A DNA stretch of 64,000 nucleotides. Origin: Candidatus Bathyarchaeota archaeon (lineage in GTDB: Archaea > Thermoproteota > Bathyarchaeia > Bathyarchaeales > Bathycorpusculaceae). Position 1 is the first letter of the stretch, and each line of letters starts with the position of its first letter. Below, piece by piece: positions 1-64,000 of the stretch. The translations under genes were made by a program, and so were the position numbers. The notes beneath the pieces were generated by a model, which saw nothing but the letters and a program-made list of their open reading frames with translations, searched no databases and was not told the origin of the DNA. Location of the stretch: contig JAOZHW010000007.1 in NCBI GenBank assembly GCA_026014685.1, forward strand, positions 248,001-312,000, read 5' to 3'.

Positions 1-1
1 A

Positions 2-787
2 GTTAACTACGTTGATATTAGCATCGATGGGGCAACTGCGAAAACCCATGACGACTTCCGCGGGGTAAACGGCGCCTACGACCGTGCTGTTGCGGGTCTC
101 AAGAACTGCATCGAAGCCGACATCTGCACGTGCATCGCCACCACCGTTGGCAAAAACAACATGGCGGAGCTCCCTGCTATAATCGATTTAGCTGAAGAAT
201 TGGGAGTGGAACGGTTTACTTACTTCAATTTTATCCCTGCTGGACGCGGCAAAGACCACGCCGACCAAGACCTAACAGCACAAGAACGCGAAGACGTAAT
301 GCGCTACCTTCTGAATCGTATGTCGGCAGGCTGCAAAACCACCATACTCGCAACGGCGCCGCAGTTGGCTCGGGTTGCAGCTCAATGTCAAGGTGACGCA
401 GGTACAGGGGAAGTCACGATGGCTTTGGCGCATATGCAAACCGTCAAAGTCACAAAGAAAGCGGTGCCCTTGGGTGAGTTCATAGGCGGCTGTGGAGCAG
501 GAAGACTCTACTGCGCCATTTCTCCGCAGGGTGACGTGCGCCCCTGTGTGTTCCTTCCAGTTAACGTGGGTAACCTTAAAGAACGCACATTCAAAGACAT
601 CTGGCTAAACGCGCCGCTCTTTAACGCCTTCCGCAACCGAGCTAACCTCAAAGGCAGCTGCAGCAAATGCACCTACAAGTACATCTGCGGCGGATGCCGA
701 GCACGCAGCGCAGCTTACCATAACGGAGACACCTTAAACGGTGACCCAGGCTGTCTTAACGGAGTGAAAATCCAAAATGGCAGCTAA
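2..787 (+). CDS. Radical SAM/SPASM-domain protein (5' end outside window)
   Basis: The reading frame is open from the first bases of the window, so this is the C-terminal 261 residues of a longer protein; the radical SAM CxxxCxxC loop lies upstream. The visible part has a TIM-barrel strand (DISIDGAT) followed by a cysteine-rich C-terminus: GGCGAGRLYCAISPQGDVRP and CSKCTYKYICGGCR. That arrangement is typical of a SPASM domain binding auxiliary Fe-S clusters, as in PqqE-, AhbC- or NirJ-like maturases. The substrate cannot be told from this fragment. It overlaps the next gene by 11 bp, so the two are probably co-transcribed and may act together. Confidence 0.85.
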   Translation, partial: VNYVDISIDGATAKTHDDFRGVNGAYDRAVAGLKNCIEADICTCIATTVGKNNMAELPAIIDLAEELGVERFTYFNFIPAGRGKDHADQDLTAQEREDVMRYLLNRMSAGCKTTILATAPQLARVAAQCQGDAGTGEVTMALAHMQTVKVTKKAVPLGEFIGGCGAGRLYCAISPQGDVRPCVFLPVNVGNLKERTFKDIWLNAPLFNAFRNRANLKGSCSKCTYKYICGGCRARSAAYHNGDTLNGDPGCLNGVKIQNGS

Positions 788-1730
788 CACGGTGAAAATC
801 AGCCGTGCAGGCAACGACGTAAGCGGCATCATTAAAGAAGCCGTCTCAAAAGCTAACCTCAAAGGCAAAAAACGGATTTACATCAAACCCAACCTCAGCC
901 ACCCCGAATACCTGCCCGGCGTCGTCACCAGCCCCGAAGTCATGCGTCAAGTCGTCAGCCTCTTACGCGACGCCAACAGCGAAGTTATAGTCGGTGAATC
1001 CAACGGTTTCAACTATCCCTGCTGGACCGCCTTTGACAAAACGGGGGTGCAGGCAGCGGTTGAGGCGGCAGGCGGAAAAGTCATCAACCTCTCTGAGGAC
1101 AAAGTAGTTGAAGTAAAATTCCAGACCAACACACCTCTCAAAAGGCTCTACCTTCCCAAAACCATCATAGACGCAGACGCCGTCGTCGATTTGCCGCTAA
1201 TGAAGACGCATGAGTTTATGGCGTACAGTGGAGCCGTCAAGAACCTCTTTGGATGCGTGCCAAGCAACCGCCGCATCTATCTGCATCCGTATCTGCCTGA
1301 AGTGTTCTATCGGCTCTATTCTCTTTTCAAGCCGTCGCTTACAATCATGGACGCCCGCATCGGAATCGAGGGCAACGGCCCAACCAAAGGCAAACCCGTC
1401 AAAATGGGCTTATTCCTAACGGGCAACGACGCCTTGGCAGTGGACATCGTCGCCGCAGAAGTTATGATGTTGGATTGGAAGAAAACCTACCTCAAATATG
1501 TCGCCGACAAATCGGGCTTCAACGGAGACGCCATCCAAGTTGAAGGGTTGCAGGTAAGGGAGGTTGCGCACCGCTTTGAGCCGCCCCGAATTGACCTGCC
1601 TGTGAAGGCGCAGATGATGATTTATCAGCATGAGTATTTGACCAAGTTTTTCTTCTGCTCACTCGACATTGTGCACTTGTTCCAGAGGGTTACACAAGCT
1701 TACCGAAAAGAACCCGTACAAATTGCCTAA
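777..1730 (+). CDS. DUF362 domain protein
   Basis: A 317-residue protein of the DUF362 family. The family signature MKTHEFMAYSGAVKNLFG is present, together with KPNLSHPEYLPGVVTSP near the N-terminus and GxFLTGNDALAVDIVAAE later. Many DUF362 proteins carry a 2[4Fe-4S] ferredoxin domain; this one does not, so it is the short form. The biochemical role of the family is not established. It starts inside the end of the upstream radical SAM/SPASM gene (11 bp overlap), which suggests translational coupling and a shared pathway. Its 3' end overlaps the convergent glycosyltransferase gene by 4 bp. Confidence 0.85.
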   Translation: MAANTVKISRAGNDVSGIIKEAVSKANLKGKKRIYIKPNLSHPEYLPGVVTSPEVMRQVVSLLRDANSEVIVGESNGFNYPCWTAFDKTGVQAAVEAAGGKVINLSEDKVVEVKFQTNTPLKRLYLPKTIIDADAVVDLPLMKTHEFMAYSGAVKNLFGCVPSNRRIYLHPYLPEVFYRLYSLFKPSLTIMDARIGIEGNGPTKGKPVKMGLFLTGNDALAVDIVAAEVMMLDWKKTYLKYVADKSGFNGDAIQVEGLQVREVAHRFEPPRIDLPVKAQMMIYQHEYLTKFFFCSLDIVHLFQRVTQAYRKEPVQIA

Positions 1731-2920
1731 CTAAGCGCTTCTTGGTAGACTTTCATGGCGTCTTTGACCACAATGCGCCAATCCAGCTGCTCAACCACCG
1801 TCTGCCGCGCTTTTACCCCCATCTCAGAGGCCTCCGCTGGGTGCTCAAGCAAGTGGAGGATTCTGTCCGCGAATGCTTTTTCATCGAAGGGCTTAACAAG
1901 GAAGCCGTTTTTGCCGCTTTGGATTGTTTCGGGGATGCCGCCCACCGTTGTCGTCACTACAGGTAAACCTGTTGCCAACGCCTCCAACACTGCAAAGGGG
2001 TGATGCTCATAGAAGGTGCTGAAAGCGAAGACGTCGGCGGCTTGGTAGAGCAGGGGTAGTTTTTTGTCGGGGTAGTAGCCTGTGAAGACGATGTTGTTTA
2101 TGACGCCGAGGCGGGTGGCGTGGGCGATGAGTTTTTGCATTTCGTCGCTTTGACCCTTACCGCTGATTATAAATTTAGCGTTGGGAAACCGCTTCACGAC
2201 GGCAGGCATGCTTTCGATGAGAGTGAATAGCCCTTTGCGTGCGTAGAGGCGCCCCACTGAGACGATGGCGATGTCGTCGGGGTTAAATCCGAGTGCTGCT
2301 TTGATTTTGCGTTTGTCAGTGGCAGGTTGGAATTTTTGGATGTCTACACCGTTGTGGATGACTCTGATTTTGTGTGCGGGAATCTTGTAGTAGTTGGTGA
2401 GTTCCCACTTAGTGAAGTGACTAACCGCGATGATTTTACGCGCCCGATGCAGCATACCTTCCTCAAAGAACCGCAGGAACCCGTTGAAGCTGACGAGAAA
2501 CTTTTCGTTGGCGTTTAGGCGCATGTAGGGTTCGCCACGGATGGCGTCTGCTTCGCCCCTCCATGTGGAGTGCACGGTGCAGACCAATGTTTTGCCAAAG
2601 TTGGGCGGCACAGCACAGTTGGGCGTCAACGGCAACTGGGGATGCATAACGTCTACGTTTGCGGTGTGGCGGACGCTTTGGAGTTTGCGGTTGCTGGCGG
2701 CTGCGAGCATAAACGATTTAACGATGGGGGTTTTGGGGATTTTCAGAAAAGAAACGTCGAGCTGCGGGTTGACATGGACGTCTTTGGTTTGGTTTTGGCC
2801 TGTGACGACGTAGATTTGGTAGCCGTTTTTTAGGAGTTCGCTGCTGAGGTAGTAGACGTAGCTGCCTGTGCCGCCTGTGAGTGGCCAATATTCGGGGGAT
2901 ATGAAGCAGACCTTAGTCAC
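1727..2920 (-). CDS. Glycosyltransferase, GT4 family (GT-B fold)
   Basis: A 397-residue GT-B glycosyltransferase. The N-terminal acceptor domain has the glycine-rich GGTGSYVYYL at about 16-25. The C-terminal donor domain has HNGVDIQKF (about 189) and the EX7E-type nucleotide-sugar site EHHPFAVLEALATG (about 305-318). It is the last gene of a leftward operon of three glycosyltransferases, starting 4 bp inside the end of the GT2 gene (ATGA overlap). It probably builds lipid-linked or surface glycans, for example for N-glycosylation. The sugar and acceptor cannot be predicted. Confidence 0.9.
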   Translation of the reverse strand: MTKVCFISPEYWPLTGGTGSYVYYLSSELLKNGYQIYVVTGQNQTKDVHVNPQLDVSFLKIPKTPIVKSFMLAAASNRKLQSVRHTANVDVMHPQLPLTPNCAVPPNFGKTLVCTVHSTWRGEADAIRGEPYMRLNANEKFLVSFNGFLRFFEEGMLHRARKIIAVSHFTKWELTNYYKIPAHKIRVIHNGVDIQKFQPATDKRKIKAALGFNPDDIAIVSVGRLYARKGLFTLIESMPAVVKRFPNAKFIISGKGQSDEMQKLIAHATRLGVINNIVFTGYYPDKKLPLLYQAADVFAFSTFYEHHPFAVLEALATGLPVVTTTVGGIPETIQSGKNGFLVKPFDEKAFADRILHLLEHPAEASEMGVKARQTVVEQLDWRIVVKDAMKVYQEALS

Positions 2921-3909
2921 TGTTTTCCCCTCCCAGTGATGAAGGTGAGTGTGGTTGACACAGCGCCATCAAACCACGCCCCAGACCGCACAAAATAAAG
3001 CACAACAAGCCGCATAGCCGACCAATCGCCATATTTGGCGGAGATTTTAGCCGCGCAATACGTAAAGTAAATCAGCATACCCAAAAGAACGGCCAGCGAA
3101 CCAAACCACAGAAACCGCAACATCGGCACCAAACCCAAAAAGAACAACACCGCAACCCCCAAAAGCAACACAGGCTGCACATTCATGCCCACATCGGTGA
3201 TTTCGTCGCCCTTGGCCAATCGTCCATGCTTGAAGTAGAGTTTAAGCGTGTTCTTGCCGTACTGCAACTGCTGCCGATAATACGCCTTCAACGTGGGGCG
3301 ATTGTAGTGGTAGCAGACTGCAGAGGGTTCGTAGGCGATTTTGTAGCCCTTAGATGCCATTCGAAACCCAAAATCCGTATCATACTGGCTTGGTAGCTTC
3401 TCATCCCAGCCGCCCACCTCTTCGACTACAGATTTTTTGAGCAGCAGATTCATGGTGGCTATGCGCCCCGTGTATTTGCCGAGGCGGCGGTAGCGGTTTT
3501 TGAGTTCGTACCCGATGCTGCGCGCCCATGGGTTATCTTGGTTCCATGTTTCGATGCTGCCGCTGACCCCTGCCACCTGCGGCTCATCAAGGTGTGGAAC
3601 GAGCTTTTTTAGCCAATCCGATTCGACTTTGGCGTCGGAGTCTATGAAGCCTAAGATGGGGTGGCTGGCGATTTTTTGGGCGTAGTTGTAGGCGGCGGGT
3701 GCGTTGAGGCGGATGGAGATGACTTTGACGGGGAATTGTTGGGCGATTTTGACGGTTTCGTCTTTGCTGACGCCGTCCATAACGATGACTTCCACGTAGC
3801 CCGCGGGGTAATCCAGTGCCAAAACGGATTTGAGGCACTCAGCGATGGTGTCTTGGTTGTTGTAGGACGCCACGATAACTGAAACTTTGGGGTAACTGCT
3901 TTGCACCAC
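2917..3909 (-). CDS. Membrane-anchored glycosyltransferase, GT2 family
   Basis: A 330-residue GT-A glycosyltransferase. It starts KVSVIVASYNNQDTIAECL and has the metal-binding DxD-type sequence IDSDAK at about 113-118. Two to three hydrophobic segments near the C-terminus (about 245-290) would anchor it to the membrane. The start is a GTG only five bases after the stop of the preceding GT2 gene, and its end overlaps the GT4 gene. The three genes therefore look like one transcript for surface-glycan assembly. Donor and acceptor are unknown. Confidence 0.88.
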   Translation of the reverse strand: MVQSSYPKVSVIVASYNNQDTIAECLKSVLALDYPAGYVEVIVMDGVSKDETVKIAQQFPVKVISIRLNAPAAYNYAQKIASHPILGFIDSDAKVESDWLKKLVPHLDEPQVAGVSGSIETWNQDNPWARSIGYELKNRYRRLGKYTGRIATMNLLLKKSVVEEVGGWDEKLPSQYDTDFGFRMASKGYKIAYEPSAVCYHYNRPTLKAYYRQQLQYGKNTLKLYFKHGRLAKGDEITDVGMNVQPVLLLGVAVLFFLGLVPMLRFLWFGSLAVLLGMLIYFTYCAAKISAKYGDWSAMRLVVLYFVRSGAWFDGAVSTTLTFITGRGKQ

Positions 3910-3914
3910 TCTAA

Positions 3915-4613
3915 TTACCCCTTTAGATACGCCAAGATGATTGAGAACGTGATTTTTGAGCCATCCACCATAGGATCCACACCTGAACGACCATAGGTGC
4001 GCTGCTCAAACGTAATCGGAACCTCAGAGACACGGAAACCTGCCTTCGCGGTTTTGACAAGCATTTCAGATTCTATTTCGTACTCTCCCGACTTTAGCTT
4101 TTGCTTTGCGAGAACTTCGCGTTTCATTGCGCGGTAACCTGATTGGCTGTCGGTTATGGCGACACCTGTGAAGAGTTGAATGAGGTAGTTGAAAAGGCGA
4201 ACGCCGAACTTGTTGAGTTTACGGGCTTCAACCCGTTTGTGGTTCATGTAGCGGGATCCGATAACCATGTCTGCTTTGTTTGACAGCACGGGGGATAGGA
4301 CTTCGTGGAGTTCTTCGGGCCAATGTGACCCATCGGAGTCTATGGTGACGATTATGTCGCCTTTGACTTTGGCGAAGCCAGCCCTCAAAGCGTAACCTTT
4401 GCCAAGATGCTTTTTTAGCGTGTAAACCCTGACGTCATGTTTCTTTGCTACTGAAAGCGACCCATCATAGGAGCGATCATCCACCACAACGATCTCATAG
4501 GGCAACCCGATTTTCTGCGCCGCCACCTTGGTGCGGTCAATGATGTTGCCTATCGTCAATTCCTCGTTGTACACGGGGATAATGATGGATAGCAGCATCG
4601 GAGGTCGGCTCAT
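3915..4613 (-). CDS. Dolichol-phosphate mannosyltransferase-like GT2
   Basis: A 232-residue soluble GT-A enzyme resembling Dpm1: LLSIIIPVYNEELTIGNII at the N-terminus, VVVDDRSYDGS, then VTIDSDGSHWPEEL carrying the DxD motif, and late QSGYRAMKREVL. No membrane segment is present, so it is the catalytic-domain-only type. It probably loads a sugar onto dolichol phosphate for glycan assembly. The reading frame extends further upstream, but a perfect GGAGGT SD at 4624-4629 lies ten bases before the ATG at 4613, which fixes the start there. It is first in the three-gene glycosyltransferase operon. Confidence 0.88.
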   Translation of the reverse strand: MSRPPMLLSIIIPVYNEELTIGNIIDRTKVAAQKIGLPYEIVVVDDRSYDGSLSVAKKHDVRVYTLKKHLGKGYALRAGFAKVKGDIIVTIDSDGSHWPEELHEVLSPVLSNKADMVIGSRYMNHKRVEARKLNKFGVRLFNYLIQLFTGVAITDSQSGYRAMKREVLAKQKLKSGEYEIESEMLVKTAKAGFRVSEVPITFEQRTYGRSGVDPMVDGSKITFSIILAYLKG

Positions 4614-4637
4614 TTGAAAGTTAACCTCCAATGGAAA

Positions 4638-4648
4638 CCTTATAAAGT
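4638..4648 (+). promoter_or_regulatory. TATA box for the membrane-protein/aminotransferase pair
   Basis: CTTATAAAG sits about 55 bases before the ATG at 4698. A transcript starting about 25 bases downstream would carry a leader of roughly 30 bases. The element lies in the divergent gap between the glycosyltransferase operon and this gene. Confidence 0.5.
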
Positions 4649-4697
4649 TTGGCACCCCCAACCATGTAAGCAATCCAACGGGAAAGTTGAACCAGAA

Positions 4698-5252
4698 ATG
4701 CAAGCCACACTCACAGCCAAAGCCGCTTCGGATCGGAAGGTTTGGTTTTCCATGTGGTTTTTGGGTGCAGTGGTCACTTTTGGGGCTGCTTTTTTTCCGA
4801 TGTTTTATCGGTTGGTGGATGGCAGAAACAGGCACTTCCAAAATGAAGCCCAATTCGAGGAGCGCATTGCCGCTTACGTCAAAAGCAGGGGCAAAGAGCC
4901 GCCATCAGGACTTGAACCCATAAAAGAGCGAAACGCAAAGCTATGGGCGGCAAGCATCATCCTCATTGTCCCCGCCTTCATCATAGTTTACCTCTTATCC
5001 AAAGACCTCGCCGAGCACGAACAGAAACAGGACGCATACCTCGCCGCTGCCTTGCCCCAACGCGTCTTCATGCCCCAAACCATACCGTTAACATCATATG
5101 TATTGATTACAATTGTTACGCTTGGAGTGGGGATCGTGTACTGGCTATATCGCGTCACTAACCTGTATAACGCCCACTACAAGGCTCACTTGGCGGTTGA
5201 GAAAGAGCTGAGCCGACTGATGGAGGAACAAAACAGTGTCCAGCACATGTAA
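4698..5252 (+). CDS. Three-TM membrane protein of unknown function
   Basis: A 184-residue protein that I do not recognise. It has hydrophobic segments near 15-37, 80-100 and 130-155, a charged loop between the first two, and a coiled-coil-prone C-terminal tail (KEAHLAVEKELSRLMEEQ-like). The frame is open further upstream, but ATG 4698 is preferred because a TATA-like element lies at a suitable distance and the upstream codons overlap the promoter. It overlaps the following aminotransferase by 17 bp, so the two are translated from one message. Confidence 0.7.
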   Translation: MQATLTAKAASDRKVWFSMWFLGAVVTFGAAFFPMFYRLVDGRNRHFQNEAQFEERIAAYVKSRGKEPPSGLEPIKERNAKLWAASIILIVPAFIIVYLLSKDLAEHEQKQDAYLAAALPQRVFMPQTIPLTSYVLITIVTLGVGIVYWLYRVTNLYNAHYKAHLAVEKELSRLMEEQNSVQHM

Positions 5253-6348
5253 AAAGCGCCGATTCGTCAGCCACGGCGGCGACATCTGGGGTTTCAGCAG
5301 AAAACACAACATTCCCCTAGAAGAAGTGCTTGAATTCAGCGGACCCATCAACTTTATGGGGCCACCTCCCAAAGCTGTAGAAGCCGTCAAACAAAACGCC
5401 CGATTAATCAAGTTCTACCCTGACCCCAACCCAGTCGAATTCAGAGAAACCATAGCCAACTATGTCGGGCACGGTGTGGAACCCGAAAACATCCTACTGG
5501 GCAACGGCTCCATCGAACTCATCTATATGATAACCGAAATCCTCCCGCCGAAATTCCGCGCAGTTATCCCGGTGCCGTCCTTTTCAGAATACGAAAAAGC
5601 AGCCCTTCGACTCGGCGGCGAAGTCACCTTCGTCCAGCTACCCACGGACTTCTCGCTGGAGAACGACAAAATCAAAGCCGCCGTAACCGACGACACCAAA
5701 ATCATGTGCCTCTGCAACCCCCACAGCCCCTCAGGCAAACTCTACAGCAAAGAACGCGTCATGGATCTGGTGGATTTCTGCCACAAAAAAGACGTCATCT
5801 TTAGCATAGACGAAAACTACATCGAATTCGCCGACGAAGGCGACAAAAACACCGTTGCAGGTATGGTAAAGGAATACGAGAACCTGTTTGTTATCCGCTC
5901 AGTCACCAAATTCTACGGGATGGCGGGCTTGCGGTTCGGCTACGCGGTTGCAGCGAACAGTTTGATTGAAAAGTTGGAGACGATGCGGCAGCCTTGGAGC
6001 ATAAACGGGTTAGCATGCCAAGTAACTGCGGCAGCGTTTAGTGACACCGAATTCATTAAAAGCACCAAAGAAACCATCAACAAAAACCGCGCAGAACTCG
6101 CCAAAGAACTCGGGGCAATCGAAGGTTTACAGGTGTATCCGTCCACAACCAACTTTTTGCTCATAAAAATCCTCAACCGAAAATTCACCTCAACCGTCCT
6201 CAAGGAGTTGCTGGCAAAAGAGCGCATCTTAGTGCGCGACTGCTGCACATTTATGGGCATGGACGACAGCTACATCCGCGTCACAGTTCGCTCAGCAAAA
6301 GACAACCAGATACTGGTAGAGAAACTAAAGCAGATACTCAACCATTGA
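5236..6348 (+). CDS. PLP aminotransferase, CobD/HisC-like
   Basis: A 370-residue fold-type I PLP enzyme. The N-terminal HGGDIWGFSRKHNIPLEEVL and FSGPINFMGPP resemble L-threonine-O-3-phosphate decarboxylase (CobD), whose N-terminus is also H-G-G-D/N. The rest fits HisC-like aminotransferases: LGNGSIELIY, NPHSPSGKLY, SIDENYIEF and the PLP-lysine segment SVTKFYGMAGLRFGY (Lys about 225). The start is a GTG with a GGAGG SD nine bases upstream, inside the end of the membrane-protein gene. CobD (cobamide side chain) and histidinol-phosphate aminotransferase cannot be separated by inspection; no other cobalamin gene is adjacent. Confidence 0.8.
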   Translation: MSSTCKKRRFVSHGGDIWGFSRKHNIPLEEVLEFSGPINFMGPPPKAVEAVKQNARLIKFYPDPNPVEFRETIANYVGHGVEPENILLGNGSIELIYMITEILPPKFRAVIPVPSFSEYEKAALRLGGEVTFVQLPTDFSLENDKIKAAVTDDTKIMCLCNPHSPSGKLYSKERVMDLVDFCHKKDVIFSIDENYIEFADEGDKNTVAGMVKEYENLFVIRSVTKFYGMAGLRFGYAVAANSLIEKLETMRQPWSINGLACQVTAAAFSDTEFIKSTKETINKNRAELAKELGAIEGLQVYPSTTNFLLIKILNRKFTSTVLKELLAKERILVRDCCTFMGMDDSYIRVTVRSAKDNQILVEKLKQILNH

Positions 6349-6363
6349 CGCTGTTGCTCTGCC

Positions 6364-6391
6364 GCCTCCTCTCCTCCCCTATATAGGGAAC
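6364..6391 (+). repeat. Dispersed pyrimidine/TATA repeat, copy E
   Basis: CCTCCTCTCCTCCCCTATATAG followed by GGAAC, 17 bases after the CobD-like stop. It is the most diverged of five similar intergenic elements (others at 17795, 41923, 45706 and 57390). All have a C/T-rich block ending in a TATA-like core. It lies upstream of, and separate from, the proS TATA box. Confidence 0.5.
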
Positions 6392-6425
6392 AAGGCGTTT
6401 TTAACGTGGTTTGTTGCCGTTACGG

Positions 6426-6434
6426 TTTTATATG
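6426..6434 (+). promoter_or_regulatory. TATA box of proS
   Basis: TTTTATATG lies about 40 bases before the proS ATG. This would place the transcription start near 6457 with a short leader. Confidence 0.55.
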
Positions 6435-6470
6435 CAGACGCAGGCATAACAGTGCAAGAAGCGAATCTCT

Positions 6471-7913
6471 ATGTCTGATACTGGAGTAACCGTAAAGAAA
6501 AACGTTGATTTCAGCGAATGGTACGTCGAAGTCGTCTTAAAAGCTGAATTAGCCGACTACGCCCCCGTTAAAGGCTGTATGATAATCCGCCCAGACGCGT
6601 ATGCGGTTTGGGAAAAAATCCAGCAAGTCGTCAACCAAAAAATCAAGGAGACAGGCCACCGCAACACTTACTTCCCCATGTTCATCCCTGAAGCGTTCCT
6701 CAAAAAGGAAGCCGAGCACTTTGAAGGGTTTACTCCAGAAGTTGCCTGGATTACACAGGGCGGCGACACTCCGCTTGAGGAGAAGTTGGCGGTGCGTCCA
6801 ACCAGCGAAACCATCATGTACGCTATGTTTAGCAAGTGGATTCGCAGCTGGCGGGATTTGCCCTTAAAGATTAACCAGTGGTGCAACATTGTTCGCTGGG
6901 AAACCAAAGCCACCAAACTTTTCCTGCGCACCCGCGAATTTCTTTGGCAGGAAGGCCACACAGCCCACGCCACCGCGGAAGAAGCAGAAGCAGAAGTCAT
7001 GTGGGCGCTCAACATGTACAAAGACGTAGTTGAGAGCTACCTCGCCATCCCCGTATTAATCGGAACCAAGAGCGAAAGCGAAAAATTTGCAGGAGCCCTC
7101 TACACCACCGCGCTTGAATCCATCATGCCCGACGGCAAAGCCTTGCAGATGGGCACCAGCCACAACTTGGGGCAGCACTTCGCCAAGGTCTTTGACGTGA
7201 AATACGTCGGCGAAGACAAGGCTGACCACTATGTTTGGCAGACCAGTTGGGGCATCACAACGCGGCTCATCGGTGCCATGATTATGGTGCATGGCGACGA
7301 CAAAGGTTTAGTTATGCCGCCGAAAGTTGCGCCGACGCAGGTTGTCATCGTTCCAATTCCGTTCAAGGGTTTAGAGGCAGAGGCTATCGCCGCTAAAACC
7401 AAGCAAATCCAAAGCGACCTCCAAGCCCGGGGCATAAGCGTCATCCTCGACGACCGAGGCGAGTACACACCCGGCTGGAAATTCAACCAGTGGGAACTCA
7501 AAGGCATACCCCTCCGCATCGAGATAGGCCCGCGAGACATCAAAAACGGGCAATGTGTGATGGTGCGACGAGATACAGGTCAAAAAGCATTCGTTAAAGA
7601 CGCTGACATACTTGCTACCGCTGAGAAACTACTCCAAGACATCCAAGACAACCTACTCACCAAAGCCAGAGCCATCCTAGCCGAAAAAACCACTCTTGTC
7701 AAGGACTACGATGAGTTCAAACAGGTATGCGAAAGCAAAGGCGGCTTCCTAAAAGCGGCATGGTGCGGCAGTCCACAGTGCGAAGCCAAAATCAAAGACG
7801 AAACAGGTGCAACCATTCGTATCCGACCCTTCCAAAAGGAAGCGCCGACATCGGGATGCGTCTACTGCGGCAAAGAAGCAGTTGAAACGGTCTATTTTGC
7901 TAGGTCGTACTAA
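6471..7913 (+). CDS. proS: Prolyl-tRNA synthetase, archaeal/eukaryotic type
   Basis: A 480-residue class II synthetase that charges tRNA-Pro. The N-terminus (FSEWYVEVVLKAELADYAPV) is the archaeal/eukaryotic form without the bacterial editing insert. Class II motif 2 lies in WETKATKLFLRTREFLWQEG, RPTSETIMYAMFSKW comes just before it, and motif 3 or the anticodon-domain entry follows. The C-terminal zinc-binding domain typical of this type is seen as CESKGGFLKAAWCGSPQC and GCVYCG. Length matches the family (about 480). It has its own TATA box and is monocistronic. Confidence 0.97.
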   Translation: MSDTGVTVKKNVDFSEWYVEVVLKAELADYAPVKGCMIIRPDAYAVWEKIQQVVNQKIKETGHRNTYFPMFIPEAFLKKEAEHFEGFTPEVAWITQGGDTPLEEKLAVRPTSETIMYAMFSKWIRSWRDLPLKINQWCNIVRWETKATKLFLRTREFLWQEGHTAHATAEEAEAEVMWALNMYKDVVESYLAIPVLIGTKSESEKFAGALYTTALESIMPDGKALQMGTSHNLGQHFAKVFDVKYVGEDKADHYVWQTSWGITTRLIGAMIMVHGDDKGLVMPPKVAPTQVVIVPIPFKGLEAEAIAAKTKQIQSDLQARGISVILDDRGEYTPGWKFNQWELKGIPLRIEIGPRDIKNGQCVMVRRDTGQKAFVKDADILATAEKLLQDIQDNLLTKARAILAEKTTLVKDYDEFKQVCESKGGFLKAAWCGSPQCEAKIKDETGATIRIRPFQKEAPTSGCVYCGKEAVETVYFARSY

Positions 7914-8129
7914 AACAGCCCTTTTTTGCGAGTTTTTATGCTCGTCGTTTTCTTTATTTTAGCTCGTTAAAAATCAAAAATTCGGTTTATTGCCAAAAAC
8001 GAAACTGTATATCTTTCGATTTCTCTATGATTTTTTAGCGTTCAATCTGGGTGTTCGGTTAGACGAACGGAAGTGTTCGGCGAATAGAGCTAAGTGCGGT
8101 TAAGGTGTTGAGACTTGGTAGGTGAAAAC
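7914..8129. other. Intergenic region between proS and the secreted-protein gene
   Basis: 216 bases, AT-rich at the start (a T-rich tract soon after the proS stop may end transcription). Short GTTCGG/CGAAC inverted repeats lie around 8050-8090. No conserved RNA or small gene was recognised. Confidence 0.4.
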
Positions 8130-9443
8130 ATGAAAAAAAGCAAAACGCTAGGTTTAGTCGCATTTTTAGCTTTGAGCATGGGTCTCGCTTACGCCGCGCC
8201 AATGATCATTGCCCAAATGAACATACAACTATTTCCCAACGTTCCTGAAGGGCCCAAAGCGAAATTCATCGTAGAAGTAGTCTACGCTAACTTCAACACA
8301 GTTGACTATCAACGCACAAATGAATTCCATAACAAAGATGGAAGCTTAAACCATGTAGAAACTTATCCAGCCACTAACGTCACCTATAACGTTGTTCTCA
8401 GAGTAACTAACCCCTCAGACCAACCCGCCACGCTCTACGAAGTTACCTTTGCAGCAGGTCAAGATATCTCAATCAAAGATTCGATTCTTGGGGGAATAAT
8501 CTACGATTTCGGCTTTACCCCTGAAAACACCTTCCTGGCAAGCAGACACTTCGGCGGGATAGTCGACGGTGTATACTTAGACGGCAAATGGGTAAACGTA
8601 ACATGGATTCCAGAAGTACAATACTACAGCAACGGCACAACATACACATTGCCATATCCTGAAAACCTGATCTCTCTAACACAAGCATCTTGGCACGAAG
8701 GCATCATCTCAGGACCTCTATCTCCCGACGACATAGAGGCTTTCAGTGCAAACCACAACCTTAACGGCACCATCCCAGAACTACCAGCAAACGCAAGCAA
8801 CACAGGCACATGGTTTGAAGGCATACCCATCACTGAATACTACGATCAATATGGCAACCCCTTGGTAACAGAGATGTACATTAATGGAGCATGGGTTGAC
8901 GTGACAGGCAGAGTAACAGTTGACAACGCACAGCCAATGGTTACTGTGTCAAATATGCTGGTCAATGAAGTTTTAACGTTCGGGGCGCAGCCATACGTTA
9001 ACATGAACGCCACAGTTGGACCCATAACAACTTTGCCGACATGGGGCAACTGGGGCACTGGACGAACATTCTTCTGGTTCCCATGGGACTATGGAAGTCA
9101 ACCCTTCAACAGTACATTTGCACCCCATGAATCAAGACTGATAGCTTTCAACCATACACAGCCCTTCATCATGATGACAGAAGACTCACCACCCAGCAAC
9201 GGCATCGTAGCACTCAAAACTGGAAACCTCCAATTGTACGCCTCCGCTTCAAGCTATATAACTAACTGGCCAGTCAACGGAACCTACTACAACACCGTCT
9301 CAACCACCACCCAGGTAACCCAACTTCAATTCGAGCAGACACCAAACGGCTACATCTACAACGCCATCTTAGCTGACAACCAAACATTCCAGCGAGGTAA
9401 CTCACCCTACGAAGTAATCGTTGTGCCGAGGACAGAGCCATGA
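8130..9443 (+). CDS. Secreted protein of unknown function
   Basis: A 437-residue protein with a clear Sec signal peptide (Lys-rich start, hydrophobic LGLVAFLALSMGLAYA, then APMIIA). There is no C-terminal membrane anchor. The mature part is rich in Asn/Thr/Tyr and N-x-S/T sequons, as expected for an extracellular glycoprotein, and probably beta-rich. I do not recognise the family. The start is ATG 8130, preceded by GGTGA at a good SD distance, not the GTG/ATG further upstream. It overlaps the membrane-bound winged-helix gene by 4 bp (ATGA), so the two are translated together; that protein may sense or control it. Confidence 0.8.
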   Translation: MKKSKTLGLVAFLALSMGLAYAAPMIIAQMNIQLFPNVPEGPKAKFIVEVVYANFNTVDYQRTNEFHNKDGSLNHVETYPATNVTYNVVLRVTNPSDQPATLYEVTFAAGQDISIKDSILGGIIYDFGFTPENTFLASRHFGGIVDGVYLDGKWVNVTWIPEVQYYSNGTTYTLPYPENLISLTQASWHEGIISGPLSPDDIEAFSANHNLNGTIPELPANASNTGTWFEGIPITEYYDQYGNPLVTEMYINGAWVDVTGRVTVDNAQPMVTVSNMLVNEVLTFGAQPYVNMNATVGPITTLPTWGNWGTGRTFFWFPWDYGSQPFNSTFAPHESRLIAFNHTQPFIMMTEDSPPSNGIVALKTGNLQLYASASSYITNWPVNGTYYNTVSTTTQVTQLQFEQTPNGYIYNAILADNQTFQRGNSPYEVIVVPRTEP

Positions 9444-9907
9444 CCAATATAGCTGCCGAAGAGCTCGAAGGCACAACTCTAAACGTGTATTCATACGTAG
9501 TCAAAGAGGGCAAGTCGGTTGGACCCCGCGAAGTGATGCGGGCCACTAACCTAACCAGCCCAAGCGTTGCTCACTGGCATCTACAGAAACTCGAAGCATT
9601 AGGTTTGCTGACAAAAACTGAATACGGCGAATACATAGTTAAAGAAAAAGTCAACGTAAGCGGCCACCTCTGGGTTGGCCGAAAACTGGTGCCTCGGCTC
9701 ATCTTCTATTCTTTCTTTTTTATGGGTATTCTGATAATCGAGTTAGGTCTACTTGCTTACCCCCTCATAATTCAAGGCCAAGCGCCAAGCATCTACCTTT
9801 ACTATTTAATTTCTCCGACCGCCATCGCAACGGTTCTTTTTTTGGCTGAAGGCATATGGCTTTCTAAAAAAATCCGTGCTGAAAACAGAAAAAAACCCAA
9901 CAAATAG
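9440..9907 (+). CDS. Membrane-bound winged-helix protein
   Basis: A 155-residue protein with an N-terminal winged helix (recognition region SPSVAHWHLQKLEALGLLTK, wing TEYGEYIVKEKV) and two membrane spans (about 90-112 and 120-143). It is likely a membrane-tethered one-component regulator. The start codon overlaps the stop of the secreted-protein gene, which links the two functionally. A gene with the same architecture but little sequence similarity lies at 49283-49771. Confidence 0.8.
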   Translation: MTNIAAEELEGTTLNVYSYVVKEGKSVGPREVMRATNLTSPSVAHWHLQKLEALGLLTKTEYGEYIVKEKVNVSGHLWVGRKLVPRLIFYSFFFMGILIIELGLLAYPLIIQGQAPSIYLYYLISPTAIATVLFLAEGIWLSKKIRAENRKKPNK

Positions 9908-10012
9908 CCCTCTTTTTATCGGCATTTTTGTATCCAAACTATTTTTAGGTGATTGTTGAAGATAACTTTATTTTTGGGGTCGGCAAGTGTTTCTGGATAC
10001 AGGTAACGGCAA

Positions 10013-11248
10013 TTGGCAGGCATCAAAGTAACCAAACGCGCAAGCAACATCGAATACGCCATACGGGACGTTATAGTTCATACTAAGGAACTGATTAAGA
10101 ACGGCAAAAAAATCTATTACTTAAACATCGGTGACCCCGCGGCGTTTGACTTTAAAACTCCACCCAGCCTCAAAGAAGCGCTTTGCACCGCCATTGCCAA
10201 AGAAGACAACTACTACTCGCCCTCAGAAGGCCTGCTTGAGTTGCGGCAGGCAGTGGCAAATAAAGAGAAAAAAGTCAACAACGTCGACATAACCGCAGAC
10301 GACGTACTGGTCACAGAGGGCATCTCTGAAGGCATCGAGATGCTTCTGGGCGCCATCGTAGAGAAAGGAGACGAAATCCTTTTCCCCGGACCCACATATC
10401 CCCCATACATCAGTTACACTCGATTCTTCGACGGCACCCCAGTCGCGTACGAAACCATCGAAAAAGAAGGTTGGCAACCCAACATAGATGACCTCCGCAG
10501 CAAAATCACGGAGAAAACACGCGCCATCGTCATAATCAACCCTAACAACCCAACAGGAGCAGTCTACGACCGAAAAACCATCAAACAAATCCTCGACATC
10601 GCAGGGGAACACGACCTGCCAGTAATCAGCGACGAAATCTACGACCAACTCACCTACGAAAAAGAGTTCGTCAGCGCAGCAGAAGTAACCAAGGACGTTC
10701 CAGTAGTTGGACTGAACGGTTTCAGCAAAGTTTACCAAATGACAGGCTGGCGTTTGGGATACATGTACTTCAAGGGCGAAGGCAAACAACTTGAGGCACT
10801 CAAAGACGGCGTAGAGAAACAGTGCAGAATCCGCATTTGCGCTAACACACCCGTCCAGATTGCAGCAACCGCCGCACTTAACGGTCCACAGGACTTCGTC
10901 AACGACATCGTGGACAGACTTCGTCAACGTCGAGATTACAGCTACAAACGCCTAAACGAAATCGAAGGCGTCAGCACCACCAAACCTGAAGGCGCATTCT
11001 ACATTTTCCCCAAAATCGAGGGTATCGGTAAACGCTGGAAGGACGACATGGACTTCGTGGTGCAACTGCTTAAAGCGACAGGTGTGCTCATTGTGCACGG
11101 TTCAGGTTTTGACCCTGTCTACGGAAAAGACCACGCCCGAATTGTGTTTCTGCCGCCGATTAGCGAGTTAGAAAAGGCTTATGACGCTCTGGAAGGTTTC
11201 ATGAAAAATGGGCAGCATAGAGGCCGCGGCCACGTAGGTCACGGATAA
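10013..11248 (+). CDS. Class I aminotransferase (AlaA/AspC type)
   Basis: A 411-residue PLP-dependent aminotransferase with YYSPSEGLLELRQAV, NPNNPTG (176-182), SDEIYDQL (206-213) and the PLP lysine in GFSKVYQMTGWRLGY (Lys about 239, Arg about 247). It is closest in feel to archaeal alanine/aspartate aminotransferases, acting in amino-acid interconversion with 2-oxoglutarate/glutamate. The start is a TTG preceded by AGGT, with a TATA-like ATAACTTTATTTTT near 9961-9974. The C-terminal tail is His/Gly/Arg-rich (QHRGRGHVGHG). Substrate specificity is not certain. Confidence 0.9.
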   Translation: MAGIKVTKRASNIEYAIRDVIVHTKELIKNGKKIYYLNIGDPAAFDFKTPPSLKEALCTAIAKEDNYYSPSEGLLELRQAVANKEKKVNNVDITADDVLVTEGISEGIEMLLGAIVEKGDEILFPGPTYPPYISYTRFFDGTPVAYETIEKEGWQPNIDDLRSKITEKTRAIVIINPNNPTGAVYDRKTIKQILDIAGEHDLPVISDEIYDQLTYEKEFVSAAEVTKDVPVVGLNGFSKVYQMTGWRLGYMYFKGEGKQLEALKDGVEKQCRIRICANTPVQIAATAALNGPQDFVNDIVDRLRQRRDYSYKRLNEIEGVSTTKPEGAFYIFPKIEGIGKRWKDDMDFVVQLLKATGVLIVHGSGFDPVYGKDHARIVFLPPISELEKAYDALEGFMKNGQHRGRGHVGHG

Positions 11249-11283
11249 TTGCCCTCGTGTTGCTGTAATAAAAAATAGCCTTA

Positions 11284-11548
11284 CTACTTGTAGACATCAT
11301 CGTGATGTTCTTATCTTATTGTGACCACTTTTCTTTCTTCACTTATATCATAGACGACGACAAATGAGTCTACGTGAACTCTGCATGTGTTGCATAGGTG
11401 CCTTCAGAGGTTTGAATTGATGAGGATTTTCAAGGATTTCATTTACCTTTTTAGATAGAGTCTCAAACTGAACTTTGTCCTTTTTTTGAAGCTTTTTAAA
11501 TATTCTATCAACTTTTTCAACGACCTCTAAGCAATAATGACCAGACAT
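11284..11548 (-). pseudogene. Degraded RelE-type mRNA interferase toxin
   Basis: The frame from 11548 reads EVVEKVDRIFKKLQKKDK, KKVNEILENPHQFKPLKAPM and then hits a stop, shorter than a RelE. One base out of frame the expected C-terminal half follows: RVHVDSFVVVYDISEERK and VVTIR. An in-frame TAA then replaces what should be a Tyr codon, followed by EHHDDVYK and a stop. So an ordinary RelE/ParE-fold toxin gene (about 87 residues) is broken by one frameshift near 11380 and one nonsense codon. It follows a truncated antitoxin remnant on the same strand. It is probably inactive. Confidence 0.8.
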
Positions 11549-11593
11549 GGAATTAGTTGCGTTGCTCTTGCTAGTTAAATTTGAAATGATTGT

Positions 11594-11748
11594 CTACTTG
11601 GAATATCTCTTGTTGAAGTCTTTTACTTTTACGGTTTTTTCGCTTTGGGAAGCTTTGAGGCTTTCTATGAACTCTGGTCTTAATTCGGGTTCTAGGATAC
11701 CTGCCTCGAATTGTTGTACAAAGACTAACTCAAAACAAAATAAAGGAA
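11594..11748 (-). pseudogene. N-terminally truncated RelB-like antitoxin remnant
   Basis: In one minus-strand frame ending at TAG 11594 the sequence reads FEAGILEPELRPEFIESLKA, SQSEKTVKVKDFNKRYSK. This is the typical C-terminal half of archaeal RelB-type antitoxins (PEFIExLKxxxxEKxIKVKDFxxRY). No ATG, GTG or TTG starts this frame, and the ilvE stop lies only a few bases upstream, so the N-terminal half is gone. The remnant ends about 45 bases before the broken RelE gene. Confidence 0.65.
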
Positions 11749-11751
11749 AAG

Positions 11752-12636
11752 TTAGATTTTTACGCCGTTTTTCGGGTCCTCGATTACTTTGTGGAATTCA
11801 GCCATCAACTTCTTGGTGACTGGACCAGGTTTACCGTCGCCGATGATGCGTTTGTTGACTTCTCTGATGGGCACCATCTCCATGGCTGTGCCTGTGAAGA
11901 AGGCCTCGTCTGCAGTGAAAATCATGAAAGGCGTGAGGTTTGTTACAGTGAGTTTTAGGTTGAGTTTTTTGCAGAGTTGGGTGACGACTTCGGCGGTTAT
12001 GCCTGCCAATGCGCCTGTAGCTGAAGGGGGTGTGAAGAGTTCGCCGTCTTTGACGATGAACACGTTTTCGCCGACGCCCTCCGCTATGTAGCCGTTAGCT
12101 TCGAGGCAGATGGCTTCGTCTGCTCCGCATGCGTTAGCTTCGATTTTTCCAAGAACACTGTTTAGGTAGTTGAGGGATTTGATTTCATGGGTTGTTGCAT
12201 CCACGGGGTTGCGTCTAACCCAGGTGAAAACGGCGGTGATGCCGACTTCTTTGGCGTTGCCTGCTTTGATGTTTATGGTGTCCGCGATGATTATTACTGT
12301 GGCTTTGGGGCATTTGCGGGGGTCTAACCCGAGGTCGCCGACTCCGCGTGAGACGACAAGGCGGATGTAGCTGTCTTTCATCTTGTTTTTGCGTATTGTT
12401 TCAACTACAGCTTGTACCATCTCTTCTTTGGTTAGGGGGATTTGTAGCATAATGGCGTGTGCACTGCGGTAGAGGCGGTCAACATGCTCCTTGAGCTTGA
12501 AGACCACTCCGTTGTACGCGCGGATTCCTTCGAACACGCCGTCGCCGTAGAGGAACCCGTGGTCATAGACGCTGATTTTTGCTTCTGACTTCGGATAGAA
12601 TTTGCCGTCTATGTAGATTTGAAGTTCATTGGTCAT
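11752..12636 (-). CDS. ilvE: Branched-chain-amino-acid aminotransferase
   Basis: A 294-residue fold-type IV PLP aminotransferase that makes Val, Leu and Ile from their 2-oxo acids. Signatures: the start YIDGKFYPKSEAKISVYDHG, FLYGDGVFEGIRAY, the PLP lysine in HEIKSLNYLNSVLGK (Lys about 153), EANGYIAEGVGENVFIV and TGTAMEMVPIREV near the end. Length and order match the family. D-amino-acid aminotransferase or ADC lyase is less likely given the EGIRAY and SLNYLNS segments. It is transcribed leftward from the thrS side. Directly downstream lies the RelBE relic. Confidence 0.95.
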   Translation of the reverse strand: MTNELQIYIDGKFYPKSEAKISVYDHGFLYGDGVFEGIRAYNGVVFKLKEHVDRLYRSAHAIMLQIPLTKEEMVQAVVETIRKNKMKDSYIRLVVSRGVGDLGLDPRKCPKATVIIIADTINIKAGNAKEVGITAVFTWVRRNPVDATTHEIKSLNYLNSVLGKIEANACGADEAICLEANGYIAEGVGENVFIVKDGELFTPPSATGALAGITAEVVTQLCKKLNLKLTVTNLTPFMIFTADEAFFTGTAMEMVPIREVNKRIIGDGKPGPVTKKLMAEFHKVIEDPKNGVKI

Positions 12637-12729
12637 TTGTTTATACCTTCTTGGAGTACATTTTCATATTGTCCAATTGCTGATAAGGTTTACCCCAGTG
12701 ATACATACGAATCGTTTACTGCGTATTTA

Positions 12730-14628
12730 TTAACCGTGGAACGAGGGGCGCTTAGACAGATACAGCGGCAACGGCAGAGGCTTAAACGGTTTACCAGCGA
12801 TCTTCTCCGATACCTTCTTGATGAGTTGATCTGCAGTCATGGTTTCTTGTTTGCCCTTCTCTTCGCGAACACGAACAGACAGGGTTCCTGACTCGATTTC
12901 TTTTTCCCCCACCACGATGATGTAGGGCACCCACTCCTGCTCAGCTTCACGGATCTTCTTCTGAAGCGTCGAGGCGGAATCGTCTATGTCAACGCGGATG
13001 TTGTGCGAGGAGATTTGCTGTGCGAGGGCTTCGACTTTGTCGAGGAACTTGTCAGATATCGGAATCAGGCGGACCTGAGTTGGTGACAGCCACAGCGGCA
13101 ACATGGGCGCTTTCCCCGTCATCTGCTCACGGTAAGCCTTCTCCAGCAACGCATAAATGTCACGTTCGATGGCGCCGCTTGGGCTACAGTGTAAAATCAG
13201 TGGGAACTGTTTTTCGCCTTTCTCGTCCACGTAGGTTATGCCGTAACGTTTCGCGTTCTCCACATCAATCTGGTCGGTGCTCAGCGCGGCGGCTTTGTCT
13301 TGGTTGTCTACAAAGTTTAAGTCCCATTTCAGGGCGAAATAGAAGAAGCGCTCGTTCCAGACTTCAGCAAGGATGGGCTTGCCAAATTTGGCTGCCAACG
13401 AAGCGATGAAGTCTTTATGCTCTGCGTAGAAGTCCTTTGTAAAGCGCATCGCAATCTCGTAGTCATCTTTGACCAAGCCGATGTTTTCTAGGACGTCGAT
13501 GCAGAGGTCGAAGCGGATCATGAACTCCTTCTTAGCCTGCTCAAGGTCAGTGCAGAAGGCGTGACAATCAGGCATCGTGAACGCACGGAGCCGTTTTAGC
13601 CCGACGACTTCGCCGCTTTTCTCTCTGCGGAAACTGTAACGGGTTAGTTCGTAGAGTTTGATTGGCATCTGTTTGTAGCTGAACTGGGCGTCATGTGCCA
13701 TGAGGAACTGCCCAAAGCACGCGGCGAAACGGAGAAAGAGTTCTTTGTCTTCGGATTTGAGGACGTATTGGCGTGCAGGGAAACGGTTCAGGTAACTTGA
13801 AAGGCTTGGGTGGTTGAAGTCATACATCAGCGGCGTCTCAACCTCCATACCGCCATACTGCGCCACTCGGAGACTAACGTACTGCTCAAGTAGCGACTTC
13901 ATCAAACGACCTTTGGGGTACCATCGCACGTTGCCAGGATCGCTGCCTGGTTCGTAGTCAGCGATTTCAAGCCGCTTCATCAACGGAACATGCGGAGGCA
14001 TCTGTGTGACGGCGCGGGTCTTCTTGATTTCGTATTGGCTAAATTTCTGCAGGTTACTTTTGCCTTTGAACTTGTACTCTTCAATCGGCACCAATGAACC
14101 GTCCGTTTGCAGAATATGCCAATAAGACTTCAGGGTGTCTTCTGCTTTAAGCGCCGCAGAGACAGGTTCCTCTTCCTTTTTGCCTTCACAGGGCGCCTTC
14201 GCTTCCGCCACTTCCTGTGTAGAAGTGTAGCTGCGAGCCATCTCAGCCAGCGGGTGCCCTTTGATGGATATAGTGAATTGCTTGTTCCAGCCAAACGGGG
14301 CGCGGAAGGTTTCTATGCCTTTGCTTTTGGCGTAGACTTCCATGTCTTTGATTATGGCGAGTGCTTGGCTGGGTTGGCTGAGATTACTGCTGAGGTGCGC
14401 GAAGGGGTAGATGAGGACGCGGTTAACTTTGAGTTTACCCAAGAACGCACGGGCGTCATCTATGGCTTTCTGTGCCAACGCTGAACTGTCGCCTTCCTCA
14501 ACCGCAACGAAGAGCACAACGACTTCTTCGATGCGGGTTTCTTCTTTGGAGGCTTCTTCGGCTATGTTGATTTCTTTCTCTATGGGTTTGAAAACTATAA
14601 AGTTGGAATGTAACTGTAAAATGCGCAT
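12730..14628 (-). CDS. thrS: Threonyl-tRNA synthetase, archaeal type
   Basis: A 632-residue class II synthetase. The N-terminal ~145 residues (MRILQLHSNFIVFKPIEKEI to FGWNKQFTISIKGHPLAE) form the archaea-specific editing domain related to D-Tyr-tRNA deacylase, not the bacterial TGS/N2 domains. The catalytic core follows, with motif 2 around YSFRREKSGEVVGLKRLRAF and motif 3 around LILHCSPSGAIERDIYALLE. The C-terminus is an anticodon-binding domain (LSPTQVRLIPISDKFLDKVE). It charges tRNA-Thr and clears Ser-tRNA-Thr. It follows a small zinc-binding gene on the same strand by 12 bases. Confidence 0.97.
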   Translation of the reverse strand: MRILQLHSNFIVFKPIEKEINIAEEASKEETRIEEVVVLFVAVEEGDSSALAQKAIDDARAFLGKLKVNRVLIYPFAHLSSNLSQPSQALAIIKDMEVYAKSKGIETFRAPFGWNKQFTISIKGHPLAEMARSYTSTQEVAEAKAPCEGKKEEEPVSAALKAEDTLKSYWHILQTDGSLVPIEEYKFKGKSNLQKFSQYEIKKTRAVTQMPPHVPLMKRLEIADYEPGSDPGNVRWYPKGRLMKSLLEQYVSLRVAQYGGMEVETPLMYDFNHPSLSSYLNRFPARQYVLKSEDKELFLRFAACFGQFLMAHDAQFSYKQMPIKLYELTRYSFRREKSGEVVGLKRLRAFTMPDCHAFCTDLEQAKKEFMIRFDLCIDVLENIGLVKDDYEIAMRFTKDFYAEHKDFIASLAAKFGKPILAEVWNERFFYFALKWDLNFVDNQDKAAALSTDQIDVENAKRYGITYVDEKGEKQFPLILHCSPSGAIERDIYALLEKAYREQMTGKAPMLPLWLSPTQVRLIPISDKFLDKVEALAQQISSHNIRVDIDDSASTLQKKIREAEQEWVPYIIVVGEKEIESGTLSVRVREEKGKQETMTADQLIKKVSEKIAGKPFKPLPLPLYLSKRPSFHG

Positions 14629-14640
14629 AGAATTACGCCT

Positions 14641-14862
14641 CTATCCGTAGCGCCACTTCTCGAGGGTCTTGTCTTTCTTGGTTTTCTTTTTGAATTCTTT
14701 GTAGTGTTCTTTACATAGGTATGCGCGTTTCTCTGCAGTGTTGATGTTTAATCCTGCAGCTTTAACTTTTTCAGCAGTCATGGAACGGGCTGCTTCGTTT
14801 TTGCATCCTGATACGTTACACGTTACGCCTTTGTCGATGCGACCCAAACAAGTCACGCTCAT
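14641..14862 (-). CDS. Small Cys-rich (zinc-binding) protein
   Basis: A 73-residue basic protein with Cys at 5, 15, 20 and 50 and a His at 53 (CNVSGCKNEA and YLCKEHYKEF). These would suit a single zinc site. The second half is Lys-rich and may bind nucleic acid. Similar small proteins are, to my knowledge, conserved in TACK archaea, but no function is known to me. It lies 12 bases upstream of thrS on the same strand and probably leads a two-gene transcript. Confidence 0.75.
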   Translation of the reverse strand: MSVTCLGRIDKGVTCNVSGCKNEAARSMTAEKVKAAGLNINTAEKRAYLCKEHYKEFKKKTKKDKTLEKWRYG

Positions 14863-15015
14863 ATTACTATTTTACTCTCTACATATACGGCTATTGCTTA
14901 AGTTCCTTTTCATTCGGTATTCAAATTCTGAATATATGGTATTAAAAGCGTAAAACTTAAACCGCCTTTCAAGCATAAGTCTCTAAATCTCGGCAGGTTA
15001 CATGAGGGAGAAGCC

Positions 15016-15924
15016 TTGAACGACCAGATGGTTCTCCGCGACAAAGTCGTTTGCTCAATCAAAAGCGTTGTATCAGCCGCGCCGAAACTTGGACTAATAA
15101 AAAAACCCCGCTACCACAAAGACGGCGTAAGCTTCCTTGTTGCCGTTAAAGACGAAGAACGCTGGATTAAACCCTGCATACTCTCCATCCAAGACGTCGC
15201 AGACGAGATAATCGTGGTTGACAGCTCAGTTGAAGATCACACCACAGAAATCGTGGAGTCACTTGCCGCGAAGAACCCAAAGATTAAGCATATGCGATTC
15301 TATGGCGGTGGACCCTTCGCTTTTGCATTAGCGCTACACATTGGGTTGGTTAATGTTAGTTATAAGTGGGTGTTTAAGTGGGACAGCGATTTGGTCGCCC
15401 GAAACACTGAGTGCCTAAAAGAGTGGATGGGCAGATTAAAACAGCTAGACCAAGACCGATACTACGTCATTGACGTACCCCGAATAAACCTTGAACCAGA
15501 CCTGCAGCATCAATCTAAATCCTTACCATTCGGCGCCTTCGAAGGCAGATTATTCACATGGAGCCCCGAGTTACGTTGGGGTCTAAAAGAAAACTACTAT
15601 GAACAGGTTTCGGGCGATAGCATCTGGGGGCACCGGTTCCCACCGTGGTTTAACAACTTGAGATGGTCTGAACCTTACATTTTTCACTGCAACATCAAAA
15701 GTCCCAAGCGTACACTTACACGTGGCTTCTGGGGCGACTACATGATGCGCAAAGAAACCCAATTCAAAACCCTGGAAGAATACACCGCGTACAGGGTGCG
15801 GAAAGACTGGAATATGAGCATGGAAGAAGCCCAAAACAAAGTGCTGAGTGATCTTATGAAGGACGCGGAACCCTACGATAAAGCGCGCTTCGGAGAATTA
15901 CCTACCGTACTGCAGACCGCTTGA
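15016..15924 (+). CDS. Glycosyltransferase family 2-like protein
   Basis: A 302-residue protein with a GT-A core: VSFLVAVKDEERWIKPCILS, DEIIVVDSSVEDHTTEIV and the DxD-like FKWDSDLVARN. This is the WaaE/KdtX-type arrangement of a cytosolic GT2. No membrane span was seen. The start is a TTG with a GGGAG SD five bases upstream; an ATG at 15002 runs straight into a stop. It stands alone between two leftward genes. The sugar and acceptor are unknown. Confidence 0.8.
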   Translation: MNDQMVLRDKVVCSIKSVVSAAPKLGLIKKPRYHKDGVSFLVAVKDEERWIKPCILSIQDVADEIIVVDSSVEDHTTEIVESLAAKNPKIKHMRFYGGGPFAFALALHIGLVNVSYKWVFKWDSDLVARNTECLKEWMGRLKQLDQDRYYVIDVPRINLEPDLQHQSKSLPFGAFEGRLFTWSPELRWGLKENYYEQVSGDSIWGHRFPPWFNNLRWSEPYIFHCNIKSPKRTLTRGFWGDYMMRKETQFKTLEEYTAYRVRKDWNMSMEEAQNKVLSDLMKDAEPYDKARFGELPTVLQTA

Positions 15925-15930
15925 GCAACC

Positions 15931-16857
15931 TTATTGTTTGAGTTCTTTTTCGAAAAGTCGCTGTGCCCGTTCATAAATTATTTCTTTCTTACCAAAATAT
16001 GTGGGGCCGATCCCTTCCACTACACATGACGCGGCAGCAGAACCAACCGCAGCACACCAAAGCGACTCCTTCTGACCCAGATACTCTGTTAAGAAACCAC
16101 CCATGAAAACGTCTCCTGCGCCTGTGGGGTCAACTAGCACCTGTGATGGACAAACACCGATGTTGTACTCCGCACCCTCCACGGAGAGCACGGAACCTTT
16201 GGCGCCCAAGGTTACGATGACTGTTTCTACGCCGATGTCATGAATGGTTTTTAGGGCTGGTTTGAGGTCTTTCTCGCCTGTTAATGCGTAGATTTCGTTC
16301 TGTGAAGCCTTTAAGATGTTAATTAAGCTAAAGATGTGGCTGTCTACGATGGCGTCTTCGGCGACGTTGCCTTGCTCATCGAAGCTGCGAATCAAACCCT
16401 GAGGATCAAGCGAAAGCACGTCAGCGCATTTTTTAAGTTGCTCAGACACTTCAAAACTGATTTCATTAGCAATGGGCGCCAAGTGGACTGCTTTGCCGCG
16501 GAAATCTTTAGGGATGTCGTTGAGGGTTATGGGGGTGCCTTTGTTTTTGAGTCTCAGTTTCCGCTCTGAAAAGTCTTGGTTATACTCTAACTCGAAGCCC
16601 GTTGTAGCCTCGTCAGGGTACCTTGTGACTGCGGATATGTTGATGCCTTCCTGTTCCAGCCACCACAAATACGCTTGCGGAAAACCTTTGCCAACCCTTG
16701 AAATCACACTAACTGAGGCGCCGAGCGTTTTGGCAGCAAAGGAGGTGTAGGTTGCTGAACCGCCTAAAACTACAAAAGGCGCTTTTCTTGTGGGCAGTTT
16801 GAGGGTGTCTACTGAAAAGTGTCCTACTACTGTTACGTCGGGACAGGTTGCCGCCAT
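15931..16857 (-). CDS. PfkB/ribokinase-family sugar or nucleoside kinase
   Basis: A 308-residue kinase. The N-terminal glycine-rich VVLGGSATYTSFAAKTLGAS (about 30-49) and the C-terminal PfkB signature DPTGAGDVFMGGF (243-255, catalytic Asp about 249) are intact, with NEIYALTGEKD before it. It phosphorylates a sugar, nucleoside or related alcohol with ATP; the substrate cannot be assigned. Its 3' end is six bases from the convergent glycosyltransferase gene. The promoter is unusual: the TATA element is framed by a 7-bp inverted repeat (16879-16909). Confidence 0.88.
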   Translation of the reverse strand: MAATCPDVTVVGHFSVDTLKLPTRKAPFVVLGGSATYTSFAAKTLGASVSVISRVGKGFPQAYLWWLEQEGINISAVTRYPDEATTGFELEYNQDFSERKLRLKNKGTPITLNDIPKDFRGKAVHLAPIANEISFEVSEQLKKCADVLSLDPQGLIRSFDEQGNVAEDAIVDSHIFSLINILKASQNEIYALTGEKDLKPALKTIHDIGVETVIVTLGAKGSVLSVEGAEYNIGVCPSQVLVDPTGAGDVFMGGFLTEYLGQKESLWCAAVGSAAASCVVEGIGPTYFGKKEIIYERAQRLFEKELKQ

Positions 16858-16878
16858 CTCTCTTCAGCTTCCATTATT

Positions 16879-16909
16879 GGATTAGTCCTATATAGCATTA
16901 GCCTAATCC
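16879..16909 (-). promoter_or_regulatory. Inverted repeat framing the PfkB TATA box
   Basis: GGATTAG (16879-16885) and CTAATCC (16903-16909) form a perfect 7-bp inverted repeat. CTATATAG lies in the middle, about 32 bases upstream of the PfkB ATG. The geometry suits a dimeric repressor covering the TATA box. No regulator is assigned. Confidence 0.45.
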
Positions 16910-16947
16910 ATCGAGGTCATAACAGCCCAAAATACACTTTCTGTAGG

Positions 16948-16961
16948 CTTAAAGTTTAATA
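16948..16961 (+). promoter_or_regulatory. TATA region of the crcB transcript
   Basis: CTTAAAGTTTAATAG lies about 25-30 bases before the first base of the fluoride aptamer. Transcription would then begin almost exactly at the riboswitch. Confidence 0.45.
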
Positions 16962-16983
16962 GTTGCAGAGCGGCATCAAGTGT

Positions 16984-17046
16984 GGCTATGGCATTAGCCG
17001 TGGCATTTGCCAGAACCGCACAAACCTGGATGCTGATAATGCCTAC
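16984..17046 (+). ncRNA. Fluoride riboswitch (crcB motif) aptamer
   Basis: The sequence matches the crcB motif piece by piece. Stem GGCT (16984-16987) pairs with AGCC (16996-16999) around the loop ATGGCATT. The conserved AACCGC lies near 17014, and GCTGATAATGCCTAC closes the aptamer. The loop GGCAT (16990-16994) can form the pseudoknot with ATGCC (17039-17043). The known bacterial aptamers read AUGGCAUU, AACCGC and GCUGAUGAUGCCUAC, so only one conserved base differs (G to A in GATGAT). A 14-base hairpin insert (TGGCATTTGCCA) sits between the stem and AACCGC. It directly precedes the crcB fluoride exporter gene. Confidence 0.92.
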
Positions 17047-17062
17047 CTAAAGTCAAAGGTAG
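17043..17062 (+). promoter_or_regulatory. Putative SD-sequestering expression platform of the riboswitch
   Basis: CTACCT (17043-17048) and AGGTAG (17057-17062) form a perfect 6-bp hairpin with an 8-base loop. The 3' arm contains the crcB SD (AGGT, 17057-17060). The 5' arm is the CCTAC end of the aptamer. Folding of the fluoride-bound aptamer should therefore exclude this hairpin and free the SD. Confidence 0.6.
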
Positions 17063-17067
17063 CAGAC

Positions 17068-17454
17068 ATGAAATGGCTGGAATTTGGCCTCTTAGCACTC
17101 GGCGCCGTGATTGGAGCCTATTTACGGTACAGAATGGTGGAGTCTCCAGTGACTTTTTTTGGGCTTCCAGTTAATGTTTTGATGGTTAATGTTTCAGGAA
17201 GCTTCATTTTGGGGTTGTTCTCGGTTCTATCTTTGGCGTTTAACTTAGACTCAAGGTACACTCTATTTATGGCGATAGGTTTCTGCGGCTCCTACACTAC
17301 GATGTCCTCTTTCGAACTTGAAACAGTTAACCTGATGGATAATCACCGATTAGGCGCCGCAGCTTTAGATATGGCGGCAAACGTTGGGTTCTCGTTTGTG
17401 GCGGTTATCCTTGGCAGGCTTCTAGGGACAGCAGTTGTTGAGAGGGTGTTTTGA
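17068..17454 (+). CDS. crcB: Fluoride exporter CrcB (Fluc)
   Basis: A 128-residue four-span membrane protein. Family marks: GAVIGAYLRYRM at the N-terminus, NVLMVNVSGSFILGLFS around 36-52 and GFCGSYTTMSSFELE (71-85). It forms dual-topology dimers that export fluoride. The frame is open upstream to 16963, but that stretch is the riboswitch. ATG 17068 with AGGT eight bases upstream is the start. A DUF190 gene follows immediately; CrcB and DUF190 are often adjacent in prokaryotes. Confidence 0.95.
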   Translation: MKWLEFGLLALGAVIGAYLRYRMVESPVTFFGLPVNVLMVNVSGSFILGLFSVLSLAFNLDSRYTLFMAIGFCGSYTTMSSFELETVNLMDNHRLGAAALDMAANVGFSFVAVILGRLLGTAVVERVF

Positions 17455-17766
17455 TTGAGACAGAAAATGTGGAGTTTAACAATCAGAATAAAACGCAACG
17501 ACGAAGTCGGGGGAAAACGTTTGCAGACTTTGGTGATGGATTTTCTGATGAAAGCCAAAGTTTCGGGTGCAACAGTTTGGACTGGCGTGAATGGATTTGG
17601 TAAAAGAGGCAAATCCTCGCTTCATTTGGAAGGCGTTTTAGTAAATATGCCCTTACTCATTGAAGTAGTTGACTCTCAAGAGAAGCTGGAACCGCTACTG
17701 CCCGATTTGAAGCACATCGTCGGCGACAACGGACTGGTAACCATACAAGAAACCTACGTCATATAA
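17455..17766 (+). CDS. DUF190 family protein
   Basis: A 103-residue DUF190 protein, with RIKRNDEVGGKRLQTLVMD, GATVWTGVNGFGKRGKSS and PLLIEVVDSQEKLEPLLPDL. The fold is ferredoxin-like and PII-like. It begins at a TTG directly after the crcB stop; an ATG four codons in is the alternative. It is presumably controlled by the same fluoride riboswitch and assists or regulates fluoride export. The exact function is not established. Confidence 0.85.
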   Translation: MRQKMWSLTIRIKRNDEVGGKRLQTLVMDFLMKAKVSGATVWTGVNGFGKRGKSSLHLEGVLVNMPLLIEVVDSQEKLEPLLPDLKHIVGDNGLVTIQETYVI

Positions 17767-17770
17767 TTGA

Positions 17771-17816
17771 CCGCCACGCGACGTCTCAAAGCTGACCTCC
17801 CCTCCCTTATATAAAG
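17771..17816 (+). repeat. Dispersed pyrimidine/TATA repeat, copy A
   Basis: The core ACCTCCCCTCCCTTATATAAAG (17795-17816) lies 28 bases after the DUF190 stop. The upstream half, CCACGCGACGTCTCA, matches copy B (CCACGCGACCTCTCA). Copies B (41923), C (57390), D (45706) and E (6364) are similar. The TATA-like end could serve as the promoter of the surface-protein gene at 18005, leaving a leader of about 170 bases with two small hairpins. Confidence 0.6.
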
Positions 17817-18004
17817 CAGCCAAATCGCTGGATATGACTGTAAAGGCGGTTACGCCGAAATCTGGCTTTTCTCTAGCGCCAGGTTGCAGGATGGTTGTGG
17901 ATTGCGCCATAAACTGCTTGGAGGTTTGTTCTTTTTGGAGAACACCCTGTTCCTTGGGGAGAGTGATAAGCCGCTTCTAAAATCTACTTTAACCGTGAAA
18001 GCGC

Positions 18005-18841
18005 ATGAAGAAAACATGGCTGCTGATAACCATACTTTTGAATGTTTCATTAATTCCCTTTACGCAGGTTTCTACAGTGCAAACCCAAGACAGCTCAATA
18101 TCAGCTACAAAAACACAAGACACCCCCACCAGTGGAAATGGTGTGACCATCTATTCGCCCTGCAACCGAACCTACAACCGCGACGAAGTCATAGCCATAA
18201 AAGCCTCCTCAGCCACACTCGGAGGAGCAAACATAATTTACGAAGGAACCTACACCATCGACGATGGCGCCCCCCACAAACTAAATACAGAATCCCTCCA
18301 GACACACTCTTGGGATCCATTCTTTGGAGCCTTAGTTGGAACTGCCACACTACCCACGTTGACTGAAGGAACACACAAACTTACCGTATACCTAAAAACC
18401 TACATTGAAACCACTGCAAAACCTCCAACAATGTCAGGTGAGGCAACCGTTTACTTTACTATCGGTGACAACGTCCAGCCAAGTATAACTCTTGAGGCAG
18501 TGGATGGTGTGGTGTTCAATCAGACCCTTGTACCGCTCAACTTTACCATAAACGAGCCCGCCGCGTGGACTGCTTATCGACTTGATAATGGCACCTTAAT
18601 GGACATAGCGGGTAATACCACTCTAACCGTTGCCTCAGGAAGTCACAGTATAGTCTTGTATGCTAATGATACAGCTGGAAACATGGGGCAGTCTGGGATG
18701 GCTCAGTTCTCAGTACGAATACCTGAAGTTGCTTTAGCGCAGCAACCGTGGGGCTTGATAGCGTTTGTCTTAGTGGTTATAGTTACATCGTTTATAATCG
18801 CGTTATTTTACAGGCAAAAACGACGGGAGAACGAGCCATGA
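18005..18841 (+). CDS. Secreted, C-terminally anchored Ig-like surface protein
   Basis: A 278-residue protein with a Sec signal peptide (KKTWLLITILLNVSLIPF), a Ser/Thr-rich linker, two beta-sandwich-like modules and a C-terminal membrane span followed by Arg/Lys (FYRQKRRENEP). The second module (FNQTLVPLNFTINEPAAW, YANDTAGNMGQSGMAQFSV) also occurs in the next two genes. Many N-x-S/T sequons suggest glycosylation. It is probably a cell-surface protein; ligand unknown. It overlaps the next paralogue by ATGA. Confidence 0.8.
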   Translation: MKKTWLLITILLNVSLIPFTQVSTVQTQDSSISATKTQDTPTSGNGVTIYSPCNRTYNRDEVIAIKASSATLGGANIIYEGTYTIDDGAPHKLNTESLQTHSWDPFFGALVGTATLPTLTEGTHKLTVYLKTYIETTAKPPTMSGEATVYFTIGDNVQPSITLEAVDGVVFNQTLVPLNFTINEPAAWTAYRLDNGTLMDIAGNTTLTVASGSHSIVLYANDTAGNMGQSGMAQFSVRIPEVALAQQPWGLIAFVLVVIVTSFIIALFYRQKRRENEP

Positions 18842-19680
18842 CAAAAAAAGCACTGATGCTAATCCTCATACTGCTCGTGCCCCTGTTGAGCACACCAGCG
18901 ATATCAGCAGCACAGACCCAAAACGTACTCATCTGTCAAGGCAAAGTGAAACTTTTCTCCCCCTATAACCGAACCTACACTCCAACTGAATCCCTACACC
19001 TAGATGCCGCCCTAGACATTCGCTACGGCCCAAGCAATGTTTATGCAGCAAACTACACCATCGACGATGGCCCACTCATCAAGGTAAGTAAGGACAATAT
19101 ACGTGACGAATTTTGGAGTGTCTCATACGGTGGCATATATGTGGATGTAGATTTGCCCAAGTTGCCTATAGGGCAGCATAAACTTACAATCTACATCAGC
19201 TCAGACTACCCAAATGGAACTCCGCCTTACGTGGTTAGTGGAGAAGCAACCGTTTACTTCACGGTATCAACTACAAAAACACAGGATACCCCTACAACAG
19301 GCGGCGAGATAAACATCTATTCTCCTTGCAATATCTCATATAGCCCCAAAAGCGTCATCCCCATAGAAGCTTCCGCTAGCACGATGGGGCAAAACTTGAC
19401 CTATACAGCCACCTACTGCGTTGACGGTCAAGGACTCTACATATTACGCACAAAAAGCTTCCAAACATACCAATATGACCTCTTCTTTGGCAGCATGACC
19501 GCAACCGGTGAACTCTACTTTCTGCCTGAGGGCCAGCACAACGTCACGGTTTATATGAGAGCATGCAGGGCGAACTCTGAAATCCCCACCATAACAAGCG
19601 AAGCAACTGTCTATTTCAGGGTAGGCGATACAAAGCCCCCCAAACATCACCCTGTGCGAGATAGATGGAGAGGTGTTTAA
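18838..19680 (+). CDS. Surface-protein paralogue, N-terminal part of a frameshifted gene
   Basis: The start is an ATG overlapping the previous stop. There is a signal peptide (KKALMLILILLVPLLSTPA), then two copies of the module seen in the previous protein (FSPYNRTYTPTESL and IYSPCNISYSPKSV) with a KTQDTP linker between them. After VGDTKPP the frame runs into HHPVRDRWRGV and stops. Removing one C from the run of six at 19636-19641 restores NITLCEIDGEVFNQNSVP and joins the 19673-19999 frame. The gene is therefore interrupted by a one-base insertion, or the base is a sequencing error. Confidence 0.7.
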   Translation: MTKKALMLILILLVPLLSTPAISAAQTQNVLICQGKVKLFSPYNRTYTPTESLHLDAALDIRYGPSNVYAANYTIDDGPLIKVSKDNIRDEFWSVSYGGIYVDVDLPKLPIGQHKLTIYISSDYPNGTPPYVVSGEATVYFTVSTTKTQDTPTTGGEINIYSPCNISYSPKSVIPIEASASTMGQNLTYTATYCVDGQGLYILRTKSFQTYQYDLFFGSMTATGELYFLPEGQHNVTVYMRACRANSEIPTITSEATVYFRVGDTKPPKHHPVRDRWRGV

Positions 19681-19999
19681 TCAAAATAGTGTTCCGCTAA
19701 ACTTCACCATAAACGAGGCCGCCTCTTGGTTAGGTTATAGCCTTGACAACAGCACCCAGATAACCATAACAGCCAACACAACCCTAACAATACCTGTAGG
19801 CAACCACACTCTCACAGTATACGCAAAAGATACTTATGGAAATATGGGGCAATCAGAAATGGCGCATTTCACAGTATTAATTAACCCCACCGAAAGCCCA
19901 ACATATGACGTGGTACTTGTAGCTTATGCTATTTTAGTTATAGCAGGTGCTAGCGCATTTTTTGTGGTTTTTAAGAGAAAACAGAACAGAAATCATTAA
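19673..19999 (+). CDS. Surface-protein paralogue, C-terminal part after the frameshift
   Basis: This frame carries the shared Ig-like module (FNQNSVPLNFTINEAASWL, YAKDTYGNMGQSEMAHFTV) and a C-terminal membrane span with a Lys/Arg tail (FKRKQNRNH). It aligns end to end with the C-terminal half of the protein at 18005-18841. It has no start signal of its own and belongs to the gene beginning at 18838. As it stands the anchor would be made only if the C tract slips. Confidence 0.6.
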   Translation: MFNQNSVPLNFTINEAASWLGYSLDNSTQITITANTTLTIPVGNHTLTVYAKDTYGNMGQSEMAHFTVLINPTESPTYDVVLVAYAILVIAGASAFFVVFKRKQNRNH

Positions 20000-20019
20000 C
20001 CGCTAACTGTAAGCGCTTT

Positions 20020-20096
20020 CTGTTCCAACAATGGAACAGTTTGTTCCCTGAGTAGAACTAAAACCCACATCTCCATCCTCACCTACAGGGAACAAA
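20020..20096 (+). repeat. Cluster of nested inverted repeats before the Kelch gene
   Basis: CTGTTCCA-ACAA-TGGAACAG (20020-20039) is a perfect 8-bp hairpin. Directly after it TTTGTTCCCTG (20040-20050) is the inverse of CAGGGAACAAA (20086-20096). Four TGTTCC/GGAACA half-sites lie within 77 bases. They could be operators for a dimeric regulator or a terminator for the preceding surface-protein gene. Confidence 0.5.
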
Positions 20097-20120
20097 ATGA
20101 CAAGAAACAGGTGGAAATAA

Positions 20121-21560
20121 ATGAAGAAAACTGGCATATTACTCTTAACCCTCATACTAATCATAATCCCCACTATAGCAAAAACTGACCATTTTGCATC
20201 TTCACAAACAACAAACAGTACTCAAACCCCCCTAAGCAACCATTGGGAAACCATGGCGTCGATGCCGACAGAAAGAAATGGACTCCAAGCGGCTACAGTC
20301 AATGGCAAAATCTACGCTATAGGCGGATACAATGAAAGCAGCCAAGCGTCAGCTTTTAACCAAATGTATGACCCAGAAACCGACACATGGACAACTAAAG
20401 CTCCGATGCCGACTGCGCGAACACAGTTTGCCTTAGCAGTATATGAGGGCAAAATTTACTGCTTCGGCGGCACGATACCGAATGCAACTAACATGCGGGA
20501 TTCCCTGCATTGCGCAGTAAACGAGGTTTACGACCCCACCACTGACACTTGGACTACCAAAGCAGCTATGCCCAGCGCAAGATGGCTACTTGGAGCAAAC
20601 ACTGTAGGCAACAAAATCTACTTAATCAGCGGCTTACCTGACCACACCCTCAACTGGGAATACGACCCAGCCACGGACACATACACCACAAAGGCACCCT
20701 TGCAGTACAATGAATACAACGGGGCCTACCAGTCAATCCGCGCCTTTAACATAAGCTTTGGAATCTCAACCTCACTGGATAACCAAATAGTTTGGTTTGG
20801 CAGCGTTTTACCTACATTTGAGTCATTTGAGTATGGCTACAAAAAAGCCACATTACTGTATAACCCAGAAAACGACAGCTGGACAGCTAAAACTCCTCTT
20901 CCAAGCTACCTTGACTCTCAAGAGCAAACTGTAGCCACAACAGGCATCTATGCGCCCAAGTTGATTTACGTTTTCGGCTCCAACGTAGTCGCCGCTTACA
21001 ACCCCACAAATGACACATGGAAATACGTTATGTATCACTCTATGCTTGCAGGCTTTGGTGCGGTGGCATGCAACGACAAAATTTACCTGCTGGGGGGAAC
21101 CAGTGCAGCGCCTGCATTCAACGGCAAACAATTCATAGGATTCAGCTACAAAATGCACAACATCAACGACCAGTATACTCCGTTGGGCTACGGAACCGTT
21201 CCCCCTGTGATTTCCGCCTCTTCGCCCCAGAATAGCACATTGACAGTGAAGGATTCACTGATATTTAGCGCCAATAAACCAGTTGACTCTTTAAGTTACA
21301 GTTTAGATGGACAAAGCAACGTCACGTTCGCAGGAAACCTGACCCTTGGAGATGTGCCTTTAGGTGCACATAACGTAACCGTCTATGCGACCGATACTTT
21401 TGGAAACGTCGGCACATCAGGAACATACTATTTCACTGTTGAACCGCTAAAGCCTGAGCCATTTCCAAGTGTGCTGTTGGGTGTGGCAGTTGCGGCGGTG
21501 GCTTTTGCAGTTGCCTGCTTAGGGTTATATTTGAAGAGAAACAAGCATAGTTCCGCTTGA
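20121..21560 (+). CDS. Kelch-repeat surface protein
   Basis: A 479-residue secreted protein. After the signal peptide (GILLLTLILIIIPTIA) come Kelch beta-propeller blades, marked by repeats such as NGKIYAIGGYN, MYDPETDTWTTKAPMPTAR and EVYDPTTDTWTTKAAMPSAR. A C-terminal Ig-like module follows (SYSLDGQSNVTFAGNLTLG, YATDTFGNVGTSGTYYFTV), related to the module in the two genes upstream. A membrane span and a Lys/Arg tail end the protein. It is probably a cell-surface binding protein; ligand unknown. Confidence 0.88.
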   Translation: MKKTGILLLTLILIIIPTIAKTDHFASSQTTNSTQTPLSNHWETMASMPTERNGLQAATVNGKIYAIGGYNESSQASAFNQMYDPETDTWTTKAPMPTARTQFALAVYEGKIYCFGGTIPNATNMRDSLHCAVNEVYDPTTDTWTTKAAMPSARWLLGANTVGNKIYLISGLPDHTLNWEYDPATDTYTTKAPLQYNEYNGAYQSIRAFNISFGISTSLDNQIVWFGSVLPTFESFEYGYKKATLLYNPENDSWTAKTPLPSYLDSQEQTVATTGIYAPKLIYVFGSNVVAAYNPTNDTWKYVMYHSMLAGFGAVACNDKIYLLGGTSAAPAFNGKQFIGFSYKMHNINDQYTPLGYGTVPPVISASSPQNSTLTVKDSLIFSANKPVDSLSYSLDGQSNVTFAGNLTLGDVPLGAHNVTVYATDTFGNVGTSGTYYFTVEPLKPEPFPSVLLGVAVAAVAFAVACLGLYLKRNKHSSA

Positions 21561-21674
21561 GTTCTTCTTGTCTTCAACCTCAGCCCGATAGTAAGCAGGT
21601 CAGCGCTTTATGGCTTTAAGGCAAAGTATATTAATTCTGTTTTTCTTTTGCCTAGTAGATTTTTGGTGAACTTT

Positions 21675-22289
21675 ATGGAAAAAGTAAAAACCTTTACACT
21701 ACCCAAACTACCCTACGACTACAACGCCCTCGCCCCATACATAAGCGAGGAGCAGCTAAAACTGCACCACGACAAACACCACCAGAAATACGTCAACGAC
21801 GCCAACGCCATCTTCGCAAAAATCGACGAATCAAGAGCACAAAACACCATCCTCGACATAAAAGCCGTAACCAAAGAACTCGCCTTCAACATAGGCGGCC
21901 ACCTTCTGCACACGACTTTCTGGGAAAACATGGCGCCCGCGGGCAAAGGCGGCGGAGGAGAACCAAACGGACCCGTAGCAGAATTGATTAACAACAATTA
22001 TGGCAGTTTTGAGCGGTTCAAAAAAATCTTTACCGCAGCAGCAGTCAGCACGGAAGGCTCAGGTTGGGCAGCACTGGCGGTTCACCCCTGCATCGGAAGA
22101 CCGCTGGTTATGCAGATAGAGAAGCACAACGTCAACGTGTACCCCACATTCCAAATCCTGATGGTTCTCGACGTTTGGGAACACGCCTACTACGTGGACT
22201 ACAAGAATGACCGCGCCAAATTCGTCGACGCATTTTGGAACGTCGTCAACTGGGACAAAGTCAACAAAAACTTGGCTTTGGTAAAATAG
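21675..22289 (+). CDS. sod: Superoxide dismutase, Fe/Mn family
   Basis: A 204-residue SOD. Metal-ligand regions are intact: LKLHHDKHHQKYVNDAN near the N-terminus, GGHLLHTTFWENMAP, and DVWEHAYYVDYKNDRAKFVD. GSGWAALAV sits in its usual place. It converts superoxide to oxygen and peroxide in the cytoplasm. Fe versus Mn cannot be read from this. The ATG at 21675 has a GGTG SD; an in-frame ATG further up lacks one. Its presence suggests at least occasional oxygen exposure. A hairpin terminator follows at 22296. Confidence 0.95.
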   Translation: MEKVKTFTLPKLPYDYNALAPYISEEQLKLHHDKHHQKYVNDANAIFAKIDESRAQNTILDIKAVTKELAFNIGGHLLHTTFWENMAPAGKGGGGEPNGPVAELINNNYGSFERFKKIFTAAAVSTEGSGWAALAVHPCIGRPLVMQIEKHNVNVYPTFQILMVLDVWEHAYYVDYKNDRAKFVDAFWNVVNWDKVNKNLALVK

Positions 22290-22295
22290 AGAAAA

Positions 22296-22323
22296 CTGAC
22301 CAAGTAGTGGTCAGCCCAAAACT
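22296..22323 (+). terminator. Hairpin and T tract after sod
   Basis: CTGACC (22296-22301) pairs with GGTCAG (22309-22314) around a 7-base loop, followed by an ACTTTTTCC tract. It lies between the convergent sod and ferredoxin genes and could end transcription in both directions. Confidence 0.45.
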
Positions 22324-22345
22324 TTTTCCTTTCTATGCAGCAGTT

Positions 22346-22669
<324 letters not shown>

Positions 22670-22753
22670 TCACCAATTAAACTTCGGAGACGGGGGCATA
22701 TTAGGGTTTCCACAAACCATTTCGGTAACAGCGCCTAACTATACTTGGTGTTT

Positions 22754-23530
22754 ATGACCAAATATCACCTGCCCACGGGCATGCGCTATGCCACTTTAGA
22801 GGAAAGAAAAGAGTTCTATACAGAAGAATTCAACCAAAAAAAAGTCGCCGACTGGTTTGGGCCCCTCTTGATGAACACCAAATTTGCAGTCATCATGGGC
22901 AGGCACACCAAGATTTTTTTGGAAAAATACAAAGAAGACGCAGCCACCACCATAATAATCGACGAGTACAAGGATTTGGTGGATGTGCAAGCGCAGGTTT
23001 TGGAGTTTTTGCCTGAAGCCGTCTACTACGACCGAAACGTCTACGACTCAGACGGCCAAGTCATCGGGCAGGAGCTTGCTTTTGATTTGGATCCTGAAAA
23101 CGTCACTTGCCCCGTACATGGCACGTTAGCTGATAAGTTGAAGCGGCGGCAGGGCTTGAGTTTCTGTGAACTCGAACTGGGCATCGTGCAGAAAGAAGCC
23201 ATCGGTCTGTATGAATTTCTTGAGCGGCGGTTTGCGGATTTGCGAATCGTCTATTCAGGCAGAGGGTTTCATGTGCATGTGTTTGATCAAGTCGCCTGCA
23301 GATTCACAAGTCAAGAACGCCTTCGATTAGCCCAAGAAGTGAAGAATGCAGGTTTCCACATCGACGAGTGGGTAACCACAGGTGAATACCGCCTCATACG
23401 TCTCCCCTATAGCCTCAACGGTTTGGTGTCGCGAATCGTGTTGCCACTAAAAAAAGAAGAGATAGAAAGCTTTGATGCCGTTCGTGACCGCCGATGTCGA
23501 CCCAAATTTCTGGGGGGAGCTACTTTTTGA
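22754..23530 (+). CDS. priS: DNA primase small subunit PriS, compact form
   Basis: A 258-residue archaeo-eukaryotic primase. It follows archaeal PriS along its length: LEERKEFYTEEF at the start, IGQELAFDLDPENVTCPVHG with the catalytic DxD and the start of the zinc-binding region, RIVYSGRGFHVHVFD, and EYRLIRLPYSLNGLVSRIV near the end. Typical PriS has about 330-350 residues; here roughly 100 residues between YSGRGFHVHVFD and RLIRLP are missing. The third catalytic Asp, expected just before the RLP segment, appears as Gly-Glu. The start is an ATG after a GGTG SD. It makes RNA/DNA primers with PriL, which is not in this window. Confidence 0.75.
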   Translation: MTKYHLPTGMRYATLEERKEFYTEEFNQKKVADWFGPLLMNTKFAVIMGRHTKIFLEKYKEDAATTIIIDEYKDLVDVQAQVLEFLPEAVYYDRNVYDSDGQVIGQELAFDLDPENVTCPVHGTLADKLKRRQGLSFCELELGIVQKEAIGLYEFLERRFADLRIVYSGRGFHVHVFDQVACRFTSQERLRLAQEVKNAGFHIDEWVTTGEYRLIRLPYSLNGLVSRIVLPLKKEEIESFDAVRDRRCRPKFLGGATF

Positions 23531-23609
23531 CGGCTTTAGCTTTCTTTTCGCCTTTGCTGTAGTAGGCTTGCTTCTTTTTTTGCTCTTCAGCCGAAGGTTT
23601 CTTAGACAC
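23520..23609 (-). CDS. Small basic protein candidate (29 residues)
   Basis: GTG start, preceded by GGAGAT at SD distance. It would encode SKKPSAEEQKKKQAYYSKG followed by EKKAKAVKK and TAG. About 40% of residues are Lys. It overlaps the end of priS on the opposite strand by 11 bp. No family was recognised. The good SD and its own strand argue for a real small gene, but size makes this uncertain; a nucleic-acid-binding or ribosome-associated role is only a guess. Confidence 0.4.
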   Translation of the reverse strand: MSKKPSAEEQKKKQAYYSKGEKKAKAVKK

Positions 23610-23734
23610 AAAAATCTCCAATAGAAAGTGATACATAAGGGCGCTTAAAGGCTTTTTTGAAAGCCCCGTTTGCAATTGAAAGGTTTATCTAAATAAAAAT
23701 GCCATTAAATGTACAATACTTATGAGGCTTATTT

Positions 23735-25117
23735 ATGGAAGAATTTGACGTCATAGTTGTAGGTTCAGGTTCAGGGATGCTTGTTGCGTCGGTTGCGGTG
23801 GATTCAGGTTTTAAGGTGGCGGTGGTGGAAGGCGGCCGAATGGGCGGCACCTGCATAAACGTCGGTTGTGTGCCCTCAAAGATGCTCATCCACCCTGCAG
23901 ACGTAATCCAAACGATGAAAGACTCGGAAAAACTAGGCATCAAAGCAACAGTGGATTCCGTGGATTTTGGCAGTATCATGGCGCGTATGCATGCCCTCGT
24001 AGACCACGACACATCTCAGCAAGCAGCGGCAGTCGAAGCTACCCCCAACATGAAGTGGTTCAAAGAACACGGCGAATTCACCTCAGACTACACTATGCAA
24101 GTCGGCAACCAAACCATTAAAGGAAAAGTGATTTTTATCGCGTCAGGCGCACGCACCGCTATTCCCCCGATTAAGGGCATAGAGAGCGTCAACTATCTCA
24201 CCAGCGACACAGTATTGCAACTTCAGAGGCAGCCTAAGAGTATCATAATAGTTGGCGGCGGCTACATCGGCATGGAGTACGGGCACTTCTTCTCTGCGTT
24301 GGGCACCAAAACCACAGTCATCCAGCGCGCGGACAGGTTGCTGCCCGAAGAGGAACCTGAAGTCTCCGAGTTGCTTCTGCGAGAGGTTTCTAAGCGTATG
24401 GATGTTTACCTCGGTTATGAGGCGCTTGAAGTCAAACAGGACGGTGAACAAAAAACTCTGGTGACGCGAAACCGCGTTGATGGAACAATGAAAACCTTCA
24501 CAGCCGAAGCCCTCCTTATAGCTACGGGCAGAATCTCAAACGCCGACCTGCTCAAACCCGAAAAAACAGGCGTTAAACTCGACGGGCGCGGCTTCATAGA
24601 GGTCAACGAGTACCTCGAAACCAGCAAGAAACACATTTATGCTTTCGGTGACGCCATCGGCAAAGAGATGTTTAAGCACTCCGCTAACTACGAAGCAGGT
24701 TTGGTTTGGCATAACAGCACCCACGACCACAAGGTCAAGATGGATTTCTCAGCTACACCCCACGCCGTCTTCACGTACCCCCAAATTGCCGCGGTCGGCT
24801 TAAAAGAGGAAGAAGCAAAAAAGCGTTACAGTATAGCAGTCGGTAAAGCGTATTATCGGGATACTGCGATGGGTGCTGCGATGGGGAACCCTGAGGGTTT
24901 CGTCAAAGTCATCGTAGACGCTAAAACGGGAAAGATTTTGGGCGGTCACATAATCGGGCCCGAAGCGGCAGTTGTTATTCAGGAAATAACTAACGCTATG
25001 GTTAGCGGCAACGGAGACTATGGTCCCATAGCAAGGGGCATGCATATTCACCCCGCCCTCAACGAGGTAGTGCAGAACGCGTTTGGCAATCTCCATGAAC
25101 CCAGTCATCAGCACTAA
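23735..25117 (+). CDS. Dihydrolipoamide dehydrogenase-like flavoprotein disulfide reductase
   Basis: A 460-residue class I pyridine-nucleotide-disulfide oxidoreductase. It has the FAD-binding VVGSGSGMLVASVAVD, the redox pair CINVGC (Cys 40 and 45), the NAD(P) site IIIVGGGYIGMEYGHFF, the second FAD segment IYAFGDAIG and the C-terminal HIHPALNEVVQNAF, where His-Glu completes the active site. It could be a dihydrolipoamide dehydrogenase, a mercuric-reductase-like enzyme or a CoA/mycothione-type reductase; no E1/E2 genes are nearby. The ATG has GAGG upstream. A TATA-like sequence lies near 23683-23700. Confidence 0.88.
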   Translation: MEEFDVIVVGSGSGMLVASVAVDSGFKVAVVEGGRMGGTCINVGCVPSKMLIHPADVIQTMKDSEKLGIKATVDSVDFGSIMARMHALVDHDTSQQAAAVEATPNMKWFKEHGEFTSDYTMQVGNQTIKGKVIFIASGARTAIPPIKGIESVNYLTSDTVLQLQRQPKSIIIVGGGYIGMEYGHFFSALGTKTTVIQRADRLLPEEEPEVSELLLREVSKRMDVYLGYEALEVKQDGEQKTLVTRNRVDGTMKTFTAEALLIATGRISNADLLKPEKTGVKLDGRGFIEVNEYLETSKKHIYAFGDAIGKEMFKHSANYEAGLVWHNSTHDHKVKMDFSATPHAVFTYPQIAAVGLKEEEAKKRYSIAVGKAYYRDTAMGAAMGNPEGFVKVIVDAKTGKILGGHIIGPEAAVVIQEITNAMVSGNGDYGPIARGMHIHPALNEVVQNAFGNLHEPSHQH

Positions 25118-25166
25118 CCGGGTATAAGCTTCGTTAGAGACTGATTGCAGAAGCTGATAGAGGATC

Positions 25167-25661
25167 TCAGGAAGGCAGGGTTTTCTGTTTAAGTAGAGTC
25201 TTGCGTGGCAAAAAACCGAATCGCCGATAGAAACTCCAAGCAACTTCATTGCCCACCGACACCTCAACCTGTTTTGAGGCTACACCGTTTTGATCCATCC
25301 AAGCCAACGCATTCCGCATCAACTGGTCACCTACGCCGTTTCGCCTAAAGTCTTCTTCGACGTAGACGGATTCGACTTCGCCGACTTTCTCGGAATTTAT
25401 GGTGCTGATTACGTAGCCGACTCCTTGTCCTGTGGCGTCATAGACGGCTAAGTCCACCCGCAGCTGCCCTCCAGCCGCCTTCTTGAGCAAACCATTACAC
25501 CGATTTTCAAAAGTCATTGCTTTGTAGTGTTCCTTGAAATGCTCAGAGCGAACGCAGTGGTATTGGTTGAGTTTTTCCCATAGGGGTTTGATTTGGCTGA
25601 GTAGGGTTTGGTCGCCGTGTAGGTAGCGGATTTTGTGGCTTTCGGCGGGTTTGTCGGGCAT
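25167..25661 (-). CDS. GNAT-family N-acetyltransferase
   Basis: A 164-residue GNAT protein. Motif A is visible as VESVYVEEDFRRNGVGDQLM (acetyl-CoA pyrophosphate loop R-x-x-G-x-G), followed by NALAWMDQNGV and VEVSVGNEVAWSFYRRFGF typical of motif B. It transfers an acetyl group from acetyl-CoA to an unknown amine. It is convergent with the flavoprotein gene and divergent from the FrhB-like gene, so it stands alone. Confidence 0.85.
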   Translation of the reverse strand: MPDKPAESHKIRYLHGDQTLLSQIKPLWEKLNQYHCVRSEHFKEHYKAMTFENRCNGLLKKAAGGQLRVDLAVYDATGQGVGYVISTINSEKVGEVESVYVEEDFRRNGVGDQLMRNALAWMDQNGVASKQVEVSVGNEVAWSFYRRFGFLPRKTLLKQKTLPS

Positions 25662-25757
25662 GTAATCACTTTTGGTGTGAAGTGTTGTTAGTTGTTTGGG
25701 TTTTAAAACTTTATTTGCACCAACCCCCTAGCTTCCTATTAAACCGAGCCCACCAAA

Positions 25758-26543
25758 ATGCCGCCAAAACAAGAAGACCCCCAAAAACCCCTAGAAGATG
25801 AAGATTTAGGAATTTACCTCGATTTGTTCTCAGCCAAAACCCCCATTGAGGGGCAGGATGGCGGAGTAGTTTCCGCGTTGCTGCTCAAGGGGTTGCGTGA
25901 AGGCTTGTTTGATGCCGCGGTTGTGGTAAAGCGAGGGGAAGGTTACACTGCCCAAGCCGTTGTCGCCGAAAACGCCGAAGAGGTATTGGCAGCGAAAGGC
26001 ACAACGTACCTCCGTGTAGACGTAAACAGCAAGCTACGGGAACTTGTCAGTCAAGGAAAAAACCGCGTAGCCATCGTTTGCACCCCTTGCGAGGCGGGTG
26101 TTGCAAGGAAAATCCAGCAAACCAAAGTCAACTGCGAAGTTACCGTCATCGGGTTGTTCTGTTACGGATGCTTCAATCACGACAAACTCAAAGGGGAACT
26201 GAAGGCACGTTTAGGAATTGACTTAGACAAGGTGGACAAAACTCAGGTTCGGCAAGGCAAATTTATCGCCCAAAGTGAGGCGAAAGAAGTAAGCTGTAAA
26301 GTTAAGGATTTACATGGGGCTTCTGAAGCTGCATGCAGTTTCTGTGACGATTTTACTTCGCGGTTGGCGGATGTTTCGGTGGGATCGGTGGGGAGCAAGT
26401 TGGGATATTCGACTGTAATCGTGCGGTCAAAGCTTGGGATGCGGTTGGTAGAGGGGTTAGAAGCCGACGTCGCTCAAGCTGATAAGGAAGCAATCGTTAA
26501 AATCTCAAAGCTCAAGAGGCAACGCGCCAAAAACAATGCTTAG
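25758..26543 (+). CDS. Coenzyme F420 hydrogenase/dehydrogenase beta-subunit-like protein
   Basis: A 261-residue FrhB-family protein. It begins with GIYLDLFSAKTPIEGQDGGV, VSALLLKGLREGLFDAAVVV, the usual N-terminal FrhB segment, and keeps cysteine pairs in CTPCEAG, CYGCFNHDK and CSFCDDF for Fe-S clusters. FrhB homologues bind FAD and reduce or oxidise F420 with ferredoxin or a partner enzyme. It lies just upstream of an MTHFR-like gene and the F420 ligase gene, which supports an F420-linked role. The partner subunit is not obvious. Confidence 0.85.
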   Translation: MPPKQEDPQKPLEDEDLGIYLDLFSAKTPIEGQDGGVVSALLLKGLREGLFDAAVVVKRGEGYTAQAVVAENAEEVLAAKGTTYLRVDVNSKLRELVSQGKNRVAIVCTPCEAGVARKIQQTKVNCEVTVIGLFCYGCFNHDKLKGELKARLGIDLDKVDKTQVRQGKFIAQSEAKEVSCKVKDLHGASEAACSFCDDFTSRLADVSVGSVGSKLGYSTVIVRSKLGMRLVEGLEADVAQADKEAIVKISKLKRQRAKNNA

Positions 26544-26679
26544 CCAACAAAAAAAGCTGATTTAGGCGAGTTAAGCAAGTAATCAGGAAAGGAGCCCTGT
26601 ATTGTTACTTCAAGTCAAGCTTATACAAAAGATTTTTTAACCCAAAAGCGCTCCCCTTCTAAGCTGAAGTGAACTCTCC

Positions 26680-27411
26680 ATGAAAATATTAAACGAATTT
26701 GTCCCCACACGTAAATTCTTTAAGCTTGCCGAAGAACTCAAAGACCTCGTTGATGGATGGAACGTAACTGACAGCGCAGCAGGCTATCCAGCACCAAGCG
26801 GCGTCGTTGTAAGCTGCTTACTCAAAAACAAGTACCCAGACAAATATGTCTGCCCAATCTTCATTCTACACTATAAAGGACCCGTTGAAGTCGGAGCCTT
26901 AGCCCTCGCATCCGACATCGTCGGCTTAGACGGTTTAGCAGTAACCATGGGTGACAAGCCAAGCGTTGGCGAACCAATCAAAATGCTTCCCTCATCCGAA
27001 GCTGCACGAGACTTCATACGAAGCGACAAAGTAAAAACCAAAAACCTAAAACTCGGCTGCTTACTCAGCGCAAGGTCATCAGTTGAAGACGCAATCAAAC
27101 GCGCCCAAGAGCCATGGGACTTCGTCTACTTCATGAGACTCAACGACGACTCATTCGAGCAACTCAAAGCAGTATCTGCTGCATGCAAGAAAATGGGCAA
27201 GCCACTCTATGCATACTTCCTAGTCGGAACAGAAAAGAACAAGGAAATCGTGAAAGTCATCGGCTGGCCAGTAACAGCCACGATGGATACTGTTGAAGAG
27301 AAAGCAGCAAGACTCGTCGGCCTAGTCGACGGCATCATCGCAACCTGCGCTGGTGACGCTGAAGGCGACAAATTGATGCTGCAGAAACTCCAAAAGTTCC
27401 GCACAAAATAA
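26680..27411 (+). CDS. Methylenetetrahydrofolate reductase-like (MetF-fold) protein
   Basis: A 243-residue TIM-barrel protein resembling MetF: GWNVTDSAAGYPAPSGVVVS, where MetF has VTDNPxGxPRMS, then DIVGLDGLAVTMGDKPSVGE, where MetF has LCLTGDHP. It probably binds flavin or F420 and a C1-pterin, making it a candidate methylene-/methyl-pterin oxidoreductase of the archaeal Wood-Ljungdahl pathway. The gene has its own promoter region (TTATACAAAA-like at about 26620) and a strong hairpin terminator, as expected for a highly expressed gene. The assignment rests on these motifs only. Confidence 0.65.
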   Translation: MKILNEFVPTRKFFKLAEELKDLVDGWNVTDSAAGYPAPSGVVVSCLLKNKYPDKYVCPIFILHYKGPVEVGALALASDIVGLDGLAVTMGDKPSVGEPIKMLPSSEAARDFIRSDKVKTKNLKLGCLLSARSSVEDAIKRAQEPWDFVYFMRLNDDSFEQLKAVSAACKKMGKPLYAYFLVGTEKNKEIVKVIGWPVTATMDTVEEKAARLVGLVDGIIATCAGDAEGDKLMLQKLQKFRTK

Positions 27412-27420
27412 ACACCCACC

Positions 27421-27480
27421 GAGACCATCAAGGTCTCTTCCTCTAAATTTCAAATTTTACCTTTTTTGGTTTCTGTTTCT
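27421..27480 (+). terminator. Hairpin plus T-rich terminator after the MetF-like gene
   Basis: GAGACC (27421-27426) and GGTCTC (27432-27437) form a perfect 6-bp stem with a 5-base loop. A T-rich stretch (CCTTTTTTGG, TTTCTGTTTCTTT) follows. It looks like a bacterial intrinsic terminator, though archaea can terminate at T tracts alone. Confidence 0.5.
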
Positions 27481-27538
27481 TTAATGGAAAAAATTTAAGT
27501 TTAGGCTCTGTTAGGCTTTCTTAAAAGGAGACACAACT

Positions 27539-28294
27539 ACGAACACTATCCAAGTGATCCCCGTAACAGGTTTACCGTTAATCCAACCCGGCGACAATTT
27601 AGGCAAACTAATCGTGGAAGCAGCAAACAAACAGAAAACTCCAATCCAACCCCACGATGTTGTGGTGGTTACCCATGTTGTGGTTTCAAAAGCTGAGGGC
27701 AACATAATTAACCTCGACACCGTCAAACCGTCACCTAAAGCCATCGAAATCGCAAAGCAAACCAACAAAGACCCCGCACTCGTCGAGGTTATCCTGCAGG
27801 AAACCAAAGACTTAGTCTGCATAGGCCCCAACAGCATCATAACAGAAACCTACAGCGGAACCATAAGCGCCAACGCAGGTGTAGACCGCTCAAACGTATC
27901 AGGCGAAAACAACGTTGTACCGCTACCCAAAAAACCACACGCATCAGCGGAAGGCATAAGGCAAGAAATCAAGCGCCTCACCGATGCCGACGTAGCGGTT
28001 ATTGTTTCAGACACCCATGGCAGGCCGTTCCGCTTGGGTGAAATTAACGTGGCTGTGGGCGTTGCGGGATTGGTTCCGATTAGGGATCGGAGGGGCGAAA
28101 AAGACCTCTTTGGTTACGTGTTGCGTGTAAAGCAGACTGCTGTTGCAGATGAGTTGGCTTCTGCGGCGGAGTTGGTGATTGGACAAGCAGACGAAGGTAT
28201 CCCAGTCGCTATCATCAGAGGATACAATTATATCTCAACCGACGAGCCAGCCCCAACGTTGATTCGCTCAAAAGAGAAAGACCTCTTCAGGTAA
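27539..28294 (+). CDS. cofE: Coenzyme F420-0:L-glutamate ligase
   Basis: A ~250-residue CofE that adds glutamate to F420-0. Signatures: VIPVTGLPLIQPGDNLGKLI, DVVVVTHVVVSKAEGNIINL, SANAGVDRSNV and VIVSDTHGRPFRLGEINVAV. The start is odd. The first NTG in frame is GTG 27554, but the perfect SD (AGGAG, 27526-27530) is then 23 bases away. Homologues such as the Archaeoglobus enzyme have about six residues before the P-V-x-G-L motif. An ACG at 27539, eight bases after the SD, restores that length (TNTIQVIPVTGL). ACG initiation or a T-to-C change in the start codon are the two readings. Confidence 0.93.
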   Translation, partial: TNTIQVIPVTGLPLIQPGDNLGKLIVEAANKQKTPIQPHDVVVVTHVVVSKAEGNIINLDTVKPSPKAIEIAKQTNKDPALVEVILQETKDLVCIGPNSIITETYSGTISANAGVDRSNVSGENNVVPLPKKPHASAEGIRQEIKRLTDADVAVIVSDTHGRPFRLGEINVAVGVAGLVPIRDRRGEKDLFGYVLRVKQTAVADELASAAELVIGQADEGIPVAIIRGYNYISTDEPAPTLIRSKEKDLFR

Positions 28295-28338
28295 AGTTCA
28301 AAAGCCCAGCCAAACTACAGTGTACTGAAGTGTATTGA

Positions 28339-28674
28339 ATGGAGACACATGCACAAACCCCACAAGAGTTTTTTGAAAAAATCTTGCCCACACGTTTTAA
28401 AGCTGAAAGAGCAGCAGGCATCAATGTTGTGGCTCTGATTAATGTTTCTGGAGTTGACGGCGGCGACTGGACAGTCACCATTAAAGACCAGAAAATGCAA
28501 GTAACCCCAGGCTTATATTCCTCACCTGACCTGACATTGAAGATGGCTCAAGCGGATTTTTTGGAGTTAGTAAATGGAAAAATAAGCGCCGAGAAAGCCT
28601 TCTTCACTGGTAAAGTCCAGTTCAAAGGCAACATCGCTCTCGCATTGAAGCTACGTGACGCGGGGTTTCTATAA
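28339..28674 (+). CDS. SCP-2 sterol/lipid-transfer-domain protein
   Basis: A 111-residue single-domain SCP2 protein, with RAAGINVVALINVSGVDGGD, SSPDLTLKMAQADFLELVNG and KAFFTGKVQFKGNIALALKL. The fold has a hydrophobic tunnel for lipids or acyl chains. The physiological ligand is unknown in archaea. No clear SD precedes the ATG. Its end overlaps the convergent YkgJ-type gene by 6 bp. Confidence 0.9.
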   Translation: METHAQTPQEFFEKILPTRFKAERAAGINVVALINVSGVDGGDWTVTIKDQKMQVTPGLYSSPDLTLKMAQADFLELVNGKISAEKAFFTGKVQFKGNIALALKLRDAGFL

Positions 28675-29214
28675 GTCCAGTTTTCGGATGACTTCAGGCG
28701 AGAGAGGTTCCTCGCAGAACTTGAAAGTCTGCGGTTCCTCAATTTTCATCAGTGCCCGCAACTCGTCTGCGCTGAGTTGATCGATGAGTGTGAGAATTTG
28801 TTTGCGTGCAACCTCAAAATGCTCTTTTAAGGCGGGTTTATCCCTGAACAGAACACCAGCGTAAGCACAGATTTCCTCTTTTTTGAGGAAGAAACAAACC
28901 TTTTGCGTGTTAAAGTTTATGTCAAAAGTGAAGGGGCCAGCAACGCAGGTTTCGGGTTTTACGGGGTGAACCATGCATTTGCCCGTTTTCTTATTAAACA
29001 GTTTACAGTAAACATCGCTGTCCACGGCTGGATAAGTGTATTCTTCTTTAGAGAAGGGTTCGGTGACGCGGAGTTTCTTTTTCTTAATGTAGTCTTGGAT
29101 GATTGTTTTACGGTTCTCTGTTAAGGGTGGTTTGGCGTCTTGGCAACAGATAGATTTGCATTGGCTGCAAACGTCAAAGCTGTAGGTTGTTCCCTTATTG
29201 TCTTCCTTGGACAT
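28669..29214 (-). CDS. YkgJ-family Fe/Zn-chelating cysteine-rich protein
   Basis: A 181-residue protein of the YkgJ (CxCxxCC-type) family: CSQCKSICCQDAKPPLT near the N-terminus, VYCKLFNKKTGKCMVHPVKP and ETCVAGPFTFDI. These cysteines probably bind iron or zinc. No reaction is established for the family. It lies 11 bases after the start region of the GCS2-type ligase gene on the same strand, so the two are probably one operon. Confidence 0.82.
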   Translation of the reverse strand: MSKEDNKGTTYSFDVCSQCKSICCQDAKPPLTENRKTIIQDYIKKKKLRVTEPFSKEEYTYPAVDSDVYCKLFNKKTGKCMVHPVKPETCVAGPFTFDINFNTQKVCFFLKKEEICAYAGVLFRDKPALKEHFEVARKQILTLIDQLSADELRALMKIEEPQTFKFCEEPLSPEVIRKLDL

Positions 29215-29225
29215 GGAAGTTCACC

Positions 29226-30425
29226 TTAAAACGGTTCATTATTACGCAGGCAATTAATAAGGGTTGAATACACATCAACGATTGCTTCATGGAAAATTGT
29301 TTTCTCTGCACGCTGCCGCACTTTGGCGCGGATGAGTTCTGAGAGGCAGCCGCCATCAATTCGGCGTTTAACAAGTGGGAGGTACTTTTTCTCGTCGCCC
29401 TCCGCGTACTGTGTGGCAAGTTTGAGGTAGTGTTGGCAAACTTGCCGAGCGGTTTCGCCGAGTGGACTGGATACGTGTGTGGCTAAACCTTCTTTGATAA
29501 CAGCGTTGAAGTCCGCAACGAGAACCTTATGCGGTGCAAGCTCCGCTTTCTCCGCGATTAAGCCTCTTAGCGTGGCGCGGATAAAGCAGGCAAACGCTAC
29601 ATCCATCTTGATGCATTCCTGTTCATCCATCACCCTCACCTCAAGCGCAGAGCGGTCAAAACGGAAAATCACACCCCTCGAATTAACCCACTCCCGATTC
29701 AGCAGGGTTTCGTCTGCGCCAGCGGCGGCTAAGTCTTTGGAGTACCGCCCGATAACATCCCGCTTGTATTGCCCGATTGAGGAAACATAGTCGGGGATGA
29801 TGTCGCCTGCGACTGAGGGAACTTCTTTCTGGTTTGCCTTGTAGAACTGAAGTCGGTTGTCCAAGTCAGGTCCCGCTTTGCCTTCGAAGATGGGCGATGA
29901 AGCCGCTACTGCGGGCAGGTAGGCGCAGAGGTTAGCGAGTTGGTTGTGAATTTGGATGGCGTCGGTTTCTTTTTGGTAGGGCAGGTTAAGGTGGAAGCTT
30001 TGGATGTTTAGCCATCCATGTTGGTTTAGGTTGAAGATTTTGCCGTATGCGTCGTAGATTTTTCTGTGGTAGTGAGGCCAGATGGCGGTGTCTTGGAGTT
30101 GTAGCAGGGGGTGCATGCCTGTGCCCAGAAGCATGGCGCCGTGTTTCTGCACGATTCCGTTTAGGGTGGACACCGCCGACTGAATGGTCTCCTCAAACTC
30201 GGACGGAGACTGAAACGGCTCGTTCGCTTTGATCTCCATCACATGCAACTGCAACTCTTTGCCGAAAGTGAACTCAGGTAACTCGATAAAGTTCAACATG
30301 CGTCCGCAGTAGCCTTTGATGATTTTGTCGGCTATGGGTAAAACTTGCAGGTCGGGGTTTACGAGGGCAAACTCGTGTTCAGGTCCGAGGACTTCAAGTG
30401 GTTTATACGTGGAGGCGCCATCCAA
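29226..30425 (-). CDS. GCS2-type carboxylate-amine ligase
   Basis: A 399-residue protein of the glutamate-cysteine ligase family 2 (glutamine-synthetase fold). It has VLGPEHEFALVNPDLQVLP at the start with the metal-binding GxExE-type strand, LQLHVMEIKANEPFQSPSEF, LLGTGMHPLLQ and FRFDRSALEVRVMDEQEC late in the chain. The family joins glutamate or a related acid to an amine at the expense of ATP. True glutathione is not expected here. It sits with a YkgJ-type gene downstream and a CPA2 antiporter upstream, near a RimK-type ATP-grasp ligase, so it may belong to a peptide- or amide-forming pathway. Confidence 0.85.
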   Translation of the reverse strand: MDGASTYKPLEVLGPEHEFALVNPDLQVLPIADKIIKGYCGRMLNFIELPEFTFGKELQLHVMEIKANEPFQSPSEFEETIQSAVSTLNGIVQKHGAMLLGTGMHPLLQLQDTAIWPHYHRKIYDAYGKIFNLNQHGWLNIQSFHLNLPYQKETDAIQIHNQLANLCAYLPAVAASSPIFEGKAGPDLDNRLQFYKANQKEVPSVAGDIIPDYVSSIGQYKRDVIGRYSKDLAAAGADETLLNREWVNSRGVIFRFDRSALEVRVMDEQECIKMDVAFACFIRATLRGLIAEKAELAPHKVLVADFNAVIKEGLATHVSSPLGETARQVCQHYLKLATQYAEGDEKKYLPLVKRRIDGGCLSELIRAKVRQRAEKTIFHEAIVDVYSTLINCLRNNEPF

Positions 30426-30462
30426 CAGGTTCTATTTACAGCCTAATCTGCTGGGCGTTATT

Positions 30463-31662
30463 TTAAACTTGACTGTACAAGTAATCTGTTGGGTTGTTGG
30501 GGTTTGGTTTGTGTGAGAATTTGATTAGGTATGGCGTTGTGAAAGCGGTGATCATGGTGGCGACTCCGATTATGGGTAAAAGAAAACTGCTCGTTACACC
30601 CACATCTTGCCCTGCTTTGGCAACGATGAAAGCGAATTCACCGATTTGCCCCATACCTAAACCAACCCGCAGCGAAGTTGTCTTGTCGTAACGGAAAAGG
30701 CGAGTACCAAAACCACAGCTAGCCAACTTTGTAACGATAACTACGATAGTGATTATCACTGCGGGGAACCAGTAGACGGCGATTTGAGTAATATCCATCA
30801 AGGCACCCATGGAGACAAAGAATATGGCGCCGAAAACAATTTTGAACGGCCCAATCTCGCGGTTTATGTCCTCTCGATGTCTAGACCTTGCGATGACGAC
30901 TCCGATGATGAATGCGCCGATGCCTGCAGAGAAACCAATTTGGGTGGCCATGATGGCGAACAGGAAGCAGACGCCCAGCATCAAGATGTAGAGTATCTCT
31001 CTGTTTGCTACCTGTGAAACTCGGTCGAGTGCTTTGGGCACGAAGAAGCCGCCTAAAACTAAGGTTCCGCCGATGAATATCACCAGTTTGGCAACTAACC
31101 AAAGCGCATCAACAACTGAGACAGTGTGCACAATTGCCACGTTCTGCAACATAGCCAATAAAATCACTACAACCACGTCTTCTACGACAAGAATCCCAAG
31201 CATCAAGGTGGAGGAGATTTCTTTGAGTTTCCCCATGTCGCCCAACACTTTAGCGATGATGGTGGTGCTGCTGCTGGCGAGTGCCGCACCCAAGAAGAGT
31301 GTGTCGTAGAAGCCCCAGCCCAAAAAAGCTCCAACAGCCCAGCTGACGACTATCATTAGGGTTATTTCTATGGCTGAAACGCCGAAAATTACACGCCCGA
31401 TGGAGCGCAGATAACGCACGGGAAACTCTAAACCGATCGTGAAGAGCAGGAGCACGACACCGATTTCAGCAAACACTGAAAGGAACTCGACGTTTTGAAC
31501 GAGATGGAACGGTGTTGTGAATGGCCCGACGATGATGCCTGCAATTAGGTAGCCGATTATTATGGGTTGCTTGAGTTTGTAGAATATGAAGGCTACCGCT
31601 GAGGCAACGACCATTAAGACGGCAAGGTCTGTTAGCACTTGAATCTCAAAGCTCATGTACAA
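30463..31662 (-). CDS. CPA2-family monovalent cation/proton antiporter (Kef/NapA type)
   Basis: A 399-residue integral membrane protein with about 12 hydrophobic spans and no RCK/TrkA-N domain. Family marks: YKLKQPIIIGYLIAGIIVGP, GVVLLLFTIGLEFPVRYL, LGAALASSSTTIIAKVLGDM and FSAGIGAFIIGVVIARSRH. It exchanges Na+ or K+ for H+. It is transcribed leftward ahead of the GCS2-type ligase, 37 bases apart, and may share a transcript. In bacteria KefB/C is gated by glutathione, so the neighbouring ligase invites comparison, but no regulatory domain is present. Confidence 0.92.
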   Translation of the reverse strand: MYMSFEIQVLTDLAVLMVVASAVAFIFYKLKQPIIIGYLIAGIIVGPFTTPFHLVQNVEFLSVFAEIGVVLLLFTIGLEFPVRYLRSIGRVIFGVSAIEITLMIVVSWAVGAFLGWGFYDTLFLGAALASSSTTIIAKVLGDMGKLKEISSTLMLGILVVEDVVVVILLAMLQNVAIVHTVSVVDALWLVAKLVIFIGGTLVLGGFFVPKALDRVSQVANREILYILMLGVCFLFAIMATQIGFSAGIGAFIIGVVIARSRHREDINREIGPFKIVFGAIFFVSMGALMDITQIAVYWFPAVIITIVVIVTKLASCGFGTRLFRYDKTTSLRVGLGMGQIGEFAFIVAKAGQDVGVTSSFLLPIIGVATMITAFTTPYLIKFSHKPNPNNPTDYLYSQV

Positions 31663-31818
31663 TCTCCAACTACAACTGGGAAATAATAAGGCTAGTTAAC
31701 ATTCAATCATGCTGCCAAAACAAGATTACACATACATTTATCCATCCAGAAAACAGCTTAAAAACTGCCTGCTTTTGGCCAAAGCGGCAAATAAAATACA
31801 GATAACTACAACGTTAAT

Positions 31819-31828
31819 TTTAAATATA
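31819..31828 (+). promoter_or_regulatory. TATA box of the RLAN/RimK transcript
   Basis: TTTAAATATA lies about 45 bases before the GTG start at 31870. A transcription start near 31850 would leave a leader carrying the GGTG SD (31858-31861). Confidence 0.5.
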
Positions 31829-31869
31829 ACAAGACGAATAACGCCACCTATAACCTTGGTGTCCTATGG

Positions 31870-32565
31870 GTGCTGGTTGTTTCAAGCATTGGCCTATGTG
31901 ATGATCTACGCGCGGTTAAACCCGCTGTATTTCTGGAGTCATCGATAAAAGACACAACCATCAACTTAACCAACGATTACCGCTACCTAAAAACTGGGTA
32001 TTATGTTTCTTTGCACGCTGAAGTCTTGGGCAGTCAGGTTATCCCTTCATGCGAAAACATCATCGACGCCAGCCGCACCCCGATTTTGTTGCTTCGCGCC
32101 CAAAAAGCAAACATCCCCACTGCACCTTTCCTTGTAACTGATAATGTTAAGAAAATCATAAAAGAAGTCGGACTACCAGTGGTGGTTTTCGCAGTTAACC
32201 CCTTCATCCATGAAGGCTACAAGGTAGCAAAGAATCAAAGCGCCCTCTACCGCGCCATGAAAAGCCTCGGCATGAACTACAAATTCACTGTCTGCGCACA
32301 GCCCCTAAGAGGCGAGTTACATACTGTTAAGTCTGTGTTTGGAAAAACCGAGTTAGCAGATGAGCAAATTAGCGCTATCTCACAAAAGGTTTATGAACTC
32401 TTTAGAATTCCACTTTGCAAGTTACATGTTCAGAAAGCAGAGGATAAAGCCTTCCTGTGTGGCCTTGAACCATTGAAAGAAACCGAACTGTCAAAAGCTG
32501 ATTTGAAGTTAATCTCGAAAGAGATTATGCTGATTTCTCAGCAGGGGAACCATATCGGTGTCTAG
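31870..32565 (+). CDS. RLAN-like (RimK N-terminal domain) protein
   Basis: A 231-residue protein that resembles the RimK-associated N-terminal (RLAN) domain: AVKPAVFLESSIKDTTINLT, YRYLKTGYYVSLHAEVLGSQ, ASRTPILLLRAQKANIPTAP and FRIPLCKLHVQKAEDKAFLC. In many genomes RLAN is fused to or placed before a RimK-type ATP-grasp ligase. Here the ligase follows with an 8-bp overlap, so the two form a split RLAN-RimK pair. GTG 31870 is the start: GGTG lies eight bases upstream and a TATA box is suitably placed. The frame remains open upstream without another start codon. Confidence 0.6.
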   Translation: MLVVSSIGLCDDLRAVKPAVFLESSIKDTTINLTNDYRYLKTGYYVSLHAEVLGSQVIPSCENIIDASRTPILLLRAQKANIPTAPFLVTDNVKKIIKEVGLPVVVFAVNPFIHEGYKVAKNQSALYRAMKSLGMNYKFTVCAQPLRGELHTVKSVFGKTELADEQISAISQKVYELFRIPLCKLHVQKAEDKAFLCGLEPLKETELSKADLKLISKEIMLISQQGNHIGV

Positions 32566-33436
32566 AATCGCTTGTTTTGTTGAAAAATATAATTTTAGTG
32601 ACCCCCGCGAGGAAGCTGCTCTCCAGAACTTTAAAGCGGCAGCAGAGAAATCAGGCAGCCAATTCAGCTTCTTGTTCCGCGAAAACATCCAAGACATACC
32701 CAACTATGATGCTGTCTTCATCCGCGCAACCACCGACCCCCTCTTCACCTCATACATCGTCTCCAAAACCGCTTGGGAACTGGGCAAAAAAGTCATAGAC
32801 GACCCCGAATCCATCAAAATCTGCGCCAACAAAATCCACCAATACGCCCTCTTCGAAAAACACAACATCCCCCGCATTCCCACCGTTTTCCTCAGCAAAG
32901 ACGACTTGCGCCACAAAAAAATCACCGAAATCTTTGACACCTTGGGCAAACCCGTCGTCATCAAAGCCCCCTACACGAGCTTTAGCCGTTACGTCGAGAA
33001 AGCCGCCTGCGAAACCAGTTTCCGAGAAGTCGCCAAACGGTTCTTCAAAAAATCCGATGTCTTAGCTATCCAAAAGTTTACTCCAACCGCGTTTGATTGG
33101 CGTGTCGGTGTGTTGGGCAACGACATACTCTATGTCTGCAAATACATGATTCCTAAAGGCAAATGGAAGCACGGCGCTAAACTCCGTGGCAAACCGACGG
33201 TGATTTGGGGTAGAACTGTTAGCGTTCAGAAGAAGGACATGCCGCCGCGGTTGCGTGAAGTTGCTCTTAAAGCTTGCAGCGTCATCGGCAAAGGTCTCTA
33301 CGGTGTGGACATAAAAGAAGTCAACGGCGAATACGTCGTCGTCGAAGTCAACGACAACCCCAGCATCTACGCAGGCTATGAAGACCAAATGGACCCCGAC
33401 ATCTACCAACGCATCATCAGCCACTTATCGGCGTAG
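32558..33436 (+). CDS. RimK-type ATP-grasp ligase
   Basis: A 292-residue ATP-grasp enzyme. It has VIDDPESIKICANKIHQYAL, GKPVVIKAPYTSFSRYVEKA (ATP-binding lysine), LAIQKFTPTAFDWRVGVLGN and GVDIKEVNGEYVVVEVNDNP (metal-binding Glu/Asn). RimK relatives add glutamate or other amino acids to protein termini, cofactors or small molecules through acyl phosphates. The start is a GTG within the end of the RLAN-like gene. The acceptor is unknown; lysine-biosynthesis LysX and F420/methanopterin glutamylases are alternatives, but no LysW carrier gene is nearby. Confidence 0.85.
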   Translation: MSRIACFVEKYNFSDPREEAALQNFKAAAEKSGSQFSFLFRENIQDIPNYDAVFIRATTDPLFTSYIVSKTAWELGKKVIDDPESIKICANKIHQYALFEKHNIPRIPTVFLSKDDLRHKKITEIFDTLGKPVVIKAPYTSFSRYVEKAACETSFREVAKRFFKKSDVLAIQKFTPTAFDWRVGVLGNDILYVCKYMIPKGKWKHGAKLRGKPTVIWGRTVSVQKKDMPPRLREVALKACSVIGKGLYGVDIKEVNGEYVVVEVNDNPSIYAGYEDQMDPDIYQRIISHLSA

Positions 33437-33496
33437 CCGCTTTTCGACACCTATTTATCTTCAGTTTCGTTTAACCATTGCAACGGAGCCAAGATT

Positions 33497-34468
33497 ATGC
33501 CAAAAAAAGTTCACGAAGCACACAAAATACCAGTTAAAGATTACCAGTTCACAGAGAACATGACCGTAGACCAGCTTGTCAGCCAGATGGAGCAGGCGTG
33601 GGGTTTCACCGCGGGCAAACTGGCAACAGGCGTCAACATCCTCGAAGCCATGATTAACGACAAGAAATGCGTCAAGTTCCTTTCATTCACTGCCGACATA
33701 ATCGCTACAGGCACACGCGGCGTCATCCGTGAACTCGTTAAGCGCAAACTCGTGGATGTCATAATCACCACCTGCGGCACCTTAGACCACGATGTTGCCC
33801 GCTGCTGGAGAGACTACTATAAAGGCAGCTTCATGATGAGCGACACCAAACTTCACCGTGAAGGCGTCAACCGCCTCGGCAACGTCTTGGTACCCAACGA
33901 CAGCTACGGCGTCATCTTGGAGAAAAAAATCCAAGCCCTACTAGCTGACCTCTACAAGGAAGGCAAAAAAGAACTCTCCACAACCGAGTTATCCCGAGAA
34001 ATCGGCCTACGATGCTGCGACGAAACCTCGATTCTCTACTGGGCAGCCAAAAACAACATCCCCATCCACGTGCCAGGCATAACCGACGGTTCAGTCGGCT
34101 ACCAACTGTGGATGTTTAGTCAAGACCACAAAGACTTCCGCATAAACCTCCTAAAAGACGAAGGGCAACTAAGCGACCTCATGTTTGACTCCAAAAAAAC
34201 AGGCGCACTCATCGTGGGCGGCGGCATCAGCAAGCACCACACGATCTGGTGGAACCAATTCAAAGACGGCTTAGACTACGTCGTCTACATCTCAACGGCG
34301 GACGAGTGGGATGGCAGCCTGAGCGGCGCCCGACCACGCGAAGCAGTCAGCTGGGGGAAGATTAGCGAGAAAGCTAAACGCGTCATGATTGAGGGAGACG
34401 CCACAATGGTTATGCCAGTAATGACAAGCGCCTTGATCGATCGTTTAAGTAAAAATAAGAAAAAATAA
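33497..34468 (+). CDS. dys: Deoxyhypusine synthase
   Basis: A 323-residue DHS that transfers the aminobutyl group of spermidine to a lysine of aIF5A. The catalytic lysine lies in REAVSWGKISEKAK (Lys about 288), with the spermidine-binding Glu and Trp in the same motif. The GGGISKHHTIWWNQF segment keeps the His pair that contacts spermidine in characterised enzymes. NAD-binding segments are FTADIIATGTRGVIRELV and VDVIITTCGTLDHDVAR. It lies 60 bases after the RimK-type gene and is convergent, at 12 bases, with a second DHS paralogue. Confidence 0.93.
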   Translation: MPKKVHEAHKIPVKDYQFTENMTVDQLVSQMEQAWGFTAGKLATGVNILEAMINDKKCVKFLSFTADIIATGTRGVIRELVKRKLVDVIITTCGTLDHDVARCWRDYYKGSFMMSDTKLHREGVNRLGNVLVPNDSYGVILEKKIQALLADLYKEGKKELSTTELSREIGLRCCDETSILYWAAKNNIPIHVPGITDGSVGYQLWMFSQDHKDFRINLLKDEGQLSDLMFDSKKTGALIVGGGISKHHTIWWNQFKDGLDYVVYISTADEWDGSLSGARPREAVSWGKISEKAKRVMIEGDATMVMPVMTSALIDRLSKNKKK

Positions 34469-34480
34469 AAGAATAGTTGG

Positions 34481-35557
34481 TTATGCTTTTGGCATGTCTT
34501 TGAAGATCCAGCTCATGTCTGGACCCTTGCGTTTCTCTGTTACGCGCTCCGCGAGTGCGTGACATATGAGCGGCAGGGCGATAGTTGCGTCGCAGTAGCA
34601 AACGGCACGGGTTCCTGTTTGGCTGTTAATTTTACCCCAGCTAATCGCCTCTTCCAAAGTGCAGCCGCTGAGTCCACCCCATTGTGGCGAGTCGGTGGTG
34701 ATTTGGATGGCGTACTTGTGGGGGTAGTAGTATTCCTGCAGTGATTTGCGGAGTCCGCCTTTTCTGCCTTTGACGCCTTTGTCTTCAGTCATGGGCGAGA
34801 CGGATATGGCGATGAGTTGGGTGAGGTCTTTGGGGACGCCTCCACCGATGTAGACGACGCCGACTTCTTTGGTTTTAGTGCCGATTTGGACGAATTGGTC
34901 GAATTCTTTAACGCTGTCGATGTGGACGTTGTGGCCTTTGTTTTTGGCGAGTAGGAAAGTTTCGCCGTATGCGCTGTCCACCATGGCTGGGCTGAAGATG
35001 GGGACGCCGTTGGCTGCGGCAACTGCGGTGATGGCGGGGATGTTTTTCTTGCCGAGGAATTTGCCTAAGCCGTAGAGGAATTCGGCTGAGGTGTAGTAGT
35101 AGTCTTCTTTGCAGGTCATAACGTAGTCGGTAACGAGGTCTTCCATCTTGCGGTAGTCGGTTTCTTTGCCGAAGACGTCGTAGTAGCGGTTTATGTCTGC
35201 ATGCAGGAGTTCTTCGTCGTTGACCATGTGGCTGCCTTGCCAGTAACCTAACCCCATGGCGTCAACTATGTCTTCGCTCACGTTAGCGCCCGTCGAGACG
35301 AGTACGTCTATGAAACGATTCTCTATAAGCCAGTTGATGATTGTCCACTGACCCGCAGTCGACATCGAACCCGCGAAACCCATAGCGATGACGGTGTCTT
35401 TTTCTTTAATCATGTTTTCCCATACGTCAACGGCTTCGCCTAGTTTGCGGCCTTGATAAGCGGTTTTGCCCATTTCTTTTAGAAGTTGAGAAATCGGTTT
35501 CTGCTTAGTTACCTTGATTGGTTCAAGTTTCTTTTGGAAGTATGAGTCCTTTCCCAT
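34481..35557 (-). CDS. Deoxyhypusine-synthase-like paralogue
   Basis: A 358-residue protein of the same NAD-dependent fold. The catalytic lysine motif is kept (EEAISWGKINSQ, Lys about 309), as are NAD-contact segments (MGFAGSMSTAGQWTIINWLI, VLVSTGANVSEDIVDAMG). The His pair of DHS is lost: the segment reads GGGVPKDLTQLIA instead of GGGxxKHH. The C-terminal third has an extra stretch (PMTEDKGVKGRKGGL). It probably uses a different amine donor or acceptor, such as homospermidine formation or another aminobutyl transfer. It has a GTG-free ATG start. Confidence 0.85.
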   Translation of the reverse strand: MGKDSYFQKKLEPIKVTKQKPISQLLKEMGKTAYQGRKLGEAVDVWENMIKEKDTVIAMGFAGSMSTAGQWTIINWLIENRFIDVLVSTGANVSEDIVDAMGLGYWQGSHMVNDEELLHADINRYYDVFGKETDYRKMEDLVTDYVMTCKEDYYYTSAEFLYGLGKFLGKKNIPAITAVAAANGVPIFSPAMVDSAYGETFLLAKNKGHNVHIDSVKEFDQFVQIGTKTKEVGVVYIGGGVPKDLTQLIAISVSPMTEDKGVKGRKGGLRKSLQEYYYPHKYAIQITTDSPQWGGLSGCTLEEAISWGKINSQTGTRAVCYCDATIALPLICHALAERVTEKRKGPDMSWIFKDMPKA

Positions 35558-35873
35558 TGTTAATGTGCACCTGCCGTTGTATGTTTATGGGCAGGTATTT
35601 GAAATTTGTTATTCAATTAAACAAGCAAAGATATACATAGTTGCCAAACCGATTTTGCAGCTCCAAAATGAGGGTCGGCAGGTTTTTTGAGGCAGCAAAA
35701 TCTTGAATCTAAAAGAAAAGCCAACCCATGAACACACTAAAAAAACGCAAAAAGCACCGAAAATATAAGTTCTAGATGATACAGTAGCCTCATCGGTTCT
35801 AGTGCAAACCCTTAAAACTGCAATCGTTATATCCTTTGAACCCTGAAAAAGGGCAAGTAAGAGGGGGACAAGC
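35558..35873. other. Divergent intergenic region, DHS-like paralogue / GINS
   Basis: 316 bases without a supported gene. A TATA-like TTATATCC near 35829-35836 suits the GINS-MCM transcript. A second TATA-like ATATACATAG near 35629 could serve the leftward gene. A 15-codon basic frame at 35728-35775 has no SD. No tRNA or riboswitch was recognised. Confidence 0.5.
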
Positions 35874-36440
35874 TTGGCGGCAAACAAAATCTGCACATTA
35901 GACTTCTGCTACGAGAACTCTATGGTTAAAATCGTAGCAAACCGCAACTGCCCTGAAATAAAGCTTGCAGGCTTAACTGTTGGTCCCTTTGACGAAGGCA
36001 ACGAGTACGAGGTTTATTTTTGGGTAGCCAAAGAACTTACCGCCGCTGGTTTGGTTCATTTCCGCGAAGACGACATCTTGGACTCTACCAAACTCTATAA
36101 AGCGCAGTGGAAAGAGGGCGTGCAGGTTCCTGGCCAAATCAGCGAGTTACCACCAGACTTTTACCCGAAACTGCGCAGGTTCCTCTTCGAATTACATCAA
36201 CAAGCCACCCGCTCTCAGGACTCCGAGAAATACCACGAATCCGACCGCGCAAAACATTTGGCCCGCGACATCGTGAACTCTCGGCTGAAAAAAATCGTCG
36301 CCCTCGCTGCTGCACCGGGACAAAGTGATCAAGTTTTAAATAAGTTGACCAAAGAAGAAAAACTCGTCTATGAGCAGCTTGTTAAGATAATTTCTGAATG
36401 GAAAGCCAAAATTCTGCAGAACGGAGCGGACAAGCCATGA
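35874..36440 (+). CDS. GINS complex subunit (Gins15/51-like)
   Basis: A 188-residue GINS protein. The alpha-helical A domain holds the conserved KHLARDIVNSRLKKIVALAA. The N-terminal part (NCPEIKLAGLTVGPFDEGNE) is the beta B domain, the order seen in Gins23-type proteins. GINS bridges MCM and other replisome parts as a piece of the archaeal CMG helicase. The start is a TTG with a strong GAGGGGG SD. Its stop overlaps the MCM start (ATGA). Gins23 versus Gins15/51 is not certain. Confidence 0.85.
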   Translation: MAANKICTLDFCYENSMVKIVANRNCPEIKLAGLTVGPFDEGNEYEVYFWVAKELTAAGLVHFREDDILDSTKLYKAQWKEGVQVPGQISELPPDFYPKLRRFLFELHQQATRSQDSEKYHESDRAKHLARDIVNSRLKKIVALAAAPGQSDQVLNKLTKEEKLVYEQLVKIISEWKAKILQNGADKP

Positions 36441-38467
36441 CGCTGGAAACCGTTGAGCCCACCAAGCGGTTTCAAGAGTTCTTTAAAAAAGAAAAGTACC
36501 GCCAAAGAATCGCCCAGTTAGCCATCACTGGTAAAAATTCGTTGACCATAGATTTTGAGGAACTCTACGGTTTTGATCAGGCTTTAGCGGAGTTGCTTTT
36601 AGCTAAACCTGAAGAGTACCTGCAGCACGCGGGCAAAGGCGCCTATGAACAGCTACGTATTGAAGACGCTGAGTACGCAGAGAAAATCGAGAAACTCATC
36701 GTCCGTGTTGTCAAGTTGCTGGGCAAAGAGCAACTGCGCCGATTGGGTTCAAGGAACATGAGTAAACTAGTCATGGTGGAAGGCATAGTCGTAAGAGCCA
36801 CACCCGTCCGCCCCATGGTCCAGATTGCTGCTTTTAAATGCAAACGATGCGGCACAGTCAACCAAGTTGAGCAGACAGGACAATTCCTAAAAGCACCCTC
36901 AGTTTGTATGGCACCCGACTGCGGCAGAGACGGCCCCTTCGAGTTTAGCCAAGAAGAATCCACCTTCATCGACTCACAGGACCTACGTTTGCAAGAGAAA
37001 CCCGAAGACCTCCCACCGGGGCAGTTGCCGCGTGTTTTGGCGGTAAAGTTAATCGGTGACGAAATCGTTGACGTAGCACGTCCAGGAGACCACGTGTCAA
37101 TCGTGGGCATTGTCCGTGCTTTTGCGCCTTCACTGCAGGGTATGGGAAAACTCCGCACTTTCATCCTCCAATTAGACGCCAACTCCATAGAGGTCTTGGG
37201 CAAAGAACCTGAAACCTCTCCGCCGACGCCTGAGGAAGAAGCAAAAATCCTTGAACTCTCCCGCGACCCCTTGGTGCATAGAAAAATCATGAGTTCAATT
37301 GCTCCCTCCATCTTTGGCAATGAGCACCTAAAAGAAGCCGTCATGTACCTGCTCTTCGGTGGAGTATCTAGAAGTCTCCCTGATGTAAACATTAGAGGCG
37401 AGATGAACGCACTTATCATCGGTGACCCCGGTACTGCTAAAAGCCAGATGCTTCAGTATGTGTCGCGTATTGCGCCAAGAGGGCTCTACACTTCAGGCAG
37501 AGGTACCACTGCCGCAGGTTTAACCGCAGCAGTAGTCCGAGAAAAAGGCGGAAGCATGAGCCTCGAAGCAGGAGCACTCGTTTTAGCTGACAAAGGAATT
37601 GCCTGTATCGACGAAATGGACAAAATGCGTCCCGAAGACCGAGTCGCTATCCACGAAGCCATGGAACAGCACACTGTCTCCGTTGCGAAAGGTGGCATCG
37701 TCGCAACTCTAAACGCCCGCACCGCTGTTTTGGCAGCCGCTAACCCATCGCTTGGCAGGTATGAACCCAACCGCACCGTAGCCGAAAACATCTCGCTCCC
37801 CGTCACTATCCTCTCCCGTTTTGACCTCATATTCGTGCTCCGCGACATCCCAAACAAGGACGCTGACGGCAAAATGTCTCGCCACATCTTAGAGATGCAC
37901 CGACGAGGCTTAAGTCCTGTTGAAGCCCAAGTGGACGTTGAATTACTACGCAAATACATAAGCTACGCAAAAAGCGTAAAACCTGAACTCAGCGAAGAAG
38001 CCCTAAAACGCCTAAGCGACTTCTACTTGGCGATGCGTTCCGCCAGCGAATCCGAAGGTTCACCCGTCGCCATCACCGCCCGCCAGCTTGAATCTCTGGT
38101 GCGGATTGCAGAAGCTCGAGCCCGTGTTGCTCTCCGCCCCACCGTAACCGCCGAAGACGCGGAGGCCGCTATTGCGATTATGAAGCGCTCACTGGAGGAA
38201 GTAGGCATCGACGTATCCAACTACAAAGTCGACATCGACTTAATCATGACTGGGCGCCCCAAGAGCATCCGCGACCGCTTAGGCATTGTGATTTCCACCA
38301 TAATAGAAATGGAGAAAGTTACAGGCATAGTCGAACGCGACGCATTAGTCAATGAATTAGAAACCAAGCACAAGATTCCCAAAGGCGAAATCGAACGAAT
38401 GATCAGCCAACTACTCCGCGAAGGCACCATCTATGAGCCACGCGAAGGCTCTCTGAAGAAAACATAG
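36437..38467 (+). CDS. mcm: Replicative DNA helicase MCM
   Basis: A 676-residue MCM. The N-terminal domain has the zinc site CKRCGTVNQV ... CMAPDCG (near 134-165). The AAA+ core has Walker A GDPGTAKSQMLQY (about 328), Walker B CIDEMDKMRPEDRV (about 389) and the arginine finger SRFDLIF (about 460). A C-terminal winged-helix region ends the chain (VNELETKHKIPKGEIERMIS). It forms the 3'-5' hexameric replicative helicase. ATG 36437 overlaps the GINS stop, so both are translated from one message. An upstream in-frame start would lie inside GINS. Confidence 0.97.
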   Translation: MTLETVEPTKRFQEFFKKEKYRQRIAQLAITGKNSLTIDFEELYGFDQALAELLLAKPEEYLQHAGKGAYEQLRIEDAEYAEKIEKLIVRVVKLLGKEQLRRLGSRNMSKLVMVEGIVVRATPVRPMVQIAAFKCKRCGTVNQVEQTGQFLKAPSVCMAPDCGRDGPFEFSQEESTFIDSQDLRLQEKPEDLPPGQLPRVLAVKLIGDEIVDVARPGDHVSIVGIVRAFAPSLQGMGKLRTFILQLDANSIEVLGKEPETSPPTPEEEAKILELSRDPLVHRKIMSSIAPSIFGNEHLKEAVMYLLFGGVSRSLPDVNIRGEMNALIIGDPGTAKSQMLQYVSRIAPRGLYTSGRGTTAAGLTAAVVREKGGSMSLEAGALVLADKGIACIDEMDKMRPEDRVAIHEAMEQHTVSVAKGGIVATLNARTAVLAAANPSLGRYEPNRTVAENISLPVTILSRFDLIFVLRDIPNKDADGKMSRHILEMHRRGLSPVEAQVDVELLRKYISYAKSVKPELSEEALKRLSDFYLAMRSASESEGSPVAITARQLESLVRIAEARARVALRPTVTAEDAEAAIAIMKRSLEEVGIDVSNYKVDIDLIMTGRPKSIRDRLGIVISTIIEMEKVTGIVERDALVNELETKHKIPKGEIERMISQLLREGTIYEPREGSLKKT

Positions 38468-38481
38468 GGGGAGCACATTGA

Positions 38482-39570
38482 ATGAAACCTGTTCTTGTCG
38501 TCACGGGAACACGGCCTGAAATCATCAAAATGGCGCCCATCATCCGCGCCCTCAAAAAAACCCAACTGCCCCACCTGTTTGTGCACTGCGGACAGCACTA
38601 CGACTACAACATGGCGCAGCAGTTCATCGAAAACCTTGAACTCGCCTCGCCTGACCACTGGCTCAAAATCGAGTCAACTTCCCCCGGCGGACAGACGGCT
38701 GAGATTTTGATGAAGATGGATGAGTTGCTGGGCAAAATAGAGCCGTCAGTGGTGCTCGTAGAAGGCGATACTAACACAGTTTTGGCTGCGGCTTTGGCGG
38801 CAAACAAACGCGAAATCCCCATCGGACACGTGGAGGCGGGTTTACGCAGCTACGATCTACGTATGCCAGAGGAACACAACCGCCGCTTAACCGACCACAT
38901 CTCCCAGTATCTTTTCGCGCCCACCGAACACGCTAAGGCTAACCTGCAGAAAGAGATGGTTTGGGGAAAAATCTACCTAACAGGTAACACAGCCATAGAC
39001 GCTGTCAAAGAGCATCTGCCCATCGCTGAGAAAACGTCGAAGATTATGCAGCAAATTCCCTTCGAGACCTATGCGTTGGCTACTGCACATCGCGCCGAGA
39101 ACGTGGATGACCCCGTCGTGTTGGAGTCGTTTATGGCGGTTTTTGAGCGGTCACCTTTGCCCATTGTGTACCCGATGCATCCCCGCACCCGAAAGCGGCT
39201 CCAAGAAAATCACTTACTCAGCAAAATCGAGGAGATGTCTAACGTGCTGGTTTTGCCGCCGACAGGCTACCTCGACTTCCTCATGTTGATGAAGAACTGC
39301 AAGTTGATAATCACTGATTCAGGCGGCATCCAAGAAGAAGCAACTGCACCCCAAATCCGAAAACCCGTCCTTGTCATGCGCCTCTCCACAGAGCGACAGG
39401 AAGCGGTCGAAGCAGGGTTTGCTACAGTGGTGGGCACAGACCAAAACCAGATTTTAAATGCAATGAATCATGCGCTCTCACGAAAGGAAGCATTGCCTTC
39501 TACGTCGCCTTTCGGAGACGGAACGGCAGCCCAGAAAACAGTTGAAATAATAAAAGAAAATTTCTCTTAG
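38482..39570 (+). CDS. wecB: UDP-N-acetylglucosamine 2-epimerase
   Basis: A 362-residue non-hydrolysing epimerase that interconverts UDP-GlcNAc and UDP-ManNAc. It begins VLVVTGTRPEIIKMAPIIRA and carries VHCGQHYDYNMAQQF, IGHVEAGLRSYDLRMPEEHN, YALATAHRAENVDD and ITDSGGIQEEATAPQIRKPV. A GGGGGAG SD lies just before the ATG. It follows mcm by 14 bases and is probably read through from it. The product feeds surface polysaccharide or N-glycan synthesis; no WecC is next to it. Confidence 0.95.
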   Translation: MKPVLVVTGTRPEIIKMAPIIRALKKTQLPHLFVHCGQHYDYNMAQQFIENLELASPDHWLKIESTSPGGQTAEILMKMDELLGKIEPSVVLVEGDTNTVLAAALAANKREIPIGHVEAGLRSYDLRMPEEHNRRLTDHISQYLFAPTEHAKANLQKEMVWGKIYLTGNTAIDAVKEHLPIAEKTSKIMQQIPFETYALATAHRAENVDDPVVLESFMAVFERSPLPIVYPMHPRTRKRLQENHLLSKIEEMSNVLVLPPTGYLDFLMLMKNCKLIITDSGGIQEEATAPQIRKPVLVMRLSTERQEAVEAGFATVVGTDQNQILNAMNHALSRKEALPSTSPFGDGTAAQKTVEIIKENFS

Positions 39571-40337
39571 GAAATGTAGGTTGTTTTCTTATCTTCTTGT
39601 TTGCGAGTTTCCTCAGCTTCCAAGGCGCGTTTAGCTTCGATCTGCTGTAGCTTGGTTACCATAGTTTCGGCTTTGGCGATTTCATCGTCTAATCCTTTGA
39701 GGTCCAAATCGAAGTTGAAGGTGGCTTTGAGGACTTCCAGCACGCTTTTAGCTGCTTGCGGATCGGGAAGGTAACCGCGAGTTTCGCCTAGTAGACAGAG
39801 TGCCTCGATTTTTTTGAATTTCGAGAGCCCCAAGATGAGTCCTGCCGTGCCGACGATGGGGCTGCCTGCGGTGCTCAGGGTTGCGCCGCCCTCAAGGGCT
39901 TTGTGGAGGAGGTCTTGGTTGGTTGCAGCGATGAAGACGCGAGGTTTCTTTTGGGGTTCCATGCGGTAGCCGCCGATGGTTGCTATGGTTTTCACGCCAT
40001 GTTTCTCGGAGAAGTCTAGCATGCGGTCAGCGATTTCGTATTGACCTTCGATAGTTTGTGATTGGCTGTCGCCTGTGAAGAGGATGAGGTCTTGTCCTTT
40101 TGGGTTCTTGTAATAGTAAAAGGCCCCGCGTAGCAACCGCACATCACCCTTCTTATTAACCAAAACGAAGTAGGGGAAGTGTGGGCTATAGAGGTAGGCG
40201 AATTTTTTAGCTTTCAACTGTTTAATGAGGTAACGTAAAGCGATTTTGCCGACTAAACCGAGGCCAGGTAAGCCTTCGATGAGGACTGGGTTGTTGAGTT
40301 GAACTTGGCTGAATTCTTTGATGTAGGTTTCCTTCAT
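39567..40337 (-). CDS. PAC2-family protein (proteasome-assembly-chaperone-like)
   Basis: A 256-residue PAC2 protein, with NPVLIEGLPGLGLVGKIALR, YSPHFPYFVLVNKKGDVRLL, LILFTGDSQSQTIEGQYEIA and IATIGGYRMEPQKKPRVFIA. A charged coiled-coil tail ends the chain. Archaeal PbaB-like proteins of this family bind proteasome parts. ATG 40337 has a GGAG SD; the frame upstream overlaps nop10. The L44e-S27e-aIF2-alpha-Nop10-PAC2 order is common in archaea. Its end overlaps wecB by 4 bp. Confidence 0.9.
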   Translation of the reverse strand: MKETYIKEFSQVQLNNPVLIEGLPGLGLVGKIALRYLIKQLKAKKFAYLYSPHFPYFVLVNKKGDVRLLRGAFYYYKNPKGQDLILFTGDSQSQTIEGQYEIADRMLDFSEKHGVKTIATIGGYRMEPQKKPRVFIAATNQDLLHKALEGGATLSTAGSPIVGTAGLILGLSKFKKIEALCLLGETRGYLPDPQAAKSVLEVLKATFNFDLDLKGLDDEIAKAETMVTKLQQIEAKRALEAEETRKQEDKKTTYIS

Positions 40338-40501
40338 TGCTCTTGGCTCCTTTTTGCCGCCATACGGTATTTGAGGTATTTGTCGTCGGGGGAAAACTTG
40401 GCTGGATGCGGAACCTTGACTGCGCCGCCGCAAACGGGGCAGATGTCTTTGTTAAGCGTGTACGCACTGCATTTTACGCATTTGCGCAGTTGCCAAACCA
40501 C
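40334..40501 (-). CDS. nop10: H/ACA ribonucleoprotein protein Nop10
   Basis: A 55-residue zinc-ribbon protein. Cys 8 and 11 lie in LRKCVKCSAYTL, Cys 21 and 24 in DICPVCGG, followed by the conserved VKVPHPAKFSPDDKYLKYR. It supports Cbf5 in pseudouridylation guided by H/ACA RNAs. The start is a GTG whose first base is the last base of the aIF2-alpha stop, with GGGAG upstream. Its stop overlaps the PAC2 start (ATGA). It is therefore firmly coupled to both neighbours. Confidence 0.95.
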   Translation of the reverse strand: MVWQLRKCVKCSAYTLNKDICPVCGGAVKVPHPAKFSPDDKYLKYRMAAKRSQEQ

Positions 40502-41286
40502 TATTTCTCCCTTCTAAAAACGCCTTCTCCGCCAGCTTTATGAATGGTGGTTATGACGTTGTCTGCTGTTTTCTGCATGACGTCTTCGGCGCGCTTATAG
40601 TTTTCTGCTTGCACCTCGATGGCGTATTTTGGTGCAGCGATAACGTAGAAGGTGATTTTTGCATCTTTGATGCGTTCGCCTCTGGCTTTGTGGAAAGCGT
40701 CTTTGATGACTTTGACCCCGTTGGGTTTAGCCACTTTAACTTCGAGGACACCGCGAACTTTTACCAGTTTTACGTGGATGCGTTCCTGTGCCACTTCAGC
40801 GAAGGCAGCAGCTATGTTCTCTGCGATGCCTAAATCGGTTAAGACTTCGGCGCCTTCTATGGCTGCTTTCTCAAAGGCTTCATAGAGGTCATACTTCTGC
40901 TCTACCGCGGGAACAATCTTCTGGATAATTTCATCTAAAGGTAAACCAGTTTTCTCTGCGACTCCGCGGAGCAGGGCATCGGCTTTGCGTTCTTTCTTCC
41001 AAACCATGATTTTCTCGATACGTTCACGTTTGGTGACGCGACGCAGGGAGAGGTCAATGTGGCCTTTCTCGTGGTCAACGCGCAAAACTTTTAGGACAAC
41101 TTTTTGCCCTTCCCGCACAAAATCTCGGATGTTTCTAATCCAGCTAGAAGAAATTTCTGAGACGTGGAGTAAGCCACGTTTGTCGAATTCGTCGAGTTTC
41201 GCGTAAGCGCCATAATCTGTTACGGTCTCGATGGTGGCGATAACGAGGTCGCCTGTTTCGGGCCACTGCGGCTTACGCTCAGCCAA
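40501..41286 (-). CDS. Translation initiation factor aIF2 subunit alpha
   Basis: A 261-residue aIF2-alpha. The N-terminal S1 domain (TIETVTDYGAYAKLDEFDKR, LLHVSEISSSWIRNIRDFVR) has the region around Ser of the eukaryotic factor. The helical domain follows (VWKKERKADALLRGVAEKTG) and a C-terminal alpha/beta domain (FYVIAAPKYAIEVQAENYKR) that binds aIF2-gamma. It is part of the initiator-tRNA-carrying aIF2. Order L44e, S27e, aIF2-alpha, Nop10 is the standard archaeal operon. Confidence 0.96.
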   Translation of the reverse strand: MAERKPQWPETGDLVIATIETVTDYGAYAKLDEFDKRGLLHVSEISSSWIRNIRDFVREGQKVVLKVLRVDHEKGHIDLSLRRVTKRERIEKIMVWKKERKADALLRGVAEKTGLPLDEIIQKIVPAVEQKYDLYEAFEKAAIEGAEVLTDLGIAENIAAAFAEVAQERIHVKLVKVRGVLEVKVAKPNGVKVIKDAFHKARGERIKDAKITFYVIAAPKYAIEVQAENYKRAEDVMQKTADNVITTIHKAGGEGVFRREK

Positions 41287-41298
41287 CTTTTGGCCTCC

Positions 41299-41496
41299 TT
41301 ACTCGAGGACGGTCAATACTTCGCCGTTGATTCTTGCTCTGCCACCAGTCGGTTCAGCTAATGTTTCTCCGCATACGTTGCAGGCGATCTTGTTGACTGT
41401 GTTGCTGAAGAGGAGTTGTTCGTTGCCGCATTTTTGGCATTTGACACGCAAAAAGACGCTGCGCGGTTTGGGGATGAGTTTGTTCCAATCTGACAT
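41299..41496 (-). CDS. rps27e: Ribosomal protein S27e
   Basis: A 65-residue zinc-finger ribosomal protein, with FLRVKCQKCGNEQLLFSNTV and NKIACNVCGETLAEPTGGRA. The four cysteines bind zinc. It sits between L44e and aIF2-alpha, its usual place in archaea, with 12 bases to the next gene. Confidence 0.96.
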   Translation of the reverse strand: MSDWNKLIPKPRSVFLRVKCQKCGNEQLLFSNTVNKIACNVCGETLAEPTGGRARINGEVLTVLE

Positions 41497-41522
41497 TTCT
41501 TTTTTTTCTCCTTAAGTTAATT

Positions 41523-41807
41523 TTAAACTATGGCCAATTTTCTTAGGCGTATGCCGTCTTTGTGGTACATGTAGTTGCAGGTTTTGCATTTCAGGCGCAA
41601 AGTCTGCTTCTTGGTGGTCTTTGCGAAGGTGTGTTGAAGGGCATATTTTTGGCCACCGTAGCCTTCTTTTTCTCGTGCGTGGGCTCGTTCGCCCGCTGCG
41701 AGTGCTCGGCGTTTGCCGGCTTTGTAGAGGCTTACAGTATGAACTGTGTGACTTTTACATTTTGGACAGTAGGTGTTGATTTCTTTAGGAACGTTCACGT
41801 ATTTCAC
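41523..41807 (-). CDS. rpl44e: Ribosomal protein L44e
   Basis: A 94-residue zinc-binding ribosomal protein, with VPKEINTYCPKCKSHTVHTV, GYGGQKYALQHTFAKTTKKQ and LRLKCKTCNYMYHKDGIRLR. It contributes to the tRNA exit site of the large subunit. A GTG at 41807 gives the usual N-terminus; a GTG nine codons upstream is possible but lies near the expected transcription start after the TATA box (TTTATATG, about 41857-41864). It is first in the operon down to the PAC2 gene. Confidence 0.95.
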   Translation of the reverse strand: MKYVNVPKEINTYCPKCKSHTVHTVSLYKAGKRRALAAGERAHAREKEGYGGQKYALQHTFAKTTKKQTLRLKCKTCNYMYHKDGIRLRKLAIV

Positions 41808-41922
41808 TACCAGCTTCCCAATAAGGAAACACACTTATTCTTATACTTTATGACATATAAACCATAAAGGGTAAACACTCTTTTGCATAAACGTAACCGC
41901 TCGCCATTATGAGGGTTTTGTT

Positions 41923-41969
41923 CTTTATATAAGGGAGGGGAGGTACTCGGTGAGAGGTCGCGTGGTTCC
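41923..41969 (-). repeat. Dispersed pyrimidine/TATA repeat, copy B
   Basis: On the minus strand the core reads ACCTCCCCTCCCTTATATAAAG (41944 down to 41923), identical to copy A at all 22 positions. CCACGCGACCTCTCACCGAGT lies before it, of which CCACGCGAC and TCTCA also match copy A. It lies about 60 bases after the argS stop and about 115 bases before the L44e start. Confidence 0.6.
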
Positions 41970-41981
41970 AGCTATTTGCGG

Positions 41982-41995
41982 ATACGGATTCGTAT
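41982..41995 (-). terminator. Small inverted repeat after argS
   Basis: ATACG-GATT-CGTAT, a 5-bp stem with a 4-base loop, 12 bases beyond the argS stop. No T tract follows directly, so a role in termination is uncertain. Confidence 0.25.
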
Positions 41996-42006
41996 GCGCA
42001 GGAGGG

Positions 42007-43971
42007 TTACATTTTTTCTGGCGCAGTTACTCCGATCAGGTTTAGCGCATTGCGCATGACGATTTGGATGGCTTTTGTGAGGGCGATTCTTGCGTCTATG
42101 AGTCCTTGTGAGTCGGCTTTTAGGACGGGGTGCGCGTTGTAGAAGGTGTTAAATTTGTCTGCTAAGGCGTTGGCGTAGTCGGCTATCATGTTGGGTTTGA
42201 GGTATTCTGTGGCTTCAATGAACATGTCTGCAAAGCCAGCCAAGTTAAGAATCAACTCTTTTTCCAGCCGCTCAGAGAGCAAAGCGAAGTTGGGGTTTTC
42301 GGCTTCCTTTCCCGCTTTACGCAGAATACTACAGGCGCGTGCATGAGTGTACTGCACGTAGGGCGCGCTGTTGGTTTCGAAGTTTAAGACGCGTTCCCAA
42401 GTGAACACGACAGGTTTACCTGAATCCACATCTACCAACGCATACCGAACTGCACCCAACCCGACGAAACTGGCGATGTTGCGTTTTTCTTCCTCAGTCA
42501 GCGTCGGTGAACGTTTAGAGACTTCTTGGTAAGCGCGGTTAACTGCTTCGTCAAGCACCTCATCGAAAGTTATGTAGTGTCCACGTCTGCTGCTCATCTT
42601 GTAACCGGGCAACGTCACAAGGTTGTAGGCAAAATGCACCAAATTGTCAGCGTTTTCACCGTAACCCATCGCATAAAGCGCCAACTTCAACTGTAACTGC
42701 GCAAGCGATTGCTCCATGCCGATGACGTTGATGACTTTTTCTGCGTGCTTGAATTTCCAGATGGTGTAGGCGATGTCACGTGTGGTGTAGAGTGTGGTGC
42801 CGTCAGCCCGGACAAGGGTAAGTGGTGGCACTTCGTTGTTGGCGCTCAAACCCAGTTTGCCCTTCAAATCCAACGTTTTGGTGACTTTGTCGGCGTCAAA
42901 CTGCAACACCCCTTTCTCGTTGAATATAAACGGGGTTGCCTGAAGTTTTGCCATAACCTCGTTAACCTGTGGTGTCCAGACAAAGTCGCTTTCCCAATCC
43001 CACGAATCATAAGTTACACCCACCCGCTTCATGGTAGCTCGAAAACCGTCAAGGCAGAGTTCGCTGACCTCGCGGATAAGCTCTTTTGCGGCTGGCTGTC
43101 CATCTTCGTATGCGCGGTTGAGGCGGTTGATTTCTTCCTCTGGATTCTCATCTTCACCGATTTTGGCGGTTAAGGCTTCGAACAACATAGGAAATTTGCT
43201 TCGCAGTTCAGCGGCGATGCCGACCCATTCGTCGAGTTCCTTGTTGACTTTGATTAAGTCGTCAGCGTTTTCGGCGGCGCAGGCTTTTTCGCGAAGCCTC
43301 TTTAACCTGTTGATTTCAACGATGCATGATGTTACGGTGTAGATTTTACCTACAAACAAATCCGATTTCTCAGTCGGTTTAGGCTTTCCCAGTTTAGCGT
43401 ATCCATAAGCCACAACGCTGGATTGGCGGCCCACATCGTCGATGTAGTAATGCCGAGAAACACTGTGCCCTCTACATTGCAGGATGCGCGCGAGTGCGTC
43501 GCCGAGCATGGGGTTTCTGGCTTGTCCAATGTGAATGGGGTGAAGGGGGTTAACGCTGGTGTGTTCCACGATTATTTTTTTGGGTTCTTGGGTTTTCACG
43601 AAACCGTACTCTTTGTCCAGTTTCCGAATGGACTTTAAGGTTAGAGCGCTGAATTTTGCGAAGTCAACATAGAAGTTGATGTATCCTGCCCCTGCTGGCT
43701 CAACTTTTTCGATCAAGTCAAAACTTGACGTGTCAATGCTAGCCACAAGGTTCTGCGCCAAAGCGAGCGGCTTGAGGCCGAGTTTTTTGGCTAATTCAAA
43801 ACACAGCGAAGTCGCGAGCTGTCCGTATTCGATGTTTGGGGTTTTCTTCAACGTTATGGTGGGTTGCTCGATGTCTGGAAGGGTTTTCTTTAGCGCTCCA
43901 GCTATTGCTGTTTGGCATTCTTGGCGGAACAGTTCATAGGGGTTCTGTGTAATCAAGATTCTGCGCTCCAT
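42007..43971 (-). CDS. argS: Arginyl-tRNA synthetase
   Basis: A 654-residue class I synthetase. The N-terminal Add1 domain is followed by the HIGH-type motif in VNPLHPIHIGQARNPMLGDA (144-149). A KMSKS-like site appears as GYKMSSRRGHYITFDEVLDE. The C-terminal DALR anticodon domain starts at VQYTHARACSILRKAGKEAE and ends with ALNLIGVTAPEKM. Length is normal for archaea. It charges tRNA-Arg. The start is ATG 43971. It is transcribed alone, facing away from the HDAC-like gene. Confidence 0.97.
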   Translation of the reverse strand: MERRILITQNPYELFRQECQTAIAGALKKTLPDIEQPTITLKKTPNIEYGQLATSLCFELAKKLGLKPLALAQNLVASIDTSSFDLIEKVEPAGAGYINFYVDFAKFSALTLKSIRKLDKEYGFVKTQEPKKIIVEHTSVNPLHPIHIGQARNPMLGDALARILQCRGHSVSRHYYIDDVGRQSSVVAYGYAKLGKPKPTEKSDLFVGKIYTVTSCIVEINRLKRLREKACAAENADDLIKVNKELDEWVGIAAELRSKFPMLFEALTAKIGEDENPEEEINRLNRAYEDGQPAAKELIREVSELCLDGFRATMKRVGVTYDSWDWESDFVWTPQVNEVMAKLQATPFIFNEKGVLQFDADKVTKTLDLKGKLGLSANNEVPPLTLVRADGTTLYTTRDIAYTIWKFKHAEKVINVIGMEQSLAQLQLKLALYAMGYGENADNLVHFAYNLVTLPGYKMSSRRGHYITFDEVLDEAVNRAYQEVSKRSPTLTEEEKRNIASFVGLGAVRYALVDVDSGKPVVFTWERVLNFETNSAPYVQYTHARACSILRKAGKEAENPNFALLSERLEKELILNLAGFADMFIEATEYLKPNMIADYANALADKFNTFYNAHPVLKADSQGLIDARIALTKAIQIVMRNALNLIGVTAPEKM

Positions 43972-44057
43972 TGCTTTTTTGTTCAGTAATGTGTGTTGGG
44001 GGTTATATTTTAAAATACGTTTGACACATTTATGTGTCTAATGGATGCAGGTTTGGG

Positions 44058-44906
44058 ATGAAAACAAAGATCGTCTATTCTGAGAAGTGTCTTGGCTATG
44101 GCACATGGCACGTTGAAGGACCACAGCGAGTAAAAGTAGCTACAGAAATCTTGGCTTCAAAAGGTTACGAATTTGTTTCGCCGACGCCAGCCACTGAAGA
44201 TCAAGTATCCTCGATCCACGACATGGAGTACATCTGGAACCTCAAAAAAGGGTTAGTGGAAGACTCGGATACTCCAGCGTACGACAACATTTTTGATTAC
44301 GCATGTTTATCCGCAGGCGCCGCGTTAACGGCCAGTAAAATCAACGGTTTCTCCATCACGCGACCGCCTGGTCACCATGTTGGTCGTTATGGTGCTGCTT
44401 TAGGTGTTTATACCCGTGGCTTCTGTTACTTAAACAACATCGCCATAGCAGTTAAAGAGTCAGGTAAAAAAACGCTGATTCTAGACATTGATGGGCACCA
44501 TGGTAATGGGACTCAAGAAATCTTTCTCGGCGACCCAAACGTCACTTACCTTTCGATTCATCAGTCCCCAAACTTTCCCGGAACAGGCGGCTTTAGCGAA
44601 GCAAACTGCATAAACTTCGCCCTGCAACCTAACGTTGGCAGTAAAATCTACTTTGAAACTTTTGACAAAGCGATGAGTTGTGTTGACCCCGCTAAGTTTG
44701 AGGCGCTGGCTGTTTCAGCTGGGTTTGATACGCATAGCTGTGATTTGGCGTCGTTGGGGTTGGTTACTGAAGACTTTTTTGAGATCGGCAAACGCATCGC
44801 CAAGTTGGGGTTGCCATCCTTCTTTGTTCTGGAAGGCGGCTATAATGGACAAAACTTGGGGTTAGATGTTGACGCGTTTTTGAGGGGTTACGAAGAAAAC
44901 CGTTAA
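44058..44906 (+). CDS. Histone-deacetylase / acetylpolyamine-amidohydrolase family hydrolase
   Basis: A 282-residue zinc hydrolase. It has RPPGHHVGRYGAALGVYTRG, FCYLNNIAIAVKESGKKTLI, LDIDGHHGNGTQEIFLGDPN (zinc Asp and His) and SAGFDTHSCD, plus the C-terminal VLEGGYNGQNLG. Archaeal members remove acetyl groups from polyamines, from chromatin proteins or from small molecules. The two DHS genes 10 kb away hint at polyamine chemistry but do not prove it. A TATA-like TTATATTTTAAAAT lies near 44002-44015. ATG 44058 gives the normal N-terminus. Confidence 0.9.
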   Translation: MKTKIVYSEKCLGYGTWHVEGPQRVKVATEILASKGYEFVSPTPATEDQVSSIHDMEYIWNLKKGLVEDSDTPAYDNIFDYACLSAGAALTASKINGFSITRPPGHHVGRYGAALGVYTRGFCYLNNIAIAVKESGKKTLILDIDGHHGNGTQEIFLGDPNVTYLSIHQSPNFPGTGGFSEANCINFALQPNVGSKIYFETFDKAMSCVDPAKFEALAVSAGFDTHSCDLASLGLVTEDFFEIGKRIAKLGLPSFFVLEGGYNGQNLGLDVDAFLRGYEENR

Positions 44907-44919
44907 CCCCAAAAATTTT

Positions 44920-45546
44920 TTATTGCTTTTGTTGTGCTGCTTTTTTGGCTGCGGCACGTTTGTTGATGGCGTCGAGTTTTTCTGCAATACGTTCTGAGCG
45001 TTGCTCTGCAGCGGCGATGAGCGGCTTCCAGTCTTTCTTTTTAACGATAGCGGTTAGTTTGTCGGTTTGCTCTGGCAGTTTAGCTAAGGCTTGGTTGAAG
45101 TGTTTGTCTGCAGCTTCGTCAGATTCGACTATGTCAAGGGCTTCTTCGGGGCATGCTTGGATGCATTTGGGGTCGCCCTCGCAGAGGTTGCAGGCGATGG
45201 CTTTACCGGTTTCAGCGTTGATAGCTATGCCGCCGTGTGGGCAGGCTTGAACACACCAGTCGCAGCCTTTGCATTTCTTGTCGTCGATGATTAGTAAGCT
45301 GTTGACTTCGCTTTGTGTTATTGCGCGCTCTGGACATGCTTTAACGCATCGTGCGTCTACACATCCGCGGCAGGTTAAGGCGAAGTTGAAGACGGGTGCC
45401 ATGCGGACAACACGGATTCTGCTTCGAACTGGATTCCAGCTGGCTTCGCCTTTCTCGGTTGTGCAGGCGTATTCACAGATGCCGCAGCCGATACATTTGC
45501 TGGGGTCGACTGCGACAAATTTTCGAGGTAAGGTTTTAGTGGACAT
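44920..45546 (-). CDS. Four-cluster [4Fe-4S] ferredoxin subunit
   Basis: A 208-residue protein of the HycB/AOR-associated ferredoxin type. Cysteine groups: CIGCGICEYACTTEKGEAS, CRGCVDARCVKACPERAIT, CKGCDWCVQACPHGGIAINA and CNLCEGDPKCIQACPEEALD, for up to four clusters. A charged, Ala/Lys-rich helical tail follows (about 150-208). It would pass electrons to or from an oxidoreductase such as an aldehyde:ferredoxin oxidoreductase, but no such enzyme gene is adjacent. TATA-like CATAAAAGC lies about 50 bases upstream. Confidence 0.88.
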   Translation of the reverse strand: MSTKTLPRKFVAVDPSKCIGCGICEYACTTEKGEASWNPVRSRIRVVRMAPVFNFALTCRGCVDARCVKACPERAITQSEVNSLLIIDDKKCKGCDWCVQACPHGGIAINAETGKAIACNLCEGDPKCIQACPEEALDIVESDEAADKHFNQALAKLPEQTDKLTAIVKKKDWKPLIAAAEQRSERIAEKLDAINKRAAAKKAAQQKQ

Positions 45547-45705
45547 TAGGGTTACCGAACCTGTTTAGTAATAAAGTATCACTGTGCATCATTTGCTTTT
45601 ATGCGTTACCCAAGAAAAACAGTTTTTTGATGTAAAACCGCAAAAACCAAACAAAAAAGCCACATTTTAATTGGGTGTTTACTCAAAGACGTTTGCTGCT
45701 CTCAG

Positions 45706-45726
45706 ACTCCCCTCCATTATATATAG
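45706..45726 (+). repeat. Dispersed pyrimidine/TATA repeat, copy D
   Basis: ACTCCCCTCCATTATATATAG followed by AACAAA, preceded by TGCTCTCAG. It lies in the 237-base gap between two leftward genes and points rightward, opposite to both. As a promoter it would make antisense RNA into the corrinoid-fold gene. The rest of the gap holds A/T-rich sequence without a supported gene. Confidence 0.5.
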
Positions 45727-45783
45727 AACAAACATGACGAAACGTGAGAGATACAAGGGAGTAGAGGAGAAAAAACGAGGGTG

Positions 45784-46218
45784 TTACTTCTTTTTTTGTT
45801 CGATGACTTTTTTCGCTAAAGCCACTGCGTCTTCCCTTGTCTTCCCATACATTGCCCCGATTTTTTCGGCATCTTCCTTAGACACAGCCGCGCCACCAAT
45901 CATAACCTGAACTTTTCCTTTTAATCCCTCAGTCTCCAGAAGTGAAACCAGTTTGGCGAGGTTTTCTTTAGCTGCAGATAGACCTACAGTAACCACAAGT
46001 ATGTCGGCGTTTGCCTCTTTTACTTTTGCAACGAACACCGATGGAGATACCCCTTTGCCTGCGTCTACAGTTTTGAATTGGGCGGCTTTGAGTGATTTTC
46101 TCACCATTTCTTTTGCGGTATCCATGATGTCTGGATGCAGAGTTCCCAGCACGACAGTTCCAATGGGGTTAGCGGGTTCTGGAGGTTCTTTTTCAGTCAT
46201 TCCTTTTAGCCAAGACAT
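45784..46218 (-). CDS. Cobalamin-binding-fold (corrinoid-like) protein
   Basis: A 144-residue protein with the B12-binding Rossmann fold: IGTVVLGTLHPDIMDTAKEM, SLKAAQFKTVDAGKGVSPSV and LKGKVQVMIGGAAVSKEDAE. In true corrinoid proteins the first loop reads D-x-H-x-x-G; here it is T-L-H-P-D-I, so a His remains but the motif is not canonical. It lacks the N-terminal helical cap domain of methyltransferase corrinoid proteins. It may bind a corrinoid with altered ligation or be a sensor. No methyltransferase gene is adjacent. ATG 46218 is chosen over one three codons upstream. Confidence 0.75.
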   Translation of the reverse strand: MSWLKGMTEKEPPEPANPIGTVVLGTLHPDIMDTAKEMVRKSLKAAQFKTVDAGKGVSPSVFVAKVKEANADILVVTVGLSAAKENLAKLVSLLETEGLKGKVQVMIGGAAVSKEDAEKIGAMYGKTREDAVALAKKVIEQKKK

Positions 46219-46282
46219 AAAAATCAACTCGAATGCTACAAAAATAATAGTGTCTAGTTGCTATTAATCTTGATTGACAGAT

Positions 46283-46786
46283 TTAGTATACGGATACTTT
46301 GGCTACTCCCGAAACCTTTAGCAATTCAGGTATTAGTTCACCGGGGATTTTTCGCTCTACAATCAACGTCAGCTTCGGCTCTGGGCTAAGTTCAGGGTCG
46401 TCAACTATGGCTTGACGTATACCTAAGCCTGCCTTGTTGAGAGCGGCTGCGGAGTTGGCTAGTATGCCTCGGGTTGCGGCGCTAGTGGGGGTGATTTCGA
46501 TTACGCCCAAATTGAGGTGTTTGGCGATTTCTTTTAGGCTGTGGCCTGCGGGGCGTATTTCTTCAAAAATCATGCGCAACTCGGGGGTGTTGTGGATGGT
46601 TGTTAGGGTTTCGTTGACTGTTCTGCGGTCTACGCCTGCGACTCGGGCGATGCGAATGGGTGGGATTTCGATTTGGTTGAGGTAGATTTTGTCGCCCCGC
46701 GCTGAGAGACCGTTTTCGATGAGGACGCGTGCGACTTTTAGGCGTTCGGGGTAGGTTTCGAGTTGGCGCTCTATGTTCTTCCACAT
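46283..46786 (-). CDS. HTH-ACT regulator of amino-acid metabolism
   Basis: A 167-residue protein with an N-terminal helix-turn-helix (IPPIRIARVAGVDRRTVNET) and a C-terminal ACT domain (LGVIEITPTSAATRGILANS, KLTLIVERKIPGELIPELLK). Archaeal proteins of this layout are predicted amino-acid-responsive transcription regulators. TrpY of Methanothermobacter, which binds TGTACA boxes, is a comparable regulator. This one lies 1 kb before trpB2, whose promoter has two TGTACA boxes, so it is the obvious candidate. The link is inferred. Confidence 0.8.
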   Translation of the reverse strand: MWKNIERQLETYPERLKVARVLIENGLSARGDKIYLNQIEIPPIRIARVAGVDRRTVNETLTTIHNTPELRMIFEEIRPAGHSLKEIAKHLNLGVIEITPTSAATRGILANSAAALNKAGLGIRQAIVDDPELSPEPKLTLIVERKIPGELIPELLKVSGVAKVSVY

Positions 46787-46910
46787 ATTTATCCGCTTGT
46801 GTATTGTTCTGTGCGTTTAGGTATAAATGTGTTGTTTGTATTTTACCAAAAATCAGTCAAGACAATCTTAATAGGACACATTTGATATCTAATGTATTAC
46901 GGTGAAAGCG

Positions 46911-47204
46911 ATGTCAGAAACCATCACCCTCCGACTCCCACCACAGACAGCAAAAAAACTACGCGAAATCGCCAAAAAAGAAGGAAAAGACCGCTCAACC
47001 CTCATTCGCGAACTCCTCGAAAAGGGCGTCAAACAAAAAAACACTGAACAAGCCATCGAACTCTACCGAACAGGACAGGTAACAGCGTGGAGAGGAGCAC
47101 AGTTGGCAGGAGTCTCCCTTTGGGCTTTCTACAAGCTATTGGAAGACAAAGGTGTCCTTATCCAGTATTCAGAGCGCGATTTAGAACAAGACCTAAAACT
47201 CTAA
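46911..47204 (+). CDS. Antitoxin-like DNA-binding protein (UPF0175/ribbon-helix-helix type)
   Basis: A 97-residue protein. The N-terminus is a ribbon-helix-helix (ITLRLPPQTAKKLREIAKKE, DRSTLIRELLEKGVKQ) and the second half matches UPF0175 proteins (AIELYRTGQVTAWRGAQLAG, FYKLLEDKGVLIQYSERDLE). Such proteins pair with PIN-domain toxins. Here a DUF3368 PIN gene follows after 13 bases. ATG 46911 is preceded by GGTGA. It probably neutralises the toxin and represses the pair. Confidence 0.85.
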   Translation: MSETITLRLPPQTAKKLREIAKKEGKDRSTLIRELLEKGVKQKNTEQAIELYRTGQVTAWRGAQLAGVSLWAFYKLLEDKGVLIQYSERDLEQDLKL

Positions 47205-47217
47205 TGGAGTCTCGAGC

Positions 47218-47748
47218 ATGCCAACGGTTTCAAACACAAGCCCCCTTATGTGGCTATCAAAAGTTGGCAAACTCAGCCTCCTAAAAGACCTCTTCGGCGA
47301 AGTCTCCATCTCGGAAGAAAGTTACAGAGAAGCGGTCGAAGTGGGGTTGAAGGAAGGGTTCAGTGACGCTTTAGTAATAAAGGAAGCTTGCGATCAAGGT
47401 TGGCTCAAAGTCAAGATGCTAGACGAGAAGCAGAAGGCGATTTGCCAGATGATCATTCAGCAGAGTTTTGAGCTCCATTTAGGAGAAGTGCAAGCGGTTG
47501 TGTTAGCTCGGGGCTTAGGGAAAGATGCACTGTTGTTGATGGATGAGTCTTGCGGTCGGGCTTTTGCGGAAACTTGGGGGCTTAGAGTTAGAGGTGTGTT
47601 GTATGTGATAATAACCGCTCTTCGCAGGGAGTTGTTTGGCGCGACTGAAGCGAAGGAGGTTGTTTTGGCTTTGGTTCGGAAGGGGTTTAGGATTGAGCCG
47701 AAGTTGCTTGCTAGGGTTTTAGAGGAAATCGGCAGTCAAGCAAAATAA
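47218..47748 (+). CDS. DUF3368 PIN-like toxin (VapC-related)
   Basis: A 176-residue PIN-fold protein of the DUF3368 family. It begins VSNTSPLMWLSKVGKLSLLK (first acidic position replaced by N-T-S-P, as usual in this family). It continues with FELHLGEVQAVVLARGLGKD and LLLMDESCGRAFAETWGLRV, where the acidic active-site residues lie. It probably cleaves RNA when free of its partner. The UPF0175-like antitoxin gene directly upstream completes the pair; both look intact. Confidence 0.85.
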   Translation: MPTVSNTSPLMWLSKVGKLSLLKDLFGEVSISEESYREAVEVGLKEGFSDALVIKEACDQGWLKVKMLDEKQKAICQMIIQQSFELHLGEVQAVVLARGLGKDALLLMDESCGRAFAETWGLRVRGVLYVIITALRRELFGATEAKEVVLALVRKGFRIEPKLLARVLEEIGSQAK

Positions 47749-47755
47749 GACAGCA

Positions 47756-47771
47756 TGTACATTTCTGTACA
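47756..47771 (+). promoter_or_regulatory. Tandem TGTACA (TRP-box-like) operator of trpB2
   Basis: TGTACA (47756-47761), four bases, TGTACA (47766-47771): two identical palindromic boxes spaced one helical turn apart. They end eight bases before the TATA box. TGTACA is the TRP box bound by TrpY in Methanothermobacter, where it also controls trpB2. Confidence 0.65.
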
Positions 47772-47778
47772 GAAAAGC

Positions 47779-47790
47779 CTTAAATAAAAC
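47779..47790 (+). promoter_or_regulatory. TATA box of trpB2
   Basis: CTTAAATAAAAC lies about 40-50 bases before the trpB2 ATG, directly after the two TGTACA boxes. Confidence 0.55.
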
Positions 47791-47828
47791 CTTAACGCAC
47801 GATTCACAACTACGCAGAGGCAAATTGT

Positions 47829-49250
47829 ATGCCGGACAAAAAAATTCTACTCAAAGAAACAGACATACCAAAACAGTGGTACAACATCGTGCCCGACCTG
47901 CCACATCCCCTGCCACCATTCCTCGAAGCAGAAACAGGGAAACCAGGCGTCGGCATAGTCCCCAAAATTTTCCCCAAAACAATCATAGGACAAGAAATCA
48001 GCCAAGAACGCTGGATAGACATCCCAGACGAAGTCCGCGAAGTCTACAAAATCTGGAGACCCAGCCCGCTCTTCCGAGCGTTCAACTTGGAAAAAGCTCT
48101 CAAAACACCCGCCAAAATCTACTACAAATACGAAGGCGTCAGCCCCTCAGGCAGCCACAAAACCAACAGCGCCGTACCCCAAGCATACTACAACATGAAA
48201 GAAGGCATAACCCGCGTCACCACAGAAACAGGCGCAGGACAATGGGGCAGCGCGCTCTCGTTTGCAGCTAACCAGTTCGGCTTAGAAGCAACCGTCTACA
48301 TGGTTCGCGCAAGCTTCGACCAGAAACCCTACCGCAAAGCCATGATGAACGCCTTCGGCGCAAAAGTCTTCGCTAGTCCAAGCAAAGAAACTGAGTCTGG
48401 GCGCAAAATTTTAGCTGAAGACCCCGACAACAAAGGCAGCCTCGGCATCGCCATCAGCGAAGCCGTAGAAGACTCCCTTACAAGCGAAAAAACAGGCAAG
48501 AAAGCAAACTACACCATCGGCAGCGTCTTCAACCACGTCTGCATGCACCAAACCGTCGCTGGACTGGAAGCTCAAAAGCAACTGGCGATGGTTGAGGATT
48601 ACCCTGACGCAGTTTACGGCTGCATCGGAGGCGGCAGCAGCTTTAGCGGCTTGTTCTGGCCCTTCTACTATGACAAAGTCAGCAAGAAGGCACCCAAAGA
48701 AACCCAGTTCATCGCCGTCGAACCCACCGCGTGCCCCAAAGTCACCAGAGGCTACTACACCTTCGACCACGGCGACACCGCCAAACTCACCCCGCTTGTC
48801 CCCATGCACACCTTGGGCCACGATTTCATGCCAGCCCCCATTCACGCAGGCGGCTTACGCTATCACGGCATCGCACCAACCATCAGCGTGCTTGCACAGG
48901 AAAAGAAAATCAGCACCCTCGCCGTAAACCAGGTGGATGCTTTTGACGCAGCAAAAATCTTCATCCGCAGTGAAGGCATCATCCCCTCGCCAGAATCCAC
49001 CCATGCAATAAAAGCTGTCTGTGACGAAGCCCGAAGATGCAAAGAAACCAACACATCCAAAACCTTGCTGTTTGCTTTGACGGGTCATGGATTCTTTGAC
49101 ATGTCAGCCTACGACGAGTACTTCAACGGCAAATTGCAACCATATGAGTACCCGACCGAGAAAGTCGCGGAATCCATGGAGAAGCTACGCAAACTTTACC
49201 CGTGGTTAAGCGAAGCAACCAAACAATACATCGGCTGCGAAAGCATCTAA
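47829..49250 (+). CDS. trpB: Tryptophan synthase beta chain, TrpB2 type
   Basis: A 473-residue fold-type II PLP enzyme. The PLP lysine is in YEGVSPSGSHKTNSAVPQA (Lys about 111), with TTETGAGQWGSALSFAANQF and CIGGGSSFSGLFWPFY downstream. The long N-terminus (IPKQWYNIVPDLPHPLPPFL) and total length are those of the TrpB2 group, which acts without TrpA or as an indole-salvage serine deaminase/synthase. No other trp gene is adjacent. Two TGTACA boxes precede the TATA box, which points to tryptophan-dependent control. Confidence 0.95.
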   Translation: MPDKKILLKETDIPKQWYNIVPDLPHPLPPFLEAETGKPGVGIVPKIFPKTIIGQEISQERWIDIPDEVREVYKIWRPSPLFRAFNLEKALKTPAKIYYKYEGVSPSGSHKTNSAVPQAYYNMKEGITRVTTETGAGQWGSALSFAANQFGLEATVYMVRASFDQKPYRKAMMNAFGAKVFASPSKETESGRKILAEDPDNKGSLGIAISEAVEDSLTSEKTGKKANYTIGSVFNHVCMHQTVAGLEAQKQLAMVEDYPDAVYGCIGGGSSFSGLFWPFYYDKVSKKAPKETQFIAVEPTACPKVTRGYYTFDHGDTAKLTPLVPMHTLGHDFMPAPIHAGGLRYHGIAPTISVLAQEKKISTLAVNQVDAFDAAKIFIRSEGIIPSPESTHAIKAVCDEARRCKETNTSKTLLFALTGHGFFDMSAYDEYFNGKLQPYEYPTEKVAESMEKLRKLYPWLSEATKQYIGCESI

Positions 49251-49282
49251 AACGCAGCAACCCAATTCTTTTCTTTTTTGTT

Positions 49283-49771
49283 TTATCTTCGGTTTAGTTC
49301 TTTTAGCAGCTCTTTAGCTTCAGCGGAAAGCTTGGGTTTAGTCTTTTTGCCTAAAAGCAGGAATAAACCGCCGACGGAAATGAAGGCGCCGCCAAAAGCT
49401 GCGATGCTCCACACTGGCAGAATCTCAAAATGCAAGCCCACAGTGAAAGATATCAACGCGATGCCCATAACTACCATTATCCAGTTACTCATGGATTGGG
49501 TGGAGTAGAGGGCGAACTCTTTTTTGCCTGTATCAGTCACTTGGTAGTAGCCTTGTTTTTCTTCTATCATGTTTGCGCCGACAAGATAGTTCCAGTCGTA
49601 ATGGAAATGCCCATCGGACTTGTACCCAAGCGCTGCGCTGATGCGGCTTTTTGTGCCCGGGGCGGCTTTGATGCGGCTGTTGGGCGCACTATAGATTAAA
49701 AAAAGCAGTCGTGTACGTGGTGACTGCATATCTGCGCTTATGCCCCGAGTCTTTGACATTTGCCCAATCAA
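49283..49771 (-). CDS. Winged-helix protein with two membrane spans
   Basis: A protein of about 148-162 residues. The N-terminal part is a winged helix (LLFLIYSAPNSRIKAAPGTK, DWNYLVGANMIEEKQGYYQV, TDTGKKEFAL); two hydrophobic spans follow (about 92-112, 118-138), then a Lys-rich tail. It is probably a membrane-bound one-component regulator. The start is uncertain: ATG at 49771, 49759 or 49729 are all possible and none has a clear SD. It is divergent from the DUF996 gene, which it could control. Confidence 0.72.
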   Translation of the reverse strand: MIGQMSKTRGISADMQSPRTRLLFLIYSAPNSRIKAAPGTKSRISAALGYKSDGHFHYDWNYLVGANMIEEKQGYYQVTDTGKKEFALYSTQSMSNWIMVVMGIALISFTVGLHFEILPVWSIAAFGGAFISVGGLFLLLGKKTKPKLSAEAKELLKELNRR

Positions 49772-49976
49772 CCCTTGCCTGCATATTCTGCGCGATGGGA
49801 ATAAAAGGTTTAACCGCTAAAACGAGGCTTTTTCGTCTAAATTGGGTTTTATTTATAGCTCTAAACCTTAGAGTTCCCCCTCTAAGCAGTGGTGGCGGCT
49901 TTCTAAATGTTAGGGCTATATCCCGAACCCGACATAGCTCTCTCAACCAAAAAAGGAACTTCGGAGGAAAACAGAA
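49772..49976. other. Divergent promoter region before the DUF996 gene
   Basis: 205 bases. TATA-like GGTTTTATTTATAG near 49845-49858 suits the rightward gene. The inverted repeat CTTAGAG/CTCTAAG lies just after it. GGAGG at 49964-49968 is the SD of the DUF996 gene. Nothing else was recognised. Confidence 0.4.
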
Positions 49977-50612
49977 ATGAACGTAAACTTCCAATATAGC
50001 AAAACTTTGGCCATTGAAGGCTCAGTCCTTCTCTTACTTGGCCCAATTCCAACAGTCGGTTGGATACTGGCAATAATCGGCGTAATCCTACTCCTCAAAG
50101 CAACAAAAGAACTATCAAACTACTATCAAGATGAAAGCATTCATAGAAACGCATGGAACGGCCTCAAATACTACATAGTCGCCATAGTCGCCTTAGCAGT
50201 CGGTGCAGGCATCGGTATAGCAAGCTTTGCAGCTGCAGGATTACTCGCCGCGGGAGCACAATTCACACTAGCTGCAGGCGTAGTAGGCGGCTTAGTCGCA
50301 ATCTTCGCAGGCTTAGCAGTTGCATTCGCCTTCTATCTGCTTGCAGCAATGAACCTAAGAAAAGTCTACGATACATTGGCACAGAAAACAGGCGAAGCAT
50401 CATTCACCACTGCATCCACACTACTCTTCATCGGCGCCATACTAACCATCATAGGCGTCGGCGTAATCTTGGTCCTCATCTCGTGGATATTCATCATAAT
50501 CGGCTTCTCCAGCATGAAGCCAAAAGAGTACCAACCATACCCAAACGGCTACAGCAACGGAAACAACTACACACAACCACCAGCACAGCCAACCCAACCA
50601 CCACAAGCATAA
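49977..50612 (+). CDS. DUF996 membrane protein
   Basis: A 211-residue protein of the archaeal DUF996 family: four to five hydrophobic spans (about 14-42, 65-95, 97-125, 147-177) with the motif LLLKATKELSNYY after the first pair. The tail is cytoplasmic or exposed and rich in Pro, Gln, Asn and Tyr (YPNGYSNGNNYTQPPAQPTQ). Function unknown. A strong GGAGG SD precedes the ATG. The next membrane-protein gene follows after 13 bases and is probably co-transcribed. Confidence 0.8.
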   Translation: MNVNFQYSKTLAIEGSVLLLLGPIPTVGWILAIIGVILLLKATKELSNYYQDESIHRNAWNGLKYYIVAIVALAVGAGIGIASFAAAGLLAAGAQFTLAAGVVGGLVAIFAGLAVAFAFYLLAAMNLRKVYDTLAQKTGEASFTTASTLLFIGAILTIIGVGVILVLISWIFIIIGFSSMKPKEYQPYPNGYSNGNNYTQPPAQPTQPPQA

Positions 50613-50625
50613 GGAGAGAGACACA

Positions 50626-51183
50626 ATGACACAGCAAACTGAAACCCAAACCGAATCAGACTGGCGCCGCTTCTTTAGAAAACACTGGGCAGCGTTCTCG
50701 GTGTTTGCCGCAGCCGCCGTGTTGGCTGTCGCAGGCGCCGTGTACGTGTTTGTCTGGTTCACAGGCAACGCACAAGCAACGGGGTTGGTGCCTTCAGCGC
50801 TGAACATGTGGTCGATGAATCACGTGGTACTGTTCGCTTTGCATGCCTTGTTCTGGGAGCTAGTCCTAATCGGCATCCCAGTCGCCATCGGCGCAATCGC
50901 GGGTTGGGCATGGTGGAAACGCATCCCCGAAATGGAGAAACCGCGCTCAAGCAAACATTCCAAGAGCAGAAACGCAGGCGGTGGCATCTCGCTGTTGATG
51001 TTCATCGCGTTCGCCATCAAAGTCTACATAGACGGAAACTGGCATACCGCAATCGCAAGCTGGAACTTAGAGTACGTCGTTGGCTCAATGGTTACGATAC
51101 TGATTTGGGCAGCCGCCATCTTTGCAATTCCCGCGGTCATAGGGCTCGCTTGGTGGATAAACCATGAAAGAAAACAGCCCTAA
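50626..51183 (+). CDS. Four-span membrane protein of unknown function
   Basis: A 185-residue protein with a polar N-terminus (TQQTETQTESDWRRFFRKH) and hydrophobic stretches near 24-45, 65-95, 118-135 and 145-175; a Lys/Ser-rich loop (KPRSSKHSKSRNAGGG) lies between. I do not recognise the family. It follows the DUF996 gene by 13 bases with a GGAGAG SD, so the two probably act together in the membrane. Confidence 0.7.
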   Translation: MTQQTETQTESDWRRFFRKHWAAFSVFAAAAVLAVAGAVYVFVWFTGNAQATGLVPSALNMWSMNHVVLFALHALFWELVLIGIPVAIGAIAGWAWWKRIPEMEKPRSSKHSKSRNAGGGISLLMFIAFAIKVYIDGNWHTAIASWNLEYVVGSMVTILIWAAAIFAIPAVIGLAWWINHERKQP

Positions 51184-51239
51184 CCCTTTTCTCTTTTTAT
51201 TAATCCCCCACGCCTATCTATTATACAGGTTAAACAACC

Positions 51240-52373
51240 TTGACTACCAAACCAGCCATTCCAACCAAAACAATAGGGTTCATAGTAAACCCCGTGGCAG
51301 GCATGGGCGGCGCAGTGGGACTTAAAGGCACCGACGGAGACGAAATACTTCGGCAAGCCAAAGCGTTAGGCGCAAAACCCATCGCATCGCAGCGAGCAGA
51401 AACCTTCCTAAGTGAACTCTCCAACGCCAAACCCCATCTGAAGCTGATTGTGGGTGCAGGCGACATGGGGGAGTTTGAAGCAAAAAAACTCGGCTACACC
51501 TGCCAAGTCATCGGCGAAAGCAAACCCCAAACCACCAAAGAAGACACCCAAACCGTCGCCAAAGCCATCGCCGAGGTGGGGGTGGATTTGCTGGTTTACT
51601 GCGGCGGCGACGGAACCACCCGCGACATCCAAAAAGCCGTAGACATGAAGCTGCCCGTGCTCGGGGTGCCCACAGGCGTAAAGATGCACAGCGCCCTCTT
51701 CGCCATCAGCCCTCAAGCGGCGGCGAGGGTTGCAGTCAGGTTTCTTTGGGGTGGGTTGCCTTTGCGGGAGGCGGAAGTTATGGATATTGATGAGCAAGCG
51801 TTCCGTGAGGGGCACTTGTCTGCGGAATTATACGGTTATATGCTTAGTCCTTTTGAGCCGCATTTGATTCAGGGCAACAAGATGGAGAGCCCCATGACGG
51901 TAAATGAACTGGAGAATCAAGCAGCCATCGCAGTGTACTTAATCGAGGAAATGCAACCCGACACCTTCTACATCATGGGACCAGGCACGACCACCCGCAC
52001 CGTCGCCGACTTGTTGGACCAGAAAAAAACCCTCCTCGGTGTAGACCTCCTCTTCAACAAAAAAATAGTCTCCAAAGACGTAAACGAAAAACAACTCCTC
52101 GAATTAACAAATGGCAAACCTACAAAAATCGTCGTAACCCCGATTGGCGGGCAGGGCTTCATTTTCGGCAGAGGAAACCAACAAATCAGCAGCCGCGTGA
52201 TTCGCCAAGTCGGCTTAGACAACATCGTTGTGATTGCGACGAAGAGCAAGTTGGATAGGCTTAAGAGTTTGAGGGTGGACACGGGCGATGTGGCTCTTGA
52301 TGAAGAGTTTAAGATGCGTGGGGTCAGGGTAGTGGCGGATTACAAGACCACGCTGGAAATGACCGTTGAATGA
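51240..52373 (+). CDS. NAD-kinase-fold protein (AcoX/archaeal ATP-NAD kinase family)
   Basis: A 377-residue protein with the diacylglycerol/NAD-kinase fold: IGFIVNPVAGMGGAVGLKGT at the start, LLVYCGGDGTTRDIQKAVDM with the GGDGT motif (about 122-127) and PVLGVPTGVKMHSALFAISP. The C-terminal third (YIMGPGTTTRTVADLLDQKK, TPIGGQGFIFGRGNQQISSR) is that of the long archaeal/AcoX-like group. It may phosphorylate NAD or another metabolite; the substrate is not certain. The start is a TTG with AGGT about nine bases upstream. Confidence 0.85.
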   Translation: MTTKPAIPTKTIGFIVNPVAGMGGAVGLKGTDGDEILRQAKALGAKPIASQRAETFLSELSNAKPHLKLIVGAGDMGEFEAKKLGYTCQVIGESKPQTTKEDTQTVAKAIAEVGVDLLVYCGGDGTTRDIQKAVDMKLPVLGVPTGVKMHSALFAISPQAAARVAVRFLWGGLPLREAEVMDIDEQAFREGHLSAELYGYMLSPFEPHLIQGNKMESPMTVNELENQAAIAVYLIEEMQPDTFYIMGPGTTTRTVADLLDQKKTLLGVDLLFNKKIVSKDVNEKQLLELTNGKPTKIVVTPIGGQGFIFGRGNQQISSRVIRQVGLDNIVVIATKSKLDRLKSLRVDTGDVALDEEFKMRGVRVVADYKTTLEMTVE

Positions 52374-52498
52374 AGCGTCTTTCATCGTTATGTCGATGCG
52401 TGTGGATACCACTTTAGCCAACTGTTCCCGCGGGGATTGTGGAAAAATGAAATATAGCAGCAAACTCTAAACACTACCCTGTCGAGGCTAAACCAAGT

Positions 52499-53602
52499 TT
52501 GATACCAATTAACAAGCCAAGCATGGACGAAGAAGAAGTCCAAGCAGTCCTAGAAGTTATGCGTAAAGGACCCGTAACCAACGCCTTAGGCGCAGGGCCA
52601 AAAGTCCTTGAATTCGAAAAAATGTTCGCTGAATTCGCAGGCGTCAAACATGCAGTCGCCGTAAACACTGGCACAGCCGCTCTACACGCCGCTGTTATGG
52701 CGGTCGGCGTTGGGCGCGACGACGAGGTTATTGTGCCCAGTTTTACTTTCGTGGCGACGGCTGAGGCGGTTGTTTTGGCAGGCGCTAAACCCGTTTTCAC
52801 CGACATCGACCCCGAAACCTACACGCTTTCCCCAGAAGCCGTAAAGAAGGCCATTACCAAAAAAACCAAGGCGATTTTGCCTGTTGATCTCTATGGTTTC
52901 TCAGCCGACATGAAGCCACTTAGAGAAATAGCAGCAAAACATGGGTTGGGTTTGGTTGAGGATGCGGCTCAAGCACATGGAGCAACCTATGCGGGGAAAC
53001 CTGCGGGTTCATTTTCTGACGCCGCCTGCTGGAGTCTCTATGCAAGCAAGAACATGATGACAGGCGAAGGCGGAGTCGTTACCACCAACGATGACAAAAT
53101 CGACGAAAAACTCCGCATGATCCGCACTCATGGCGAGAAAGCAAAATACGCCTCTGAGATGTTGGGAAGCAACTACCGTATGCCTGAATTGGAAGCAGCC
53201 ATTGGAATCGTCCAAATGAAGAAGTTACCCGGTTTTGTAGCTAAACGTCGCCGTAACGCTCAGCAGCTTACAAAAATCCTCTCAAAATCCAACAAGCTGG
53301 TTTTGCCTTACGAAACCAAGACTTGCCAGCATAGCTGGTACCTCTACACCGCGCGACTAAAGGATGCAACTGAAACGGAACGCAATAAGCTTCTTGAAAA
53401 CCTCAAAGCTAAAGGCATAGGCGCCGAAGCTTACTATGTGAACCCGATAAATACGATGCCGTTCTACCGTGAAAACTATGGTGTTAAGGCGTTGCCTGAA
53501 ACAGAAAAAGCAGCTAAGCAGGTGTTTTCGCTGCCTGTGCACCCTGCGGTTACTGAGGAAGAAATCAAGTTCATAGGCGAAACCGTTCTCAGCCTATTGT
53601 AG
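52499..53602 (+). CDS. DegT/DnrJ/EryC1/StrS-family aminotransferase
   Basis: A 367-residue PLP enzyme that aminates keto-sugars linked to nucleotides. It begins IPINKPSMDEEEVQAVLEVM and has AVNTGTAALHAAVMAVGVGR, IVPSFTFVATAEAVVLAGAK, VEDAAQAHGATYAGKPAGSF and the PLP lysine in SLYASKNMMTGEGGVVTT (Lys about 184). The start is TTG 52499, where the family's usual N-terminus begins; the SD is weak. It may supply an amino sugar for the surface glycans made elsewhere in the window. Confidence 0.93.
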   Translation: MIPINKPSMDEEEVQAVLEVMRKGPVTNALGAGPKVLEFEKMFAEFAGVKHAVAVNTGTAALHAAVMAVGVGRDDEVIVPSFTFVATAEAVVLAGAKPVFTDIDPETYTLSPEAVKKAITKKTKAILPVDLYGFSADMKPLREIAAKHGLGLVEDAAQAHGATYAGKPAGSFSDAACWSLYASKNMMTGEGGVVTTNDDKIDEKLRMIRTHGEKAKYASEMLGSNYRMPELEAAIGIVQMKKLPGFVAKRRRNAQQLTKILSKSNKLVLPYETKTCQHSWYLYTARLKDATETERNKLLENLKAKGIGAEAYYVNPINTMPFYRENYGVKALPETEKAAKQVFSLPVHPAVTEEEIKFIGETVLSLL

Positions 53603-53715
53603 AACAGCCTAATCTGTTGGTGTATGGAAGTGTAAGAGTTAAATTACTCTTCCACACTATACTTTTTGATCTATCTAAAGTTATAGGTTTTCTCTAAATA
53701 GGGGTATGAAATGAT

Positions 53716-54096
53716 TTGAGTACCGATGAAGGCGTCTCCAGAGTTAAAGTTAAGTTCCTCATAGAAGGTTTAGGTGAAGCTGAAGGAGAACTCGTCCGCT
53801 TCCTCGCACCCAGAACCATAGACACCATCATGCGAAAACTGCCAATGGAAGGCAGAGCAGCGATATGGAAAGAGGAAGTCTACTTTGAAATTCCCCTCAA
53901 GATGGGTGAAGAAAAAGCTAAACCCACTGTTGAACAGGGCACCATAGCGTTTTGGCCCATGGGCAGCGCCTTATGCGTCTTTTACGGGAAATCTCAACCC
54001 TACAGTCCTGTGAGCATACTGGGAAAAATCACAAGTAACCTTGACCTGTTTAAGCAGGTGAAAAGTGGCGCGACAATAAAAATCGCGCCTGCCTAG
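53716..54096 (+). CDS. Cyclophilin-like-fold small protein
   Basis: A 126-residue protein of the DUF3830/TM1367-like cyclophilin-fold group: VKFLIEGLGEAEGELVRFLA, GRAAIWKEEVYFEIPLKMGE, GTIAFWPMGSALCVFYGKSQ and ILGKITSNLDLFKQVKSGA. True cyclophilin catalytic residues are not obvious, so peptidyl-prolyl activity is doubtful. The start is a TTG; two ATGs just before it run into stops. Function unknown. Confidence 0.75.
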   Translation: MSTDEGVSRVKVKFLIEGLGEAEGELVRFLAPRTIDTIMRKLPMEGRAAIWKEEVYFEIPLKMGEEKAKPTVEQGTIAFWPMGSALCVFYGKSQPYSPVSILGKITSNLDLFKQVKSGATIKIAPA

Positions 54097-54103
54097 ACAC
54101 AGC

Positions 54104-54577
54104 TTAGAGTGAACTATCCGCCCACAGGGACAGGAGCCGTTCACATTCTTCTTTAACTTCTTTGTCTTGGCTTTTCTCTTTTAATGCTTGCAAGAACTCG
54201 ACACGCTTAGCGATTGAACGTGCTTCTGCGGCGCCGCCGTAGTAGAGTTTGCCATGCATGTATTCATCCATGCTGAAGGCTTTTTGGATAAACAGGCTTG
54301 CGGCGTCTACTGGGTTGTCGACGGCGAATTTGTTTGCCCAAATGGCGACTTCGGTTTCGCGAAGCTGAGTCATGCCGTCGATTTCGACGATTTTTTGGAT
54401 GTATGTTTGGAGGTAATCGTAGTAGCCTGCGGTTTTTATGTGTTCGAGGGCTTCTTTGACTTTCTTGGTGAACTCGGATTGGCCTTCTACAACTAGATTG
54501 TGTTTGTATCCTTGGTCCACTAAGGTTCTTGCTGCTTTTAGTTCTTTTGCGGTGTAAACTTTTTCTGGGAAACTCAA
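54104..54577 (-). CDS. Conserved helical protein of unknown function
   Basis: A 157-residue, almost all-helical, charged protein (YTAKELKAARTLVDQGYKHN, FTKKVKEALEHIKTAGYYDY, YIQKIVEIDGMTQLRETEVA). No known motif was seen. It lies between a cyclophilin-fold gene (convergent) and S25e (same strand, about 60 bases upstream). The position near ribosomal and lipid genes gives no firm hint. Confidence 0.7.
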   Translation of the reverse strand: MSFPEKVYTAKELKAARTLVDQGYKHNLVVEGQSEFTKKVKEALEHIKTAGYYDYLQTYIQKIVEIDGMTQLRETEVAIWANKFAVDNPVDAASLFIQKAFSMDEYMHGKLYYGGAAEARSIAKRVEFLQALKEKSQDKEVKEECERLLSLWADSSL

Positions 54578-54638
54578 TTGAAATAAACTCCTCAGAGTAT
54601 AGAGAGGGATTGTTTGAATAATTGTGGGGACGCAGATT

Positions 54639-54965
54639 TTAAGCTGCTGGTTTGTAGACCTTTAGGCTGTGGCTTCCGGAGACGAGTTGGATTGCTCCGT
54701 TTGCTTCCAGCTGTTCTAGAAAGTCTTTTGCTGCACTGATGCGTATACCGTAACGTGTTGAAATTGCGTATGGGGTTAGGACACCCATTTTTTTGACTTC
54801 AGCTACGATTTTTTGGTCTTTTGCGTCTGGAGGCAAAACGCCTATGGTTGTTTTCTTCTGTGGCGGGCCTTTCTTTTCTTCTTTCTTCTTCGCTTTATCG
54901 TCTGCGGCTTTGTCTTCTTGCTGCTTTTCCATCTGCTTTATGCCAAGCTTCTTTTTTCCACCCAT
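54639..54965 (-). CDS. rps25e: Ribosomal protein S25e
   Basis: A 108-residue S25e. The N-terminus is a Lys/Glu-rich tail (GGKKKLGIKQMEKQQEDKAA). The folded winged-helix part follows: EVKKMGVLTPYAISTRYGIR, ISAAKDFLEQLEANGAIQLV and SGSHSLKVYKP. S25e is found in eukaryotes and TACK/Asgard archaea and helps place the lineage. ATG 54965 has GGTGA upstream; the GTG at 54974 is part of that SD. Confidence 0.93.
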   Translation of the reverse strand: MGGKKKLGIKQMEKQQEDKAADDKAKKKEEKKGPPQKKTTIGVLPPDAKDQKIVAEVKKMGVLTPYAISTRYGIRISAAKDFLEQLEANGAIQLVSGSHSLKVYKPAA

Positions 54966-55000
54966 GATTTTCACCTTGATTATGTTTTAATTTCCAGCAT

Positions 55001-56491
55001 CTAGACTGTCTGGCTTATTTCAACCTTATGTTTGTTTTGCCACTCTTTGATTGGGATGCCAAGTTTCTTTTCTACTTCAGCGCGGTGAATTGAGTTCATG
55101 GTGCAGAAAGGTATGATTCTACCGTCAGGAACAGCATAGTGGATGACACATCGGGAGACTCTTTCGAGGTCAAAGTTGTAGGGATCCATGAAGTGCATCG
55201 AGGAAATTAGCACTGCAGAGCGGGCGAAGTCGCCCAGCGACTTGTAGTCACCGTTTAAGAGCACTTTTAAGACGTACTTGCGAAGGAAGCTGAATTTGAT
55301 GTGGCGGCTTGCACCGACAAGGCGAAGTTTAGCTTTGCTTTTACTGCCTTTGGAAGCATCGTCGTAGACGCCTTGAAGGGTTGCGACGAATTTTTCTATG
55401 TTGCCGTATCGGGTGATGGGTGTGATTTTGCCGTTTTCGATGAACACGAAAGTTGCCATGCCGCAGTGGGGGTGCGCGGTGAATTCGACGTAGCGTTTGT
55501 CTTTGATGGCGCCGACAGCTTTGGAAACAGGCACAACCACGGGGACGGGGTAGAAGTCGCTTACTTTTATGACACCGTTGGTCTGCTCCTCGACCTTCTT
55601 CATGAAGTCGGAGATGGTGATGCGTATCTTTTCGCGTTCGTTAGGCGGTAAACGTCCGCAGAGCGAGACGGGTTGGACGTTTATGCATCTGACGACGTCG
55701 CTGTTTTTGGCGGCGAAATTGATGATGTCGCCCAGTTGACTGTCGTTAACGCCTTTAACTAATGTGACGACCAAAACGACGCTGTTCCAGCCTGCTGCTC
55801 GAAGGTTCTCAATCGCCTTCATCTTTATGTCCAGCAAGTCGATGCCGCGGATGTACTTGTATACGTCAGGGGTTAAGCCGTCGAATTGGAGATAGATTGT
55901 GCTGACGCCTGCCGCTTTGAGTTCTTTGGCGAATTCTACGTCTTGGCTTAGTCGTAAACCGTTCGTGTTAACTTCCACATGGTTGAAGCCGAGTTCTTTG
56001 GCTTTTCTGACCATGTCGGGGAGTTCTTTGCGGATGGTGGGTTCTCCGCCGCTGAACTGAAGCGCCTGCGCAGGCACTGGTTTGGTGGCGCGCAGATTCT
56101 CAAGCATACCCACAACCTGCTCCATAGTGGGCTCATAAACGTAGCCCGCATAGTTTGCGTTAGCAAAGCAGACGGGGCATTTGAGGTTACATCGGTTGGT
56201 GATGTCGATGATTGCTAGTGCGGTGTGGCTGTGGTGTTCGGGGCAGAGTCCACAGTCGCTTGGGCACCCCAGCTTCTTCTGTGTACGGGGGTTTTCTACG
56301 CCGTCGCCTTCGCATCGGAATTTTTCGGCGCGCATGTATTGGTCGTAGTCTGACCAGTAAAGCTCACTGTATAGCCCGTGTTGGGGGCAGGTTTTTTTGA
56401 TGAAAACTTTGCCTTCGTCCTCGTAGATGGTTGCGTCGAGGGCTTTGAGGCATTCGGGGCAGATGCTTTTTGTCTGTTTGATATCTTTCAT
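55001..56491 (-). CDS. tes: Radical SAM tetraether lipid synthase (Tes family)
   Basis: A 496-residue radical SAM enzyme matching the Tes/MJ0619 group that couples two archaeol chains into GDGT tetraether lipids. The N-terminal zinc/iron region has SICPECLKALDATIYEDEGK and KKTCPQHGLYSELYWSDYDQ, then CPSDCGLCPEHHSHTALAII. The radical SAM loop is DITNRCNLKCPVCFANANYA (CxxxCxxC) and FSGGEPTIRKELPDMV follows. The C-terminal part keeps HCGMATFVFIENG. Extra Cys groups probably bind three more clusters. The ATG is at 56491. No other lipid gene is adjacent; UbiA is 4.5 kb away. Confidence 0.9.
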   Translation of the reverse strand: MKDIKQTKSICPECLKALDATIYEDEGKVFIKKTCPQHGLYSELYWSDYDQYMRAEKFRCEGDGVENPRTQKKLGCPSDCGLCPEHHSHTALAIIDITNRCNLKCPVCFANANYAGYVYEPTMEQVVGMLENLRATKPVPAQALQFSGGEPTIRKELPDMVRKAKELGFNHVEVNTNGLRLSQDVEFAKELKAAGVSTIYLQFDGLTPDVYKYIRGIDLLDIKMKAIENLRAAGWNSVVLVVTLVKGVNDSQLGDIINFAAKNSDVVRCINVQPVSLCGRLPPNEREKIRITISDFMKKVEEQTNGVIKVSDFYPVPVVVPVSKAVGAIKDKRYVEFTAHPHCGMATFVFIENGKITPITRYGNIEKFVATLQGVYDDASKGSKSKAKLRLVGASRHIKFSFLRKYVLKVLLNGDYKSLGDFARSAVLISSMHFMDPYNFDLERVSRCVIHYAVPDGRIIPFCTMNSIHRAEVEKKLGIPIKEWQNKHKVEISQTV

Positions 56492-56597
56492 TTGATGGTT
56501 CCTTCTGAGGGGTAAGCGTTACTTTCGAAGGGCTTAAGAGGCGAAGTCACGATAATAATGTTTCCAACTGTTTCCAACGGTGATTGAGGGGAAAACT

Positions 56598-57350
56598 ATG
56601 TCAGTTGATGATGAAACCCGCGCTGCACTACGCGAAATGGGCTTAAACACCTACGAAATCGACTCCTACATAGTTCTCGTGAGCGGCGGGCAAATGACCG
56701 CCATGGAAGTCAGCGAACAAGCCAACGTACCCTACAGCAAAATGTACGAAGTCCTAAACAGCCTAAAAGAAAAAGGATGGATAAAAAGCACCGAAAGCCG
56801 CCCCTTCAAGTACTACCCCGTTCCACCCATCGAAGCCACACGATTCACAAAACTGCGACTCGAAAACAAATACGCCGCATTAGAAAACACAGTTGCCGAA
56901 ACCCTGCAGCCCCTCTATGAGCAAAGAGAACTGGTTGAACGCCCAGAAATGATGATTCTGCGGGGACAACAAGCGGTTCTCACAAAACTGGAAGATATTC
57001 TAAAAAAAGCCTCCGTTGAGATTGTAGTGGCAGCGCCAGAATTCGCTAAACCTGTAATCGCCTTAGCTGAACCGCTACTTGGAAGCGGACTGAAAAAGAG
57101 TGTAAGCATCAAGTTTATGGCTGCAGGCAAAAAAAGCGACTGGGAGTTTGTCAAAAGATTCGGCGGCTTAGGCGAAATCCGCCTCCGTGACCACATGTTC
57201 GGCGGCGGCATAATCGCAGACGGCAAAGAAGCCATGCTATTTCTGGGAGAAGAGAAGCCTTCGCTGGTTATCTGGAGCAACCATGTTGGACTGGTGGGGT
57301 TTGCTAGGGAATATTTCCAGTTCCTCTGGGACTCATCCGCCACCATATAG
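56598..57350 (+). CDS. TrmB-family transcription regulator
   Basis: A 250-residue TrmB protein. The N-terminal winged helix reads LREMGLNTYEIDSYIVLVSG, MEVSEQANVPYSKMYEVLNS and LKEKGWIKSTESRPFKYYPV; a coiled-coil linker and a C-terminal sugar/effector domain (MILRGQQAVLTKLEDILKKA, LFLGEEKPSLVIWSNHVGLV) follow. ATG 56598 has GAGGGG upstream; a GTG six codons before it does not. It is convergent with an ABC-2 exporter, a possible target. Repeat copy C lies just after its stop. Confidence 0.9.
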   Translation: MSVDDETRAALREMGLNTYEIDSYIVLVSGGQMTAMEVSEQANVPYSKMYEVLNSLKEKGWIKSTESRPFKYYPVPPIEATRFTKLRLENKYAALENTVAETLQPLYEQRELVERPEMMILRGQQAVLTKLEDILKKASVEIVVAAPEFAKPVIALAEPLLGSGLKKSVSIKFMAAGKKSDWEFVKRFGGLGEIRLRDHMFGGGIIADGKEAMLFLGEEKPSLVIWSNHVGLVGFAREYFQFLWDSSATI

Positions 57351-57389
57351 CGCCTTGTATGTTGGAAACCACGCCTACTCTCACGCGGT

Positions 57390-57411
57390 ACCTCCCCTCC
57401 CTTATTTAAAG
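57390..57411 (+). repeat. Dispersed pyrimidine/TATA repeat, copy C
   Basis: ACCTCCCCTCCCTTATTTAAAG, one base different from copies A and B in the core. CTACTCTCACGCGGT lies before it. It is 40 bases after the TrmB stop and points at the 3' end of the convergent ABC permease. No rightward gene lies nearby, so it cannot be an ordinary gene promoter. Confidence 0.6.
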
Positions 57412-57449
57412 GCACAAAGAAAAAATAAAGGAAAAACAAAGAAAACTGG

Positions 57450-58556
57450 TTAGTCTTCTCGCCACTTAAACATCTTCACTGCTAACACAAAAATAATCAC
57501 AGTGATAACAGTGAGAACCGCTATGTCGATAAGTGCACCTAGAATATTGTTGTAAACCATGACGTTGTTGAGACCTTCAGTGACGTAGAACAACGGTAAA
57601 ACATGCGCGAACGTCTGCAGATACTCTGGCATCTGACTTATAGGGAAAAATGTACCGGCCAAAAACATCATAGGGAAGGTAATTATATTTCCGATCACGC
57701 CTGCGGTTTCAGGGTTCTTGGCAACGGTACCCACAAGCATACCAAGCGACGCAAACAGCATTGGACCTAGAATCAGGAAGGGTATAAGCAATGGTGATAG
57801 AGTGATATGTGCATCGAACGCAAGGGTGCCTACAGTATACATTAACAGAAAACCTGCAATTGTTAACACGATGTACCAGAGCATTTTTGATGTAAGCCAC
57901 TCCATCTTCGTGAGCGGGGTTAGGCTGAGTTGTTTGAAGAGTTTGTTTTTCTTGTAATCACTGGAAATGTTGACAAGTGAGAACATGGGGCTTGTGAGCA
58001 CTGAGAAGCCGATTAGACCGGGAATGAGATAGTCGATGTATTTGTTCTGTTGCGTATTCACACTTTTACTTTCCAAACCGATAATTGCTGTTCCATTGTA
58101 GCGCTGTAAGTTGAAATACCCTGCAAAGCCGTTAACCGTTCCACTAACTATTGCGCTTGTACTCGAAGCAGGGTTACCGTAGACAGTTATGTTCACAGGT
58201 TGAGCTGTTATGTAGTTTTGGCTAAAATCTGCAGGTATGACAATGCCATCCGACTGGGATTTGTCTGCAAGATATTCTGCGAAATCTCCGCTAACATCTA
58301 CTGTTACCACTTGCAACGTACTTGATTCATTAAGCGCGCTAAGAAATGTATTGCCCAAGTTTTGTCCCCCAAAACCAGCGTCCAAGTTTTGGGCGTAAAC
58401 GATAGTGGTTCCTGAGCTGCCACCTGAAAAGATAGCCCCGAAAATGAGGATTAACACAACTGGGAAAATTAAACCAAAGAACAAACCGAACTTGTTACGC
58501 AAAAAGCCTCGACTAAACACTTTAAAGTCTGCAAAGATTCTTCGACCACTAACCAT
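57450..58556 (-). CDS. ABC-2 type transporter permease
   Basis: A 368-residue ABC-2 permease. The first span (FGLFFGLIFPVVLILIFGAI) is followed by a large extracellular domain (about 45-190) and five more spans, as in YhgE/DrrB-type exporters with an EcsB-like external loop. NITFPMMFLAGTFFPISQMP is the typical late motif. With the ATPase encoded just upstream (3-base gap) it forms an exporter for drugs, lipids or polysaccharide; the substrate is unknown. Confidence 0.92.
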   Translation of the reverse strand: MVSGRRIFADFKVFSRGFLRNKFGLFFGLIFPVVLILIFGAIFSGGSSGTTIVYAQNLDAGFGGQNLGNTFLSALNESSTLQVVTVDVSGDFAEYLADKSQSDGIVIPADFSQNYITAQPVNITVYGNPASSTSAIVSGTVNGFAGYFNLQRYNGTAIIGLESKSVNTQQNKYIDYLIPGLIGFSVLTSPMFSLVNISSDYKKNKLFKQLSLTPLTKMEWLTSKMLWYIVLTIAGFLLMYTVGTLAFDAHITLSPLLIPFLILGPMLFASLGMLVGTVAKNPETAGVIGNIITFPMMFLAGTFFPISQMPEYLQTFAHVLPLFYVTEGLNNVMVYNNILGALIDIAVLTVITVIIFVLAVKMFKWRED

Positions 58557-58559
58557 AAT

Positions 58560-59513
58560 TTAGCGCCTCCGCCTTTTGCCGTTCTCGACAGCGACTTCGC
58601 CTTGCTCACCCATTGGTTCGCTGACCAACTTGATGAAGACATCGTCTAAGCTGTCTTGACGTGTTTGTATTTGACCCCACTCCATGCCTGACTGCTCTGC
58701 AGCTGCTAACGCGGCTAAAGCATCAATCTTTTTCTTAAGGGGGATAGTTATGATGCCGCGGGGATGGTCATAGTAGACGTCCAATTCGGTATTTTCTTTA
58801 ATGTAATCTGCAAGACTCTGGGTCCCTTGAATCTCAAGGCGCTCACCTGAACCATGTTTCTGGATAATCTCTTCCGTGGTTCCCATGGCAACTATACGGC
58901 CGTGATCCATGATGGCAACATGGTCGCTGAGTTGTTGAGCTTCGTCAAGGTAGTGAGTAGTCAGAATTATGGTTTTTCCTTTGGCCTTAAGACTCCGAAT
59001 AACCTCCCAGATAGCACGGCGTGCGTTAGGGTCTAAGCCTGTAGTGGGTTCATCTAGGAATAATAAGTCAGGGTTGTTGACTAAAGAAAGAGCAAGACCG
59101 GTTTTGCGTTTCTGACCGCCTGAAAGATCTTCAAAATAAGTTTTCGTTTTCTCATCAAGAAGAACGTCTTTTAGAATTTGATCAGGGTCGCATTTAACGT
59201 TAAAGAGATCGGCATAGTAAAGAATAGCTTCTCTAGGGGTGGTTTTCTCCATAAAAGTGAATTCTTGGGGGATGACACCGATTTTTTTATGGAGTTCATA
59301 GCCCTTTTTCCATGGATCCAGACCGAGGACTTTTACGTCTCCGCCGTCGCGTTCACGCAGGCCCTCCATGATTTCGATGGTGGTGGTTTTGCCTGCGCCG
59401 TTGGGGCCTAAGAGCCCGAAGACTTCGCCTTCTTTGACGGTGAAGGATATGCCGTCAACCGCTTTCAGCGAGCCATAGTTCTTTTTGAGCTGGGTTACTT
59501 CGATAGGTAACAT
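58560..59513 (-). CDS. ABC transporter ATPase (DrrA/CcmA type)
   Basis: A 317-residue nucleotide-binding subunit. Walker A GLLGPNGAGKTTTIEIM, signature DLSGGQKRKTGLALSL, Walker B LLFLDEPTTGLD and the H-loop in TTHYLDEAQQLSDHVAIMDH are intact. The C-terminal DrrA-like domain continues to about 310. It powers the ABC-2 permease encoded directly downstream. TATA-like AAAGTTATATG lies near 59577-59587 on this strand. Confidence 0.95.
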   Translation of the reverse strand: MLPIEVTQLKKNYGSLKAVDGISFTVKEGEVFGLLGPNGAGKTTTIEIMEGLRERDGGDVKVLGLDPWKKGYELHKKIGVIPQEFTFMEKTTPREAILYYADLFNVKCDPDQILKDVLLDEKTKTYFEDLSGGQKRKTGLALSLVNNPDLLFLDEPTTGLDPNARRAIWEVIRSLKAKGKTIILTTHYLDEAQQLSDHVAIMDHGRIVAMGTTEEIIQKHGSGERLEIQGTQSLADYIKENTELDVYYDHPRGIITIPLKKKIDALAALAAAEQSGMEWGQIQTRQDSLDDVFIKLVSEPMGEQGEVAVENGKRRRR

Positions 59514-59628
59514 GGGGTTCCATCTTTTGTTAATTTTATTTTTTTGAGTTGTGAGTCTGTTTAGTGGGGGGACACATATAACTTTCGGATAAAGAAAACC
59601 AATCTTTGCTATTAGCTATATAACTAGC

Positions 59629-60147
59629 TCAGGGGTTAACTGTTTCCTTGAGAATTTTTCGGTTCGAAGAACCATTAATCCGGTCCGTGATAAATTTGAC
59701 CAAGTCCCCAGGCGAAAGGTAACGCGGACCCCGCTCATGAAACACCTGCACCTCAAAAGTGCCCTTCCCAAAAACCATCCGCAACATGTAATAATCGAAT
59801 TTTAGCGCCTGCCTCTTTCCATCGGCGCCTTTGCCCTTGTAGTACCGTATAGAACAGAAAAAATCCAGCGAAGCCACCTGCGACTTAGAAACAAACTCCA
59901 AAGCCTTAGCAACCTCAGCCGAGTTGAAGAAAGTAAAGTTGTCCAACTCCGCTATACCAAACTCAAAAATCACCGTTCCCTCAGGAATCGTGGGGATAGC
60001 AACCGCCTCGAAACTGGTCTCTTTACGGTTAACTTCACCTAAAAGCTGAATTAACCGCTGCTGAAGCTGCCTACTTGAGACGGTTGAGGTAAAAGTTTCC
60101 ACGTAGTGGATGCTTGCGGGGAAATTGCTGTAGAATCCAAGAGTCAA
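59629..60147 (-). CDS. Conserved archaeal protein of unknown function
   Basis: A 172-residue alpha/beta protein (TFTSTVSSRQLQQRLIQLLG, EGTVIFEFGIAELDNFTFFN, FDYYMLRMVFGKGTFEVQVF, LSPGDLVKFITDRINGSSNR). It has no known motif or membrane span. It lies 7 bases after the ZNRD2-type zinc-ribbon gene on the same strand, so the two are likely one operon. That partner gives no firm hint of function. Confidence 0.75.
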   Translation of the reverse strand: MTLGFYSNFPASIHYVETFTSTVSSRQLQQRLIQLLGEVNRKETSFEAVAIPTIPEGTVIFEFGIAELDNFTFFNSAEVAKALEFVSKSQVASLDFFCSIRYYKGKGADGKRQALKFDYYMLRMVFGKGTFEVQVFHERGPRYLSPGDLVKFITDRINGSSNRKILKETVNP

Positions 60148-60154
60148 CTTGGCG

Positions 60155-60523
60155 CTAAGCCTTCATCTTTTTAATTTTCTCGACACTGTTAAGCAACTCG
60201 CTAAGCGCCACGGTCAGCTTCTGAAGTTCATCTATGTCCTCGGTTTTCTCGATTTTAGCTTGGATGTCAGCGATTTTTGCCATAAGCGTTTCTTCGAGTT
60301 TGTCGTAGGCTGCGTTGTTGCTGGGTGCAGTTTGTTTAGGCGGTTCCTCGCCTTCTCGGACTACGATCACTTTTTTCTCGTCTTTTGCGCACCAGAGTGT
60401 ACCGTCTTTGAGGCGGAACAGTGGAGATGCACAGGCGGGGCAAGAGAGGTCGGTTAAGGTGGCGCCTTGCCGCAGTAATTCAGCCATACGCTTGATTGGG
60501 TTGCTTTCTTTTTCTTGTTGCAA
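60155..60523 (-). CDS. ZNRD2/Sjogren-autoantigen-1-type zinc-ribbon protein
   Basis: A 122-residue protein. The N-terminal part is the conserved MAELLRQGATLTDLSCPACA, SPLFRLKDGTLWCAKDEKK, a zinc ribbon. A helical coiled-coil tail follows (ALSELLNSVEKIKK). This is the archaeal relative of human ZNRD2/SSSCA1. Function in archaea is unknown. The start is TTG 60523 just after GGGAT; ATG 60487 is an alternative. It shares a divergent promoter with UPF0147. Confidence 0.82.
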   Translation of the reverse strand: MQQEKESNPIKRMAELLRQGATLTDLSCPACASPLFRLKDGTLWCAKDEKKVIVVREGEEPPKQTAPSNNAAYDKLEETLMAKIADIQAKIEKTEDIDELQKLTVALSELLNSVEKIKKMKA

Positions 60524-60544
60524 TTTAAATCCCAAAGGTAAATA

Positions 60545-60563
60545 CGTATAAATACATATATAG
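60545..60563. promoter_or_regulatory. Divergent TATA region, zinc-ribbon gene / UPF0147
   Basis: A run of TATA-like sequence (CGTATAAATACATATATAG) lies 22 bases from the zinc-ribbon TTG and 43 from the UPF0147 ATG. It can place transcription starts on both strands. Confidence 0.5.
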
Positions 60564-60605
60564 CTTGATTTACTGCCAAGATGGAATAAAAAGGGGAACC
60601 GTTCA

Positions 60606-60884
60606 ATGGTGCGAAAGAAGAAAACTGAAGAATATGAAGCCAAGATTAAGCAGGCACTGGTCGTGCTTGGCGAGGTTTCTGAAGATAGTACAACACCGAG
60701 GAACATTCGCCGAAGCGCAAAAGACGCCATGAACGCGCTACAGGGCACTGAGTATACCCCTGCCGTGAAAGCTTCAAACGCTGTGGCGTTGCTGGATGAG
60801 ATTTTGCAGGATCCCAACATGCCGCCTTACACGCGAGTGAAACTCTGGAACGTCATGAGCTTAATAGAAGCCATAAAAGACTAG
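60606..60884 (+). CDS. UPF0147 family protein
   Basis: A 92-residue helical protein of the archaeal UPF0147 family: KIKQALVVLGEVSEDSTTPR, NIRRSAKDAMNALQGTEYTP and VALLDEILQDPNMPPYTRVK. Structures of the family show helical bundles; no function is assigned. GGGGA lies at SD distance. It is divergent from the zinc-ribbon gene. Confidence 0.92.
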   Translation: MVRKKKTEEYEAKIKQALVVLGEVSEDSTTPRNIRRSAKDAMNALQGTEYTPAVKASNAVALLDEILQDPNMPPYTRVKLWNVMSLIEAIKD

Positions 60885-60954
60885 TTCAGAGTTTAGGCTT
60901 TTTCTTTCTTTAAACATTGAAGGGCCAAAGTTTTTTGTGTTTTTGATAATACGC

Positions 60955-61833
60955 TCAGCGGATAAAGGCGCACACCGCGAAGGTAACGCTGAATACCAAG
61001 GTTATCTTAACGAAATCCTTAGACAACAAACCTCCAAGCGACAGTTGCTCTGATGTGTTTTCTCTGTTTTTACTCAACATACGCCGCTTTATGAACAATT
61101 TAGTCAGCATGTAGCTGACGACGACTGCTAAAACCACGTAGTAAACAGGATACACTGAGTACATTAACCCAATGTAGGTCATAATTGGAATTAACATGCA
61201 GCCCAAGATAACAGTGAAAAATAACCCGTTTCTAAAACCTAAAATTACAGGTAAGGTTCGGGCGCCGCTGTTTTTGTCTGATTGATAATCCGCCAAGTCG
61301 CCCCAGATGCTATTCACAGTTGTAACTACCCCAAAAAGCAACGTCAAAAGTAATACATTCAACGTGAAAACCCCGAAGTGGGCCCCTGAAATAAAAATGG
61401 CCACAGCTCCAAAGACAAAGTTAACAAGCGGTTTAACGATGGTTGTTCTCAACCGTATCGGTGGCGCCGAATAAATAAAACCAATAATCAATCCTACCGA
61501 AATCACAGCGAAAACAAGCCAGTTTAATGTGAGTGCACTCAAAAACAAGGTCAACCCTAAGAACAAGTAAGTTATGTAGTAAGCTTTTTTGCCTAATTTT
61601 TCGGTGAATTGGGCTCTTTTAGGATCAGAAGTAGCATCAAGTTCCTTGTCGTGTATGTTGTTGATTGCGTCCGAAAAGGTCCAGAAGCAAAACACGATAG
61701 CGGCAAGGTGCAAAGCTGGAAGTAAAGCAGTTGAGTTACCAACAAGGAAAGCTCCGCCTAAAGTGACCACGAACAGCATTAACCCTCGTTGTATGGCGAT
61801 GAATTCCGAGTAGCCTTGTAAACTTGCAAGCAT
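60955..61833 (-). CDS. UbiA-family prenyltransferase
   Basis: A 292-residue membrane enzyme with about eight to nine spans. The two Asp-rich motifs are present: SDAINNIHDKELDATSDPKR (N-x-x-x-D-x-x-x-D) and WGDLADYQSDKNSGARTLPV. The family joins a polyprenyl diphosphate to an acceptor. Likely candidates are digeranylgeranylglyceryl-phosphate synthase (second ether bond of archaeal lipids) or a quinone prenyltransferase. The choice cannot be made by eye. It is transcribed alone. Confidence 0.88.
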   Translation of the reverse strand: MLASLQGYSEFIAIQRGLMLFVVTLGGAFLVGNSTALLPALHLAAIVFCFWTFSDAINNIHDKELDATSDPKRAQFTEKLGKKAYYITYLFLGLTLFLSALTLNWLVFAVISVGLIIGFIYSAPPIRLRTTIVKPLVNFVFGAVAIFISGAHFGVFTLNVLLLTLLFGVVTTVNSIWGDLADYQSDKNSGARTLPVILGFRNGLFFTVILGCMLIPIMTYIGLMYSVYPVYYVVLAVVVSYMLTKLFIKRRMLSKNRENTSEQLSLGGLLSKDFVKITLVFSVTFAVCAFIR

Positions 61834-61939
61834 AAGCTAAGAGCCTCAACTGCTAAAAGTTTTCCAAATAACTCTCAGCCAGTTTTAAGAACCTACTGCT
61901 TTTCTTCTCTTAAATACAAAACAAACATTCTAACAAAAA

Positions 61940-61982
61940 AAAACAAAAAAGGGAGGGGGAGATTTTTTGTTGCGACACCGTT
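61940..61982 (-). terminator. C/T-rich terminator after the PQQ-repeat gene
   Basis: Directly after the stop the minus strand reads AAAAAATCTCCCCCTCCC and then a long T tract (TTTTTTGTTTTTTTTTG). The CTCCCCCTCCC block resembles the dispersed repeat, here followed by T instead of a TATA core. Confidence 0.5.
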
Positions 61983-64000
61983 TTAGGGACGTTTCTTTAG
62001 CATCAGCAATGCAAGTATAGCGCCGACAATGAAGATTGAAACTATTATAGCTGCGACTGCTGCTGGGAAGTATTGATCAACAAGCGATACAGGTATCGGT
62101 GTCGGTGATGGGGTTGGTTGCTCTGGTTCAACTACGTTAAAGGTGGTTACTGAACTTGATGGCCAATACCCGTTGGTTCCTTCGAAAGATGCCGTAATTT
62201 TGTAGTCGCCTGGAATATCGGGTGTCCAAGTTACGCTGTATGAACCTCTACTGTCAGTGGTTGCCGAAACCATTCGATAGTTATTGTTTGAGTCCAAGAT
62301 AGCTATCTTAACGTTGACTCCAGTGAAATTCTCGGGTTTGGGTTTTTGTTGGTAGACGTAGCCCATCCAGTCTTTCATGCTGCTGTCGCCACAAACGGGC
62401 ACACCGTCAGGGAAGCGAGAGGCTTGCTCGTGCTGTTTGGTTCCAGCTGATATATCAGTTACTGTGCCTTCAATAACGACGTTTCCACCTAGTGTTAAGC
62501 TCTTTGGTCCGACTTGCACAGTGGTTTTGCTTGGTCCTCTGCCGACGCTATAGATTTGTTGGTCATAGCTGTTGAAGAAAGTTGAATATCCATCTGCGAT
62601 TGCGTAGCTTGAGGCAGCGAATTCTCCTGTAGCAGCTGAAAGCGTCCAGATTTCGGTGCCGTCGGTTGCGTTAATTGCTCTGGCCAATGCTCCTTTATAG
62701 ATTGGTGTTTGGAAAGTATGTTCAGAGGTGACGGTGTAGATTATGCCATTACCTATTGCGTTGATGAATGTTGGGTATGGTCCAGGGACTTCAAAGCCGC
62801 TGTAGGTGGTGTTTCCTGGTACTCCGCCGTTACCGTAAGTCCACAGAACTTTGCCTGTTGACATATCATAACAGTAGAGTATACCTGAGTATGCACAGCT
62901 ATAGACGCGCCCGTAGGCAACTACGTTTGATAGTGTGCCTGGTCCATTGCTGCCGTAATAGTCGAGCGCTGCTTGCGGTTCACTTAATCTGATGAATTCA
63001 CCTGTACGTAGGTTAAAGAATGCAAACTGCTGGGTTTGTCTGTATGACTCGCAGAAGTATCCAGATGGATCCATGCCTGCGAACGAGATGGTAGTGATGT
63101 TCCCTGCTGGCGGGTTTACTGTTTTCCACCATAGGACGTTGCCAAAGGTGCCGCGTGACTTGTTTATGTCGACTGCAAAGTACGTGTATGGTTGACCATT
63201 ATCACCTAACGCGGGATATGATCCGTTTCTGCAAAGTAAGATGTCGTTGTAAATAGCGCCAAGTATTGTTGGTGTATTAGGCATTGATTTACGCCATGAG
63301 ATCGATTTATTCTGTGTTGACTCACTTATGTAGTCATAGAATATTCCTCGGCTGGCTTGAACGGCGGTTGTTTGGGTTGTAGTAGTCACGTTTTTGCTCT
63401 GAATCTGAGGTACATTATTCACGTAAATTGTTGTGTTTTCCCACTGCCATGTGGTAGTAGTAGTGGTTGTTGTTTGTATGTTCCAAGCTGTGCTGGATCC
63501 GCCCCACATCAGACTTGAATTCCATTGAGTTAAGTACCAATCGGGGTTTGATGAGGTGCCATTGTTGAAGAAATTGTACTTTATCATTTCTCCTAAGGGG
63601 CCAATAACACTAGCACCTGAGGGTACTCCTGTCACGTTGAATAACGGTTTTCCTGTATCTGCGTCGTATGCGTTTGCGAAGTTGCTAGTGAAGAGTATCG
63701 CTGGGTAAACTCCATGGTAGTTGGGTGTATGTACACCAGATATGTAGGCAAATGATAGTGCAGGTATGTCTGATTTTCTCCAAACCTCTTCGCCTGTTTG
63801 CAAATCAACGCAAACCGTGTCTCCTCCAGTTCCGCTAAAGGAGAACGGTTCTTTGTAGTAGATTCTACCGTATACGATTATTGGGTTAACGTATCGCTGT
63901 TGGTAGGCGGTTCCTTCAAAGTATGTGTCGCCTAGAATCTCAAAGTTGTTTCCTCCAACCACACCACCTGGCTGCAACGATTTAGTCCACATTATGTGGG
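61983..64000 (-). CDS. PQQ-repeat (beta-propeller) surface protein, 5' end outside window
   Basis: The frame is open to the right edge (H-I-M-W-T-K...), so the N-terminus and signal peptide are missing; 672 residues remain. PQQ-like propeller blades are marked by VDLQTGEEVWRKSDIPALSF, YDADTGKPLFNVTG, CYDMSTGKVLWTYGNGGVPG and INATDGTEIWTLSAATGEFA. An Ig-like domain follows (VKIAILDSNNNYRMVSATTD, SVTWTPDIPGDYKITASFEG), then a Pro/Thr linker, a membrane span and a KKRP tail. Thr-rich TTTTTTTTWQWEN lies in the propeller. It is a large cell-surface protein; ligand unknown. Confidence 0.88.
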   Translation of the reverse strand, partial: HIMWTKSLQPGGVVGGNNFEILGDTYFEGTAYQQRYVNPIIVYGRIYYKEPFSFSGTGGDTVCVDLQTGEEVWRKSDIPALSFAYISGVHTPNYHGVYPAILFTSNFANAYDADTGKPLFNVTGVPSGASVIGPLGEMIKYNFFNNGTSSNPDWYLTQWNSSLMWGGSSTAWNIQTTTTTTTTWQWENTTIYVNNVPQIQSKNVTTTTQTTAVQASRGIFYDYISESTQNKSISWRKSMPNTPTILGAIYNDILLCRNGSYPALGDNGQPYTYFAVDINKSRGTFGNVLWWKTVNPPAGNITTISFAGMDPSGYFCESYRQTQQFAFFNLRTGEFIRLSEPQAALDYYGSNGPGTLSNVVAYGRVYSCAYSGILYCYDMSTGKVLWTYGNGGVPGNTTYSGFEVPGPYPTFINAIGNGIIYTVTSEHTFQTPIYKGALARAINATDGTEIWTLSAATGEFAASSYAIADGYSTFFNSYDQQIYSVGRGPSKTTVQVGPKSLTLGGNVVIEGTVTDISAGTKQHEQASRFPDGVPVCGDSSMKDWMGYVYQQKPKPENFTGVNVKIAILDSNNNYRMVSATTDSRGSYSVTWTPDIPGDYKITASFEGTNGYWPSSSVTTFNVVEPEQPTPSPTPIPVSLVDQYFPAAVAAIIVSIFIVGAILALLMLKKRP

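Follow-up and report, generated by a model that had tools for sequence, protein, structure and literature searches.

TrpY of Methanothermobacter thermautotrophicus reportedly targets the trp operon and also trpB2, and the consensus of its TRP box is said, in papers from the Reeve laboratory, to be TGTACA. To our knowledge, little is known about amino-acid-responsive control of transcription in Thermoproteota. Methanothermobacter TrpY acts as a repressor and binds to TRP boxes in the trpY-trpE intergenic region (PMC6737238). TkTrpY (TK1227) of Thermococcus kodakarensis, like the bathyarchaeal protein described here a TrpY homologue outside the Methanothermobacter group, showed no specific binding to the trp promoter and no regulation of trp (PMC6737238). 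The aromatic amino acid activator Tar (TK0271) of Thermococcales, which is a different protein from TkTrpY, recognises TGGACA-N8-TGTCCA, and its targets are trp, tyr-phe and aro genes (PMC6737238). Almost no Crenarchaeota genomes contain homologues of Tar or TrpY, and a third mechanism may exist there (PMC6737238).

The analysed DNA, referred to as the window, is a stretch of 64,000 nucleotides from a Candidatus Bathyarchaeota archaeon. Its trpB2 promoter and gene contain the following features:

47756-47761, plus strand: TRP box 1, TGTACA, read from the sequence; letter counts in 30 related promoters T27 G30 T27 A30 C27 A27
47766-47771, plus strand: TRP box 2, TGTACA, read from the sequence; letter counts in 30 related promoters T28 G29 T30 A23 C29 A22
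47763-47776, no strand: perfect palindrome of 14 bp, TTTCTGTACAGAAA, around box 2, read from the sequence; conservation is limited to the box and part of the flank
47772-47787, plus strand: BRE/TATA region GAAAAGCC-TTAAATAA of the trpB2 promoter, read from the sequence
47829-49250, plus strand: trpB2, a TrpB-like PLP enzyme of 473 aa and the presumed target (NCBIfam NF009057, 684 bits; TIGR01415 trpB_rel, 602 bits)

A preliminary description of the window had placed a TGTACA-N4-TGTACA element upstream of the trpB2 TATA box, eight bases before CTTAAATAAAAC. The position of the element was confirmed (47756-47771), with TTTC as its spacer and a centre-to-centre distance of 10 bp between the boxes; the gap between the second box and CTTAAATAAAAC (47779-47790) amounts to seven bases, GAAAAGC, and the earlier count is thus right to within one base. 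The palindrome TTTCTGTACAGAAA is centred on the second box. Single TGTACA hexamers occur in the window at chance level (10 observed, 12.05 expected); the exact pair is found once in the window and once in the whole 2.3-Mb genome. Pairs with one mismatch in the same genome (C7:321284, C8:93026, C23:40259) are all located within coding sequence. These three sites were considered as additional regulon members and rejected as coding or isolated and background-like, as were two additional exact sites in relatives, one in an aminoacyl-tRNA-synthetase-like ORF (G008:C145) and one near an integrase-like ORF (G013:C32).

Of 81 related genomes, 75 contain a TrpB-like match, in some cases another TrpB form; for the 30 best-matching trpB2 genes the promoter was examined in gene orientation. 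The pair is present in every one of these 30, never with more than two mismatches in its twelve letters (eight exact, 13 with one and nine with two mismatches). Absence of the boxes from close relatives had been named beforehand as an observation that would refute the proposal, and the element withstood this test. The letters of the boxes are 73-100% conserved in these promoters, the four spacer letters vary, and the length of the spacer is always four. Conservation peaks at the boxes, the A-rich BRE and the TATA box and is at background level upstream of box 1; the motif AAAG(N)CTTAAATA in the BRE/TATA region is retained by nearly all relatives. One clade, L029-L036, which includes Bathycorpusculum records, displays three TGTACA-like boxes in steps of 10 bp in its trpB2 promoters. 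More distant families (L047, L055, L062) have a relaxed dyad at the same place, for example TGAACA-TTTT-TGTTCA.

A search of the 81 related genomes revealed 31 exact pairs, 11 of them in trpB2 promoters, 11 in trp-operon promoters and nine elsewhere. The reversed pattern, which served as control, occurred 15 times, so that the excess of pairs falls wholly on trp promoters. These genome-wide controls rule out a chance origin of the pair. The genomes are related to one another; counts are therefore not independent, and p-values given here are guides only.

The second class of exact pairs, 11 sites about 4 kb upstream of trpB1, corresponds to the promoter of trpE-G-D-C-B1-A. The same element is present at the trp operon of the window's own genome, beyond what could be seen in the window itself. 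Here the pair reads CGCACA-TTTT-TGTACA-AACAAGCCTTAAATA, with two mismatches, and the composite box-N4-box-N3-AAGNCTTAAATA is found in this genome at trpB2 and trpE only. All 31 trpE promoters read from the genus and family (L080-L134) have at most two mismatches, and the distance from the end of the pair to TAAATA is exactly 10 nt in all 31 (null expectation 0.0066 per 100 nt). In one Bathyarchaeota record (L210), trpEGDC is clustered with trpB2 and trpY, and boxes precede each of trpB2, trpY and trpE. Two assemblies (G002, G024) have kept the trpE boxes, and neither trpY nor this trpB2 was found in them; since the two genes are neighbours, a single missing contig can explain the double absence.

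The region between the presumed regulator and trpB2 is arranged as follows:

46283-46786, minus strand: TrpY-family HTH-ACT regulator of 167 aa, the presumed regulator (NF053754 TrpY_fam; AlphaFold)
46822-46827, minus strand: TTTATA, the TATA box of the trpY-like gene, read from the sequence and conserved in relatives
46902-47204, plus strand: RHH/UPF0175 protein, antitoxin-like, between trpY and trpB2 (Pfam PF03683, PF01402)
47218-47748, plus strand: DUF3368 protein, toxin-like partner of the RHH gene (Pfam PF11848)

Comparison of the 167-aa protein with the NCBIfam model NF053754 ('TrpY family transcription regulator') gave 180 bits over residues 2-164 (179.4 bits in the genome search), which places it right at the curated cut-off of 180 bits; in the set of relatives, matches in 53 of 57 genomes are above this cut-off. 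Pfam searches with 16 aligned members detected an ACT domain in 11 and HTH models in up to 10 of them, with weak E-values. The AlphaFold model of the regulator (pLDDT 89) has an HTH region at its N-terminus and an ACT-like domain at its C-terminus, and its top Foldseek matches are ACT domains (PGDH, IlvN), NikR and Lrp-type regulators. PDB sequence searches with the regulator revealed no clear relative, and Methanobacteriota are absent among the best 80 loci listed in a scan of named genomes.

In most relatives trpB2 and the trpY-like gene lie side by side in divergent orientation, their starts usually being separated by 90-240 bp. In the window the genes are 1 kb apart, because the RHH/UPF0175 and DUF3368 genes are situated between them, and the boxes have stayed with trpB2; most relatives leave no room for an RHH gene at this place. 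The inserted gene pair (46902-47748) is toxin-antitoxin-like and is missing between trpY and trpB2 in most relatives. A trpY gene about 1 kb off is likewise seen in L018. Across the 81 genomes, 54 have both trpY and a gene of the trpB2 clade, one has trpB2 only, three have trpY only and 23 have neither, which leaves four discordant genomes (Fisher p = 6e-16). The proposal, made from the window alone, that the HTH-ACT protein is a candidate TrpY equivalent is supported by the match to the family model at its cut-off, by linkage to trpB2 and by co-occurrence. Five relatives (L155, L159, L165, L172, L173) carry an exact pair about 30 nt before the trpY start, between TATA box and start codon, which suggests autoregulation, presumably autorepression, as far as promoter architecture can tell; near the window's trpY there is merely a degenerate trace of the pair. 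Two Methanomethylicota records (L207, L208) possess a TrpY-family gene with 65% identity to the window protein. No trp genes and no box pairs were found near it, so this TrpY has another or a distant target.

The bathyarchaeal system resembles that of M. thermautotrophicus in its HTH-ACT regulator of the family named after TrpY, its TGTACA boxes, its trp targets and the divergent orientation of the regulator gene to one target. It differs in belonging to another phylum, and in that trpY is divergent from trpB2 and not from the trp operon, with the exception of L210, where all are together. Moreover, both bathyarchaeal targets have one fixed pair at a constant distance upstream of BRE/TATA, and some relatives have a separate pair downstream of the TATA box at trpY. 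With the Tar site the pair shares a dyad of TG..CA half-sites directly upstream of the BRE/TATA of the trp operon, whereas the half-sites of Tar are 14 bp apart as against 10 bp here, and motif and targets are other ones.

TrpY-family proteins were detected in 149 of 398 Thermoproteota genomes. When 40 trpE promoters from outside the order were divided by the presence of TrpY, pairs were present in the TrpY genomes (n=18; 0-5 mismatches, median 3) and absent from the TrpY-less genomes (n=22; 4-7 mismatches, median 5; Mann-Whitney p = 3e-7, again only a guide as the genomes are related). The element before trpE thus goes with the regulator. The suggestion that TRP-box control would reach beyond methanogens is right for the box system; the protein family as such is already covered by the NCBIfam model. 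The box/regulator pair is a new occurrence, in another phylum and with a geometry of its own, of the known TrpY/TRP-box system.

Taken as one operator for the TrpY-family HTH-ACT regulator about 1 kb away, the box pair would define a TrpY/TRP-box regulon of trpB2 and the trp operon, a reading that we hold with high confidence. Directly established are the element, its conservation, its two targets, and its linkage to and co-occurrence with TrpY. The proposal of TRP-box control of trpB2 in a TACK archaeon gains support from conservation, linkage and the second target; binding by TrpY, the role of tryptophan as ligand and the direction of regulation are inferred only, in the absence of binding or expression data. 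TkTrpY, which does not regulate trp, means that family membership alone would not suffice; here boxes and linkage are present as well. A TrpY dimer, or stacked dimers, would contact the two TGTACA boxes from one side of the helix, through consecutive major grooves, with the ACT domain as likely amino-acid sensor. By analogy to Methanothermobacter TrpY, the most likely outcome would be a tryptophan-dependent hindrance of TFB/TBP loading. We rank repression first and activation second. With the same operator and regulator, TrpY could instead recruit TBP/TFB to trpB2 and trpE when tryptophan is scarce, in the manner of Tar, and repress only its own gene, an option that we keep as a tentative one. 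The constant spacing of 10 nt between the trpE pair and TATA, unneeded by a purely steric repressor, leaves room for it, as does the position upstream of BRE/TATA, which is typical of archaeal activators including Tar (PMC6737238), and at trpY the pair, located around -30 between TATA box and ATG, occupies a repressing position, as self-repression would have it. Yet the sole TrpY with a published trp function is a repressor (PMC6737238, citing the Methanothermobacter work), and the core promoter, with its well-kept TATA box and A-rich BRE, looks strong and gives no call for an activator.

That the pair serves a different dyad-binding archaeal factor and the neighbouring TrpY controls something else appears improbable to us. 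The trp genes of T. kodakarensis are under Tar and not under its TrpY (PMC6737238), and another dimer could recognise the 14-bp palindrome that surrounds box 2; however, the flanks of this palindrome are less conserved than both boxes, the boxes track the presence of TrpY across the phylum, and the pair occurs in the promoter of trpY itself in the five relatives named above. The fixed distance to TATA would also fit boxes that are merely an extended core promoter, a long BRE without any regulator, but we give this almost no credence: only two promoters of the genome carry the element, both belonging to tryptophan synthesis; elsewhere the exact pair does not exceed background, and it is missing from the trpE promoters of TrpY-less genomes. 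As a generic core promoter element, the pair should recur at numerous unrelated promoters; the genome search revealed not a single one. For the preferred reading, an operator of TrpY, the two-target regulon with its operator fixed relative to BRE/TATA offers a simple system for studying how an archaeal regulator interacts with the TBP/TFB machinery. The switch known from methanogens would then operate in a distant archaeal phylum as well, and a function is suggested for a family present in over a third of the sampled Thermoproteota genomes.

The start of trpE displays a further peculiarity:

G000:C8, L080 about 13680-13770, minus strand: trpE start with frameshift leader; also in L081-L142, L210 and L228-L264

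In the window's own genome the TrpE frame contains no ATG, GTG or TTG before codon 108, a position far into the protein. A different frame holds the conserved start ATG (ATG-GGG-AAT-CGC-CTT-TGG-C...), which opens a short ORF with an early stop, and TrpE resumes in the +1 frame from TTTGG. A leader of this kind, consisting of a start, 3-6 codons and NTT TGG with TrpE in the +1 frame, was found in 72 of 81 trpE genes of Thermoproteota, and NUU-UGG is present in practically all leaders. Among the 72 leader-bearing genes, 59 have no ATG, and 35 no ATG, GTG or TTG, in the TrpE frame before the conserved LLES region. In 11 genomes a TrpE-frame stop directly adjoins the slip site, which leaves entry into the frame possible only there or later. 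Pairing of the leader with the anti-Shine-Dalgarno sequence is stronger than in shuffled sequences (-8.1 versus -5.1 kcal/mol; 0 of 200 shuffles as good). In G020 (L111) an indel at TTTGG (CCTTGACAACC) removes the shift and the same ATG reads straight into TrpE, which supports the assigned start. The downstream genes of the trp operon have ordinary starts.

Judged from these reading frames, trpE appears to need a ribosomal +1 frameshift at the Trp codon, the frameshifted product being inferred. A sequencing error is ruled out by the same arrangement in 72 trpE genes, single-contig genomes among them, and an upstream near-cognate start is excluded in the 11 genomes with the abutting stop. Polymerase slippage was rejected as there are three Ts only and no long run. 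An ordinary start at a GTG of the TrpE frame is possible in families f19, f48 and f51, where such a codon overlaps the leader, and in part of f25, and not in most Bathyarchaeia.

Bacterial prfB (RF2) has a +1 site with a short leader, an SD-like stretch and the slip codon CUU followed by UGA, after which translation continues in the +1 frame. The trpE leader shares the short leader, the SD-like stretch, the CUU/NUU slip codon and a slow next codon. Compared with the RF2 site CUU-UGA-C, UGG (Trp) takes the place of the stop codon UGA, the organisms are archaea and trpE is the gene concerned; charging of tRNA-Trp would be the presumed signal here, as against the RF2 level at prfB.

Slow decoding of UGG under tryptophan starvation would be expected to raise TrpE synthesis. 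Two tiers of control would then meet at trpE: TrpY at paired TRP boxes acting on transcription, and a programmed +1 frameshift at a Trp codon through which the TrpE frame is entered mainly when charged tRNA-Trp is scarce, a 'hungry-codon' attenuator extending over much of Thermoproteota, even without TrpY or boxes. We regard this two-tier scheme as probable, with moderate confidence. Recoding reviews (PMC5009743; for archaea PMC8211752) and literature searches, largely without subscription papers, revealed no such case; should the trpE frameshift be confirmed, it would represent a type for which we have found no description among biosynthetic genes. The use of hungry-codon frameshifting as a biosynthetic feedback switch was left open by Atkins et al. 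2016 (PMC5009743). If true, trpE would be the first case known to us of starvation-driven frameshifting in this role, as well as a rare instance of a conserved +1 frameshift in a cellular gene of archaea. The leader is present in families without TrpY, which makes the apparent frameshift an independent layer. In family f22 (L233-L236), TrpY and box pairs are present, trpE has an in-frame start instead of the frameshift leader, and the two control layers thus come apart.
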